Part shown: in pieces, positions 1 to 38,968 of the stretch
Position numbering within the stretch: the first letter of the stretch is position 1
Layout: every line of letters begins with the position of its first letter
Source of the DNA: a virus
Direction: 5' to 3' (one strand)
Virus record (IMG/VR): IMGVR_UViG_3300047508_000033
Coordinates: 1-38,968 of that record
Length of the DNA stretch: 38,968 nt
Notes under the pieces: generated by a model
Seen by the model: only the letters and a program-made list of their open reading frames with translations
What the model was told of the DNA's origin: nothing
The model's database searches: none
Translations under genes and position numbers: made by a program

Positions 1-673
<673 letters not shown>

Positions 674-677
<4 letters not shown>

Positions 678-886
678 CGCCCCTCCGCTGTCGCAATGGC
701 CGCACGAGCGCGGAGTAACTTCGCCTTGACGCTGGCGCCGAGGATGTCGTCGGTGCCGCTGTAGATCTCGACCATCACCTTGAGCGCGGCGAGCACTTCG
801 GCGCCCGTCGCGAGCAGCAGCGCGGCGTCGCGAATCGACAGCATGGTCAGGGCGTTCTCAGGTTTGATAGACTGCGTGGTAGACAT
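674..886 (-). CDS. Small phage protein, unknown function
   Basis: A 70-residue ORF starting MSTTQSIKPENALTMLSIRD, followed by a helical, alanine- and leucine-rich body (LLLATGAEVLAALKVMVEIY) and a basic C-terminus. A GGAAGGAG Shine-Dalgarno-like sequence lies about 11 bases before the ATG at 886. The stop overlaps the start of the poly-alanine gene (ATGA), so the two are probably translationally coupled. No domain recognised; the helical character suggests a small soluble protein rather than a membrane one. It belongs to the early leftward operon. Confidence 0.65.
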
Positions 887-934
887 GTCAGTGGCGCTCC
901 TTCCTAGCGCCGGGTCGTGTCGTGGGGCCGATGA

Positions 935-1396
935 CTACGCAGCGAACGTAGTCGCGGCCTTTTTCATTTCTCGGTGATGGGCCATGTGGCAGCGGTGGCA
1001 GAGCCAGCGCACGTCATACGGCTTCGCGTAGTCGTCGTGGTGCCCATGAGCTTTCTCGCGAGCGCAAACTTCACAGGGCTGCCGTTGAATCCGGCCGTCC
1101 GCGACGGCCGCCTGAAGTAACTTCCTCGCTCGAAGGCGCTCCGGGTATTTGCCAGCGGTCCTCGCGCGGATCGCCTTCACTCGGTCCGGATTGTTCTCGC
1201 GCCACAACCGCCGCGCGCCGGCCATCTTGTCGTCCCACGCGCGCGCTCGCGGCTGCCTGTTCGCGCATTTCGGACATACCCGACGCGTTAGCCGCTTTTC
1301 GACCTCCCTCGCCGTCGGCGTAAACGCCTTGCTGCAGAGTCGGCACTGCCGCGACGCAGACGCTTGTGGGGTTGGTGTTCTCATCTGGCTGTTCAC
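935..1396 (-). CDS. HNH-like endonuclease with zinc ribbon
   Basis: A 153-residue protein with two metal-binding regions. The N-terminal CRLCSKAF...CPKCANR resembles a zinc ribbon. The C-terminal region carries CEVC, HGHHDDYAKPYDVRWLC and HRCHMAHH, the pattern of a widespread small phage HNH family (paired Cys, HHDDY, then WLC..CH..HH). A GTG start at 1396 overlaps the stop of the preceding micro-gene (GTGA); an ATG four codons in is an alternative. A homing-like or DNA-processing nuclease is expected from the family; the substrate is unknown. A second HNH gene lies at 35973-36332 in the same operon. Confidence 0.75.
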   Translation of the reverse strand: MNSQMRTPTPQASASRQCRLCSKAFTPTAREVEKRLTRRVCPKCANRQPRARAWDDKMAGARRLWRENNPDRVKAIRARTAGKYPERLRARKLLQAAVADGRIQRQPCEVCAREKAHGHHDDYAKPYDVRWLCHRCHMAHHREMKKAATTFAA

Positions 1397-1476
1397 AGCA
1401 GCGGCCCTTCGTTCATCAGATCTAGAATCTCCACCGTCGAGGCGTAGAGCTCCGCGAGCAGCAGTAGCAGGTTCAT
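1393..1476 (-). CDS. 27-residue micro-protein
   Basis: Short ORF: MNLLLLLAELYASTVEILDL followed by MNEGPLL. It begins 7 bases after the stop of the 2-TM gene, with a TGAGGA Shine-Dalgarno-like sequence, and its stop overlaps the GTG of the HNH gene. The tight coupling on both sides argues that it is translated. It is leucine-rich and probably forms one amphipathic helix. It may serve mainly to pass ribosomes to the HNH gene. No family recognised. Confidence 0.45.
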   Translation of the reverse strand: MNLLLLLAELYASTVEILDLMNEGPLL

Positions 1477-1483
1477 CGCGTCC

Positions 1484-1723
1484 TCAGAGGAACGAGCAGA
1501 GCCAGCCGAACGTCTCGACACAGCCCCACCAGTCGATCACCATGTAGTTCACGGTGAACGCCGTGGCCCCCGCCCCGAGCGCCGCGAACAGCAGCTTCTT
1601 GTGCTTCCACGCCGACACCTTCGCGAGGATCTGATTCGCGTAGGCCGCGAGAATGATCACCACGCCCAACCAGATCACCGACGACAACGCCATCGACCCG
1701 TGCGGTAGAACCATCAACGCCAT
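1484..1723 (-). CDS. Small two-TM membrane protein, holin-like
   Basis: 79 residues with two hydrophobic segments (about residues 13-33 SSVIWLGVVIILAAYANQI and 44-64 LLFAALGAGATAFTVNYMVI) separated by a short basic loop (SAWKHKK). A good ribosome site (AGGAG) precedes the ATG at 1723. Size and topology fit small phage holins or membrane accessory proteins, but it lies in the early rather than the late operon, which argues against a simple lysis role. Function unknown. Confidence 0.6.
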   Translation of the reverse strand: MALMVLPHGSMALSSVIWLGVVIILAAYANQILAKVSAWKHKKLLFAALGAGATAFTVNYMVIDWWGCVETFGWLCSFL

Positions 1724-1749
1724 GTCTTGTTTTCTCCTGCTGAACCGAG

Positions 1750-2058
1750 TTACGCCCGACGCCGTTCGTTCTGCGTGTCCGCGACGTGCTCATCGAACCA
1801 GACCTTGATCAGCGCGCTCGAGAGCCGCATCAGGAACACGCGCCAGAAGCGCAACGGGAGCTTGGCGATGTGCCAGAGATCCAACGGCGCATCCCCGCGC
1901 AACGCCCGACTCCACGTCGCCTCATCGATCACCATGACGCGCGCCGCTTCCGTCAGGGCCATGTCAACTTCGCGGCAGGTGTCGCGGATGATTGCCCCGA
2001 CATCGATCGGGGAATTGCTCTTGCGATAGACGCCTTGCGCCATGCCGAACACCATCAC
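1750..2058 (-). CDS. HTH-containing small regulatory protein
   Basis: 102 residues. Residues ~33-70 (MALTEAARVMVIDEATWSRALRG...DLWHIAKLPLRFW) match the pattern of small phage proteins with a degenerate XRE helix-turn-helix: helix, IDEATWSRAL recognition-like helix, then KLPxxFW. It is the first gene of the leftward early operon, where a cII-like or Cro-like regulator is common. Starts at 2058, 2055 or 2043 are possible; AGG lies just upstream of the first. DNA binding is inferred; the target is unknown. Confidence 0.6.
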   Translation of the reverse strand: MMVFGMAQGVYRKSNSPIDVGAIIRDTCREVDMALTEAARVMVIDEATWSRALRGDAPLDLWHIAKLPLRFWRVFLMRLSSALIKVWFDEHVADTQNERRRA

Positions 2059-2108
2059 GACCTGCTTTCAACTGAATTGAATTGATGAGCTGAGCGCCGT
2101 GAGGCACG

Positions 2109-2279
2109 ATGGGCCGCATGAGAGACGACACGCTGCGCCGCCTGCGGGAACTGGCCCGAGAGACCGAACGACTGGCGCGACAGGTGGAGCGGGAACTGCG
2201 GGAAGGCCGAGAAGGGCCGAAGGACGAGATCGTTTACAATGCGGGGGACCGCGAGCGCGACCCACGGGAGGGCCGCTAG
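2109..2279 (+). CDS. Small charged coiled-coil protein (tentative)
   Basis: A 56-residue plus-strand ORF beginning MGRMRDDTLRRLRELARE, rich in Arg, Glu and Leu with heptad-like spacing, then a short tail (GPKDEIVYNAGDRERD). Codon third positions are mostly G/C, as in neighbouring genes, and TGAGG precedes the ATG. It lies antisense within the leader expected between the Cro-like gene and the HTH gene at 1750-2058, so it could be spurious. If real, it forms a helical, possibly dimeric protein of unknown role. Confidence 0.4.
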   Translation: MGRMRDDTLRRLRELARETERLARQVERELREGREGPKDEIVYNAGDRERDPREGR

Positions 2280-2296
2280 ATGGTCCCCCTCATCAG

Positions 2297-2317
2297 ATTC
2301 GGACTCAGAGTCGGAAT
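2297..2317. promoter_or_regulatory. Operator-like palindrome
   Basis: A 21-bp imperfect palindrome with core GACTCaGAGTC flanked by ATTC and GAAT. It lies directly downstream of a possible leftward -10 element (2318-2323). Its half-site GACTCA/TGAGTC recurs at 2415-2428, 2534-2540, 2636-2642 and 2653-2667, all within this switch region. It is a candidate binding site for the XRE repressor or the Cro-like protein. Confidence 0.5.
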
Positions 2318-2346
2318 CAGATACATTTACAGAGCATACATTACAA
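2318..2346 (-). promoter_or_regulatory. Putative leftward early promoter
   Basis: On the minus strand, a -35-like TTGTAA (2341-2346) and a -10-like TATCTG (2318-2323) are separated by 17 bases. Transcription would start inside the palindrome at 2297-2317 and run toward the HTH gene at 2058. The surrounding region is more AT-rich than the genome in general. Predicted by eye only. Confidence 0.35.
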
Positions 2347-2414
2347 GACCTCGCGTATTTGATAGGCGTTTCCGCCGATCCCGCTTCGGCCTTTGCCCGA
2401 AAACAGCCCACAAT

Positions 2415-2428
2415 CTGACTCATGTCAG
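2415..2428. promoter_or_regulatory. Inverted repeat, operator-like
   Basis: CTGAC-TCAT-GTCAG, a perfect 5-bp inverted repeat with a 4-base centre, overlapping the stop codon of the Cro-like gene. It shares the TGACTCA element with the other candidate operators nearby. The stem is too short for a convincing terminator, so an operator or chance is preferred. Confidence 0.3.
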
Positions 2429-2628
2429 GCGACCCCCATGAGCCGCTCGAACGAGACGCCGGTCTTGGTGCTGATGGCCTTAGCTTGGTGGGGCCGTGTC
2501 CGCCGGCCGAGTTCCAAGCGCGCATAGAGCGACTGACTCACACCGAGCAGATCGGCGGCTTCCCGCTGGCTGAGCGCGAGCGTCAAGCGCCATGTTTTCA
2601 ACGTCGGGTAGATTCTGATGCGTTTCAT
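2425..2628 (-). CDS. Cro-like XRE-family transcriptional regulator
   Basis: 67 residues, almost entirely an XRE helix-turn-helix: LALSQREAADLLGVSQSLYARLELGRR at ~16-43, with the SQREAADLLGVSQS turn typical of the family. It is divergent from the larger XRE protein at 2667-3134 with a 38-bp gap that contains a near-consensus promoter and palindromes. This is the layout of a phage cI/cro switch. Its small size and its position at the head of leftward transcription fit a Cro role. Confident as an HTH protein; the Cro role is inferred from context. Confidence 0.85.
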   Translation of the reverse strand: MKRIRIYPTLKTWRLTLALSQREAADLLGVSQSLYARLELGRRTRPHQAKAISTKTGVSFERLMGVA

Positions 2629-2643
2629 ATGGCTGTGAGTCAG

Positions 2644-2673
2644 ATATTACGGCTCAGGCCTGAGTCATGTCAA
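2644..2673 (-). promoter_or_regulatory. Cro promoter with operator in the spacer
   Basis: On the minus strand TTGACA (2668-2673, consensus -35) and TAATAT (2644-2649, -10) are separated by 18 bases. The perfect palindrome CTCAGGCCTGAG (2653-2664) sits inside the spacer, flanked by TGAGTCA at 2661-2667 and another TGAGTCA at 2636-2642. A repressor bound there would block this promoter, which drives the Cro-like gene. A weaker rightward promoter (TTTCAT, 16 bases, TATTAC at 2645-2650) may serve the repressor. Confidence 0.65.
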
Positions 2674-3134
2674 GACGAATCTTTCAGAAAATGTGTCAGC
2701 AGTTGAAGCCATTGCGACAGAAGGACTTGGCGGGTACAGTCACGGGCGTGACAACCCCGCAACTGTCAGAACGTGTCCGTCTCCGCATCCGTGAAGAAAT
2801 GCAACGTCAGGCGATGAGCCAACGTGACATCGCGGGGATTCTCGGGTGGAGTCAGTCGCGCGTCGCGCATTTACTCACGGGCCACGTCGTGATGGGCGTG
2901 GACGATCTCGCCGCCTTTGGGTTCGCGCTCAGTCTCGCTGTGACCGAGCTGGTGCGCGATCGCGGGATGGAGTTCGTAGCGGAGATGACGCCGACTGAGC
3001 TACGGCTCTTTGAGCGAATGCGCCAATTACACCCCACGGTGCTGGATTCGTTGATGACCTTGCTCGACGTGAAACGCACGACGCCCGCGCATGAGCGCCG
3101 CGCTCGCGAACCGAGAAAGAAAAAGGGTAACTGA
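2667..3134 (+). CDS. XRE-family phage repressor (cI-like)
   Basis: 155 residues. The HTH lies at ~49-73 (AMSQRDIAGILGWSQSRVAHLLTGH), followed by DDLAAFGFALSLAVTELVRD and a C-terminal region (TPTELRLFERMRQLHP...LMTLLDV) that may mediate oligomerisation; the tail is basic. It lacks a recognisable LexA-type S24 protease domain, so classical RecA-stimulated self-cleavage is not expected. The ATG at 2667 overlaps the operator and the Cro -35 box and has no ribosome site. It is either a leaderless start or translation begins at GTG 2748. It is divergent from the Cro-like gene. Confidence 0.8.
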   Translation: MSRRIFQKMCQQLKPLRQKDLAGTVTGVTTPQLSERVRLRIREEMQRQAMSQRDIAGILGWSQSRVAHLLTGHVVMGVDDLAAFGFALSLAVTELVRDRGMEFVAEMTPTELRLFERMRQLHPTVLDSLMTLLDVKRTTPAHERRAREPRKKKGN

Positions 3135-3152
3135 GCCGCAGTCTCTTGGTAA

Positions 3153-3181
3153 GGTTTCTTACAGACGGTGCTACCATGGGT
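3153..3181 (+). promoter_or_regulatory. Weak plus-strand promoter candidate
   Basis: TTGGTA, 17 bases, TGCTAC in the gap before the 63-residue gene at 3226. The -35 is reasonable and the -10 is weak. It could express the 3226-4203 genes independently of the repressor. Predicted by eye only; element positions are approximate to a base or two. Confidence 0.3.
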
Positions 3182-3225
3182 GTCCCAGCCGCACACGTTG
3201 ACCTCTGGAACCACGGGAGACCTTC

Positions 3226-3417
3226 ATGGCCGCTATCGCCCCCTTCTATAAGCGTATGGGAGCACTCTATCGCCCGACCGTCTTCACCCGCCCGCTCGGC
3301 AATAAGTTGCAGGAGATTGCCCAGCGGTCGCCGCAGGATATTGTCGCGTTCGATACCCTGGCTGATTTTGTTCTCGCTCGACTGAACCAAGCCGAAGCGC
3401 CGGCACCGCCTACGTGA
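3226..3417 (+). CDS. Small protein downstream of the repressor
   Basis: 63 residues (starts MAAIAPFYKRMGALYRP; contains FTRPLGNKLQEIAQRSPQDIVAFDTLADFVLARL). GGGAGA lies about 5 bases before the ATG. It is mainly helical and without membrane segments. It lies between the repressor and a lipoprotein gene in the same orientation, so it may be part of the lysogenic (prophage-expressed) cargo. No family recognised. Confidence 0.6.
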   Translation: MAAIAPFYKRMGALYRPTVFTRPLGNKLQEIAQRSPQDIVAFDTLADFVLARLNQAEAPAPPT

Positions 3418-3421
3418 GTCA

Positions 3422-3454
3422 AAAATCGCCCGCATGCGAAATGTGGGCGGATTA
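3422..3454. terminator. Possible hairpin after the 63-residue gene
   Basis: CGCCC and GGGCG arms around a 13-base loop, just after the stop at 3417 and before the lipoprotein gene. There is no T-run, so termination is doubtful. Confidence 0.25.
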
Positions 3455-3503
3455 GCCAGGCGCTTCTGCTAGACTCTCCCCCTCCCCGAAAGGTTGTGTC
3501 TGT

Positions 3504-3968
3504 ATGAAGCGCCTACTGATACTCGTCGCGCTCGTCGCCGTCTCTGCGTGTGCGTCGCCTATTCTGACCGGGCCGACCACCCTCGCCACCCCCGCGCGCA
3601 CCACGCTCGTGAGCCCGACTGCGCCGCCCGCGCCGGCCGTGCTGGTCGTGCCGGTCCCGACTACGCCACCCGCCGCCCCGGTCTCCGAGCCGCGGCCCGA
3701 GCCGACGCCGACGGTCCCCACGCCTGCGCCGGTCCCCGCGCCGAAGCCGGTGCCCGTCCCGATCGTCGTCGTCGCGCCTGTCGCGCCCACGCCTTTTCCA
3801 ATCCCTGGACCGTGTGGCGCGCAGTTCTGCCCCCCGCCGACCACGTGTCCGACCGGACTCGTGCCAGTCCTACGCGAGTTCCTGACGTGCGAGGCGCCGC
3901 CTACGCCGTCCGCCTGCCCGGCCGGTACGCATCCGGTGCTGGGCGATGTCCTGACGTGTGAACCGTAA
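3504..3968 (+). CDS. Proline-rich lipoprotein with tandem Cys repeats
   Basis: 154 residues. A lipoprotein signal (MKRLLILVALVAVSAC) ends in the lipobox V-S-A-C with the lipidated Cys at 16. Residues ~40-105 are a Pro/Ala/Val/Thr-rich linker with PVP and PTP repeats, suited to spanning the periplasm. The C-terminus holds six cysteines, including two similar units: CPTGLVPVLREFLTCE and CPAGTHPVLGDVLTCE. It lies downstream of the repressor on the same strand, the usual place for prophage-expressed surface or superinfection-exclusion proteins. That role is inference; no specific homologue is recognised. Confidence 0.75.
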   Translation: MKRLLILVALVAVSACASPILTGPTTLATPARTTLVSPTAPPAPAVLVVPVPTTPPAAPVSEPRPEPTPTVPTPAPVPAPKPVPVPIVVVAPVAPTPFPIPGPCGAQFCPPPTTCPTGLVPVLREFLTCEAPPTPSACPAGTHPVLGDVLTCEP

Positions 3969-4017
3969 ACGATGCTGAGACGGTTGAGGTCAGTCGGTTT
4001 GCTTACAGGGCTGGAAT

Positions 4018-4203
4018 ATGCCCGAATCAAACCGCACGCCGTCTCAGCCGCCTACACCGTCTGTCGTCTTTGCTGACATCTACCCGCGCAGACCGTGGCG
4101 TGATGTGATCCCGAAGCACCGCTGGGAACCTCGTGAAGCCATCACGAATCGTGGCCGGCGCCGGGTGGATCGGCAGCGGGACTTTATCGGCGCCCGACGC
4201 TGA
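4018..4203 (+). CDS. Small basic protein (tentative)
   Basis: 61 residues beginning MPESNRTPSQPPTPSVVFAD and continuing IYPRRPWRDVIPKHRWEP, ending in an Arg-rich tail. It is the last plus-strand ORF of the lysogeny-side cargo, 49 bases after the lipoprotein gene, with a weak ribosome site (GGGCTGG). A minus-strand open frame covers the same region, so the assignment is uncertain. No family recognised. Confidence 0.35.
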   Translation: MPESNRTPSQPPTPSVVFADIYPRRPWRDVIPKHRWEPREAITNRGRRRVDRQRDFIGARR

Positions 4204-4270
4204 CGCGGGCCGACCACTCCTGCTCACAACCGGGGCGGATCGTGAGTCCCAGCGTGGCCGACCCGCGTCA
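4201..4270. terminator. Inverted repeat between convergent genes
   Basis: TGACGCGGG (4201-4209) and CCCGCGTCA (4262-4270) are 9-bp inverted repeats separated by 52 bases. They cover the stop codons of the plus-strand ORF at 4203 and the last late minus-strand gene at 4268. It may act as a bidirectional transcription end, but the loop is long and there is no T-run. Confidence 0.3.
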
Positions 4271-4474
4271 TTCTCGCTGGCAGTGATGCGCGACGTGCAG
4301 GATCTCTACGGCCACCACGAGCCCGTAGAACAGCACGTTCCGCTTCAGATGGCCTGCTCGTCGTTTCTTCCACGCCAGCGCGTTGTAGACCGCGCAGACG
4401 CCAGCCAGCAGGCCCAAGGCGCCATGCACGGAGGCTTTCAACGGCTCGCATTGGCCGGAGTCGAGGAGCCTCAC
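4268..4474 (-). CDS. Small membrane protein, end of late operon
   Basis: 68 residues starting at GTG 4474, which overlaps the upstream stop (GTGA). Two hydrophobic segments (~12-32 GALGLLAGVCAVYNAL and ~43-60 VLFYGLVVAVEILHVAHHC) flank a basic loop (AWKKRRAGHLKRN). It is coupled to another small membrane protein just upstream. Such pairs are common near phage lysis genes; a holin/spanin-like or membrane-modifying role is possible but unproven. Confidence 0.6.
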   Translation of the reverse strand: MRLLDSGQCEPLKASVHGALGLLAGVCAVYNALAWKKRRAGHLKRNVLFYGLVVAVEILHVAHHCQRE

Positions 4475-4719
4475 CCGTAGATCCACCGCACGAGTAACAT
4501 GCCTGCGAGAGTTCCGCACCCGGCGCCAGCGGCATAGAACTCACGGGCATAGCGGACGGTTGAATGCGCGGCCGTGCGCGAATTGTTAAACCACACGAAG
4601 CTGATCGCCGTGCCGCCGAGGAAGGCGCCGCCGTAGTGCCCACGGGCGATCTGGCCGACGTTTGCCGCAGTAAGCGTTACGATTACGAAACCGCGAGCAA
4701 ACAGGTGCAACTGCTTCAT
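4471..4719 (-). CDS. Small membrane protein near the lysis region
   Basis: 82 residues with hydrophobic stretches at ~8-20 (ARGFVIVTLTAANV), ~29-45 (GGAFLGGTAISFVWF) and ~62-80 (AAGAGCGTLAGMLLVRW). The central ISFVWFNNSRTAAHS pattern resembles a family of unnamed phage membrane proteins. Its ATG overlaps the stop of the Nmad1 gene (ATGA) and its stop overlaps the next gene. Function unknown. Confidence 0.6.
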   Translation of the reverse strand: MKQLHLFARGFVIVTLTAANVGQIARGHYGGAFLGGTAISFVWFNNSRTAAHSTVRYAREFYAAGAGCGTLAGMLLVRWIYG

Positions 4720-5015
4720 TCGGCGTCTTCGATCAACAACACATCGATCAGCGCGTAGACCGCGAGGTCGATCAGGCTGTCCCGCAGCGATTCATTCTTC
4801 GCGACCTTCCCGCTGCTCAACTGCTCGATCCGGCTCCACTTGTCCGACATGCGGACCAGCACCCCGCGCCACGGCTCGACGCCCAGCGCACGCGAGCGAT
4901 GGAAGTTAGAGAGCGGTTCATCGGTCTTGGCGTAGTCGTGATTCTTGCGGCTGTGGAGTGCGGCGATTTCGTCCAGCAGTGCGTAGAAGCGCGGATCGCC
5001 GTGTCGTTCGGCCAT
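4716..5015 (-). CDS. Nmad1 (DUF1599) nucleotide-modification-associated protein
   Basis: About 99 residues from ATG 5015 (GAGGA upstream); ATG 5033 is an alternative. The motifs KNHDYA, EPLSNF, VLVRMSDKWSRI, ESLRDSLIDLAVYALI are those of the nucleotide modification associated domain 1 family, an all-alpha domain found in phages and linked by comparative genomics to modified-base pathways. Its place here, after a DnaQ-like exonuclease and among late genes, is unusual. A role in nucleotide or base metabolism is family-based inference; no base-modifying enzyme was recognised elsewhere in the window. Confidence 0.8.
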   Translation of the reverse strand: MAERHGDPRFYALLDEIAALHSRKNHDYAKTDEPLSNFHRSRALGVEPWRGVLVRMSDKWSRIEQLSSGKVAKNESLRDSLIDLAVYALIDVLLIEDAE

Positions 5016-5106
5016 AGGTGCGTAAATCCTCATCGTCGGGTTCCGGTGCGTGATCGCAAATGTCGAAGCCGTCGAGCGTCGGGTGCCGATAGTCACAACA
5101 GCACAT
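4918..5106 (-). CDS. Short Cys-rich protein overlapping the Nmad1 gene
   Basis: 62 residues starting MCCCDYRHPTLDGFDICDHA, then acidic (PEPDDEDLRTYG) and finally Arg-rich where it overlaps the Nmad1 frame by about 98 bases. CTGGAGAG gives a good ribosome site 5-6 bases before the ATG at 5106, which favours translation. The basic tail may be an unavoidable out-of-frame extension. No family recognised. Confidence 0.45.
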   Translation of the reverse strand: MCCCDYRHPTLDGFDICDHAPEPDDEDLRTYGRTTRRSALLRTAGRNRRTPQPQESRLRQDR

Positions 5107-5122
5107 CGCACTCTCCAGAAAG

Positions 5123-5785
5123 TTATTTGGTATACGGGACGAGCGGTTCGACGGCCTGCGAGCGCCAAAGCCGGGGAGGGCCAAGATACCCAAGTTCCAA
5201 CAGCCGCTGCCGAAGCTCCATGTGCTGCTGCACGTCACCGACGACGCGGGTTCTGACTTCTTGGAGCCCTTCCGGCGTCAGCCGGTTCGCCGCGCGCCAC
5301 TTGATCTGGTTCATCGACACCTTCTCGTGGCCGAGGCCAAACATGGCGCCGAGCGATTCCTGGGATTTGCTCAGCCCTTTGAGCTTCATCAAATCGCACT
5401 TCGTGTCCTGCACCAACTTGTCTGCCAGCGGAGCCATGCCAAACTCCATCAGCGCCCCGTTCACCATCGGTAAATCGTGGCCCTTGATGTAATGACCCGT
5501 CACCATGTCGGCGCGGTTGTAGGCGGCGACGAAGGCTCTGAGGATGGCTGGCAGATCGATCTCGCCCAGCAGATACACCGTCACGTCCTGCGGGCGATCG
5601 GTCCAGGCCCACGCAATCGCGGTCACTTCTGCGGTGGTGAAGTCTGAGCCGAGATAGGACAGTGGCCGGTTCTCGATGTCGAAGTCCAACACGCGCTGCG
5701 GCCGTGAGCGCACAACGAGCGAGGCCGGTTGCAGGTCAATCGGAGCAGCCGTCGCCCGCGGCGAAGCTGTCAGGCGGAACTTCAT
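5123..5785 (-). CDS. DnaQ-like (DEDD) 3'-5' exonuclease
   Basis: 220 residues with the RNase-H-fold exonuclease motifs: Exo I DFDIEN (D36, E38), Exo II GHYIKGHDLP (D104) and an Exo III candidate VVGDVQQH (D184). It probably degrades DNA or RNA 3' to 5' with two metals. It is a stand-alone domain without a polymerase. The ATG at 5785 overlaps the upstream stop. Location in the late operon next to the Nmad1 gene is unusual; a second DEDD exonuclease lies in the early operon (36533-37201). Substrate unknown. Confidence 0.8.
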   Translation of the reverse strand: MKFRLTASPRATAAPIDLQPASLVVRSRPQRVLDFDIENRPLSYLGSDFTTAEVTAIAWAWTDRPQDVTVYLLGEIDLPAILRAFVAAYNRADMVTGHYIKGHDLPMVNGALMEFGMAPLADKLVQDTKCDLMKLKGLSKSQESLGAMFGLGHEKVSMNQIKWRAANRLTPEGLQEVRTRVVGDVQQHMELRQRLLELGYLGPPRLWRSQAVEPLVPYTK

Positions 5786-5982
5786 TCGGTCTCGAGCCGG
5801 ATGTCGAACACGGTGCCGTCTGGCAGGCCGAGCACGGATTTCCCGCTCTTGAGCGCTTCGATCTCAGGCTGTAGAACATCCTCCAGCCAATCGATCGCTT
5901 CAAGGCGCTGTTTGAGTCGGAACTGCGCCATGCGGAACGCCTTCAACTTCTTCTCAGTTCTCGAATCGCGGCTTAAGCTCAC
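5782..5982 (-). CDS. Small helical protein
   Basis: 66 residues from GTG 5982, preceded by GGAG at 8-base spacing; the start lies 29 bases inside the upstream gene. It has a helical, charged central segment (KKLKAFRMAQFRLKQRLEAIDWLEDVLQPEIEALK) and a short beta-like end (GLPDGTVFDIRLE). Its stop overlaps the exonuclease start, so it may be an accessory of that enzyme. No family recognised. Confidence 0.55.
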   Translation of the reverse strand: MSLSRDSRTEKKLKAFRMAQFRLKQRLEAIDWLEDVLQPEIEALKSGKSVLGLPDGTVFDIRLETE

Positions 5983-6229
5983 TGAGTCGTCTCCTGATGT
6001 GGCCGTTAATCTGTGTGGCCTGCTCGACTGATGTCGCGCGAGAGTGATACGCACCGCCGACGAAGAGCCGCCGCGCGCGATTGCGTTGGTGGTTCGCCGC
6101 GCCTTTACGCGAGGCCCGGTATTTCGCAGACGCCAACCGATTCACCGCGCGCCGATGGACGACACACTGCACGGTCCTCGTGCTCACATACATCGGCAAG
6201 CCGTGGCACTTGCATTTACGCGGCGTCAA
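5954..6229 (-). CDS. Basic protein with CxC-H motif
   Basis: 91 residues from TTG 6229, which overlaps the upstream stop (TTGA); ATG at residue 13 is an alternative. The N-terminus has KCKCHGLPMY...VQCVVHRRAVNRL, a possible small zinc site, followed by a very basic stretch (KYRASRKGAANHQRNRARR). It resembles short phage zinc-ribbon/HNH-like nucleic acid binders, but no complete nuclease motif is visible. Confidence 0.5.
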   Translation of the reverse strand: MTPRKCKCHGLPMYVSTRTVQCVVHRRAVNRLASAKYRASRKGAANHQRNRARRLFVGGAYHSRATSVEQATQINGHIRRRLSELKPRFEN

Positions 6230-6444
6230 TCCATTAACCAGCCACGCGCCCGTGTCGTCAGGCTGCGCTGTATCTGTTCCCAGCGCACCAGTTCGGCTTC
6301 ATCTTGCGGATCGACAAACACCACGAACCCGAGGCGCTGATACTCGACGGCTTCCTCGAGCGGCATCATGCGCGGCGTGTTGCACAGGCCAAAGACCGGC
6401 GAGAAGTAGCCGACCAAGGCGTGAATCGTGGGCCTGTCGCTCAC
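6226..6444 (-). CDS. Small protein, unknown function
   Basis: 72 residues from GTG 6444, five bases after the protease stop. The sequence MSDRPTIHALVGYFSPVFGL and LGFVVFVDPQDEAELVRWEQIQ suggests a compact alpha/beta fold. It is coupled to the downstream gene through overlapping stop and start. No family recognised. Confidence 0.55.
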   Translation of the reverse strand: MSDRPTIHALVGYFSPVFGLCNTPRMMPLEEAVEYQRLGFVVFVDPQDEAELVRWEQIQRSLTTRARGWLMD

Positions 6445-6449
6445 GCCTG

Positions 6450-7106
6450 CTACTTCTTTTCCTTCTTCAGCCGCTGCGAAAAATCGTCCAAATAATCGTG
6501 AACGGCATCAATCGGCACCGCGGCGCTGATATGCGCGCTCTGGCCGAGTAGTCCGCCTGAGTAGATCCGCGACGTGATCGCCAGGAGTCGGCCCTGTTCG
6601 TCCACGACCGCGCCGCCAGAATCACCGAAGATGGTGACCACATCGAACCACGCGGTTTTCGTCTCTTTGTTGAAAGTCTGCGCGACACGGCCGAACTGTG
6701 TGACGAGCTCGGCCACCCCGAAGGCATAACCCACCACAGCAACAGGCGTCCCGATCGATGGCACAGAAGGCGCCAGCACAATGACCTGCTCCTTATGCGC
6801 TCTGAACTTCACGATGGCCAGATCCAGCAGCGAATTGGAGTCGAGCGCGACGGCATGGCGATCGTTGGCGGTGATATCCAACTTCTCGTTGGGTAGCCTT
6901 TCGACGCAGTGCGCCGCCGTGAGGGCGTAGGCCCAGCCGTCTTCGATCAGGAACACCACGCCGGAGCAGGAGCCCTTATCGTCTCCATGACGCATTTCGA
7001 GGCGAGGAACGGACGGACCGACCGAGGTCCAATCTGCTGCGAGGCCCGAGGAGGCCGCGAGCAGCAGGAGCGCGAAGGCGAGGGTGAAGCGGCGGGGACG
7101 GATCAT
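6450..7106 (-). CDS. Secreted trypsin-like serine protease
   Basis: 218 residues. A signal peptide (basic RPRR, then LAFALLLLAASSGLA) with likely cleavage before ADW. The S1-type catalytic triad is complete: H66 in LTAAHC, D95 in LLDLAIVKF, S163 in FGDSGGA. C47 (GSCSGVVF) and C67 match the conserved disulfide next to the histidine. The fold resembles bacterial trypsin/Deg-like proteases without PDZ domains. An exported protease is unusual in a phage late region; it could aid lysis, act on envelope proteins or alter the host surface. Ribosome site AAGGAGTCCCTGAG precedes the ATG. Confidence 0.85.
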   Translation of the reverse strand: MIRPRRFTLAFALLLLAASSGLAADWTSVGPSVPRLEMRHGDDKGSCSGVVFLIEDGWAYALTAAHCVERLPNEKLDITANDRHAVALDSNSLLDLAIVKFRAHKEQVIVLAPSVPSIGTPVAVVGYAFGVAELVTQFGRVAQTFNKETKTAWFDVVTIFGDSGGAVVDEQGRLLAITSRIYSGGLLGQSAHISAAVPIDAVHDYLDDFSQRLKKEKK

Positions 7107-7154
7107 CTCAGGGACTCCTTACTGTTTATCGCGCACGCCTAAACTGCACATATC

Positions 7155-7277
7155 TCACGGTCGATCACCCTTGCGGCGTCCGCCTCCACCTTCAGCGCGG
7201 AGCGCGGCGAGCCAGCGGCGCATCCACGCCTCTTGGACAGCCGCGCGCTCCTCAGGGGTCAGTTCGTCAATCGTCAC
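7155..7277 (-). CDS. 40-residue protein in the lysis-like cluster
   Basis: Starts at GTG 7277, overlapping the upstream stop (GTGA). Sequence VTIDELTPEERAAVQEAWMR, then RWLAALRAEGG and a basic glycine-rich end. Probably one amphipathic helix. The TPEERAAVQEAW pattern is seen in short phage proteins near holins, but the function is unknown. Confidence 0.5.
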   Translation of the reverse strand: MTIDELTPEERAAVQEAWMRRWLAALRAEGGGGRRKGDRP

Positions 7278-7792
7278 GGCTTCACAGGCTGCGCGGCGTG
7301 AATCAGGTTGATGGCCCCGACCGTCGTGGAGATGGCGCTGGCCGCTTCCTGCTGCACGGCGACGGGATCGAGCACGATCCGCCCCGCCTGGATGTTCGCG
7401 GCGTTCGCGGCGTCCACGGCGACGGCGGTCACATGCGCGAGCTTGTCGGCACCTGATGCGCCTTCGATCTGTTCCGCTTCTCCGATGGCGACGGTGACAG
7501 CACCGGCAATCGGGGCCAACGGGGTGAACTGCAACGCGATGGGTCCAACCTTCGCTGCGATCTTCAGAAACGTGCTCCACTTGCTCATATCGATCTCCTC
7601 TGGTAATGGTGATTTCTTCAGGTAGGACGCGACGCCGATGACACCGCTAATCGTGGCAATCATCGACAGATGCTTAGCGTGGGTGAGATTGAAATGCTCG
7701 GGATCGATGACGACGGCAGCAATCGTGCCGCTGGCGGATGAGATGAACGCGGCGAGGATACCTTTACTCCAGGTGGTCAACGTCACAGCCAT
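7274..7792 (-). CDS. Holin-like membrane domain joined to a second phage domain
   Basis: 172 residues. Residues 1-67 have two membrane segments (WSKGILAAFISSASGTIAAVVI and HLSMIATISGVIGVASYL) ending KKSPLP, a pattern seen in phage membrane proteins considered putative holins. Residues 69-172 (MSKWSTFLKIAAKVGPIAL, then IAGAVTVAIGEAEQIEGASGADK and helical repeats) resemble a separate small phage protein family. An internal ATG at 7588 follows a strong GAGGAG ribosome site, so the second domain may also be made alone. The ATG at 7792 overlaps the upstream stop (TGATG). Confidence 0.6.
   Translation of the reverse strand: MAVTLTTWSKGILAAFISSASGTIAAVVIDPEHFNLTHAKHLSMIATISGVIGVASYLKKSPLPEEIDMSKWSTFLKIAAKVGPIALQFTPLAPIAGAVTVAIGEAEQIEGASGADKLAHVTAVAVDAANAANIQAGRIVLDPVAVQQEAASAISTTVGAINLIHAAQPVKP
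7582..7600 (-). promoter_or_regulatory. Internal Shine-Dalgarno before ATG 7588
   Basis: Minus-strand GAGGAG followed by six bases and ATG (position 7588) inside the reading frame of the holin-like gene. It falls exactly at the boundary between the membrane segment pair and the soluble second domain, which is what a dual-start gene would show. Confidence 0.5.
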
Positions 7793-8754
7793 CAACAGAT
7801 CCACTCGCAGCCCATCGCGGCGAAATACTCTCGATAGGCGGCGATGTCCTGCTGCGTGATCCGTCCGCGGACCCACAGGTACGTCACGATCTCAAAGGCG
7901 ATGAAGAACCACGGCCCGCGCACATTCGGCGTGTGGAGCAGGAATGGTGGGCGCGGATCGTCGCCGCTCGGCTGATCGCTCGGGCGCGTGTAAGGCGAGA
8001 CGAGCCGCCCGACAATCTGCCACGTTGAATCGGCGTGGTAGTTGAACGGATCGAACTCGCCGTAGAGCACGTCGTAATCCTGCATACAGCCGCCGTGGCC
8101 GTAGGCATCGCGGTAGCCCGGTCCTTCACCGAGCGGGATGTGCCCGGTGTTGAACTCGATCCCGAGCGCCCCTGTTGGAAAGAACGAGCGGAACAGCTTC
8201 CCGAAGGCGACGACCTGTTCCGGATCCCATCCGTAGAACACGCCGTCATAGCCCGGCACGAACACGATGTAATCCGCGAGGTGCGCGAACGCCGCCGCGA
8301 TCCGTGGGAAGTTCGCCATCAGCCAGTCGTGGCCGTAGGTCATGCCGACCGGATCGTTGTAGTCCGGTCCTGCCCCTTGCCCGTCTCCCGCGAGTCTGAG
8401 ATCGATCAGGAAGCCTTCGCGGATCGCTTCCTCTGCGAGAGACACGAGCGCCGGGAGGTTCTGGCTGTAGTCGGCGCCGATGTCGTCGTAGGACTCGCCT
8501 AGCTCCTTGTAGGAGCCGGAGAGGTCGAGGATGATGTGTGTGTCACCCGCTGCTCTTTTTGCCCGGTAGGCTGCCTGTCTGTCGGCAGGATTCGGCCACC
8601 ACGCAATCGTCTCCCACCAAAACACGCGGCCATACGTCGGCGCGTCAAACGTCAATCCTTGGAATGACATTTGCACCGCGCACAGCACGTCTCTCTGTGG
8701 TGGAGGCGGGAACGGTTTCACCGACTCCATTAAGAGAAACTCGGACTCGTTCAC
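7792..8754 (-). CDS. Phage-associated protein, possible glycosidase-like barrel
   Basis: 320 residues from GTG 8754, overlapping the upstream stop. It is rich in aromatic residues with alternating beta/alpha segments (FLIDLRLAGDG, ADYIVFVPGYDGVFYGWDPEQVVAFGKLFRSFFP, ALGIEFNTGH, MQDYDVLYGEFDPF). This pattern suggests a TIM-barrel hydrolase-like fold; E and D at the ends of strands (GIEFNTGH, LYGEFD) could be catalytic. It lies between tail/internal virion genes and holin-like genes, so it could be a virion-associated depolymerase or an unrecognised lysin. The fold is inferred, not matched to a named family. Confidence 0.5.
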   Translation of the reverse strand: MNESEFLLMESVKPFPPPPQRDVLCAVQMSFQGLTFDAPTYGRVFWWETIAWWPNPADRQAAYRAKRAAGDTHIILDLSGSYKELGESYDDIGADYSQNLPALVSLAEEAIREGFLIDLRLAGDGQGAGPDYNDPVGMTYGHDWLMANFPRIAAAFAHLADYIVFVPGYDGVFYGWDPEQVVAFGKLFRSFFPTGALGIEFNTGHIPLGEGPGYRDAYGHGGCMQDYDVLYGEFDPFNYHADSTWQIVGRLVSPYTRPSDQPSGDDPRPPFLLHTPNVRGPWFFIAFEIVTYLWVRGRITQQDIAAYREYFAAMGCEWIC

Positions 8755-8999
8755 GCGCCCACCGTGGCGACCACGTAGATCACGCCGTTCGGCCGGTAGA
8801 TGAGTTTGTCGCCGCTCTGCTCCGCGACTTCATACGGTCCTGCCGTGCCTGCCGGCCGCGACTGGAACGCGCCATTCGGCTGCACCGAGAGGACGGAGCC
8901 ATCGTCGTGCGTGACGACGACCCCACCATTGACCTTGAGGATCGATCCAGGCAACCAGCCAGACGGCGAGATGAACAACGGACGGTTTGCGTAAATCAC
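8751..8999 (-). CDS. Small beta-rich protein
   Basis: 82 residues from GTG 8999, one base after the upstream stop. It is built of short beta-like segments (ILKVNGGVVVTHDDGSVLSVQ, GPYEVAEQSGDKLIYRPNGVIYVVATVG). It lies next to the hydrolase-like gene and overlaps its start. A virion-surface or chaperone-like accessory is possible. No family recognised. Confidence 0.55.
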   Translation of the reverse strand: MIYANRPLFISPSGWLPGSILKVNGGVVVTHDDGSVLSVQPNGAFQSRPAGTAGPYEVAEQSGDKLIYRPNGVIYVVATVGA

Positions 9000-9000
9000 A

Positions 9001-9129
9001 TCAGTCCTTCTTCGGGTGAAAGGTGTGCGCGCAGACGATGCAATACGCCTGCGTCCCGCCCTTGTCGATTTCGATGTAGGTCGCGCCGGGACGATTCGAT
9101 GCGCCACACTTCGGACAGCGCAGCGTCAT
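9001..9129 (-). CDS. 42-residue zinc-ribbon protein
   Basis: Starts at ATG 9129, overlapping the upstream stop (ATGA). The sequence MTLRCPKCGASNRPGATYIE, then GTQAYCIVCAHTFHP, has two CxxC knuckles about 24 residues apart, a minimal zinc ribbon. It is one of many such tiny proteins in this genome. Role unknown; nucleic-acid or protein binding is typical of the fold. Confidence 0.65.
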   Translation of the reverse strand: MTLRCPKCGASNRPGATYIEIDKGGTQAYCIVCAHTFHPKKD

Positions 9130-9407
9130 ACGATCTCGTCCGTGAGACGCACATCCGAGCGCCGACGCCGTTTACTCACCGGCTGAAACTCGATCCCCTG
9201 CGCCAACCCGTGTTTCGTCAACACGTCGGAATGCACATCGACCACGTAGGCGGTATCCTCGATCCGCTCTTCGTAGCCATCGACGCGCCGCAAGAACGAC
9301 ATGGACGAATTGAAGGCCCGGCGCATCCCCCAACCGAAGAGGGTGAGTAACCCGCCGCCAATCGCCACGAGGATGTCGCCGACGTGAATGACCGGATCTA
9401 TCTGCAC
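9126..9407 (-). CDS. Small single-TM membrane protein
   Basis: 93 residues. An N-terminal membrane segment (VGDILVAIGGGLLTLFGWGM, ~9-28) is followed by a soluble, charged helical region (MSFLRRVDGYEERIEDTAYVVDVHSDVLTKHGL) and a basic patch (KRRRRSD). The layout (short N-terminal anchor plus coiled region) resembles phage lysis accessory or holin-like proteins placed after tail genes. It is coupled to the zinc-ribbon gene downstream. Confidence 0.55.
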   Translation of the reverse strand: MQIDPVIHVGDILVAIGGGLLTLFGWGMRRAFNSSMSFLRRVDGYEERIEDTAYVVDVHSDVLTKHGLAQGIEFQPVSKRRRRSDVRLTDEIV

Positions 9408-9469
9408 CTGGGGTTCCTTTGGATCGCTTCGCTTGTGTTTCGCTCTACCAGTCGTGTTACAAGTTGGCT

Positions 9470-9613
9470 ATGTGGACTATTGCCGGCGGCATCGTCCTCG
9501 CGTATTTCCTAATCACTGGTGGCCTTGCCGTGGCAGGCGCGGTCATTGGTCTGCTGTTCTACCGCCCAACCGCGCCATCACCTGCCGACGAATCGCTTCC
9601 GCCATCGAAGTAG
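9470..9613 (+). CDS. Possible plus-strand two-TM micro-protein
   Basis: 47 residues: MWTIAGGIVLAYFLITGGLA, then VAGAVIGLLFYRPTAPSPAD and a short tail. The hydrophobic profile is that of a real membrane protein, and it lies mostly in the only sizeable gap of this part of the late operon. TTGTGT, 16 bases, TGTTAC (9433-9460) could be a promoter. It runs against all neighbours and overlaps the 3' end of the minus-strand gene at 9543, so it could be chance. Confidence 0.4.
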   Translation: MWTIAGGIVLAYFLITGGLAVAGAVIGLLFYRPTAPSPADESLPPSK

Positions 9614-10712
9614 CTGCGGCCACGGACAGGCCGTTGCGTTCCAATGTCCGCCGCATAATCTCTAACTGCCCCGCCGTCTTCGGATCGCCCGCCGCCTGCA
9701 CGTAGGCGTCCCGTTCAGGGTTGCCGTGACCCATCGACAAGAGCTTGTCGTGCATCCGCTCAAAGGGGTTCTGCGGGACCACTGGTGATGCGGAGCCGGG
9801 GGCTTCCGTGAACAGCGGGCCGGTCTGCTGGCGGACGGCTTCTTTCGTCAGTCCGTTCTGCCTTCCGACGACTTCCGCGCCAACCTGCACGCGCGGCTGT
9901 TGCAACGGTGAGTCTGCCGGCGGCTGCATCGGGCTTTCCGGTGCGACCGTAATAGGCGGCTGTCCAACCGGGGCCGCCTGCGACGTGACGCCGATCATCG
10001 GTTTCTCGGGCGTGACGGGCGGCGTGCCGCTGCCTTGGAAGATGCGCTCACGAAGTTGCTGTTGTGTGAGCGCGGACGGCTGAACAGGCACAGAGCGGTC
10101 CATGTGCGGACCCGTCGGCGCCGCGGGTGAGGCTAGCGGTGGCGTGCCAGACCGTTCAAGTGCTTCGCCGGCCGTGGCGAGGAGTTTCGCGGGCTTAGTG
10201 ATATCGAGGTTGTTGCCAATGGCCTGCATGCCGCGTCCCACCGCCACGCGCGCTGCTGGGTTCTGCGCGGCACTGACGAGTCGTCCCGTAATCAACGCCT
10301 GTGTCAGATTTCCAATAGCCTGCCCACCCGTCTCCGGATCGCTCAGCCCTTTCACGCTCTGCGTCATCGACGGCCCGGTCGGCGCGTCGTGCGCCTTGAG
10401 ACGAGCCGCCGCGGCGGCCGGCGTATCGTTGGGCTGATACGGCAGACTGTCTGTGCTGTTGTCCCACATGCTCTTGAGCACAGGCAGCGGGTTCAGCCCT
10501 TCCACGAAGCCGTGGCCCACCTTCGAGGCGGTGTCGCGGACCGATTGCGCGAATCCGCCCATGAACGTGCCGGGCTCATCCGGCGACACCGTTTTTGGGC
10601 CAGTTGGCGCACTGCCGCCCATGTGGGCAAGGACTTCCGCCTCGGATGGCTGGCTGTCCGCCTCCACCTGAAACTTTCGTCCGTCGTGCATCTCTACGAG
10701 GTACTTCGGCAT
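9543..10712 (-). CDS. Putative internal virion / ejection protein
   Basis: 389 residues starting directly after the upstream stop. The N-terminus (PKYLVEMHDGRKFQVEADSQPSEAEVLAHM) resembles a short beta domain common at the start of phage internal proteins. The rest is low-complexity Ala/Pro/Gln-rich sequence (long Pro/Gln segments at ~190-290) and a helical C-terminus. It is the last of four consecutive genes of this style after the tail fibre; in podoviruses such genes encode ejected internal proteins. Assignment rests on position and composition. Confidence 0.5.
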   Translation of the reverse strand: MPKYLVEMHDGRKFQVEADSQPSEAEVLAHMGGSAPTGPKTVSPDEPGTFMGGFAQSVRDTASKVGHGFVEGLNPLPVLKSMWDNSTDSLPYQPNDTPAAAAARLKAHDAPTGPSMTQSVKGLSDPETGGQAIGNLTQALITGRLVSAAQNPAARVAVGRGMQAIGNNLDITKPAKLLATAGEALERSGTPPLASPAAPTGPHMDRSVPVQPSALTQQQLRERIFQGSGTPPVTPEKPMIGVTSQAAPVGQPPITVAPESPMQPPADSPLQQPRVQVGAEVVGRQNGLTKEAVRQQTGPLFTEAPGSASPVVPQNPFERMHDKLLSMGHGNPERDAYVQAAGDPKTAGQLEIMRRTLERNGLSVAAATSMAEAIRRQVMARLGGRTADQ

Positions 10713-11822
10713 CTACTTGATCTCAGTGATCGACTTGATGCCGCTGCCGCCGGCCGTTGCAGGAGACGGCGCGTTGCTGCCAAGGATCTCGCGCATCGCC
10801 TGGACCGCCGCCTTCAGCCCTTCCGGCGTGACCTTCTGCCCGAGGATGTTGTCCCACCGTGCCAAGAGCTGCGGACTCGCACCGGCGCGCACGGTCCCAG
10901 ACGCCGCGTGATCCACCTGCATCTTCGCGAGCAGCATCTTCGTGCCGAGCGCCTGAATCGCCGGGTCCTGACTCCCGACCATCTGCTGAATGCTCGAAAT
11001 GCGCCCGGCGCCGGGACCGATGAAGTCCTTGGCGTTGTCGATGGCTTGATCCAGTTGCGTCAGGGAGCCGAGGGCTACCTGCTTCGCGGCGTCATGCTGC
11101 GCGAGTTGTGCCGCACCTGGCGCGGCTTTCGTGGACGATGGCCCTTCGCCGCTGGCGGGCTGCCATGTGTTCGTTTTCGTGTTGAAGCTGAAGTAGCGTC
11201 CGGTCTGTTTCCCTGTCGCCGGGTCGATCTCGGGCTGCAACTGGTAACTGTTCGTCGGTTGATGGCCAGCCTTCGCCGCTTCGATCTGCGCGAGTCGGTC
11301 CTTCGCCTTCTGCTCGTTGTCGTTCGTGCGGCCCTCTGCCGCGAGACGCGCGGCTTCCACCTTGGCATCGGCCGCGTCCTGCACGGTCTGCTGTTTCTCG
11401 CTGGCGAGCTTGAGATAGCCTTGCTTCTTCGCGCCGCCATCGTCGCCGGGCTGGAGCGGGCCCACGTCTACAGATGGACGCGACTGTTGCTCTTTTACCG
11501 CACCAATCGACTGCAACCGCCCCACGATTGGGCTGTTCGGCTCAAGGAACGTATTGGCTGGCACCTGATCGTTCAGCGTGAAGTTTTCCTTCATCACGCG
11601 ATCGGCGTCGGCGGCCTTGTTTCTGCTCGCCGTTTCCGCCAGTGTGTCACGCCGATACTGATCGTTCTGATCCAACTGCCGGTTCTGGCGGTCGTCGGCG
11701 GACAACTGCCGCGCATTCTCGAATTGCTGTTGCTGTTGAATCAGCCGGTCTTTGATCAACTGCCGCAGGGCATCCGCCGCACCCGCCGCCCCGTAGGCTC
11801 CCTGAAGTCCAAGATCGCCCAT
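10713..11822 (-). CDS. Putative internal virion protein, coiled-coil rich
   Basis: 369 residues from ATG 11822, overlapping the upstream stop (TAATG). It is strongly helical: LRQLIKDRLIQQQQQFENAR, then Lys/Gln/Ala-rich repeats (KLASEKQQTVQDAADAKVEA). The middle has a typical phage motif YFSFNTKTNTWQPASG. The C-terminal helical bundle (LARWDNILGQKVTPEGLKAAVQAM) may be a membrane-active or structural domain. It is likely injected with the DNA or part of the internal core; inferred from context. Confidence 0.55.
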   Translation of the reverse strand: MGDLGLQGAYGAAGAADALRQLIKDRLIQQQQQFENARQLSADDRQNRQLDQNDQYRRDTLAETASRNKAADADRVMKENFTLNDQVPANTFLEPNSPIVGRLQSIGAVKEQQSRPSVDVGPLQPGDDGGAKKQGYLKLASEKQQTVQDAADAKVEAARLAAEGRTNDNEQKAKDRLAQIEAAKAGHQPTNSYQLQPEIDPATGKQTGRYFSFNTKTNTWQPASGEGPSSTKAAPGAAQLAQHDAAKQVALGSLTQLDQAIDNAKDFIGPGAGRISSIQQMVGSQDPAIQALGTKMLLAKMQVDHAASGTVRAGASPQLLARWDNILGQKVTPEGLKAAVQAMREILGSNAPSPATAGGSGIKSITEIK

Positions 11823-12625
11823 TACTCGTCTCCCCACCATGTGCCCGTTGGGCCGGTCCCGTTCCCGGCGTCGCCGTCCGGCGGGAGGAACTGTTTCCAC
11901 CACTCCGGGTCAGCCGCCATCGGATCTTCGGGATTGTTCGGCACGCCACCGGGAACACCACCGAACGTCGTGGAGGTGTCCACGCCGGCCGTCGGCGGAT
12001 CGCCGGGTTCCTGATGTGACGGACTGCCCGCATCGGGATCGCCTGGGTGCAGCAGCGCCCACAACTTCGAAAGGTCCACGCTGCCGCCCGATCCCGGAAT
12101 GCCCCCACCTCCACCAGCCGTCCCCTTCGCGGCTCCTTTCCCAAGCGCTCCGAGGATCGAGCCGATCCCGCCAGCCGCACCGAGGATCGAATCCAGCCCG
12201 TTCGCAGACGGCACGGGCGCAAGGACCGGCGGTTTCGGAATGTTGAACGCGGGCGAGTTCACCCGATCAGCGGAGAGCGTCGCGAGGTCCGCACCTGCCT
12301 TCCGTGTCGCCGGGCCGAAGTTCGCGGGCGTCAGCCCTCCGGTGCTCTGCGGGATCGGGATGTTGCCCGACATCTGCGTCCCGCCAGTCCACTTGAACGG
12401 CTGCACATTAGCCAGCGTGTCCCCAAGGGCGGCATTCTGCGCGCTCGAGCGCGGGCCAGCCAGTGCGACTCCCGCCTGCGTGCGGTAGATGTCCCCCGCC
12501 ACGCGCCCCTGGTTCTGATTGACCGTCGCTTCCCCAACGCGCCCGTTGGCTCGTCCTGCTTCAATCGCGGCGAGGATGCTGCTGATATCGCCAGCCGTGC
12601 CGAGGATGTCGCTACCTGATGCCAT
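11822..12625 (-). CDS. Putative internal virion protein, Gly/Ala-rich
   Basis: 267 residues. The N-terminus (GSDILGTAGDISSILAAIEAGRANG) and the central SILGAAGGIGSILGALGKGAAKG segment are glycine/alanine-rich and amphipathic, as in membrane-interacting ejection proteins. The C-terminus is Pro/Gly/Asp-rich and disordered. It sits between two other low-complexity virion-like genes and is coupled to the next through TAATG. Role inferred from position. Confidence 0.5.
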   Translation of the reverse strand: MASGSDILGTAGDISSILAAIEAGRANGRVGEATVNQNQGRVAGDIYRTQAGVALAGPRSSAQNAALGDTLANVQPFKWTGGTQMSGNIPIPQSTGGLTPANFGPATRKAGADLATLSADRVNSPAFNIPKPPVLAPVPSANGLDSILGAAGGIGSILGALGKGAAKGTAGGGGGIPGSGGSVDLSKLWALLHPGDPDAGSPSHQEPGDPPTAGVDTSTTFGGVPGGVPNNPEDPMAADPEWWKQFLPPDGDAGNGTGPTGTWWGDE

Positions 12626-12627
12626 CG

Positions 12628-13935
12628 TTAGGCTCCCGTTCCCGCGTTCGATGCGGCCGTGTTTTGGTTCGCGCCGAACTCAGCCAAGTTCACGCCGTAC
12701 CCCTCGCGTCGGAGCTGGGCATCCAACTGCGCGAGCGCCATCTGCAAGGTGTAGGCGGTCTCGCGGTCCCCGCTCTGAAGCGCCTGATTCATCGCGTCGG
12801 CAAGGTCGGCACGGCGTGCGGCATACTCTTTTTGGATAAGCTGGCCTTTGAACGTGCCGAGGCCGACGGCGTTCCGTTCGGCGCTCTGCTGGATGCCGCG
12901 CTCCAGTGAACCGGAGGTGTCACCATTAGCCGCGAGGCGTTCCGCAAGGGCCGTGCGTTCGGCCTGCTGCCCACGCTGGGCGGTCAGATTCGCGGCGGCG
13001 AAGGGTTCCGCGATGTTGCTATCGGTGTCATTGACCGGAGCCGAGTCTTTCCCCATGCGGTCCAAGAGCATCGCGCGAACCTGCGCGCTGAACGGACTGA
13101 CCGCTGGAGGCATCGCCGGACTGGACGGGCCAGAGCCGCCGCCTTCTGGTGCGCCTTCCGCCTGCATCATGCGCTGCAGGGCGTAATTCTGATCGTTGCC
13201 GAACCGGCCGGATGCAAACGCTTGATCCCAGTAACCCGGGTCGTTGATGACAGAGGGGTTGACACCGGGCTGAGTGGCCGCCCACGCGATGAACTTCGCC
13301 CGATACGCCGGGTCCGACAGGTTGCCGCCGGTCGGTCTTGTCGTCGGCGCTGTTGATCCGCCCGGCGCGTCACCGGGCTGGAACATGGCGAGAGTAGGGT
13401 CCCAGTGGTAGCCGGGAGGCGCACTGGTCGGCGCCCCTGTCTTCGGGTCCCACGGTGTGCCGCCGCCGACCTGTGAGCCATCCGGGTTCGTCGGGATCGG
13501 TCCTGCGCCAACCTGCGGCGCGGCTGGTGCCGCTGGGGACGGTGCGACAGGACTCGCAGGCGCCGCTGGCGTCGTGCTCGGGTCCACGAACGGCGGATCG
13601 GTGATGCCCACCGTGTTCGACGTGCGCGGGTCAGATGACACAACGATCCCAGGCGCACCGAACGGCTTCACCGGGCTGGTGTCGCCAGGACCGTCATATG
13701 TTGCCGGCGTCGTCGGTGTTCCAGTATTCACGACTGGATTGAACGGCTTCACGGGCGAGACATCATTCGGGCCGGCATACGTCGCGGGCGTGGTGGGCGT
13801 GCCCGTATTGGAGACGCCATACCCATTGATCGGACCGGTCGTGGACGCTGAGACTTGCCCCGCGATGCGCTTCCGCAGTTGCGCGGCCGGATCGTTCGGA
13901 TCGTCAAACGTGGTCGGATTGGTGTCTGTTGCCAT
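12628..13935 (-). CDS. Putative internal virion protein with tandem repeats
   Basis: 435 residues. The N-terminal half is disordered and Pro/Thr/Gly-rich, with a duplicated unit (NTGTPTTPATY...GPxDxSPVKPF at ~43-66 and ~71-93). The C-terminal half is helical (AQVRAMLLDRMGKDS, AERTALAERLAANGD, GQLIQKEYAARRADLADAMNQ) and resembles phage internal or tail-associated helical proteins. The repeat is visible in both protein and DNA. Position after the tail fibre suggests a virion role; no direct match is recognised. Confidence 0.5.
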   Translation of the reverse strand: MATDTNPTTFDDPNDPAAQLRKRIAGQVSASTTGPINGYGVSNTGTPTTPATYAGPNDVSPVKPFNPVVNTGTPTTPATYDGPGDTSPVKPFGAPGIVVSSDPRTSNTVGITDPPFVDPSTTPAAPASPVAPSPAAPAAPQVGAGPIPTNPDGSQVGGGTPWDPKTGAPTSAPPGYHWDPTLAMFQPGDAPGGSTAPTTRPTGGNLSDPAYRAKFIAWAATQPGVNPSVINDPGYWDQAFASGRFGNDQNYALQRMMQAEGAPEGGGSGPSSPAMPPAVSPFSAQVRAMLLDRMGKDSAPVNDTDSNIAEPFAAANLTAQRGQQAERTALAERLAANGDTSGSLERGIQQSAERNAVGLGTFKGQLIQKEYAARRADLADAMNQALQSGDRETAYTLQMALAQLDAQLRREGYGVNLAEFGANQNTAASNAGTGA

Positions 13936-13944
13936 AGGGTGTCT

Positions 13945-14640
13945 CTATGCCGAAGCGCGATACGTCGCCGTGAACCGCAGGTTTTTACCGGAGAGCGCCA
14001 CGTTAGTAATTTGCGCGCCCGCCATCGTGAAAAATGACACCGTGGTGGACGAGGCCAACACCACGCCCGTCAGCGCCGCCCCGAAATCGGTGTAGTAGAC
14101 CGTGGCCCCGTACTGCGATGGTTGGTTCGTGAACGGGAGACCGCTAATCGCATTCCCCGCCCCGCTCGCCGTCGCCGGATACAGCAGGCCCACCGTGGCG
14201 GTGACGAGTTGTCCCACCTTCACGTACTGCCCCTGCTGGATCACGGTGAACGTGAGTCCCGCGCCACTCACATCGGTCGGCGTCCATAACCCTTCTTCGT
14301 AGTCGTCCAGTGTGTTGGCATCCGTCGAGGGGTTCTGCACGGCGGGAAAGGCGATCTGCCCGGTGAACACCCAGCCGGTCTTGGTGTTCTTCCCGCTGGT
14401 TTTCATGTAGCAGACGGTGGTACTCGTCGTGCCGTCTGAGCGCAGAAAGAGATCGCCGGGGCTCCCCACGACGACACCTTCGGGACTGCCGATCCCGCTG
14501 TGAATGCGTGTCGTCGGGCCGTTTGGCAGGCTTAATTCAAGCGGTTGCGTGTTAATGGCACCCACGATGTCATCGAGTGCGTCGGCCACGGGGCCACCAA
14601 TCGCCTGCACATCCACGCGATTCCGCCAGATGGCCTTCAC
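13945..14640 (-). CDS. Tail fibre / spike protein
   Basis: 231 residues from GTG 14640, overlapping the tail hub stop (GTGA). The second half carries a tail-fibre pattern: LDDYEEGLWTPTDVSGAG, then QGQYVKVGQLVTATVGLLYPA, GNAISGLPFTN, and terminal beta segments (VTSFF...ITNVALSGKNLRFTATYRASA). The DDYEEGxWTP...YxKVG...GLPF signature is common in receptor-binding fibres and short appendages. The N-terminus probably attaches to the hub encoded upstream. Host receptor unknown. Confidence 0.75.
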   Translation of the reverse strand: MKAIWRNRVDVQAIGGPVADALDDIVGAINTQPLELSLPNGPTTRIHSGIGSPEGVVVGSPGDLFLRSDGTTSTTVCYMKTSGKNTKTGWVFTGQIAFPAVQNPSTDANTLDDYEEGLWTPTDVSGAGLTFTVIQQGQYVKVGQLVTATVGLLYPATASGAGNAISGLPFTNQPSQYGATVYYTDFGAALTGVVLASSTTVSFFTMAGAQITNVALSGKNLRFTATYRASA

Positions 14641-16631
14641 GACGTTCTCGGCTCCTGTTGCTGCGTCGGGACGATGATGCGGTCGAACGACCACGCATTA
14701 CTGACCGCTGAGGCGTCGCCTACGGTGATCTGGATATTGTTCGACCCGCCGAGCGCCGAGCCGCCGAATCGGGCCGTGACGCGCGTCTCGCTTCCCGCTG
14801 CGGTCAAGAGCGCCGTGCCGGTCTGTGCGGGGTTCGCGCCGAAGTCCGGTGTACAGGTGGCCGTCAAGGTCACGCCAGAGGCCGCAGGCGCGAGCACTTC
14901 CATGTCGCCCGTCGCCATGTTGTAGCCCGGCACTTCCAACGGTTTCGTGGTGATCGTCGCTTGGAAATTGGTCCCGGCGTCCTGTGTGACCGTTGTATCT
15001 ACCGCCTTAATCACACGATTGTTGGCCGAGGACTGCCCCACGTACGGCACCAACTGGAAGCCCATCGACGCGCCGATGCTGTTGGCGAACATCACGGAAC
15101 ACCGCGCCGTCGCGAGACTGCCCGTGAAGCGACTCCACGCGCCCTGCCCTTGGTTCGCCCTCACGTCAAGGACCACCAGCGTATCGGGGTCGTTGCTGGC
15201 ACCCGTCGCGAACCAGCACCACAGTTGGCGCAGATCCGCGTGGTAGACCATATGGCTGATCACTTTCGTGGCCGCCATGTTCATCACGGATGTCGGCCCG
15301 AGGATCAGGTCTTCGATGCCGCGCCCGATGTAGCGCAAGCCGCCCGCGCTATACCCGCCCGAGGAATACCCCGCTTGTCCGTACCGGAACACGCCACGAT
15401 GCGTCATCACGTAGAGGCAGGGATTCCCCTGAGAGTCTTCACCGGCACACGCCGCGTGACTCCCGACACACCCGAGCGTCCCGCTGATCTTCACGCGACG
15501 ATACGGCTGATCGACCGATCCTGTCGGGGCCAGTTCGTACATCTGCCGCGATTTGAAGGCGTAGAACTTATCCCACACCGGACCGACGAGGGCTATGGGC
15601 GGCCCGCTATCGTTCTCGTCAAAGTCGAGGAAATAGTTCGTCGTGGTATCCACACGTTCTGCATCGCCTTGGTCGAGCGCCCCGACGACCGCCGAGAACT
15701 CCATCCGGTTCTGCTTGTCGGTGGAAGTCCACGACCCCCAGCCCACGAGACGATTCTGATCGGCCGCGATCAGCCGATAGGCTTTCTGGAGCGTGAACGT
15801 GCCGGTGAGCGGGGACACCGCGAAGGTGCCCGCGCTATATGACGCAGTCGAGTTCGTGTCATCGATAAAGAGCGTGCCGACCGCGGTAAGGCCAGAGATC
15901 ACATAGAACGTCACGCCATCAGCCGACGCTTCGACGTACCACTGCGTGATTAATTCACTGGACGGTGTGATGGGTCTCGCGACGCGCGCCGCCGTGCCCG
16001 TCCCGCTCGGAACGAAAAACGACGGAGGCGTGGCTTCCGACCGCCGAGTCGTACTGTTCACGGTCGGCGCGGCCCACCGAACGCGGTAGTAGCGGCCCAC
16101 CGCCGCATACGTCCCTGCCCCGGTATCACTGACGGTTGGCCCAGACCCGCCAGGTGACACGCCGGTCCGTCGAACCGCGTTCGAGACTGCATCCCAGCAA
16201 TGCAAACGATCCACAGCGGTCGGGAGACTGATAAATAGGAGCCCGTTCAGTGAGGCCCACGTCACGTCGTAGCGATTCGCGCTGAAGGTCGTGGAGTCGA
16301 TCACGCTGCCAGGGTTGGCCCAGGTGGTACTGTTCACCAGACGCGCGAAGATCGTGGGCGCGGAGGCGTCGTCCATCGCCCACAGTTCCGCGTCGGCATC
16401 GTTTGTCGCCGGCACATGCCGCGCCATTGTCGTCACAACCCCGGTGATATTCGAGCCAGTCATGCTCGTATTACTGGACCCGTACCGCTTCCTGAATCCT
16501 GTCGTCCGATACCAGTCCCCATTGACCGCATCCACCACCTGATTCGGCGCGAACGACGGCGACAGCGGCGGATCGGCGCCGTTTCTCCCACCGGAGAGGT
16601 CCGCGAGCACGAGGCGATTCTTCTTATCCAC
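14637..16631 (-). CDS. Tail hub / DNA stabilisation protein (propeller-like)
   Basis: 664 residues from GTG 16631, directly after the upstream stop. It begins DLSGGRNGADPPLSPSFAPNQ, a motif typical of phage proteins like P22 gp10 or T7-type tail tubular B proteins, which form beta-rich neck or nozzle structures. Repeated Trp/Tyr-rich beta segments (LWAMDD, RLHCWDAV, VGRYYRVRWAAP, QLWCWFATG) support a propeller-like fold. It follows the adaptor gene and precedes the fibre, the normal podovirus order. Good evidence for a tail component, moderate for the exact subtype. Confidence 0.75.
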   Translation of the reverse strand: MDKKNRLVLADLSGGRNGADPPLSPSFAPNQVVDAVNGDWYRTTGFRKRYGSSNTSMTGSNITGVVTTMARHVPATNDADAELWAMDDASAPTIFARLVNSTTWANPGSVIDSTTFSANRYDVTWASLNGLLFISLPTAVDRLHCWDAVSNAVRRTGVSPGGSGPTVSDTGAGTYAAVGRYYRVRWAAPTVNSTTRRSEATPPSFFVPSGTGTAARVARPITPSSELITQWYVEASADGVTFYVISGLTAVGTLFIDDTNSTASYSAGTFAVSPLTGTFTLQKAYRLIAADQNRLVGWGSWTSTDKQNRMEFSAVVGALDQGDAERVDTTTNYFLDFDENDSGPPIALVGPVWDKFYAFKSRQMYELAPTGSVDQPYRRVKISGTLGCVGSHAACAGEDSQGNPCLYVMTHRGVFRYGQAGYSSGGYSAGGLRYIGRGIEDLILGPTSVMNMAATKVISHMVYHADLRQLWCWFATGASNDPDTLVVLDVRANQGQGAWSRFTGSLATARCSVMFANSIGASMGFQLVPYVGQSSANNRVIKAVDTTVTQDAGTNFQATITTKPLEVPGYNMATGDMEVLAPAASGVTLTATCTPDFGANPAQTGTALLTAAGSETRVTARFGGSALGGSNNIQITVGDASAVSNAWSFDRIIVPTQQQEPRTS

Positions 16632-16793
16632 TTATGGAGCGGTCTGCTGCGCTTGAAGCGTGGTCACGACGATGTTGGCCTTCGCCAGTGAAATGGCGGC
16701 TTCCATCGAGGACGCGACGATGCCGGTCTGCGGCACATTGAGAGCGCCTGGGCCTGGGACGTTCACGTTGAGCAACACGCTGTATGTCGGCAA
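16632..16793 (-). CDS. 53-residue protein with TTG start
   Basis: Begins at TTG 16793, 3 bases after the adaptor stop, and ends directly before the GTG of the tail hub. Sequence LPTYSVLLNVNVPGPGALNV, then PQTGIVASSMEAAISLAKAN and IVVTTLQAQQ. The tight fit between two structural genes strongly supports translation. A short beta hairpin followed by a helix is suggested. Possibly a minor neck or assembly protein; no family recognised. Confidence 0.6.
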   Translation of the reverse strand: MPTYSVLLNVNVPGPGALNVPQTGIVASSMEAAISLAKANIVVTTLQAQQTAP

Positions 16794-16796
16794 GGG

Positions 16797-17765
16797 TTAG
16801 CCTCTCGTCGCCGGGAACCACGCGCCAAAGCGCGACCGCTCCATGCCACGCTCCGAACGCGATGGCAGGAAATCAGGCGGGCATGTCGCGAAGTACTTCA
16901 ACGCGCTCATGCCCTTGGTGTAGTCACGTTCCGCCAGCGTGCGCCGGTCAGCGTCGTTCGCTTTCGTCCACTCTTTAATCAACGCGCCTTCCACGAGCAG
17001 GTAGTGGAAGTCCTCGGGCAACAGCGGCTCGTCGGTCGGGTTCGCCATGTCTGTGACGTTCCGCACGTAATCCACGTAATACGTGATCGCGCTCGCGGGT
17101 GTGGGGTGGAGGATGATGGACAGATAGCGGCCGTAGGTCGCGCCAATCGCAATCCGTGCAAGTTCGTTCCCTGCCGTCACTGCATCGAACAGACTGATCG
17201 TTCCCACCCCCACGGCACTCACGTAGAACTTTTCGACGGTCAGATGGTCCGTGAACGTCCCCACCTGCACGCGCGAGGTGCCGTTCAGCGTCGCGGCGCC
17301 AGAGAACGCATACCCACCCGTCCTGACGGTTTCCACCTTCACCGATTGCGTGGTATCGCTGGCCGACGAGGACACTACCCACAGGCCCGTCGCCGCTGCG
17401 GGCTGCGTCTGCACCTGTTGCCAGCCGGTGTTGATGAACGAATCAGGCGGGCCTGTCTGCACTAAGCCGGGATCTTCGCGGCGGATGTCCGCCAGCGCCC
17501 GCTGGTTGAGCGACACCTGCGTTGTGCGATCCGTGATCGCCTCGATCCGCGCGATGGCTGGCGGCAGGCCATAGCGACTCTGCCCAGACACCGATGCGAA
17601 CGTGATCGGCTGGTCGTCCCGCAGGAAATCCAGCCCCGGTGTTCCGAGGATCTGCCGATGTGTCGTGTTGACAAACGCCGTCAACCGCGTCGTCACCGCT
17701 GACGCCGGGGACGACGGCTGATCCGTGCGTCGATACAGCTCCGCGAGGATATTGGTCAGGTTCAT
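16797..17765 (-). CDS. Head-tail adaptor protein
   Basis: 322 residues. The N-terminus (NLTNILAELYRRTDQPSSP...LTAFVNTTHRQILGTPGLDFLRDDQPITF) and the C-terminal LPEDFHYLLVEGALIKEWTKANDADRRTLAERDY match the phage adaptor/neck family that sits between portal and tail hub in podoviruses and many metagenomic phages. The middle is beta-rich. Gene order (adaptor, hub, fibre) supports this. The ATG overlaps a micro-gene stop (ATGA). Confidence 0.75.
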   Translation of the reverse strand: MNLTNILAELYRRTDQPSSPASAVTTRLTAFVNTTHRQILGTPGLDFLRDDQPITFASVSGQSRYGLPPAIARIEAITDRTTQVSLNQRALADIRREDPGLVQTGPPDSFINTGWQQVQTQPAAATGLWVVSSSASDTTQSVKVETVRTGGYAFSGAATLNGTSRVQVGTFTDHLTVEKFYVSAVGVGTISLFDAVTAGNELARIAIGATYGRYLSIILHPTPASAITYYVDYVRNVTDMANPTDEPLLPEDFHYLLVEGALIKEWTKANDADRRTLAERDYTKGMSALKYFATCPPDFLPSRSERGMERSRFGAWFPATRG

Positions 17766-17860
17766 GCAAGACCTGTGAATGGCTGCGCGCCGGTCATCAC
17801 GAATGACACCGGGAGGGACGGCGCACTACGAGCGACGACACGACGCGCAACCAACTTCAC
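17762..17860 (-). CDS. 32-residue micro-gene between structural genes
   Basis: GTG 17860 overlaps the upstream stop (GTGA) and its stop overlaps the adaptor ATG (ATGA). Sequence VKLVARRVVARSAPSLPVSF followed by VMTGAQPFTGLA. It fills an otherwise empty gap exactly and would carry ribosomes from one structural gene to the next. Basic N-terminus; no family recognised. It could be a translation-coupling leader rather than a functional protein. Confidence 0.45.
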   Translation of the reverse strand: MKLVARRVVARSAPSLPVSFVMTGAQPFTGLA

Positions 17861-18477
17861 GCCGGGACCGCCGTCCGCAGGCGCGCGACTTCCGCTCGCA
17901 ACGTGTCGAGTTCGATCTGTTCCGGCGTCTTGATCCCGAACGCCGTCCGCAGCATGTCCTCCATGCTCGGCAACGTCTCGCGGCGTTCCTGCACCGGGAA
18001 GGTGAACAGCAGTTTTGCGATCTTCCCGTCAGGGGCTCGCTCTCCGCTAATCGTCAGCGTGTCCGTGCTCTTGTCCGTGCGGATGAACGGATACGATCCC
18101 GGTTCCGCCTGGTTGAGCATTTCGATTTCCATCGCGGTCGTGGTGTCCGTATCGATCGGATAGCCGACCCAGAACATCTCGCACTTGAGCGCCTGACGCG
18201 GACGGGCGCGGTCCCCTTCCGCATAACTGAACACGCTGATCCCTGGATGGGTCTTGTTGCTCGGGTTCGCCGCGCGCTCGTGCGCCTCGGCCGACATCTG
18301 CGTGACGCGGAGCAGGATCTTCTCCAGCCGCTCATCGTCAGACGCGGCCGGCGTGGACTTCGCCGCCAGCAGCGCCGCGACCTGCTGCTGCAAGCCGTCG
18401 AGCTGTTCCTGCAACGTCGCCGTGTCGTCGGTGTCGTCAGCCTTCTGCGCGTATTTCTTCGGGTCCGCGATGGCCAT
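17857..18477 (-). CDS. Virion-region protein with N-terminal coiled coil
   Basis: 206 residues. A coiled-coil segment (TATLQEQLDGLQQQVAALLAAK, ~19-40) is followed by a helical region and a compact middle domain (KCEMFWVGYPIDTDTTTAMEIEMLNQAEPGSYPFIRTDKSTDTLTISGERAPDGKIAKLLFTFP). It ends in another coiled coil (TPEQIELDTLRAEVARLRTA). It lies between capsid genes and the adaptor gene. Possibly a minor head or completion protein; no family recognised. Confidence 0.55.
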   Translation of the reverse strand: MAIADPKKYAQKADDTDDTATLQEQLDGLQQQVAALLAAKSTPAASDDERLEKILLRVTQMSAEAHERAANPSNKTHPGISVFSYAEGDRARPRQALKCEMFWVGYPIDTDTTTAMEIEMLNQAEPGSYPFIRTDKSTDTLTISGERAPDGKIAKLLFTFPVQERRETLPSMEDMLRTAFGIKTPEQIELDTLRAEVARLRTAVPA

Positions 18478-18479
18478 GT

Positions 18480-18728
18480 CTAGCCCAACCTCTCGCCAGC
18501 CAGCGTGACGACCGCGACCTGAATGTCATCCGCGATGTTGGCGGTCGGGTAATCGTTGGCAACCGAAATGTTGCTGTGGCCCTTCGCGTTCGCGCCGGCC
18601 GTCCCTTCGCCGCCGCCCTCGATCTTGCGCGGCGGCGCATCGCCGCTGATCGTGCGTTCGATCCCCGTCGCGTTGGCGACCGAGATGTTGTCGTAGCCCT
18701 GCTTACGCCCCTGAAGAGTCGTTGACAT
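18480..18728 (-). CDS. Small protein with repeated NISVAN motif
   Basis: 82 residues. GYDNISVANATG (~11-22) and GHSNISVANDYP (~50-61) are an internal duplication around NISVAN, separated by a Gly/Ala-rich linker. The C-terminus is beta-like (DDIQVAVVTLAGERLG). A ribosome site AAGGAG precedes the ATG by about 9 bases. It sits in the head-gene cluster; a small capsid-associated or decoration role is possible. No family recognised. Confidence 0.55.
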   Translation of the reverse strand: MSTTLQGRKQGYDNISVANATGIERTISGDAPPRKIEGGGEGTAGANAKGHSNISVANDYPTANIADDIQVAVVTLAGERLG

Positions 18729-18750
18729 ATGACAATTTCTCCTTACTGCG

Positions 18751-18987
18751 TTACCGAATCTCGCGTCGTTTCCACGTGAACTGCCACCACCGCGGTAAGC
18801 GATAGAGCCACACGCCGTCTGCGTCCTGCCCCGCGTGGAGATACCAGCGCCCGTCCCACGTCAGCGCCTCCAGCCCGCGCACCGTGCGCCCGAAATACTT
18901 CACCCGCCCATTGACGCGAATCCCGCACCAGAGATCGGGATCACGCGGGGCGATGCTCGCTCGGCTTCTCCGGCGGAAGAAACTCAC
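18751..18987 (-). CDS. Small Trp/Arg-rich protein
   Basis: About 78 residues if started at GTG 18987, which lies inside the preceding gene by 47 bases; downstream GTG codons are alternatives. The core DLWCGIRVNGRVKYFGRTVRGLEALTWDGRWYLHAGQDADGVWLYRLPRWWQFTWKRREIR is convincingly protein-like, with many Trp and Arg residues. The start is uncertain. No family recognised; it is in the head-gene cluster. Confidence 0.5.
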   Translation of the reverse strand: MSFFRRRSRASIAPRDPDLWCGIRVNGRVKYFGRTVRGLEALTWDGRWYLHAGQDADGVWLYRLPRWWQFTWKRREIR

Positions 18988-19231
18988 CACCGACGCCCCA
19001 CTGCGGATCGAGCGCCGCCGCCAAGAGTTCGCGTGCGACATCCAGATACCGAAAATTGCCTTGCCCGGTAAACGCCCATACGTCCCGTCCTCCGATCACT
19101 GCCCGAAAACAGAACCCCTCTCTCGCTAAGTCGATCCCGAACGTCGTCACCACGCCGCCCATTCCGCGAATCTCCGCGACAATGGCGCGCGTCAACGTCC
19201 GAGCGTCGGCTTCAGAAAGAGAGGGGTCCAT
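18941..19231 (-). CDS. Small head-cluster protein
   Basis: 96 residues starting MDPSLSEADARTLTRAIVAE, with an alpha/beta core (MGGVVTTFGIDLAREGFCFRAVIGGRDVWAFTGQGNFRYLDVARELLAAALD). It lies 4 bases after the beta-rich protein gene. The ribosome site is weak, so it is probably coupled to the gene upstream. No family recognised. Confidence 0.55.
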   Translation of the reverse strand: MDPSLSEADARTLTRAIVAEIRGMGGVVTTFGIDLAREGFCFRAVIGGRDVWAFTGQGNFRYLDVARELLAAALDPQWGVGGEFLPPEKPSEHRPA

Positions 19232-19235
19232 CGAA

Positions 19236-19982
19236 CTACGCCTGGAGCCGCAGGAACACGAAGTTGTTCTTCGTGCTGACGCCGACCTGCATCATGTTGC
19301 CGACGAGGGTCGAGGTCGGCTGCGCCGCCGCCGTCCACACGTCCACCGCGCCCGCCGTGGTGACCGAGTTGATCACCGGAGCGGTCACCGCCGGGGTGCC
19401 GTTGATCAGCACCGAGGACGGTCCCCAGGTCTGCAACCAGCCGTACTGCGCGGCCGTGATGATGTACGTCGAGACACCCACCACCGCGCCCGTCGAAGTC
19501 GTCGGCACCTGAATGACGTTCTTGTACGGGTTCGACACCAGACCGACCGCCGACGAGGCGGTCAGCGCAACCTGGATCGGTTCGTTCAGCACCAGCGTGA
19601 ACGCGGTCGAAGCCGTGATCGCGGCATGACCGGAGACCGAGTAGGTGTAGCCGTTGCCCGGCGTGGTATCCACCTGAAGGTAGCCCTCGGCGTACAGGTT
19701 GGCCGCACCAGCCGTGTTGCCGGGGGTGAAGACGAACGAGGTCGCGCCGAGCGCGACGATCGGGGCCGTCTTGGCGAGGTGGTTGGGAATCGGCGCCGGT
19801 CCCTGCTGCAAGTTCCCCGCGACGAGATCCGACACACCCGCGCTCGAGTAGAAGAAGACCCGTCCGTCGCGGCAGCGGTAGCGCGTGCCGAGCGGGTGGA
19901 CCTGTGTCGCGGACGACTGAAACATGTCCTGGCCCGGCGCTTCCATTTCGCCGCCGAACATGTTGATTGCGATCTGAGCCAT
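19236..19982 (-). CDS. Capsid-associated / decoration-like protein
   Basis: 248 residues directly downstream of the major capsid gene. It is Ala/Gly/Thr/Val-rich with many beta segments (GTRYRCRDGRVFFYSSAGVSDLVAGNLQQ, GYTYSVSGHAAITASTAFTLVLNEPIQVAL, STLVGNMMQVGVSTKNNFVFLRLQA). AGGA precedes the ATG. Genes in this position in podovirus-like phages often encode head decoration or minor capsid proteins; this is a context-based assignment. Confidence 0.55.
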   Translation of the reverse strand: MAQIAINMFGGEMEAPGQDMFQSSATQVHPLGTRYRCRDGRVFFYSSAGVSDLVAGNLQQGPAPIPNHLAKTAPIVALGATSFVFTPGNTAGAANLYAEGYLQVDTTPGNGYTYSVSGHAAITASTAFTLVLNEPIQVALTASSAVGLVSNPYKNVIQVPTTSTGAVVGVSTYIITAAQYGWLQTWGPSSVLINGTPAVTAPVINSVTTAGAVDVWTAAAQPTSTLVGNMMQVGVSTKNNFVFLRLQA

Positions 19983-20056
19983 GTCGATGTCCTGCTTTCG
20001 TTAGTGGTGCGTGAGGCCGCTCAGGATTGAGTCGGCCCCACGAACTTCCACTCGAT

Positions 20057-21025
20057 TTACGTGATGGCCGAAACGACGCCGAGCCGACGCGCGTTGGTCG
20101 TGATCAGGTTGCACATCGTGCGGACGGGGTAGACGGTGAGGGTCTGGTTGGCGGGACGCTGTTCGTCCAGCATCTTGAACCACGAGCCCTTCTTGTAGGC
20201 GAGCTTCAGGAAACGCGGATTGAAGAAGTACAGGTTGCCTGCCGGGCAGGCCACGTCGTACGACATCTTCGCGCCCTTGAACTTCAGGACTTCGTTCTTG
20301 AACCCGCCGTCGGCGTCGGTCTTGTCGGTGAACCGCTCGTTGGCGAGCAGGAGCCCTTCGAAGCCTTCGAACGTCGCCCGGTCGGTGACCGCCGTGGACG
20401 GGTGCGCGTCGCCCATGCCGTTCGAGCACAGGTTGTAGATCGAGCGCATCGCGGCCCGCAGGTTGTCGAAGGCCGAAGTCGTCTTCGTGCCGGCGGTCTG
20501 CTGGTTGCGCCAGAAGGTGAAGTTGGCGCGGTTGATCGCCAGCGCGGTGCCCGTGGTGGGCGTGGTCGAGATGAGGTACTGGAAGCCGCCGATCTGCTTC
20601 GAGTTGTTCCCGGTGCCATCCGAGAACAGGTCGGTGTTGATCGCCCGGCGCATCGAGTTCTTCAGGTTCTCGAGCTTCGCCGGGAGCAGCGGAAACACGG
20701 TGCCGTCGCCCGCGTTGCGATCCGCCTCGAGGTCGGAGAGGATCGCCGTGCCGGCGTATTCCTTCCACTGCGCTTCGAAGCGATCGAACACGTCCACGCG
20801 GGTCGTGCTGATCGGGTCGGTGTCCGAGTAGGACGAGACGGTGGTGTTGACGGCGTACTCCAGCGGACCACTGATGTAGTCGCCACCGGACAGGCCGAGG
20901 AACCCGTCGCCCTTGGAGAGCTGGTTGAAGACGAAGTAATCGTCGTGGATGTTGTCTTCGGGGCCTTTGCCGACCACAGCCTCCCAGTTGGCTGTGACGC
21001 GCTGGCCGACGTTCGGATTTGCCAT
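20057..21025 (-). CDS. Major capsid protein
   Basis: 322 residues. Composition and motifs fit an HK97-fold coat of the type found with scaffold and large portal in podovirus-like phages: N-terminal helix (NVGQRVTANWEAVVG), an E-loop-like region (GDYISGPLEYAVNTTVSSYSD), a spine-helix-like stretch (TSAFDNLRAAMRSIYNLCSNGM) and a C-terminal beta/P-domain region (NLYFFNPRFLKLAYKKGSWFKM). It is preceded by a scaffold-like gene and followed by a decoration-like gene. High expression is expected from its place behind the twin-hairpin leader. Confidence 0.8.
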   Translation of the reverse strand: MANPNVGQRVTANWEAVVGKGPEDNIHDDYFVFNQLSKGDGFLGLSGGDYISGPLEYAVNTTVSSYSDTDPISTTRVDVFDRFEAQWKEYAGTAILSDLEADRNAGDGTVFPLLPAKLENLKNSMRRAINTDLFSDGTGNNSKQIGGFQYLISTTPTTGTALAINRANFTFWRNQQTAGTKTTSAFDNLRAAMRSIYNLCSNGMGDAHPSTAVTDRATFEGFEGLLLANERFTDKTDADGGFKNEVLKFKGAKMSYDVACPAGNLYFFNPRFLKLAYKKGSWFKMLDEQRPANQTLTVYPVRTMCNLITTNARRLGVVSAIT

Positions 21026-21048
21026 GCTTGTTCTGCTTTACTGGCGGC

Positions 21049-22086
21049 TCACCACTTCAGGCTTTTGTCCAGAAAGGACTTGGGCCGAGATGTGGCCGCG
21101 ACGACGGCGCCTGCGGGGTTGACCGCTTGACTAGCCGCCTTGGTTTTGAGGGTTTCCAGCACATCGGCCTGGGCCTTCCCGGCGAGCGCGGGCGCGATCT
21201 TGGTTTTCCGCACTTCGAGCGCCGCTTTGTGCGCCGTCCATGTCGGATTCGCGTCCATCAGCTTGGAGACTTCCGACAGGAGCGCCTGATTGCCGTCGAG
21301 GATGTCTGTGACTTCGGACATCACTTCGTCGGCTTTCGCGTTGACCTGACGGGTCGTCTCTTCGGCTTTCTGCTGCGCTTGGCGCTGGTCACGTTCGGTT
21401 TTCAGCGGACCGAATTCCTTCTGCACTTCCGCCAAGAGCTGCGCCTTGTTCCAGGCGTCGCGCTTGGCGAGTTGTGCCGACGAATAGGTCGTGCCGGTGA
21501 CTTGCCCGGTGGCGTCCACGATCTGCACGTCCGGCTGCGGTTCGGCGTTCGCCTGTTTCGTGGCGAGCATCCGTCCCGCGTTGGACCGGAGCGCAGCGGC
21601 GTGGACCGGATTGGCTTGCAGTTCCGAGATGAATCGCATCGCGAAGCCGACCGGATCACTGGTCATCTGACCGGCGATTTGGCCGAACTTCTCAACGGAT
21701 TCACGAGCGCCGGGCTGCTTCGCCCATCCAAAGTCACGATCGAACGCGGCCGTGGCTTCCGATGCGGCTTTGGTCCGCGCGTTTTCGAGCGCGGTCTTGT
21801 GAGCCTCGAACGGAATCGGGCCGGTTTTGGCGTCGGTGCTGAGTGGAGTCGCGCTCTGCGAATCGGTGCCATCGACGGGCAGTGTGGTTGCCCCGTCCGG
21901 TTGGGTCGTGGCGTCGGTCGCGTGCAGAGCGGCGTCCTTGGCGAAGGCTTCCGCCATCGTCTTGGGACGCTCGGCGGGCGTCGGCGCGGCACTCACCGTG
22001 GTCGTCGTCGCGCCGGATGTCGGCGTCGAGACGGGTGCGGGAGTGGCGCTGGCGCTCGTCGTGATTGTCGGTGTCGCAGTCTCCAT
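21049..22086 (-). CDS. Capsid scaffolding protein
   Basis: 345 residues. The first ~70 are Thr/Ala/Pro-rich and disordered; the rest is strongly helical and charged (KTALENARTKAASEATAAFDRD, KRDAWNKAQLLAEVQKEFGPLK, ERDQRQAQQKAEETTRQVNAKAD), ending in a basic tail (SRPKSFLDKSLKW) as in many scaffolds that bind coat. Gene order portal - scaffold - coat supports this. AAGGA lies 5 bases before the ATG. A protease domain is not visible. Confidence 0.7.
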   Translation of the reverse strand: METATPTITTSASATPAPVSTPTSGATTTTVSAAPTPAERPKTMAEAFAKDAALHATDATTQPDGATTLPVDGTDSQSATPLSTDAKTGPIPFEAHKTALENARTKAASEATAAFDRDFGWAKQPGARESVEKFGQIAGQMTSDPVGFAMRFISELQANPVHAAALRSNAGRMLATKQANAEPQPDVQIVDATGQVTGTTYSSAQLAKRDAWNKAQLLAEVQKEFGPLKTERDQRQAQQKAEETTRQVNAKADEVMSEVTDILDGNQALLSEVSKLMDANPTWTAHKAALEVRKTKIAPALAGKAQADVLETLKTKAASQAVNPAGAVVAATSRPKSFLDKSLKW

Positions 22087-22098
22087 AACGTCCTTCGT

Positions 22099-22138
22099 CC
22101 CCGTGTGGTGGGGTGCCCTGTGGCCCGTGTGGTGGGCC
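22099..22138. promoter_or_regulatory. Twin hairpins with identical loops before the scaffold gene
   Basis: CCCC-GTGTGGT-GGGG (22099-22113) and GGCCC-GTGTGGT-GGGCC (22122-22138) are two adjacent short hairpins with the same 7-base loop. In the minus-strand leader they lie 13-52 bases upstream of the scaffold ATG. They may protect the mRNA, be a processing site, or bind a regulator (for example coat or scaffold protein). Confidence 0.6.
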
Positions 22139-22161
22139 GTCCCAAGCTCTCGACCACAACG

Positions 22162-22212
22162 AAAAAGGACCGGCCAACGGCTCTCGTGAGAGCAATTAGC
22201 GCGGTCCTTTTC
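22162..22212. terminator. Strong (bidirectional) hairpin terminator
   Basis: Outer arms AAAAGGACCG (~22163-22172) and CGGTCCTTTT (22202-22211) enclose an inner hairpin GCTCTC-GT-GAGAGC (22180-22193). The A-rich and T-rich ends make it work as an intrinsic terminator in both directions. It separates the cluster of tiny genes (transcription from the right) from the scaffold/capsid genes, so a promoter for the latter is expected between 22087 and 22160. Confidence 0.65.
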
Positions 22213-22305
22213 CGTGCGGCCTCTTGTCGGATGGCGGCTTAAGGTGAGCCTGTGTCAGCGGGTAATTAGTCCGCTCCAGCCAATCCGTTCAAAATCTGTG
22301 TTAGG

Positions 22306-22500
22306 TCATTCTTCGATCAGCGTGATGCCATTCTTCGTCACGAAATACGCTTCGTGCGGGTCGTACTCGGTCACGCCGAGCGCCTGATTCAAGACTCCCC
22401 CGTTCACGATGGCGTTCTCTGGCGCGGTGCTGCCACCGCGACTACAAGCGTTGTAAATCTCTCGCATCGACCGCTTTAAAGTCTCAGACGCTTCAGGCAT
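22306..22500 (-). CDS. Small protein, last of the tiny-gene cluster
   Basis: 64 residues, ATG overlapping the upstream stop (TAATG). Sequence MPEASETLKRSMREIYNACS, later VLNQALGVTEYDPHEAYFVTKNGITLIEE. A helical start followed by a short beta region. It precedes the terminator at 22162-22212. No family recognised. Confidence 0.6.
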   Translation of the reverse strand: MPEASETLKRSMREIYNACSRGGSTAPENAIVNGGVLNQALGVTEYDPHEAYFVTKNGITLIEE

Positions 22501-22634
22501 TACGTCGTCGTCTCTCCTCGATGCGAGAACATCAAATGATCCAGCATCATTGACTGCGCGGCTTCCTGCCGAATCGCCGTCACCATGTGCCCACAACCGC
22601 ATTTCACGCAGTGGACCGCCACGGTCTCGCTCAC
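22500..22634 (-). CDS. 44-residue Cys/His protein
   Basis: GTG 22634 overlaps the upstream stop (GTGA); the stop overlaps the next ATG. Sequence VSETVAVHCVKCGCGHMVTA, then IRQEAAQSMMLDHLMFSH. The C-VK-CGCGH motif plus a distal HLMFSH gives a likely zinc site of the C2H2-like type. Role unknown. Confidence 0.55.
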   Translation of the reverse strand: MSETVAVHCVKCGCGHMVTAIRQEAAQSMMLDHLMFSHRGETTT

Positions 22635-22813
22635 GCTTCGTCTCCGGGGTCGCTGTCGGTGAAAAACTTTACGGCGGCTGCTTTCGACGCGGCGCGTTTG
22701 TCCTCCAGCGCGCGATCGATGTCGAATGCCTCCGCTTCGTCGGCCGTTACAGTGGACGCGATGGTCTTCCAGTCATACGCCTGCCGCGTCTTGTCTAGTC
22801 GTCCTTCAGGCAT
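22631..22813 (-). CDS. 60-residue charged protein
   Basis: ATG 22813 overlaps the upstream stop (TAATG). Sequence MPEGRLDKTRQAYDWKTIAS then helical and acidic/basic (ADEAEAFDIDRALEDKRAASKAAAVKFFTDSDP). It is part of a tightly coupled run of tiny genes between the portal and scaffold genes. No family recognised. Confidence 0.6.
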   Translation of the reverse strand: MPEGRLDKTRQAYDWKTIASTVTADEAEAFDIDRALEDKRAASKAAAVKFFTDSDPGDEA

Positions 22814-23043
22814 TAGTAGTCCCAATCCACGTCGTAGGGGTCGTCTCCGCGAAGCGCACGCCATAACGTCGAGAGATAGGCGCGCACACGTTGAATACGA
22901 CGGTTCAGATGATCGCGCCACGTCAGTAGCCGCGCTGGCTGCCGTGGGCCAGCATCGCGGAACAGATCCTCATTGATTTGCCGCATCATGTCGCGCTTCA
23001 CGGCCTCCATCTTGGCCGCCATTAAGTCAATCGGCATCGGCAT
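22813..23043 (-). CDS. 76-residue helical basic protein
   Basis: Starts MPMPIDLMAAKMEAVKRDMM, with a basic helical body (RLLTWRDHLNRRIQRVRAYLSTLWRALRG) and an acidic end (DDPYDVDWDY). It overlaps both neighbours by stop-start. No family recognised; head-assembly accessory or regulatory role possible from position. Confidence 0.6.
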   Translation of the reverse strand: MPMPIDLMAAKMEAVKRDMMRQINEDLFRDAGPRQPARLLTWRDHLNRRIQRVRAYLSTLWRALRGDDPYDVDWDY

Positions 23044-23165
23044 TACGCGCGCTCCTGTCGCGGTGGAGGCGGAACCAGCAACGGCATCCCGCAATCCCCG
23101 CACACCACCCGCCCACTCGGCTTATGGATGACGCCCGACCGTCCTTCGCACGGACAGAACGCCAT
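23043..23165 (-). CDS. 40-residue zinc-ribbon protein
   Basis: Sequence MAFCPCEGRSGVIHKPSGRV then VCGDCGMPLLVPPPP. CPC and CGDC knuckles about 17 residues apart indicate a tiny zinc ribbon. Its ATG at 23165 overlaps the last bases of the Ala-rich gene and its stop overlaps the next start (TAATG). Role unknown. Confidence 0.6.
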   Translation of the reverse strand: MAFCPCEGRSGVIHKPSGRVVCGDCGMPLLVPPPPRQERA

Positions 23166-23413
23166 CAGTCGATTGCCGTGCGGATCGCCGCATTCGCTGC
23201 ATTGATCGCCGCGTCATACGCCGCCGTCGCCGCATCGTAGGCGGCCGTCGCCGCGTTGATTGAGGCGATATTCGGCGCCGAGATGGTATTGACCGACACG
23301 AGAGCCATCACCGCCGTCATCGCCGCGCTCTGCGCCTTCTGCGCAGCACTCTGCGTCCGCTGAGCTGCAATGAGTGTCGAGAGCGCGTCGGCCCGATCCT
23401 GTGCTTTTCCCAT
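23165..23413 (-). CDS. 82-residue Ala-rich repeat protein
   Basis: From ATG 23413 with GGGGA upstream. It contains short tandem repeats: AAQRTQSAAQKAQSAAM and AAYDAATAAYDAAINAANAA. It is probably one long helix or coiled coil. It lies in the tiny-gene cluster downstream of the portal gene. Could be a small structural or scaffold-accessory protein; no family recognised. Confidence 0.6.
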   Translation of the reverse strand: MGKAQDRADALSTLIAAQRTQSAAQKAQSAAMTAVMALVSVNTISAPNIASINAATAAYDAATAAYDAAINAANAAIRTAID

Positions 23414-23424
23414 GTCGTCCCCTG

Positions 23425-23670
23425 TTAGTGGCTCTTGATCGGGTTCGCCCCGATAAACGTCCGACACTCGCATTCCATCCGCCACGCGTTGTCGGCGTTC
23501 GCATTCTTTCCCACGATGTCGTGCTTGCACCGCGAACAATGAATCCCGGCGTCGATGTCGCTGGACGTGTGTGCGAACACGGCCAACATCTGCATGTACT
23601 CGGGCGGCAGGCGATGCACCGTCCGCTCGTTCGGGAGTCCCGTGGCGAATCCCTCAGGTGTCCAGATCAT
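23425..23670 (-). CDS. Cys-rich zinc-ribbon-like protein
   Basis: 81 residues from ATG 23670, overlapping the upstream stop (ATGA). Sequence MIWTPEGFATGLPNERTVHR then LPPEYMQMLAVFAHTSSD; the second half has HCSRCKHDIVG and WRMECECRTFIGANP. Two Cys pairs about 21 residues apart indicate a zinc ribbon. Role unknown. Confidence 0.6.
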   Translation of the reverse strand: MIWTPEGFATGLPNERTVHRLPPEYMQMLAVFAHTSSDIDAGIHCSRCKHDIVGKNANADNAWRMECECRTFIGANPIKSH

Positions 23671-24014
23671 GCGATTCCCCCCCACTGCAACTGCGCTTCG
23701 TGCTCATGCCACTGACGAATCCGTGTCGCCTCATCCAACGGGACCGCCGTCCAGCGGCTCGTCTTGGACGACTTGTCCGAGCCCTGCTCCCCGACGTGGC
23801 GCACCATCGACACCAAGCCAAGTTCCTTCGCCCGTCGCGCCATCTCGCTCTTGCTGTAGAACGTCTCGGGCTGCACGCCGAAGTGTTCCTGCACGAAGCC
23901 GCCGACAATCTCATCCCCGATCACGTTGAACAACTTCGCGGAGGGGGCATGTCCATCGCGGCAGAACGGCCATGACCCGACAACGAGTTCGCCGCCGCAG
24001 GATTCACAGATCAC
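23667..24014 (-). CDS. Zinc-ribbon protein with helical C-terminus
   Basis: 115 residues. The N-terminal CESCGGELVVGSWPFCRDGH is a rubredoxin/FmdB-like zinc ribbon that includes SWPFC..GH. The remainder is helical (VQEHFGVQPETFYSKSEMARRAKELGL...ATRIRQWHEHEAQLQWGG). Such N-terminal CxxCGG...WPFC proteins are recurrent in phages next to the portal gene. Coupled to both neighbours by ATGA overlaps. Confidence 0.65.
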   Translation of the reverse strand: MICESCGGELVVGSWPFCRDGHAPSAKLFNVIGDEIVGGFVQEHFGVQPETFYSKSEMARRAKELGLVSMVRHVGEQGSDKSSKTSRWTAVPLDEATRIRQWHEHEAQLQWGGIA

Positions 24015-24247
24015 GATTGCCAGCCCCTTGATTCGACTTCTCGCAACGCCGCCTTCACGACGTTCTCGCGCATGTTCTCGGCTTTCGCGCGGATCAAGTT
24101 CTCAACGGTTGCGTGCTCTGGGTGCCAATGCGCCAGCCTGACGATTTCCTCTTTTGAGAGAAGGATGCTGGAACCGATCACTACCGGCCCCCCGCACTCA
24201 TCGCAGTCTCGCTGTAGGCACTCGTTCGATGTGGTGTCGCAACTCAC
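24011..24247 (-). CDS. 78-residue Cys-containing protein downstream of the portal gene
   Basis: GTG 24247 overlaps the portal stop. Sequence VSCDTTSNECLQRDCDECGG then PVVIGSSILLSKEEIVRLAH; the DCDECGG element suggests a small metal site. The second half is helical (ATVENLIRAKAENMRENVVKAALREVESRGW). Stop overlaps the next ATG. Role unknown. Confidence 0.6.
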   Translation of the reverse strand: MSCDTTSNECLQRDCDECGGPVVIGSSILLSKEEIVRLAHWHPEHATVENLIRAKAENMRENVVKAALREVESRGWQS

Positions 24248-26289
24248 TGCACCCCTCCACCCGCTCCGGCATTCGGCATGCCCTGCATTCCGCCCGTGAG
24301 CGCAGCCGCGTGTTTGGACAGCGATTCCAACTGCGGCAACTTCCCGCCGTGCTCCGTCGGTGCCCCAGGATGACCGAGGCCGGTATCCTGCGACGGCACC
24401 TGCTGCGCCAACACCGCGTTCTGGGCGGCGCCCTGCGCTTCCTGCACGGCCTGTGGAGACACGTTCACACCAGCCTGCCTCAGAATCTCCATCACAATCG
24501 CAAACTGTGGCGCGAGCGGGTTCAAGTCGTCGCCCTTGAAGCTGAAATTGGGCTTCGTCGGCTCCGGGTGCGGCGCTGGCGGGGCCGTCTCGAGCACCTT
24601 CGGGCTGTAGCCGATCTTCGTGATCAGCTGCTTCGTCAACTCCACCTTGTTGATCCCCGCGGCGTTGATCAGAAACGTGTATTCGTCCATCGCCCGCTTG
24701 CGGTTGACGGCCATGTCCGTCCGCAGCGACGAATCCGGGAGCGCGGTAAACGCCAGCGCCGCCGGGACCACCTTCCGCCACGTATCCCACTGCGCCGCGT
24801 TCTGCTGGCCGACGATCTTGGCGGCATCTTCCACCGGCATCAGCCGTTGCATGATGCTCGAATACTTCGTCACGCCCTGGATGTACCAGTCGAGCACGTT
24901 CCCGCGCTCCAGACCGAGACGGGCGTTGACGTTGTTCTCCATGATCTGCGATTCGGTCGCAGACTTGCTGTGTGTCCCTTCCGCCCCACTCTGTGACGAG
25001 TCGATCGCGTGCGTCCGCGCGAGGTCGTTGTCGAGATAATCGTTGAACTGGAAGTTTTCACGCGGGAATGTCCCGTGCGGCACTTCCTTGATCGCGCCCT
25101 CCCCGACAAACGCTTCGCCCGGCACGCCGATAAACCCACCGAGCGGCGACTTCACGATCTTGTTCAGCGCATCCGGCGGGAGGACATCCGTGTTGTACTG
25201 CCAGCGAAGGACGTTCGATTCACGCTGCTCCACCATCTGTTCGCGGAACTTGTTCAGTTCGTTGACGATGGGCCGCGAGATGGTGCAATCGCTCGGAATG
25301 TGCGCCGAGTCCGTCATCACCCGAATCGTCAGGGGATGAATAGGAAAGCCGATCAGCGAATCCGGCGACAACCGGCCCTGTGCGTCCAAGGTCTGATACG
25401 GCGAGTCTTTGTGCTCCGCCGGATCGTCCAACCCGTCCACCAGAATCAGCATCGTCTGATGCTGCGGGTGCGGACGATCATCGCGGTAGAGTGACGACTT
25501 GTAGTAGATCAACGTGCCGCGAACGACGGTATCGCCAGCCGTGTTCGTCAGGCCGTTCTTGTAGTGGATCTCGTCACTCGCTGAAGCACCATTGAAGTTA
25601 TCCGGCACCCATCCACTGCGCTTCGCCGTCCGCAGCGGCACTTCAAAGTCCATCCCGATCCACGGCCAGTCATCCGCCTTCACCGAGCGGGCATCGTGCG
25701 GAACAAGCCCCTGAAACGGCGACAGCCAGCGCCAGAAGACGTTTTCAAACACCGGGACAGGCGCCATCACGGTCTTGAACTGCGGCACGTCCTGAAGGCC
25801 GAGCACGGCCCCCGGCTGCTGCCCTGGTGTGTCAGGCACTTGCATCGGCGTCGGCACCGTGGCGCTTTCATAGCCCATCACCGACCACCCACGACCGGCA
25901 GGACAGAGCACGTCGAAGATGCACTGGTGCGCGAGCTCGCGCGCGTTCACCCCGTCGAGCCCCAACTTCTCGTTGAGGATCTTGGTGTGGATGTCGAGCA
26001 GTTCTTCGTGCCCTTCCATCAACGGCGAGGCCACCGCGAAGATGTCGGGCCGCTGATAGAACAGATCCGCCTTTTTTCTCTCCACCAACGTAAAATCGCG
26101 GTTGGTGTTCATCGTCTCGCCGTAGTCTTCGGGATCGCCGCTCTGATCCGGGGCGTACTTCAGCAGGTTCGCTTCCCACCACGTCTTGACCTTGTTGCGG
26201 ACCTCACGGGCCTTGGTCAACGAGCCGCGCCACTCCTCGATGTTGTCGAGCGGGAGCACCTGACGGTCCATCTGCGGATCAACCGGCAT
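24244..26289 (-). CDS. Portal protein
   Basis: 681 residues from ATG 26289 (GGAG upstream), overlapping the terminase stop by 11 bases; GTG 26316 is an alternative. It has the order and features of large podovirus-type portals: N-terminal NIEEWRGSLTKAREVRNKVKTWWEANLLKYAPD, a ring body with long helical segments (IVNELNKFREQMVEQRESNVLRWQYN), a crown-side segment near GYSPKVLETAPPAPHPEP and a Pro/Gln/Ala-rich C-terminal barrel-like region. It would form the dodecameric DNA gate at one capsid vertex and dock the terminase. Confidence 0.85.
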   Translation of the reverse strand: MPVDPQMDRQVLPLDNIEEWRGSLTKAREVRNKVKTWWEANLLKYAPDQSGDPEDYGETMNTNRDFTLVERKKADLFYQRPDIFAVASPLMEGHEELLDIHTKILNEKLGLDGVNARELAHQCIFDVLCPAGRGWSVMGYESATVPTPMQVPDTPGQQPGAVLGLQDVPQFKTVMAPVPVFENVFWRWLSPFQGLVPHDARSVKADDWPWIGMDFEVPLRTAKRSGWVPDNFNGASASDEIHYKNGLTNTAGDTVVRGTLIYYKSSLYRDDRPHPQHQTMLILVDGLDDPAEHKDSPYQTLDAQGRLSPDSLIGFPIHPLTIRVMTDSAHIPSDCTISRPIVNELNKFREQMVEQRESNVLRWQYNTDVLPPDALNKIVKSPLGGFIGVPGEAFVGEGAIKEVPHGTFPRENFQFNDYLDNDLARTHAIDSSQSGAEGTHSKSATESQIMENNVNARLGLERGNVLDWYIQGVTKYSSIMQRLMPVEDAAKIVGQQNAAQWDTWRKVVPAALAFTALPDSSLRTDMAVNRKRAMDEYTFLINAAGINKVELTKQLITKIGYSPKVLETAPPAPHPEPTKPNFSFKGDDLNPLAPQFAIVMEILRQAGVNVSPQAVQEAQGAAQNAVLAQQVPSQDTGLGHPGAPTEHGGKLPQLESLSKHAAALTGGMQGMPNAGAGGGVQ

Positions 26290-27847
26290 GGACACTCCGA
26301 GGCGCGAGGACACCACGCGGCTTCTGCGCCTGCTGCTTCAACCAGCCAAGGGACCATTCCGGCAGCGACGGACGGTTCGTGACCGCCCCCGGCGACGGGC
26401 GGCTCATCACGAAATACCGCAACGCATCAGCAGAATGATCCTCACCCGTCGAGTCCACATCTTCCGGCTTGTGCTTCGCGCTCACCAGGGACGGCAGCGT
26501 GCGAATGAGATACGCGCAATCGGGATGCACCATCAGCCACGGCTTCCCGTCCGGTGCCAGCGACAGCCAGTGACGCAGCCGCGCCCAGCCCGCCACACGT
26601 TCCTTGTCGGCCTGCTGCAACGGCACCCCGTAGCGCGCGTATGTTTCCGCTGGCGACTCCCCTGAATCCCCGTCCGGGGTCCACATGCCGGTATCCGCCA
26701 CCGACGAGAGCACCTTGATCCCGTAGTCGCGCGTCCGGTTGGCAATCGTCTTCGCCTGCTCCGCGTTGATCACGCGCACCGGGTTCCATTCATGACGGAT
26801 ATACGCGCGGCCCTCGGGAAACATCGCGATCCAGAGACACGAGCCGGGGTTGATGTACCCCCAATCGATCGCGCGATACCAGCGAGCGCCCGGCGGAACA
26901 GGCAGATCCGCGACATGCACCGCCTTCCGCCACTCGGGGAAGTACTGACCGGGGAAGATGTCCCAATCCCCGTCCCGATACGCCTTCCGCAGCTCCGGCG
27001 GCAACGCCAACAGCTTTTTTTCGTAGTTCCGGTCCAAATATGGGTTGTCTTCCAGCTTCGACGGAATGAACAACCACTCCTCTGGCACGTAGTCTGGATA
27101 GTCGTTCGTATCGACGTTGTGATCGATGAACCGCATCCGCACCCAATGCGACTGCGGGCCGCCCGGGTTCGTCCCCGCCATCACCTTCGGCACCACACCC
27201 GGTTTCGTAGAACGCGCCCGGCTCGAAATCAGCAGAAACTGCGTCTCCTCGAACGTCACCAGTTCATCGAAGATGATCAGGTCGTATTCCGACGACAGGT
27301 AGTTCGCCGCGTCCGCCGCCGTCTCGCAATGCCCGAACTGCAACTGCGAGCCGTTGGGATACCGGACCACCTTCGCGCTCGGCACGCACTCCGCGCCCAT
27401 CTCCGGCGCTTCCATCTGCGCGTCGAGGATGTGATTCGATTCCAGTTCCTTGAACGTTCGCCGCAGCAACAGCACACGGAAGTTCGGCGTGGTCATGCAG
27501 ACTGCGTGCGCGATCTCCCGCAACCCCTTCGACTTTGATCCCCCCGCCGCCCCGCCGATCATCACGTAGACCGGACCGTCCGCCTGCAACGCCTCAATCG
27601 CTTCCACCTGTCGCGGCAGCGGGACGAACCGGCACCGCTTGTTCCCGCCGAGGTCGTTCCGTGGCCGACCCTTCAGCGTCACCACCATCGCGTGCGCAAT
27701 CTGCCGGCGCCAGCACGCCTCCTGCGAACACGTCCACGGCTCCAGCCCGAGAATCTTCACCGCCCCGCGCACAAACGACGAGCCACACCAGCAGCACTTT
27801 GCCAGCGGATGGACCTCGATCGCGTGAACCGTGGGGGTCTGGCTCAT
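26279..27847 (-). CDS. terL: Large terminase subunit (TerL)
   Basis: 522 residues. ATPase: Walker A-like GGAAGGSKSKG (98-108), Walker B DLIIFDE (189-195), motif III AGTNPGG (224-230). Nuclease: RAIDWGYINPGS (D328), SVADTG (D385) and EDHSADALRYF (D470/D474). It packages DNA into the procapsid through the portal and cleaves the concatemer. Unusual is an N-terminal extension with CCWC and TCSQEAC (C18/19, C21, C40, C45), a likely zinc site before the ATPase. Starts with ATGA overlap to the beta-rich gene. Confidence 0.95.
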   Translation of the reverse strand: MSQTPTVHAIEVHPLAKCCWCGSSFVRGAVKILGLEPWTCSQEACWRRQIAHAMVVTLKGRPRNDLGGNKRCRFVPLPRQVEAIEALQADGPVYVMIGGAAGGSKSKGLREIAHAVCMTTPNFRVLLLRRTFKELESNHILDAQMEAPEMGAECVPSAKVVRYPNGSQLQFGHCETAADAANYLSSEYDLIIFDELVTFEETQFLLISSRARSTKPGVVPKVMAGTNPGGPQSHWVRMRFIDHNVDTNDYPDYVPEEWLFIPSKLEDNPYLDRNYEKKLLALPPELRKAYRDGDWDIFPGQYFPEWRKAVHVADLPVPPGARWYRAIDWGYINPGSCLWIAMFPEGRAYIRHEWNPVRVINAEQAKTIANRTRDYGIKVLSSVADTGMWTPDGDSGESPAETYARYGVPLQQADKERVAGWARLRHWLSLAPDGKPWLMVHPDCAYLIRTLPSLVSAKHKPEDVDSTGEDHSADALRYFVMSRPSPGAVTNRPSLPEWSLGWLKQQAQKPRGVLAPRSVHAG

Positions 27848-28293
27848 GCCGTCTGCTTGATCGTCCCCTCGACGTTGTAGGTCACCGTCGTAAAGGTGCC
27901 CGACGTGGCGACCGTGATCGTCGTCGCCGCCTTGCAGCGAATCTGCATCGGCAGACCCTGAAACAGCGGGCCATTCGTGTTCGCGAGCGCCGCGGAGTTA
28001 CTGATGGCGCCGCTCGTCAGCATCATGTTCAACTTGATCGTCCGCGCCGTATTGCTCTCGTCCGTATACGCCACCGTCACATCGAATGAATACGTGGTAG
28101 AGGTCGTCGCTAGGACGTTGGCCGACACCTCGAACGAGCCGTCTGACGCCCCCACCGTAAACGCCGCCACCGACGCCACCGCCGCCGTCTGCGCCGTCGA
28201 TCGCCCCCGCGCCACAATGAACGCCGCCCCCGTCCCCGCCGACGTATACAACGTCGCGAGGAAGGCCGCGAGTTGCGTCGTGATATCAGCCAT
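27844..28293 (-). CDS. Beta-rich protein upstream of terL
   Basis: 149 residues, Thr/Ala/Ser/Val-rich with beta segments (TYSFDVTVAYTDESNTARTIKLNMML, PMQIRCKAATTITVATSGTFTTVTYNVEGTIKQ). The TTYSFDVTVAYTDESNT region resembles phage receptor or capsid-decoration domains. AAAGGACGC precedes the ATG. A structural role is likely, yet its location between endonuclease VII and terL is atypical for a virion gene. No family recognised. Confidence 0.55.
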   Translation of the reverse strand: MADITTQLAAFLATLYTSAGTGAAFIVARGRSTAQTAAVASVAAFTVGASDGSFEVSANVLATTSTTYSFDVTVAYTDESNTARTIKLNMMLTSGAISNSAALANTNGPLFQGLPMQIRCKAATTITVATSGTFTTVTYNVEGTIKQTA

Positions 28294-28430
28294 GCGTCCT
28301 TTTTTCTCTCAGCCCCGCCCCAAACTCGTTTATTCCGACAAACCCACCAGACCCACGCCCCCGCCTCACACCCGGTAGGGTCCCCCTCAAGGTTCCCGCG
28401 CCGCTCGACCCCTGACCATCCGGCTGGCTG
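28294..28430 (-). other. 137-bp leader before the beta-rich gene
   Basis: No gene seen. On the minus strand it is a G-rich leader after the endonuclease VII stop, ending in the ribosome site AAAGGACGC. No clear hairpin terminator or -10/-35 pair was found. Confidence 0.4.
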
Positions 28431-28685
28431 CTACGCTCGCATCGATGGCTTCTCGTGCTTCTCGATCGTCAGCTCTTTGTTCAGCGCACGATGGCGCTCG
28501 ATGTAGCGAGCGGCACGGCGCAGCCAGGCAGGGTCATCGTGGAAGAAGCCGAGGCCGCTGTTACAGGTGCCGCAGAGGCCGTCCCGGTTGTAGCCGGTCT
28601 CATGGTCGTGGTCACAGACGAGCCGCTTGACCTTGTGGCAGATGACACATTCGCCAACGCCGTGCTTGACGATGGGGTCAAATCT
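28431..28685 (-). CDS. Recombination endonuclease VII-like protein
   Basis: 84 residues from GTG 28685, chosen because GGGAGG lies 5 bases upstream. Motifs CVICHK, LVCDHDHETGYNRDGLCGTCNSGLGFFHDD are those of the phage T4 endonuclease VII family: two zinc CxxC knuckles and the catalytic DHDH/GLC..CN core. It would cleave Holliday junctions and branched DNA before packaging, which fits its position between the terminase subunit genes. The C-terminal helix (PAWLRRAARYIERH) is shortened compared with T4. Confidence 0.9.
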   Translation of the reverse strand, partial: RFDPIVKHGVGECVICHKVKRLVCDHDHETGYNRDGLCGTCNSGLGFFHDDPAWLRRAARYIERHRALNKELTIEKHEKPSMRA

Positions 28686-29253
28686 CACTTTCGCCTCCCA
28701 CTTTCGCCTCGTTTGCACCAGAACGGGGCGCTGGAAGTAGTTGATTCGACTCGCTTTCGCCTAACATTTGCGTCTGATAATTAGATATTTCGTTAACCTG
28801 CGATGCGGCCTGTACAACCACCTGCACGTCGCTGTCCCTGACCCCGATCTGCACTACCACCTTCGGCCCGTCGTTCCCGTCCTGGCGCCTGGCCCACCGC
28901 TCCGGGTGCCGGCGCTCGAGATACGTCATCTCTGCGGCCCAGAAGCGATCGTCAAGGCCAGCGCGGCGCACGTTAGCCACAGCCTTGGCTTCCGCTCTGG
29001 CGCTCGCTCTTTTCAGGGCGTCACTGAACGCCTTGTACGGGGTTTCTCCGGCTTCTCCGCGTTTAATCCAGTCGTAGATGGTTTTCTTAGCGATTCCGGC
29101 GAGTTCTGCGGAGGTCTCGATGTAATTGCCAGCTTCAACGGCTTGCAGGAGTTCCTGCACGGTATCGGCTTCTGCGATGCGGGAAGGCACACCTGTTGCG
29201 GGTGGGCGGTAGGCGGCTGCGATGTCCTGTGCGATGTGGGCGAGGTCAGGCAT
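28678..29253 (-). CDS. terS: Small terminase subunit-like protein
   Basis: 191 residues. An HTH at ~44-66 (YIETSAELAGIAKKTIYDWIKRGE) is followed by helical sequence (ALKRASARAEAKAVANVRRAGLDDRFWAAEMTYLERRHPERWARR) in the pattern of phage small terminases that recognise pac/cos DNA and oligomerise. The C-terminus is Gln/Ser-rich. It starts the late leftward operon, upstream of endonuclease VII and TerL. Confidence 0.8.
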   Translation of the reverse strand: MPDLAHIAQDIAAAYRPPATGVPSRIAEADTVQELLQAVEAGNYIETSAELAGIAKKTIYDWIKRGEAGETPYKAFSDALKRASARAEAKAVANVRRAGLDDRFWAAEMTYLERRHPERWARRQDGNDGPKVVVQIGVRDSDVQVVVQAASQVNEISNYQTQMLGESESNQLLPAPRSGANEAKVGGESEI

Positions 29254-29407
29254 CGGTTGGGCTGTGTCTCACGACATGAGCCGAGGTTTGGTGCGTTCGG
29301 TGGCCCTTGGAAGATCAGGGCATCGCCGCTACGCGCTGTTCTTGTTGACGAAATCTATGGTGCTCTTGAAATGTTGAGATGGCAAGAGACTACCCGACCG
29401 TATGTCG

Positions 29408-29437
29408 TCGGATGTGCTCAGATGTCCTCAGATGTGG
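29408..29437. repeat. Three tandem 10-bp repeats
   Basis: TCGGATGTGC, TCAGATGTCC, TCAGATGTGG follow each other without gaps. The 10-bp phase places each copy on the same DNA face. They are adjacent to the terS gene and may be binding sites for the small terminase (pac) or for a late activator. Confidence 0.55.
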
Positions 29438-29549
29438 GCTTGACGCGGGTGTTTGTGGTTTGCCTCAGTTAGCGGTGCTTTACGGGATAAAGGACTTTGG
29501 TGCCTTTCGCTTTCTCTTCAAGAATCTTGGTGCGTCCTGTCGATTTCTC

Positions 29550-29577
29550 TTGATCATCATGTTTATCATGGTAATCT
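29550..29577 (+). promoter_or_regulatory. Plus-strand promoter for the 29.6-30.6 kb island
   Basis: TTGATC (29550-29555), 16 bases, TAATCT (29572-29577), located 60 bases before the first gene of the island, in a locally AT-rich stretch. Confidence 0.45.
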
Positions 29578-29637
29578 ACCTCTATCAGCAATTGAGCTGA
29601 CCTCTGACACTGCCCGCAAGGGTGAAGTGAGGACCGC

Positions 29638-29859
29638 ATGACCCGCCGACAGAAGACCAATCAGAAGCGCATCAACTGGAACATCGCAATCTCTGAGGGC
29701 CGCGTGATGCGCTCGCAGGGCGGCTTGTCCTTCGCATCGTTCGCGACTCGTTCGGATGCGCTCGAAGCGGTAGCACGCGTTCAGCTCGCCGGCATGGAAG
29801 CGAACATCGTGGACCCGTCGTTGGCTGATGCCTTCTGGCTCGCGAAGGCGGTGCGCTAA
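29638..29859 (+). CDS. 73-residue protein, first of plus-strand island
   Basis: Starts MTRRQKTNQKRINWNIAISE; GVM...LSFASFATRSDALEAVARVQLAGMEANIVDPSLADAFWLAKAVR. Basic N-terminus then an alpha/beta body. The stop overlaps the next ATG (TAATG), so it is coupled to the LPD29-like gene. It is the first gene behind the 29550 promoter. No family recognised. Confidence 0.6.
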   Translation: MTRRQKTNQKRINWNIAISEGRVMRSQGGLSFASFATRSDALEAVARVQLAGMEANIVDPSLADAFWLAKAVR

Positions 29860-30416
29860 TGGCTGCCGTCATCGCGAAGATCGACGGGCGCGAAGTAGTG
29901 GACTACAGCACGAAGGAAACCGCGCAGTTCATCCGCGCCGCGCTGAAAACTGCCTTCCCCGGCGTAAAGTTCAGCGTGCGAACTAGTTACGCCAGCATGA
30001 CGAGCTCCACCGACGTACGGTGGACCGACGGCCCGACCGTGCCAGAGGTTGACCGGATCGCGAAGCGGTTCACATCCAAGAGCTTCGACGGGCGCGATGA
30101 TTCGACGCACTACCACACGCAGACCTTCGAGGGCCGCGAAGTCTCCTTCTCTGGCTGGGTGCATACGACCCGCGAGACATCGGCCGCGCTGCTCCAGAAG
30201 GCGCTGGACCGTTACAACGTGGAACGGGCGCGTTTCGGCCACGGGCCGGCGGCGCTCGAGGTGAAGGATGGCGGCTTTCCGCACATCGTCGGGGCTGATG
30301 TCTCCAAGTTGAATCCCTGCGGCGGGTCGGCCACATGGTGCCCGGATGCGGTCTATCAGTTCGCCTACACGATGCGGGCGAATGGCGTGCGGATCATATT
30401 GAAGGAGCGTGCCTAA
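29859..30416 (+). CDS. LPD29-like domain protein
   Basis: 185 residues. Residues ~14-110 (VDYSTKETAQFIRAALKTAFPGVKFSVRTSYASM...VRWTDGPTVPEVDRIAKRFTSKSFDGRDD...YHTQTFEGREV) follow the pattern of Large Polyvalent Protein associated Domain 29, found alone in many phages and mobile elements. In large polyvalent proteins these domains accompany DNA-entry functions; alone, the role is unknown. The C-terminus (KLNPCGGSATWCPDAVYQFAYTM) has two Cys. It lies in the plus-strand island between early and late operons. Confidence 0.7.
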   Translation: MAAVIAKIDGREVVDYSTKETAQFIRAALKTAFPGVKFSVRTSYASMTSSTDVRWTDGPTVPEVDRIAKRFTSKSFDGRDDSTHYHTQTFEGREVSFSGWVHTTRETSAALLQKALDRYNVERARFGHGPAALEVKDGGFPHIVGADVSKLNPCGGSATWCPDAVYQFAYTMRANGVRIILKERA

Positions 30417-30511
30417 TGGCGCGAATGGTCGCGCTCGGCGTGTTGTTGCTACTGTGCCTGTGCGGGCTCGCGCTCGCGCTGGTCATCATGGGGGAGGGGA
30501 CCGTTGGCTAG
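30416..30511 (+). CDS. 31-residue membrane micro-protein
   Basis: ATG overlaps the upstream stop (TAATG). Sequence MARMVALGVLLLLCLCGLAL followed by ALVIMGEGTVG: one membrane helix with two Cys. Translation is plausible from the coupling and from a promoter shared with the island. Such short single-helix proteins can modulate membranes, but the role is unknown. Confidence 0.5.
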   Translation: MARMVALGVLLLLCLCGLALALVIMGEGTVG

Positions 30512-30632
30512 CTACATCCTGCGAGAGATCGACCCGGAGCTGTGGCGCCTCGTCAAGAGCAAAGCCGCGCTCGAGGGCGTCAGCATTAAGCTCCTAATCG
30601 AGCGGCTATTACGTGCGTGGCTCGGCGCCTAA
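30504..30632 (+). CDS. 42-residue Arc/CopG-like RHH protein
   Basis: TTG 30504 lies inside the end of the membrane micro-gene and follows GGGAGGGG. Sequence LASYILREIDPELWRLVKSK then AALEGVSIKLLIERLLRAWL: a strand followed by two helices, as in ribbon-helix-helix DNA-binding proteins (YILREIDPELWRLVKSKAALEGVS...LIERLL). It may autoregulate the island. Ends convergent with the minus-strand early operon, overlapping it by 4 bases. Confidence 0.6.
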   Translation: MASYILREIDPELWRLVKSKAALEGVSIKLLIERLLRAWLGA

Positions 30633-30865
30633 GGCGGTTCCTGCGGCGGAACATTCCGCACCCGGATCGTCTGCTTCACCCGGTAGGTCTGAAGTAAGCC
30701 CGCGTCCACCCACTTCCGAACGGTCCTGGCATCGATGCCGTAGATCCGCCCATAGGCCACTGTGCTCACCCATTCAGGCTGCGGATCTGTCTCACGTCGG
30801 CCCCCAGGCCGGCGGATTAGGGTCCGTCGATCAGGACGACTCGGATCGCGGTGGTCAGCGTCCAT
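30629..30865 (-). CDS. Excisionase/MerR-like HTH protein
   Basis: 78 residues from ATG 30865. The C-terminal part (WVSTVAYGRIYGIDARTVRKWVDAGLLQTYRVKQTIRVRNVP) is a winged HTH of the excisionase/HTH_17 type: VAYGRIYGIDARTVRKWVDAGLL turn plus a basic wing. The N-terminus is Arg/Asp-rich and low-confidence. It is the last gene of the early operon. An Xis role would need an integrase, which was not found; a transcription regulator is equally possible. Confidence 0.6.
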   Translation of the reverse strand: MDADHRDPSRPDRRTLIRRPGGRRETDPQPEWVSTVAYGRIYGIDARTVRKWVDAGLLQTYRVKQTIRVRNVPPQEPP

Positions 30866-31223
30866 ACGGCTCCGTGGCCTTGTGCGCTGGCATCGTTGGG
30901 GGAGCCGGGGAGGGCGAGGCGAGCGCCGATGGAAACTGAAACAGGTCAATGATGTCGCAGGCGAGTCGGTAGGCGTCCTCGCGCGTCAGTGTGGCGTAGG
31001 TCGGCCCGTCGAATGCCGAGAGCGTCATCGTGTCTGTCGCGGTGTTCCGTTGGGCATAAATCGGCCGTCGCGTTCCAGTCATTCCCGTTGTCTCCTTGGC
31101 TGTTTGTTCCTCCGTCGGGGCTGACGAGCGGGAGGCCTGCGGTCCCTCTGAGCGGGGAAGGGCGGCACGGAGGCGCTCGACTTCTGCAATGAGGTCGTCA
31201 ACATGGCACTGCCCATAACCCAA
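30855..31223 (-). CDS. Small protein, possible 3' half of a frameshifted gene
   Basis: The frame reads LGYGQCHVDDLIAEVERLRA, then RRPIYAQRNTATDTMTLSAFDGPTYATLTREDAYRLACDIIDLFQFP. It is open upstream to 31277 and remains protein-like there (LDRDPEGLDLRVVKRQHALGYG) without an ATG; TTG 31223 is the best start. The upstream gene in another frame (31079-31348) looks like its missing N-terminus. Either a frameshift (sequencing, mutation, or programmed) or a TTG re-initiation explains this. No family recognised. Confidence 0.5.
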   Translation of the reverse strand: MGYGQCHVDDLIAEVERLRAALPRSEGPQASRSSAPTEEQTAKETTGMTGTRRPIYAQRNTATDTMTLSAFDGPTYATLTREDAYRLACDIIDLFQFPSALASPSPAPPTMPAHKATEPYGR

Positions 31224-31348
31224 GGCGTGCTGCCGCTTGACAACCCTAAGGTCCAGTCCCTCCGGGTCGCGGTCGAGTCAGCCCACTGGCCGTCCTTGGC
31301 TAACTCACGCCATGCCTCCACGAGGGCGTCGGGCGTCTGGTCACTCAT
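31079..31348 (-). CDS. Small protein, possible 5' half of a frameshifted gene
   Basis: 89 residues. The first ~30 (MSDQTPDALVEAWRELAKDG then QWADSTATRRD) look genuine and resemble the start of the 109-residue protein at 31574-31903 (TADALRALEEQWRKDAAAWQYGIG). The rest turns low-complexity Ser/Pro/Arg-rich, as expected when reading out of frame through 30855-31277. The ATG overlaps the upstream stop (ATGA). Confidence 0.5.
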   Translation of the reverse strand: MSDQTPDALVEAWRELAKDGQWADSTATRRDWTLGLSSGSTPWVMGSAMLTTSLQKSSASVPPFPAQRDRRPPARQPRRRNKQPRRQRE

Positions 31349-31581
31349 GGCCGCTCCTTGTCGTCCCCGACCGGCCCCAACCCGCGCGAATGGGCCAGCC
31401 TCGCGACGATGACGCGCGCCGTGTCTTCCGGGGCCTCACCGAGACGATGCCCGCGCAGAATGGTCGTCACGGTCTCCACGATGCTGTGAAAGAGCGGCGA
31501 GTTGTTCGTGCGTCCTTCAGCGTCCACCGTCCAGCGCAGGGCGTCGGGCGTGTCCGATGCTGTTACGATAGGATCAACCAT
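31345..31581 (-). CDS. 78-residue protein
   Basis: Starts MVDPIVTASDTPDALRWTVD, then HSIVETVTTILRGHRLGEAPEDTARVIVARLAHSRGL. Helical C-terminal half. The ATG lies 8 bases inside the preceding gene, and the stop overlaps the next ATG. No family recognised; part of the early operon of small accessory genes. Confidence 0.55.
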   Translation of the reverse strand: MVDPIVTASDTPDALRWTVDAEGRTNNSPLFHSIVETVTTILRGHRLGEAPEDTARVIVARLAHSRGLGPVGDDKERP

Positions 31582-31903
31582 GCAAGCCGCCAACGTGCTT
31601 CACCGTGCGCCCGCAGTAGCAGCAGAACTTCACAAAGTCCAGACTGCAACCCTCGTAGGCCACGAACTCCTCTTTGCACGACGTGGTGTAGGTGTCGCTG
31701 TCTGGATCTTCCGGCATCCACTCGCAGTCCGGTGTCGGCTCACGGGAGAGGGCGAGCGCGGCTTCGAGTTCGTCAGCGCACTGTGTCAGCAGTCGCGTGT
31801 TTTGGTTCTCGCCAATCCCGTATTGCCACGCGGCGGCATCTTTGCGCCACTGCTCCTCTAACGCGCGCAGGGCGTCGGCCGTGTCCGGGGGACGGGTAGT
31901 CAT
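31574..31903 (-). CDS. Zinc-ribbon early protein
   Basis: 109 residues from ATG 31903, overlapping the upstream stop. The helical N-half (DALRALEEQWRKDAAAWQYGIGENQNTRLLTQCADELEAALAL) resembles other small phage early proteins. The C-half has CEW...TTSCKEEFVAYEGC...FVKFCCYCGRTVKHV, a pattern common in phage zinc-ribbon proteins (CxW..TTSC...F.YCG). Role unknown; a related N-terminus occurs in the neighbouring gene at 31348. Confidence 0.65.
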   Translation of the reverse strand: MTTRPPDTADALRALEEQWRKDAAAWQYGIGENQNTRLLTQCADELEAALALSREPTPDCEWMPEDPDSDTYTTSCKEEFVAYEGCSLDFVKFCCYCGRTVKHVGGLHG

Positions 31904-32307
31904 CGCACCTCCGTGATCGTGATGCCGTAGATGGCTTCCACGAGCTTCTTCTTCAACCGATAGACCGGGGTCTTCATGCCCTTGACATCCTCGATCACGA
32001 GTTCTCCGTCCTTGCGGTAGTACTGGAAATCCGCGACGTAGTTGCACACGTGCCGCCCCACCAGATCCCAACACGTCGGGGCGATGGGATAGATCGGCTG
32101 CAACCGCAACCCCTGAATCACGCCCGCTCGCTCGAGCGCCTTGAGATACGAATAGCGGCCAGCCTCAGCCTTGCTGGCGAACACGATCCCGTCCACCGTC
32201 GTCTTGACCGCGTTGTACTTCGATCGCCCCGTGTGGGGCAGCCTCGCCAGCGGACGGCGGTGTCTCGTATCGTGCGGTGTTGCGGATTCCCAGCCTCGGG
32301 TTGCCAT
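31900..32307 (-). CDS. DUF1064 PD-(D/E)XK-like nuclease
   Basis: 135 residues from ATG 32307, one base after the upstream stop. SKYNAVKTTVDGIVFASKAEAGRYSYLKALERAGVIQGLRLQPIYPI and YVADFQYYRKDGELVIEDVKGMKTPVYRLKKKLVEAIYG are the DUF1064 signature: E in SKAEA, D in VADF, and E-D-V-K (ExK) in the core. This fold belongs to the PD-(D/E)XK nuclease superfamily and is common in phage replication regions, where a Holliday-junction or single-strand nuclease function is suspected. Confidence 0.85.
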   Translation of the reverse strand: MATRGWESATPHDTRHRRPLARLPHTGRSKYNAVKTTVDGIVFASKAEAGRYSYLKALERAGVIQGLRLQPIYPIAPTCWDLVGRHVCNYVADFQYYRKDGELVIEDVKGMKTPVYRLKKKLVEAIYGITITEVR

Positions 32308-32308
32308 C

Positions 32309-32638
32309 TCAGGCCGCCTCGGCTTTCGTGTCGCCGCGTCTCGCGTCGCTGTTCGCTGTCGCATACCCCCGCTGATAGCCCACCCGTACCGCAAAGTTGA
32401 AAATCTCGATCTCACGCACACTTAACTCCGGCCAGCGGCGATAACAGATCCGCTCAATCTCGCGCTTCCGTGCCAATTTGCGCCGGGCGGTAGACGCTGC
32501 GAAGGCCACGGGCGGCCGCCCCGCACACGCCAGCCCTTGCAGTTTCCGTGAACAGATCGTCCCGCAGGCTCGCTGAGCCTTCCGCGTCGGCTGGAACGTC
32601 TGCTGACAGATCGGACACCGACGACGACGGAGACTCAC
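32309..32638 (-). CDS. Zinc-finger, basic DNA-binding-like protein
   Basis: 109 residues from GTG 32638, overlapping the upstream stop (GTGA). RRRRCPICQQTFQPTRKAQRACGTICSRKLQGL holds four Cys as a zinc finger of the kind found in phage proteins with HNH or transposase-like partners. A basic helical region follows (STARRKLARKREIERICYRRWPELSVREIEIFNFAVRVGYQRGY). DNA binding is likely; no nuclease motif visible. Confidence 0.6.
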   Translation of the reverse strand: MSLRRRRCPICQQTFQPTRKAQRACGTICSRKLQGLACAGRPPVAFAASTARRKLARKREIERICYRRWPELSVREIEIFNFAVRVGYQRGYATANSDARRGDTKAEAA

Positions 32639-32961
32639 GCCGCCACCTTCCGCCAGTAGGCTCGCGGCCGCTGGCCTAACCCTGTTGACGGCAGATCGTA
32701 CCAACCGAGTCCGCCGACCTTCCGGAGTCGATACAGGGCTTGTGCCACGACTCCGTACGACGCGCCTGACCGCTCCTGAATCTGTTTCGTGGTCATCGCC
32801 TCATCCTGCTCCGTCGGTAGGATGCTGGCGACCACTTGACGATCCGCCGGCCGTCGCGTCAACCGCCGATCCGGGGAGACCGCCTCAAACGACGGCTCGC
32901 GCACACACAGGTAGACATCACGCATCGAGCCGCACCAGACCACCGTGAGTTCTTCAGCCAT
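32635..32961 (-). CDS. Winged-HTH early protein
   Basis: 108 residues from ATG 32961 (GGAAGG, 6 bases). The C-terminal region MTTKQIQERSGASYGVVAQALYRLRKVGGLGWYDL forms a winged HTH (KQIQERSGASYGVVAQALYRLRKVG). The N-terminus contains a single Cys pair region (VVWCGSMRDVYLCV). Overlap with the replication-protein gene suggests it acts with it, perhaps as a regulator of origin firing. DNA binding inferred. Confidence 0.6.
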   Translation of the reverse strand: MAEELTVVWCGSMRDVYLCVREPSFEAVSPDRRLTRRPADRQVVASILPTEQDEAMTTKQIQERSGASYGVVAQALYRLRKVGGLGWYDLPSTGLGQRPRAYWRKVAA

Positions 32962-32963
32962 GC

Positions 32964-33518
32964 TCAACCTTCCATTCCAGGTTCACGAGCCACGCCCATC
33001 GCCTTGACCGCCCCACGGAACAGCCCCCAGAACTGATCCTTCGCCGCATACCACCGCGCCAACTCGTGCCCGTGAATCCAGTGGCCCCGCGTCACCAGCC
33101 GATCCCCGATCAGTCCGCGCCGATCCGCCCCGTTCGCGTCGATCTCCGGTACGAATCGCTGCTTCCGCTCGAGCATCCCCGCCGTACGACACTCGGCACA
33201 CTTGCACGGCGCCTGCTCCCAGCGTCCACGTTCGGCCGTCAACCACTCGCCCGCATCGAACGCCGACAGCGCCTCAACGGTCGTCGTCGCACTCGCACGG
33301 GGGATCGCATCGAGCCATTCCGCGGGCTTCGGGAAGTGCTTGTTCTGTGCAATGACCCGTTGTGCGCCTTCTTGCACCAGAGCCAGCGGATACCGACGAA
33401 GCGCCTTGAAGTACGACGCGCCGAGCTGCGCTACGTCGTCTTCCCCGCCTCGGATCGGGAACACGCGCACAATGTCGCGCATCGTCGCCATGAACGGAAA
33501 CATCTCGGAATCGGTCAC
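32964..33518 (-). CDS. Helicase-loader-like replication protein
   Basis: 184 residues. N-terminal region: FPFMATMRDIVRVFPIRGGEDDVAQLGASYFKALRRYPLALVQEGAQRVIAQNKHFPKPAEWLDAIP, a pattern (YFKAL..PL..V..GA..VI....HFPKPAEWLDAI) seen in phage replisome-loader proteins such as the G39P/P-like families. The middle has a zinc knuckle (APCKCAECRTAGMLERKQRF). It lies directly after the DUF1376 initiator and origin, as lambda P follows O. It may recruit the host DnaB helicase; inferred. Confidence 0.55.
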   Translation of the reverse strand: MTDSEMFPFMATMRDIVRVFPIRGGEDDVAQLGASYFKALRRYPLALVQEGAQRVIAQNKHFPKPAEWLDAIPRASATTTVEALSAFDAGEWLTAERGRWEQAPCKCAECRTAGMLERKQRFVPEIDANGADRRGLIGDRLVTRGHWIHGHELARWYAAKDQFWGLFRGAVKAMGVAREPGMEG

Positions 33519-33519
33519 G

Positions 33520-33780
33520 TCAGCGGTTCCTCATTGCTAAACTTTGTCTCTTGGAAGTCATCGACACATCAGCCATCGCGCCGCGTTTCCGAGCCATCTT
33601 GTTGTTCCGCTTCTGACGGCAGCGAAAGCAGCGCCAGTGACCCGCCGCAAGCTCACGGTCAGTCTTGTCGTTTGCACAGTCCACGCATTGGCCGAGCGCA
33701 AGGCGCCGCTGGTCCCTGTCGCGGTCGTAGGCAGGCTTGAGACCAACCAACCTCCCGTGGCAGTGCGGGCACTCGGTCAT
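33520..33780 (-). CDS. Zinc-ribbon protein in the replication cluster
   Basis: 86 residues from ATG 33780, overlapping the initiator stop (ATGA). CPHCHGR, CVDCANDK and CFRCRQKRNNK knuckles make two likely zinc sites, followed by a basic tail (MARKRGAMADVSMTSKRQ). Position between initiator and loader suggests a nucleic-acid-binding accessory. Confidence 0.6.
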   Translation of the reverse strand: MTECPHCHGRLVGLKPAYDRDRDQRRLALGQCVDCANDKTDRELAAGHWRCFRCRQKRNNKMARKRGAMADVSMTSKRQSLAMRNR

Positions 33781-34616
33781 CGCGGGACGCCTCCCTGACC
33801 ATGCAGAATCGCCAACACCGCCTCGCTGTCCTGCTGTACGGTGGTGCTGAAGAGCGGCTTCCGATTTGATGTCGCGTCCACCGTGGCAAACGCCGCATCG
33901 AAGCGCCCCTGCCAAAACTTAAACGCTTCGCCCATCACGAACTCGGCTGGCAACGTCGCCCAGACCGCCACGTACCAATCCCTGAGCGCGTCGCCGGCCG
34001 CGTGTCGATCGCCGCCATACTTCGGCGCGAGGAGGTCGCGGAGTTTGGTATGCACCGCCGCCGGCACGCACCGCGAATACGTGTCGTCACAGACCGCGTG
34101 TCTCAGGTGGTCCTTCGGATTCATGCCGGCTGTTGCGCCGTCCGTGCGAAACGCCGGGCCAACGCGCGCGATCGTCTCCGTAGGAGACGTAGGAGATGAA
34201 GAAGAAGACGGAGACGGAGAGTTGACTTCTGGTAGCCGTCCGGTTGAACCGTGGTTGACTTCCGGTTGACGGACGGTTGACCTCTGGTTGGCACTCGCAC
34301 GGCCTGCATCGGATTGCCGGCGGCGATACTCAACCTGCTTCTCGCGCTCCAGATCCAGCCGCTTATTGATCAGGGCATCGCCCTTCACGGTGAAGCACGC
34401 CGCGAGGGCAGGCCAGAGCTTTTGAAACTCCGAGCGAGTCGCCCCGACCATCTGCGCGAGCCGGCGCGGGTCATCGGGTAGTGAGCCTTCTAACCAGCAG
34501 ATCGACAACAGGGTGATATAAGCGCCACGTTCAGCCAGCGTCATCGCCGCGACCTTCCCATCGGTCAGGAAGTCCTTCGGGTAGAACTGGAAAGCTGGCG
34601 CCTTCTCGCTCGCCAT
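33777..34616 (-). CDS. DUF1376 replication initiator (O-like)
   Basis: 279 residues. The N-terminal FQFYPKDFLTDGKVAAMTLAERGAYITLLSICWLEGSLPDDPRRLAQMVG is the DUF1376 domain, a winged-helix module in phage replication proteins. A low-complexity linker (~110-150, Arg/Ser/Pro-rich) is encoded by the iterons at 34220-34296 and a GA-rich tract. The C-terminal part (DAFKFWQGRFDAAFATVD region) is conserved-looking. The arrangement matches lambda O, whose gene contains ori. It probably binds its own iterons and works with the loader-like protein and the host replisome. Confidence 0.8.
   Translation of the reverse strand: MASEKAPAFQFYPKDFLTDGKVAAMTLAERGAYITLLSICWLEGSLPDDPRRLAQMVGATRSEFQKLWPALAACFTVKGDALINKRLDLEREKQVEYRRRQSDAGRASANQRSTVRQPEVNHGSTGRLPEVNSPSPSSSSSPTSPTETIARVGPAFRTDGATAGMNPKDHLRHAVCDDTYSRCVPAAVHTKLRDLLAPKYGGDRHAAGDALRDWYVAVWATLPAEFVMGEAFKFWQGRFDAAFATVDATSNRKPLFSTTVQQDSEAVLAILHGQGGVPR
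34220..34296. repeat. Seven 11-bp iterons (candidate replication origin)
   Basis: Consecutive 11-mers: AGTTGACTTCT, GGTAGCCGTCC, GGTTGAACCGT, GGTTGACTTCC, GGTTGACGGAC, GGTTGACCTCT, GGTTGGCACTC. The core GGTTGA recurs with exact 11-bp phasing inside the initiator gene; units 1, 2 and 7 are degenerate. A purine-rich strand-asymmetric tract (~34180-34220) follows. This resembles lambda ori: initiator iterons in the initiator gene plus a skewed, easily melted flank. Confidence 0.75.
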
Positions 34617-34925
34617 CTACGCCTTCCTCGCGATCGTGCTGGCGAGTTCGACAGCTTTCGCGTGACCGGCTTCGGCTTCATCCCATGTGCTGTACCGATC
34701 GCAATACTGATCGTGCGGGCCGCCGAAGATCATCGTTTCAAACAACAGCGGTTCGCCGCGGCCGAACTGATGATCAAGGCCGAGGAACACCGTCGAGACG
34801 AGGTAGTCGTCGCCTTTCGTTAAGGCCACTCGCCTCGTCTCGTCACTGCCCTCAAACCACTTCGCCCACTTCTCTAACGAGGCAGGCACAGGCGTGTGGC
34901 CGTCGAGGATGTATTTGGCGTTCAT
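34617..34925 (-). CDS. Small early protein with conserved GGPHDQYCDRYSTWDEA motif
   Basis: 102 residues from ATG 34925. KYILDGHTPVPASLEKWAKWFE and STVFLGLDHQFGRGEPLLFETMIFGG...DRYSTWDEAEAGHAKAV are recognisable from unnamed phage proteins. AGGAAGG lies immediately before the ATG, supplied by the repeat at 34926-34948. The C-terminus is ELASTIARKA, echoing the LKIARKA end encoded elsewhere. Function unknown. Confidence 0.7.
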   Translation of the reverse strand: MNAKYILDGHTPVPASLEKWAKWFEGSDETRRVALTKGDDYLVSTVFLGLDHQFGRGEPLLFETMIFGGPHDQYCDRYSTWDEAEAGHAKAVELASTIARKA

Positions 34926-34948
34926 GCCTTCCTCGCGATCTTCAGGAC
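34924..34948 (-). repeat. Copy of the LKIARKA/ribosome-site repeat
   Basis: A 25-bp element here matches 35521-35545 in 21 positions, and its start (GCCTTCCTCGCGATC) recurs at 34621-34635. In each case it lies at a gene end on the minus strand, spells (L)KIARKA-like residues and supplies an AGGAAGGC or equivalent next to an ATGA or stop. It may be a recombination joint or a portable ribosome-site cassette. Confidence 0.6.
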
Positions 34949-34953
34949 CAACA

Positions 34954-35316
34954 TCAGACGCGCGGAGGCCATGCCCACGTTCCCGGCTCCGTGCCTTCCT
35001 TCGCGCTGGTGATCCAGAGCGCGTCGTTGCCGTCGAGAAACGCCTGCCCATTCACGCCGGGCACGCCCTCGCCGTATTCGTTCGGCCACACCTTGACCAC
35101 GACGAGCGGCACGACTTCGCCCGCGCTGGCGTGGTTGCCGATGTGCGCCTGAGCGCCGGTCGGCCAACCGAGAATCGGTGTCGCTGTTTCGACTTGGCTC
35201 ACCTGAACTTTCATGCGTTCCGCGATGCTGCTGCCAGTCGTGCGCCGTCTGTTGATCTGCGCCGCGTCGTTCTCGCTGAGTGTGTAGAGCACCGTGCGTC
35301 CCGTCGTAATCGTCAT
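34954..35316 (-). CDS. Early protein, unknown function
   Basis: 120 residues from ATG 35316 with AAGGAG 6 bases upstream. Starts MTITTGRTVLYTLSENDAAQ, then INRRRTTGSSIAERMKVQVSQVETATPILGWPTGAQAHIGNHASAGEVVPLVVVKVWPNEYGEGVPGVNGQAFLDGNDALWITSAKEGTEPGTWAWPPRV. The LSEND..QINRRR, GNxVxxGxxxPLVVVKVW and LDGND.LWxTSxxxG..PGTWxWP pattern is that of a recurrent phage protein of unknown role. Overall beta-rich. Confidence 0.65.
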   Translation of the reverse strand: MTITTGRTVLYTLSENDAAQINRRRTTGSSIAERMKVQVSQVETATPILGWPTGAQAHIGNHASAGEVVPLVVVKVWPNEYGEGVPGVNGQAFLDGNDALWITSAKEGTEPGTWAWPPRV

Positions 35317-35411
35317 CTACTGTCTCCTTTGAAGTGTTGCCGGTCTCTCCCGGCTGTCACCGCCTCTCGTGCTCCCACGGTCGGTTGATGGGTATTCCAG
35401 CGGAGGCCGAT
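35317..35411 (-). other. Short gap with GC hairpin and ribosome site
   Basis: 95 bp without a gene. A CCGG-GAGA-CCGG hairpin (minus strand) and an AAGGAG ribosome site for the gene at 35316 are seen. No clear promoter. Confidence 0.35.
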
Positions 35412-35522
35412 CTAACCCGCTGAGGAGGACTTTTTGCGCCCCCTAACCCTCACACGCTTCGACGCCGGTATCCCTAACCTGGGAACCGTCCGGCTCCACG
35501 CTCGCTGCCTCGGGTATCTCAT
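35412..35522 (-). CDS. 36-residue basic ORF (tentative)
   Basis: ATG 35522 overlaps the upstream stop (ATGA) right after the LKIARKA repeat. Sequence MRYPRQRAWSRTVPRLGIPA, then SKRVRVRGRKKSSSAG: very basic and without clear structure. Translational coupling is favourable, but composition could reflect non-coding GC-rich DNA. No family recognised. Confidence 0.3.
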   Translation of the reverse strand: MRYPRQRAWSRTVPRLGIPASKRVRVRGRKKSSSAG

Positions 35523-35794
35523 GCTTTACGTGCGATCTTCAGGACGGAGGCCGACGAACTACCCGAGGCGATCAGCGCGGATCGTTGCTTCACCTGGGCC
35601 GCAATCTCCCGACGGGCTCGGGCTCGGACTTCCAACCCTTCATCAGCGCCGACAAAGATCGGGCGAGGAGATCGGATCAAGGCGTCGAGCTGCGCGGCCT
35701 GTCGGTCTAGCCAGCGGCGCCGGAGGTAGGCTGCGAGGGCCAAGGATCCCCCAGGAATGACGACCGCGATGATGATGAGGGCGAGGAGCTTCAC
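35519..35794 (-). CDS. Single-TM protein ending in LKIARKA
   Basis: 91 residues. An N-terminal membrane helix (KLLALIIIAVVIPGGSLALAAYL) is followed by a basic/helical region (RRRWLDRQAAQLDALIRSPRP...LEVRARARREIAAQVKQRSALI) and the tail SASVLKIARKA, encoded by the repeated element at 35521-35545. ATG overlaps the upstream stop (ATGA). Membrane-anchored early protein; function unknown. Confidence 0.6.
   Translation of the reverse strand: MKLLALIIIAVVIPGGSLALAAYLRRRWLDRQAAQLDALIRSPRPIFVGADEGLEVRARARREIAAQVKQRSALIASGSSSASVLKIARKA
35521..35545 (-). repeat. Second copy of the LKIARKA repeat
   Basis: Matches 34924-34948 in 21 of 25 positions, with a perfect 14-base block GCGATCTTCAGGAC. It again ends with an ATGA stop-start overlap, here of the 36-residue ORF. 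Confidence 0.6.
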
Positions 35795-35964
35795 GCGGCC
35801 ACCGTCGCCGCGAGGCTCTGCAACACCCCGACCAGGCCGTCGATCTTCATCTGACAGTCATGCGCGAGATCGGCATTCCCAGCTCGTAAGGCGGTGATCC
35901 GGTCCTGTCGCCATGCCTCGATGAAGGTTTCAATCACGGCGATGGCCGCTTCGTGGTTCGTCAT
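35791..35964 (-). CDS. 57-residue helical protein
   Basis: Starts MTNHEAAIAVIETFIEAWRQ, continuing DRITALRAGNADLAHDCQMKIDGLVGVLQSLAATVAA. Entirely helical. ATG at 35964 is a few bases after the HNH stop with AGGAGACACC upstream; its stop overlaps the membrane protein start. No family recognised. Confidence 0.6.
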   Translation of the reverse strand: MTNHEAAIAVIETFIEAWRQDRITALRAGNADLAHDCQMKIDGLVGVLQSLAATVAA

Positions 35965-35972
35965 GGTGTCTC

Positions 35973-36332
35973 CTACAGTCTGAATTTCAACCGGTTCACG
36001 TCGCCTGTAATCACGATCTCGTCGTCCGCGTTGCCCGCGATGTGGATCACGCCTGCGTGTCGTAATTGATGGTGCTCGCGGCACAAGCTCACGAGGTTGG
36101 CCGGGTCCCATCGCCGCGCTTTTGACTTGCTCCGGAACACGATGTGGTGCGCCTCGGTGGACCGTTCGATACATCCTGGGATGCGGCACTTCCCGCCGTC
36201 ACGCTTCCGCACGATCTCGCGGCAGGCGCGCTCGTCCTTCGCGTCGATCTTCTCGCGGCGCTTCTTCGTGACCACGCGAGGTTCCGGCTTCCTGATGGCA
36301 CCGGGGATGTTGTCGAGGAACGAGTAATCCAC
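35973..36332 (-). CDS. HNH endonuclease
   Basis: 119 residues from GTG 36332, directly after the upstream stop (TAG-GTG). The HNH core is complete: KRDGGKCRIPGCIERSTEAHHIVFRSKSKARRWDPANLVSLCREHHQLRHAG, with CxxxxC zinc knuckle, AHHI, N in DPANLVSLC and REHH. The tail (IHIAGNADDEIVITGDVNRLKF) is typical of this phage HNH subfamily. Role: nicking/cleaving DNA in recombination or packaging, inferred from family. Confidence 0.9.
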   Translation of the reverse strand: MDYSFLDNIPGAIRKPEPRVVTKKRREKIDAKDERACREIVRKRDGGKCRIPGCIERSTEAHHIVFRSKSKARRWDPANLVSLCREHHQLRHAGVIHIAGNADDEIVITGDVNRLKFRL

Positions 36333-36533
36333 CTACTTCATCCCTTCCGTCTCGCGCCAGAACTTGCGGATCGCCCGCTCATAGGTCGCTTCACGGCTCT
36401 CCACGGAATCAGTTGAAGGTGCCCGAGTCCCCCACCAGTCGGGCCGCTGGCTTCTCGCGCGCTCCTGTTCGCGCTGGAGTTCAAGAACTTTCGTAATTGC
36501 GGACTTGCGTAAGAACCCGCGCTGGAAGGTCAT
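36333..36533 (-). CDS. 66-residue charged protein
   Basis: Starts MTFQRGFLRKSAITKVLELQ, then Arg/Glu-rich (REQERARSQRPDWWGTRAPS...SREATYERAIRKFWRETEGMK). ATG overlaps the exonuclease stop (TGATG). It probably forms helices and may accompany the neighbouring nucleases. No family recognised. Confidence 0.6.
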   Translation of the reverse strand: MTFQRGFLRKSAITKVLELQREQERARSQRPDWWGTRAPSTDSVESREATYERAIRKFWRETEGMK

Positions 36534-37201
36534 CAGAACACCGCCAAAGCGGGCTGGCTGAAGAACCCGAGCTTGTTCGCCAACGCGGCGGTCTTCTTGA
36601 TGTCGGCCACCACATGGGCGCGCACGTCGTCCCAGCGGCCTTCTGCGACCGCTTGCCCAATGTCCGCGCCGGTCATGGTGTCGGGCACGCTGATCCCGAA
36701 CCGCTTGCAGTAGAAGGACAGCGAGCGGAGTCGGAGCTTCCCGCCGTACGACAGCTCGTCGCTCAGGTCGGTCACATGGGGATGCTTGAAGCGGTCGATC
36801 TGAAGCCGTGGCGCGCGCACGCCGAGATACAGCGAGCGCCGGAGCAGGACCGGCAGATCGAAGGCGAGGCAGTTGAAGCCAACAATGTGCCGATCGCCAA
36901 CCGTTCGCCAGAAGTCCGCCAGTATCTGCGCCTCGTTCTCATCGTCGCGCGCCATGTCCGCCTTCGGTGCGTCCTCGTCCTCCCGCTGCCAACCAATCGC
37001 CACCACGCGGCAGAGGTCTACATCCAGGCCGCACTTGGACAGCGCCTCGGCGTTCTTCTCCGCGATCGCCGCGGCGATCTTGACCGGGTCTTTGTAGTTG
37101 GCCGGCGCGTCGGCGGGCTCGATGTAGACCGCCGCATCCGTGAGCGGGGCGGTCTCGATGTCGAACACCAGCCGCATCGCGTTCTCGTTGTTCAGGCCCA
37201 T
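36533..37201 (-). CDS. DEDD 3'-5' exonuclease (PolB-exo-like)
   Basis: 222 residues. RLVFDIETAPL (D14, E16), HIVGFNCLAFDLPVLLRR (N110, D115) and HVVADIKKT (D200) form the DEDD set of PolB-type proofreading exonucleases. It is a stand-alone exonuclease without a polymerase domain, a family common in phages and mobile elements (predicted 3'-5' exonuclease related to PolB). Located between NinB-like and HNH genes, it probably works in recombination or end processing. Confidence 0.85.
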   Translation of the reverse strand: MGLNNENAMRLVFDIETAPLTDAAVYIEPADAPANYKDPVKIAAAIAEKNAEALSKCGLDVDLCRVVAIGWQREDEDAPKADMARDDENEAQILADFWRTVGDRHIVGFNCLAFDLPVLLRRSLYLGVRAPRLQIDRFKHPHVTDLSDELSYGGKLRLRSLSFYCKRFGISVPDTMTGADIGQAVAEGRWDDVRAHVVADIKKTAALANKLGFFSQPALAVF

Positions 37202-37202
37202 G

Positions 37203-37679
37203 TCAGACTCCCCATCCGTGCGTCAATTCGGTTTGTTCCGCGCTGGCGTAATCGGGGTCAGGATCGGGAATCACGACATCGAGCGTTTCCGCTGCCCACT
37301 GCCGGATCGATTCCATGTATTCCCCGAACTCCAACTTGTTCATCTTGCGAGTCGAGCCGCCGAGCACCAGTTCTTCCTGGATCTCCCCGTTGCCGTCACA
37401 CACCGCGAGCCGCTTCGGGATGAACTTCGCCTTAAACCACTCGTGCATGTCATCCGGCGCGAACCCGGTGTATTCCGAGACGAGATGCACGACCACGCCC
37501 CAGTAATACGCGTTCTGCAACACGCTCCGTGTCGCCCGGCGCAGCGTGACCTCAATCTCCACCTCTGCGCCTTCTCGGATCTGGCCAATCTGCTGATCGA
37601 ACTCGCGACGATTGCGAATGAACAGACGCCCGTTCTCGATGCGCCCGAACGCCGTCACGTCGCTATTCACAGCAGCCAT
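37203..37679 (-). CDS. NinB-like recombination protein
   Basis: 158 residues. RRATRSVLQNAYYWGVVVHLVSEYTGFAPDDMHEWFKAKFIPKR and TRKMNKLEFGEYMESIRQWAAETLDVVIPDPDPDY follow the NinB/Orf family pattern (R..RS..QNAYYW, HE.FK.KF, S/T......EF..Y...I..WAA). In lambda, NinB/Orf binds SSB and single-stranded DNA and helps replace RecFOR. The next gene encodes an SSB-like protein, which fits this partnership. Confidence 0.75.
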   Translation of the reverse strand: MAAVNSDVTAFGRIENGRLFIRNRREFDQQIGQIREGAEVEIEVTLRRATRSVLQNAYYWGVVVHLVSEYTGFAPDDMHEWFKAKFIPKRLAVCDGNGEIQEELVLGGSTRKMNKLEFGEYMESIRQWAAETLDVVIPDPDPDYASAEQTELTHGWGV

Positions 37680-37681
37680 GA

Positions 37682-38230
37682 TCAGAAGGGAATATCCGAA
37701 TCCGAGATGTCCCCCGTCGCGACGGACGGCGGCTCAGGGTCGATCTGCGCGTCCTGCTCGGTGTGCGCGTCCGACTTCGGCTCCGGTCGCATGTAGTTCT
37801 CGGCGGCGATCTTCGCCATGTTCTTCAACAGCGGCATCACGCTCATCACGTTGGCGAACGTCTTGGTCCCGTCGTCCGAGCCCTTGTGCTGGATGTTGAT
37901 GAGGCAGTTGGCGCCGATCACCGACTCCACGTCGAACTCCATCTCTTCGGCCCGCGTGAACGTGCGCCCGCGCCAACTCTCCAGGTCGTGCCGGAGGCTG
38001 GCCTTCTCGTTCAGGCTGGCCGTATACCGCTTGTAGACGATGAACCGCTTGCCGTCGTCGCGGCGCTCATCGATCTGCCACGCCAGATCGACCTTGCGCT
38101 GCATCGCGCCAGCCTTGAACTTGTTTGGCTTCATCCCCTGATCGATCACGTCCACACACACGGCCTGATGCGTCCCTTCGGGCGCGGGCGTGTAGTTCTT
38201 CGACTCTCCGGCGGTCACGATGAATGGCAT
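37682..38230 (-). CDS. SSB-like single-stranded DNA-binding protein
   Basis: 182 residues with a strong ribosome site (GGGGAGAGG). The body (MPFIVTAGESKNYTPAPEGTHQ, VDLAWQIDERRDDGKRFIVYKRYTASLNEKASLRHDLESWRGRTF, NCLINIQHK) resembles the DUF669-like/OB-fold phage proteins. It ends in DISDSDIPF, the acidic DIPF tail of bacterial SSB that docks partner proteins. It is upstream of the NinB-like gene. Confidence 0.75.
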   Translation of the reverse strand: MPFIVTAGESKNYTPAPEGTHQAVCVDVIDQGMKPNKFKAGAMQRKVDLAWQIDERRDDGKRFIVYKRYTASLNEKASLRHDLESWRGRTFTRAEEMEFDVESVIGANCLINIQHKGSDDGTKTFANVMSVMPLLKNMAKIAAENYMRPEPKSDAHTEQDAQIDPEPPSVATGDISDSDIPF

Positions 38231-38239
38231 ACCTCTCCC

Positions 38240-38584
38240 CTACGAAATGTGTTCGATGATGCCCGCGCCGCTCTTGCTCACGCAGCCGGTGCAGACGAAG
38301 TGATCCACGACAAACCGAATCCCGCTACCCACGAACATCTCGCCGCCGATGGCTCGCGTTGCGGGTGCGCCGCACTCCCGGCAGAGCGGGTGACATTCTT
38401 TCGATCGCCAATCCGCCGAGAGGCCGGTGCGGACGTGCCGCCACATCTCGCCGTCATGGGTAATCGCTTCATGGCAGTAACTGCAGAAGACGGGGGGACG
38501 TTCCGCCGCCACGACATCGAGCGGCTGGCGGGTCTCGCCCCACGGCTCCTCGGGCGTGATCCTGGCGAGCACACGGGCGCTCAT
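38240..38584 (-). CDS. Multi-Cys zinc-binding early protein
   Basis: 114 residues. FCSYCHEAITHDGEMWRHV, KECHPLCRECGAPATRA and FVCTGCVS supply three CxxC pairs plus His residues: one or two zinc ribbons. Its ATG overlaps the upstream membrane gene stop (ATGA). A regulatory or nucleic-acid-binding role is possible. No named family. Confidence 0.6.
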   Translation of the reverse strand: MSARVLARITPEEPWGETRQPLDVVAAERPPVFCSYCHEAITHDGEMWRHVRTGLSADWRSKECHPLCRECGAPATRAIGGEMFVGSGIRFVVDHFVCTGCVSKSGAGIIEHIS

Positions 38585-38817
38585 CGACCATCCTCAGCAA
38601 TCGCTTTGATCGCCAGCATCCGGCGCCGTTCGCTGAAGTCGATCACTGGCTTGCGTCGTGTCAGGGCACGAGCCACGACGTGATCCATCCCCCACTCGCA
38701 GAGCAGGTAGATCGCATAGAGCGCACCGACGAGGCCGAGTAACACCATGCTGAACAGGTGCCAGTTGGCGATCTGCTGGGCTGTGGGGGTCAACGCCGCG
38801 ATGAGGTTGGTAGTCAT
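38581..38817 (-). CDS. Small membrane protein, early operon
   Basis: 78 residues from ATG 38817, which overlaps the stop of the poly-alanine gene (ATGA). Membrane helix at ~20-40 (HLFSMVLLGLVGALYAIYLLCEWGM), then a basic cytoplasmic tail (ARALTRRKPVIDFSERRRMLAIKAIAEDGR). Function unknown. Confidence 0.65.
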   Translation of the reverse strand: MTTNLIAALTPTAQQIANWHLFSMVLLGLVGALYAIYLLCEWGMDHVVARALTRRKPVIDFSERRRMLAIKAIAEDGR

Positions 38818-38968
38818 AGCGCCACCGCCAGCGGGGTCAGGTCCAGCCACTCGCAGCCGGGCGCGTTCATGTCGATCAGGATCTCCACCACCCATTCCGC
38901 ATAAGCCGCGAGCGATTTATCGCGAGCGGCGGCGGCGTCGGCGGCGGCGGCGGCGTCGGCGGCGGCGT
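38814..38968 (-). CDS. Poly-alanine phage protein, C-terminal part
   Basis: The minus-strand frame entering from the right edge reads AADAAAAADAAAARDKSLAA then YAEWVVEILIDMNAPGCEWL and DLTPLAVAL before the stop at 38814. The ARDKSLAxYAEWVV and APGCEWLDLT blocks are the usual C-terminus of the same protein family whose N-terminus is at 1-677. Together they indicate one gene interrupted by the window ends. Confidence 0.8.
   Translation of the reverse strand, partial: AAADAAAAADAAAARDKSLAAYAEWVVEILIDMNAPGCEWLDLTPLAVAL
38923..38968. repeat. Right-edge copy of the GGC/GTC repeat
   Basis: GGC/GTC trinucleotide tract at the end of the window, of the same composition as 44-215. The shared repeat probably made the assembler stop here. 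Confidence 0.9.

Follow-up and report, generated by a model that had tools for sequence, protein, structure and literature searches.

A phased 11-bp iteron array inside a DUF1376 gene as the probable initiator-binding part of a phage replication origin

Introduction

The locus described here raises the question of what a series of short tandem repeats is doing inside a coding sequence, and whether it could mark the site at which a phage starts its replication. The window (the whole stretch of 38,968 nucleotides of viral DNA that was analysed) carries these repeats within a gene for a DUF1376 protein. The array is probably the initiator-binding part of a replication origin located inside the initiator gene, and would be bound by the winged helix of the DUF1376 protein. 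Sequence comparison lends strong support to an origin lying within the initiator gene, and the evidence for each part of this reading is set out below together with the alternatives.

Results and Discussion

The repeat array

Seven 11-mers abut one another with no spacers between units (Table 1), in agreement with the adjacency of copies that had been noted. The array is genuine and is reported by Tandem Repeats Finder at periods 11 and 33. The original prediction gave GGTTGA as the core of all seven 11-mers; the seven phased units stand but this core does not, the hexamer being found in four copies, in consecutive units, and the exact pentamer GGTTG in five of the seven units, with a 5-mer carrying one mismatch in the other two. 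Read on the coding strand, the unit is CAACC-N6. The array lies antisense within the DUF1376 ORF, at about codons 109–134 of 279, and thus in the linker-coding part of the gene where it had been placed, the linker being modeled with low confidence by AlphaFold.

Table 1. Position of the array, of its units and of the neighbouring features in the window
Feature	Position	Strand	Sequence	Remarks
Phased 11-bp iteron array, n = 7	34220..34296	+		core GGTTG (CAACC on the coding strand)
Five exact GGTTG cores	34242, 34253, 34264, 34275, 34286 (34242..34290)	+
Array unit 1	34220		AGTTGACTTCT	AGTTG, one mismatch to GGTTG
Array unit 2	34231		GGTAGCCGTCC	GGTAG, one mismatch to GGTTG
Array unit 3	34242		GGTTGAACCGT
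Array unit 4	34253		GGTTGACTTCC
Array unit 5	34264		GGTTGACGGAC
Array unit 6	34275		GGTTGACCTCT
Array unit 7	34286		GGTTGGCACTC
Purine-rich low-stability flank, candidate DNA-melting element	34176..34219	+		coding-strand TCTCCG/TCT repeats encode SPSPSSSSS
DUF1376 gene, proposed replication initiator holding the array	33777..34616	-		279 aa
DUF1376 domain, predicted winged helix, proposed iteron-binding domain	34350..34592	-
Helical C-terminal region, proposed partner-binding (helicase or loader recruitment)	33867..34139	-		AlphaFold helices 167–249; function inferred
Holliday junction resolvase, same gene block	31900..32421	-		PHROG 190, E 9e-42
PolB-type 3'-5' exonuclease and NinB-like genes, upstream in the same block	36533..37679	-

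Constraint at the DNA level

The copies lie successively in frames 2, 1, 0, 2, 1, 0 and 2, and encode QP, T and N by turns. Since 11 is not divisible by 3, neighbouring copies shift frame and the repeat is therefore a feature of the DNA; and since the copies cycle through all three frames, it is not the by-product of a repeated peptide. A repeat at the protein level is thus ruled out. In the window up to 5 GGTTG copies follow one another at 11 bp, against 1 or 2 in first-order Markov versions of the whole window (n = 200). None of 20,000 versions of the gene obtained by codon-usage resampling contained five phased CAACC, and none of 20,000 obtained by codon permutation did.

The array is kept at an equivalent place in the two closest relatives found, whose best segments are 66% and 62% identical in amino acids, so that the conserved GGTTGA-type array expected in related phages is indeed present. 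In a comparison anchored on one shared unit, 25/25 and 24/25 core positions are identical, against 15/24 and 11/24 spacer positions and 158/246 and 174/246 positions of the domain-coding part (64–71% nucleotide identity). Therefore, the core is kept better than the surrounding coding sequence while the spacer drifts, and frames, resampling and core-to-spacer comparison together place the constraint on the repeat as DNA, independently of the encoded protein. As the relatives keep the array while spacers and protein change, the outcome that would have spoken most directly against the original prediction is absent.

These data also bear on the possibility of a neutral slippage duplication in a tolerant linker, or of a repeat kept for the sake of its peptide, which is extremely improbable. 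The linker is predicted to be disordered, as slippage would allow, and 11- or 22-bp tandem repeats exist outside initiators in bacterial genomes. Slippage is, however, contradicted and ruled out by the divergence of the spacers around a core that is kept between relatives, and the cycling of the copies leaves no common peptide to be selected; the failure of all 20,000 synonymous versions to match argues against both forms of this explanation. A scan of bacterial contigs (genome_contigs) returned many 11/22-bp tandem repeats without link to initiators, and the 11-bp pattern is therefore informative only in phage sequence.

Recurrence among DUF1376 loci

A protein-alignment search provided an unbiased set of 80 DUF1376 loci (26 clusters at 70% identity), in which 5-mers recurring at least three times at a fixed spacing of 4–30 bp were recorded. 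A period of 11 bp was found in 12 of the 26 clusters and in 1 of the 227 other ORFs from the same loci, and periods of 8, 10, 13 and 14 bp in none of the 26. Periods that stay in frame were seen in 16 clusters (6 bp) and 6 clusters (12 bp), and period 7 in three; period 22 is a harmonic of 11. The core varies by lineage, being CAACC, GCCAT (loci L520–L524) or AAGCA (L499 and L533, the latter with seven copies). On codon permutation of 15 genes, most of the period-11 runs were rare (0–5/500) and four were weaker (21–47/500). That a clear 11-bp array is seen in only about half of the DUF1376 clusters counts against the origin reading.

In the ydaU gene of E. coli Rac (DUF1376; L719:5120-5977) no exact 11-bp array was found, which is a further point against this reading. 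By eye, TGTTCA occurs there at 33-nt spacing and may be a decayed array; ydaV, the gene that follows, has the annotation 'putative ATP-binding protein'. Many genes of L534–L562 present GGTTG three times at 11 bp around codons 48–50, in the part coding for the N-terminal domain and in the orientation opposite to that of the linker array.

Recurrence in other initiator families

Viral contigs were scanned at the DNA level for (GGTTGN6)x4, and 92 proteins were aligned, corresponding to 91 distinct array-bearing ORFs of at least 150 aa and the window protein as reference. The matches listed lie mostly in phage initiator linkers; among them, out of 92, 33 correspond to a DnaD-like helicase loader PHROG, 18 to primosomal protein and 18 to 'replication initiation O-like' (overlapping classes), and the Pfam families represented are DUF1376, Phg_2220_C, DUF6291, Rep_Org_C and DnaB_2. 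An in-frame control at 12 bp, with one extra spacer base, returned mostly low-complexity proteins of the QPQP/TPTN type (DnaD-like loader in 3/54). In-frame periods thus turn up different proteins, which argues further against a repeat kept for its peptide. The permuted core GTTGG at 11 bp led again to initiator linkers, with a match to one DnaD-like loader family in 57 of 76 cases. A scan with the arbitrary core ACAGT at the same period yielded 59 stretches; of 60 places inspected by eye in this last scan, about a quarter were initiator-like linkers, the remainder being intergenic DNA or short ORFs. Several GGTTG arrays with the 11-bp period in phages are situated outside any long ORF (L032, L051, L061, L085, L107 and others) and may be intergenic origins or plain tandem repeats.

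Among Firmicute initiators, collected with a query made of the N-terminal part only and hence blind to the array, 13 of 27 clusters show period 11, with CAACC, TGTCA, ATACA, CTGTA, TGTAT, TGGCA and others as cores. A wider scan for a third initiator family yielded only 3 loci. The initiator gene of a cultured Vibrio phage (L715:1192-1881) contains ACGAA three times at 11 bp. Profile comparison of the N-terminal domains detected no relation between the initiator families, the profiles being shallow. The recurrence of period 11 with differing cores across families thus indicates that the period is common to them and the core is not.

The presence of the same CAACC core under initiators with no detectable sequence relation could be explained by a shared host factor, so that the repeats would be an origin bound by a protein other than DUF1376 (a host or another phage factor). 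This is very improbable, as the core shifts by lineage (CAACC, GCCAT and AAGCA in DUF1376; TGTCA, ATACA, CTGTA and TGGCA in Firmicute initiators) while position and period stay constant, which is what would be expected if the encoded protein reads the core, and the array travels with the initiator gene.

The DUF1376 protein

Residues 9–89 match Pfam DUF1376 (PF07120) with 44.5 bits, above the curated cut-off of 30.1, and the gene product matches PHROGs annotated as 'primosomal protein'; the array is thus placed within the coding sequence of a proposed replication initiator. The AlphaFold model shows high confidence for residues 10–110, folded as helices, a beta wing and a long helix, followed by a linker with pLDDT below 50 over much of its length (predicted disordered) and a helical C-terminal part. 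The top Foldseek hits of the DUF1376 domain are the staphylococcal plasmid RepA initiators 4pt7, 4pql, 4pta and 5kbj, all weak (E 0.08–0.14), and a second structure aligner placed RepA initiators (Z 5.0–5.7) close to other winged helices. The Pfam search of the protein reported no RepA_N match, and a search of solved structures by sequence gave nothing convincing.

Flank and genome-wide signals

The purine-rich flank that had been noted beside the array is there: the adjoining 44 nt are 77% purine, overlap the most purine/pyrimidine strand-asymmetric 44-nt window of the whole 39 kb, and are among the 0.7% least stable 40-bp windows. TCT accounts for 7 of the 8 Ser codons in this tract and for 7% of the serines elsewhere. 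Other initiator families present other short-period tracts at this position, such as the AGGAT-like one in Tuc2009. These properties of the TCTCC/TCT flank fit a melting element, short of proof. In three relatives (L491, L492 and L526) TCTCC recurs beside the iterons at period 7, out of frame, so that the flank too is a DNA-level repeat there.

The cumulative GC skew falls through 34 kb with no extremum or turning point there, and the support expected from it either failed or was uninformative; taken alone, the skew neither supports nor excludes an origin at this position. The lack of a turn at 34 kb and the weakness of the RepA fold match (E ~0.1, Z 5.0–5.7) are nevertheless observations against the origin reading. 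The last ~40 bases of the contig (38926-38968, a GGC/GTC triplet repeat) recur near its start (1-85), and the record may therefore represent a circular or permuted genome whose break lies within a low-complexity repeat.

Proposed mechanism and significance

In the proposed mechanism, every 11-bp repeat, of which there is one per helical turn, would be contacted by the winged-helix (DUF1376) domain at the N-terminus of an initiator, so that a row of initiators would form along the same face of the DNA. The resulting strain would melt the neighbouring TCTCC/TCT tract, which is strand-asymmetric and of low stability, after which the replicative helicase or its loader would be brought in by the helical C-terminal domain. 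The linker of the protein, being flexible, would accept any residues that the repeats happen to encode. The predicted binding of the initiator to the array is supported by comparison, and we infer melting and helicase recruitment from what is known of lambda, Tuc2009 and RepA_N.

The chances are about even that 11-bp phased iterons in the initiator's own linker represent a general origin design of tailed phages, common to winged-helix initiators unrelated in sequence (DUF1376, Rep2009/DnaD-like, DUF6291 and others), the core being specific to each lineage and the period unchanged. If so, sequence alone would be enough to read both origins and initiator specificity, the origins of many uncultured tailed phages could be located automatically, and the 11-bp period would point to a common stacking of initiator domains along one DNA face; a changing core with a constant period would also offer a natural series for the evolution of initiator specificity. 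In the uncultured phage studied here, the candidate origin is placed within ~120 bp, and a domain listed by Pfam as of unknown function receives a concrete proposed function and a testable binding site.

Origins inside initiator genes are already known as a kind, and this array type is known in Tuc2009. New, as far as the open-licence literature shows, are the candidate origin for DUF1376 phages and the 11-bp period recurring with a changing core across initiator families. No description of an 11-bp rule was found in that literature, and priority is uncertain.

Comparison with known replication origins

In phage lambda the iterons are likewise found between the parts of gene O coding for the DNA-binding and C-terminal regions (codons ~116-145 of 299, here ~109-134 of 279), and an asymmetric, easily melted tract follows them. 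The annotated lambda iterons are, however, four 18-bp elements spaced by 20, 24 and 23 bp (20–24 bp), different in sequence from the 11-bp units without spacers seen here, and the 11-bp test on gene O found nothing. The description of this locus as a lambda-like origin thus holds for its location inside the initiator gene, to which the relatives and Tuc2009 lend support by comparison, but fails for the type of iteron and gains nothing from the GC skew. In Staphylococcus phage 80alpha the origin is proposed to lie within ORF20, the replisome organiser gene (PMC5499656), where a rep_origin is annotated; the period there is 15 (ACTAA four times), with none at 11. As TP901-1, 80alpha and lambda, whose origins have been shown or proposed to lie in the initiator gene, present no 11-bp pattern, intragenic origins are of more than one type. 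The missing pattern in these three phages counts against the origin reading of the present array.

In RepA_N plasmids the Rep boxes to which the N-terminal domain of the initiator binds are located in the middle part of rep, and the protein can do without the linker that this part encodes (PMC5703833). Like these initiators (pSK41, pTZ2162), the DUF1376 protein has an N-terminal winged helix, here a predicted one, and candidate binding sites in its own gene, and they are its best, though weak, fold match. They differ in belonging to plasmids rather than phages and in their semi-palindromic iterons, with 8–9 bp repeats converging on a poly-A tract (PMC7145576).

Phage r1t ORF11 (L714:3896-4630) carries GGAAC four times at 11 bp in the linker-coding part of the initiator gene, with a core different from the one found here. 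The repeats of the present array could in principle be operators, to which the initiator or a repressor binds in order to control transcription of the replication operon, replication starting elsewhere; iterons of many replicons double as operators, and binding alone would give the same sequence picture. Here this is quite unlikely, since the array is located well inside the gene and not at a promoter, and recurs at that site in families of initiators, though not in the genes nearby; in addition, the repeat region inside the gene of Lactococcus phage Tuc2009 was shown by experiment to work as an ori. Tuc2009 Rep2009 and TP901-1 ORF13 are described as binding direct-repeat regions inside their own genes, and these regions serve as ori (PMC8965321).

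Tuc2009 came up when a Firmicute initiator of the 11-bp-array type was used to query phage records. Its rep gene (rep2009, orf16), which according to its GenBank note 'contains origin of replication', holds CAACC four times at exactly 11 bp in codons 113-125, and these copies are presumably the repeats bound by Rep2009. The two initiators have no detectable sequence relation (hhalign of the N-terminal domains, with shallow profiles), and the fold predicted for the Tuc2009-type domain (pLDDT 76) matches generic winged helices with no clear best family; the order of predicted secondary structure elements is alike in both N-terminal domains. The flank reads AGGATAGG in Tuc2009 and TCTCC/TCT here, but in Tuc2009 and r1t, as in the present phage, a short-period strand-biased tract comes directly after the repeats. 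Tuc2009 and the present phage have in common CAACC/GGTTG cores spaced exactly 11 bp apart within the linker-coding part of the initiator gene.
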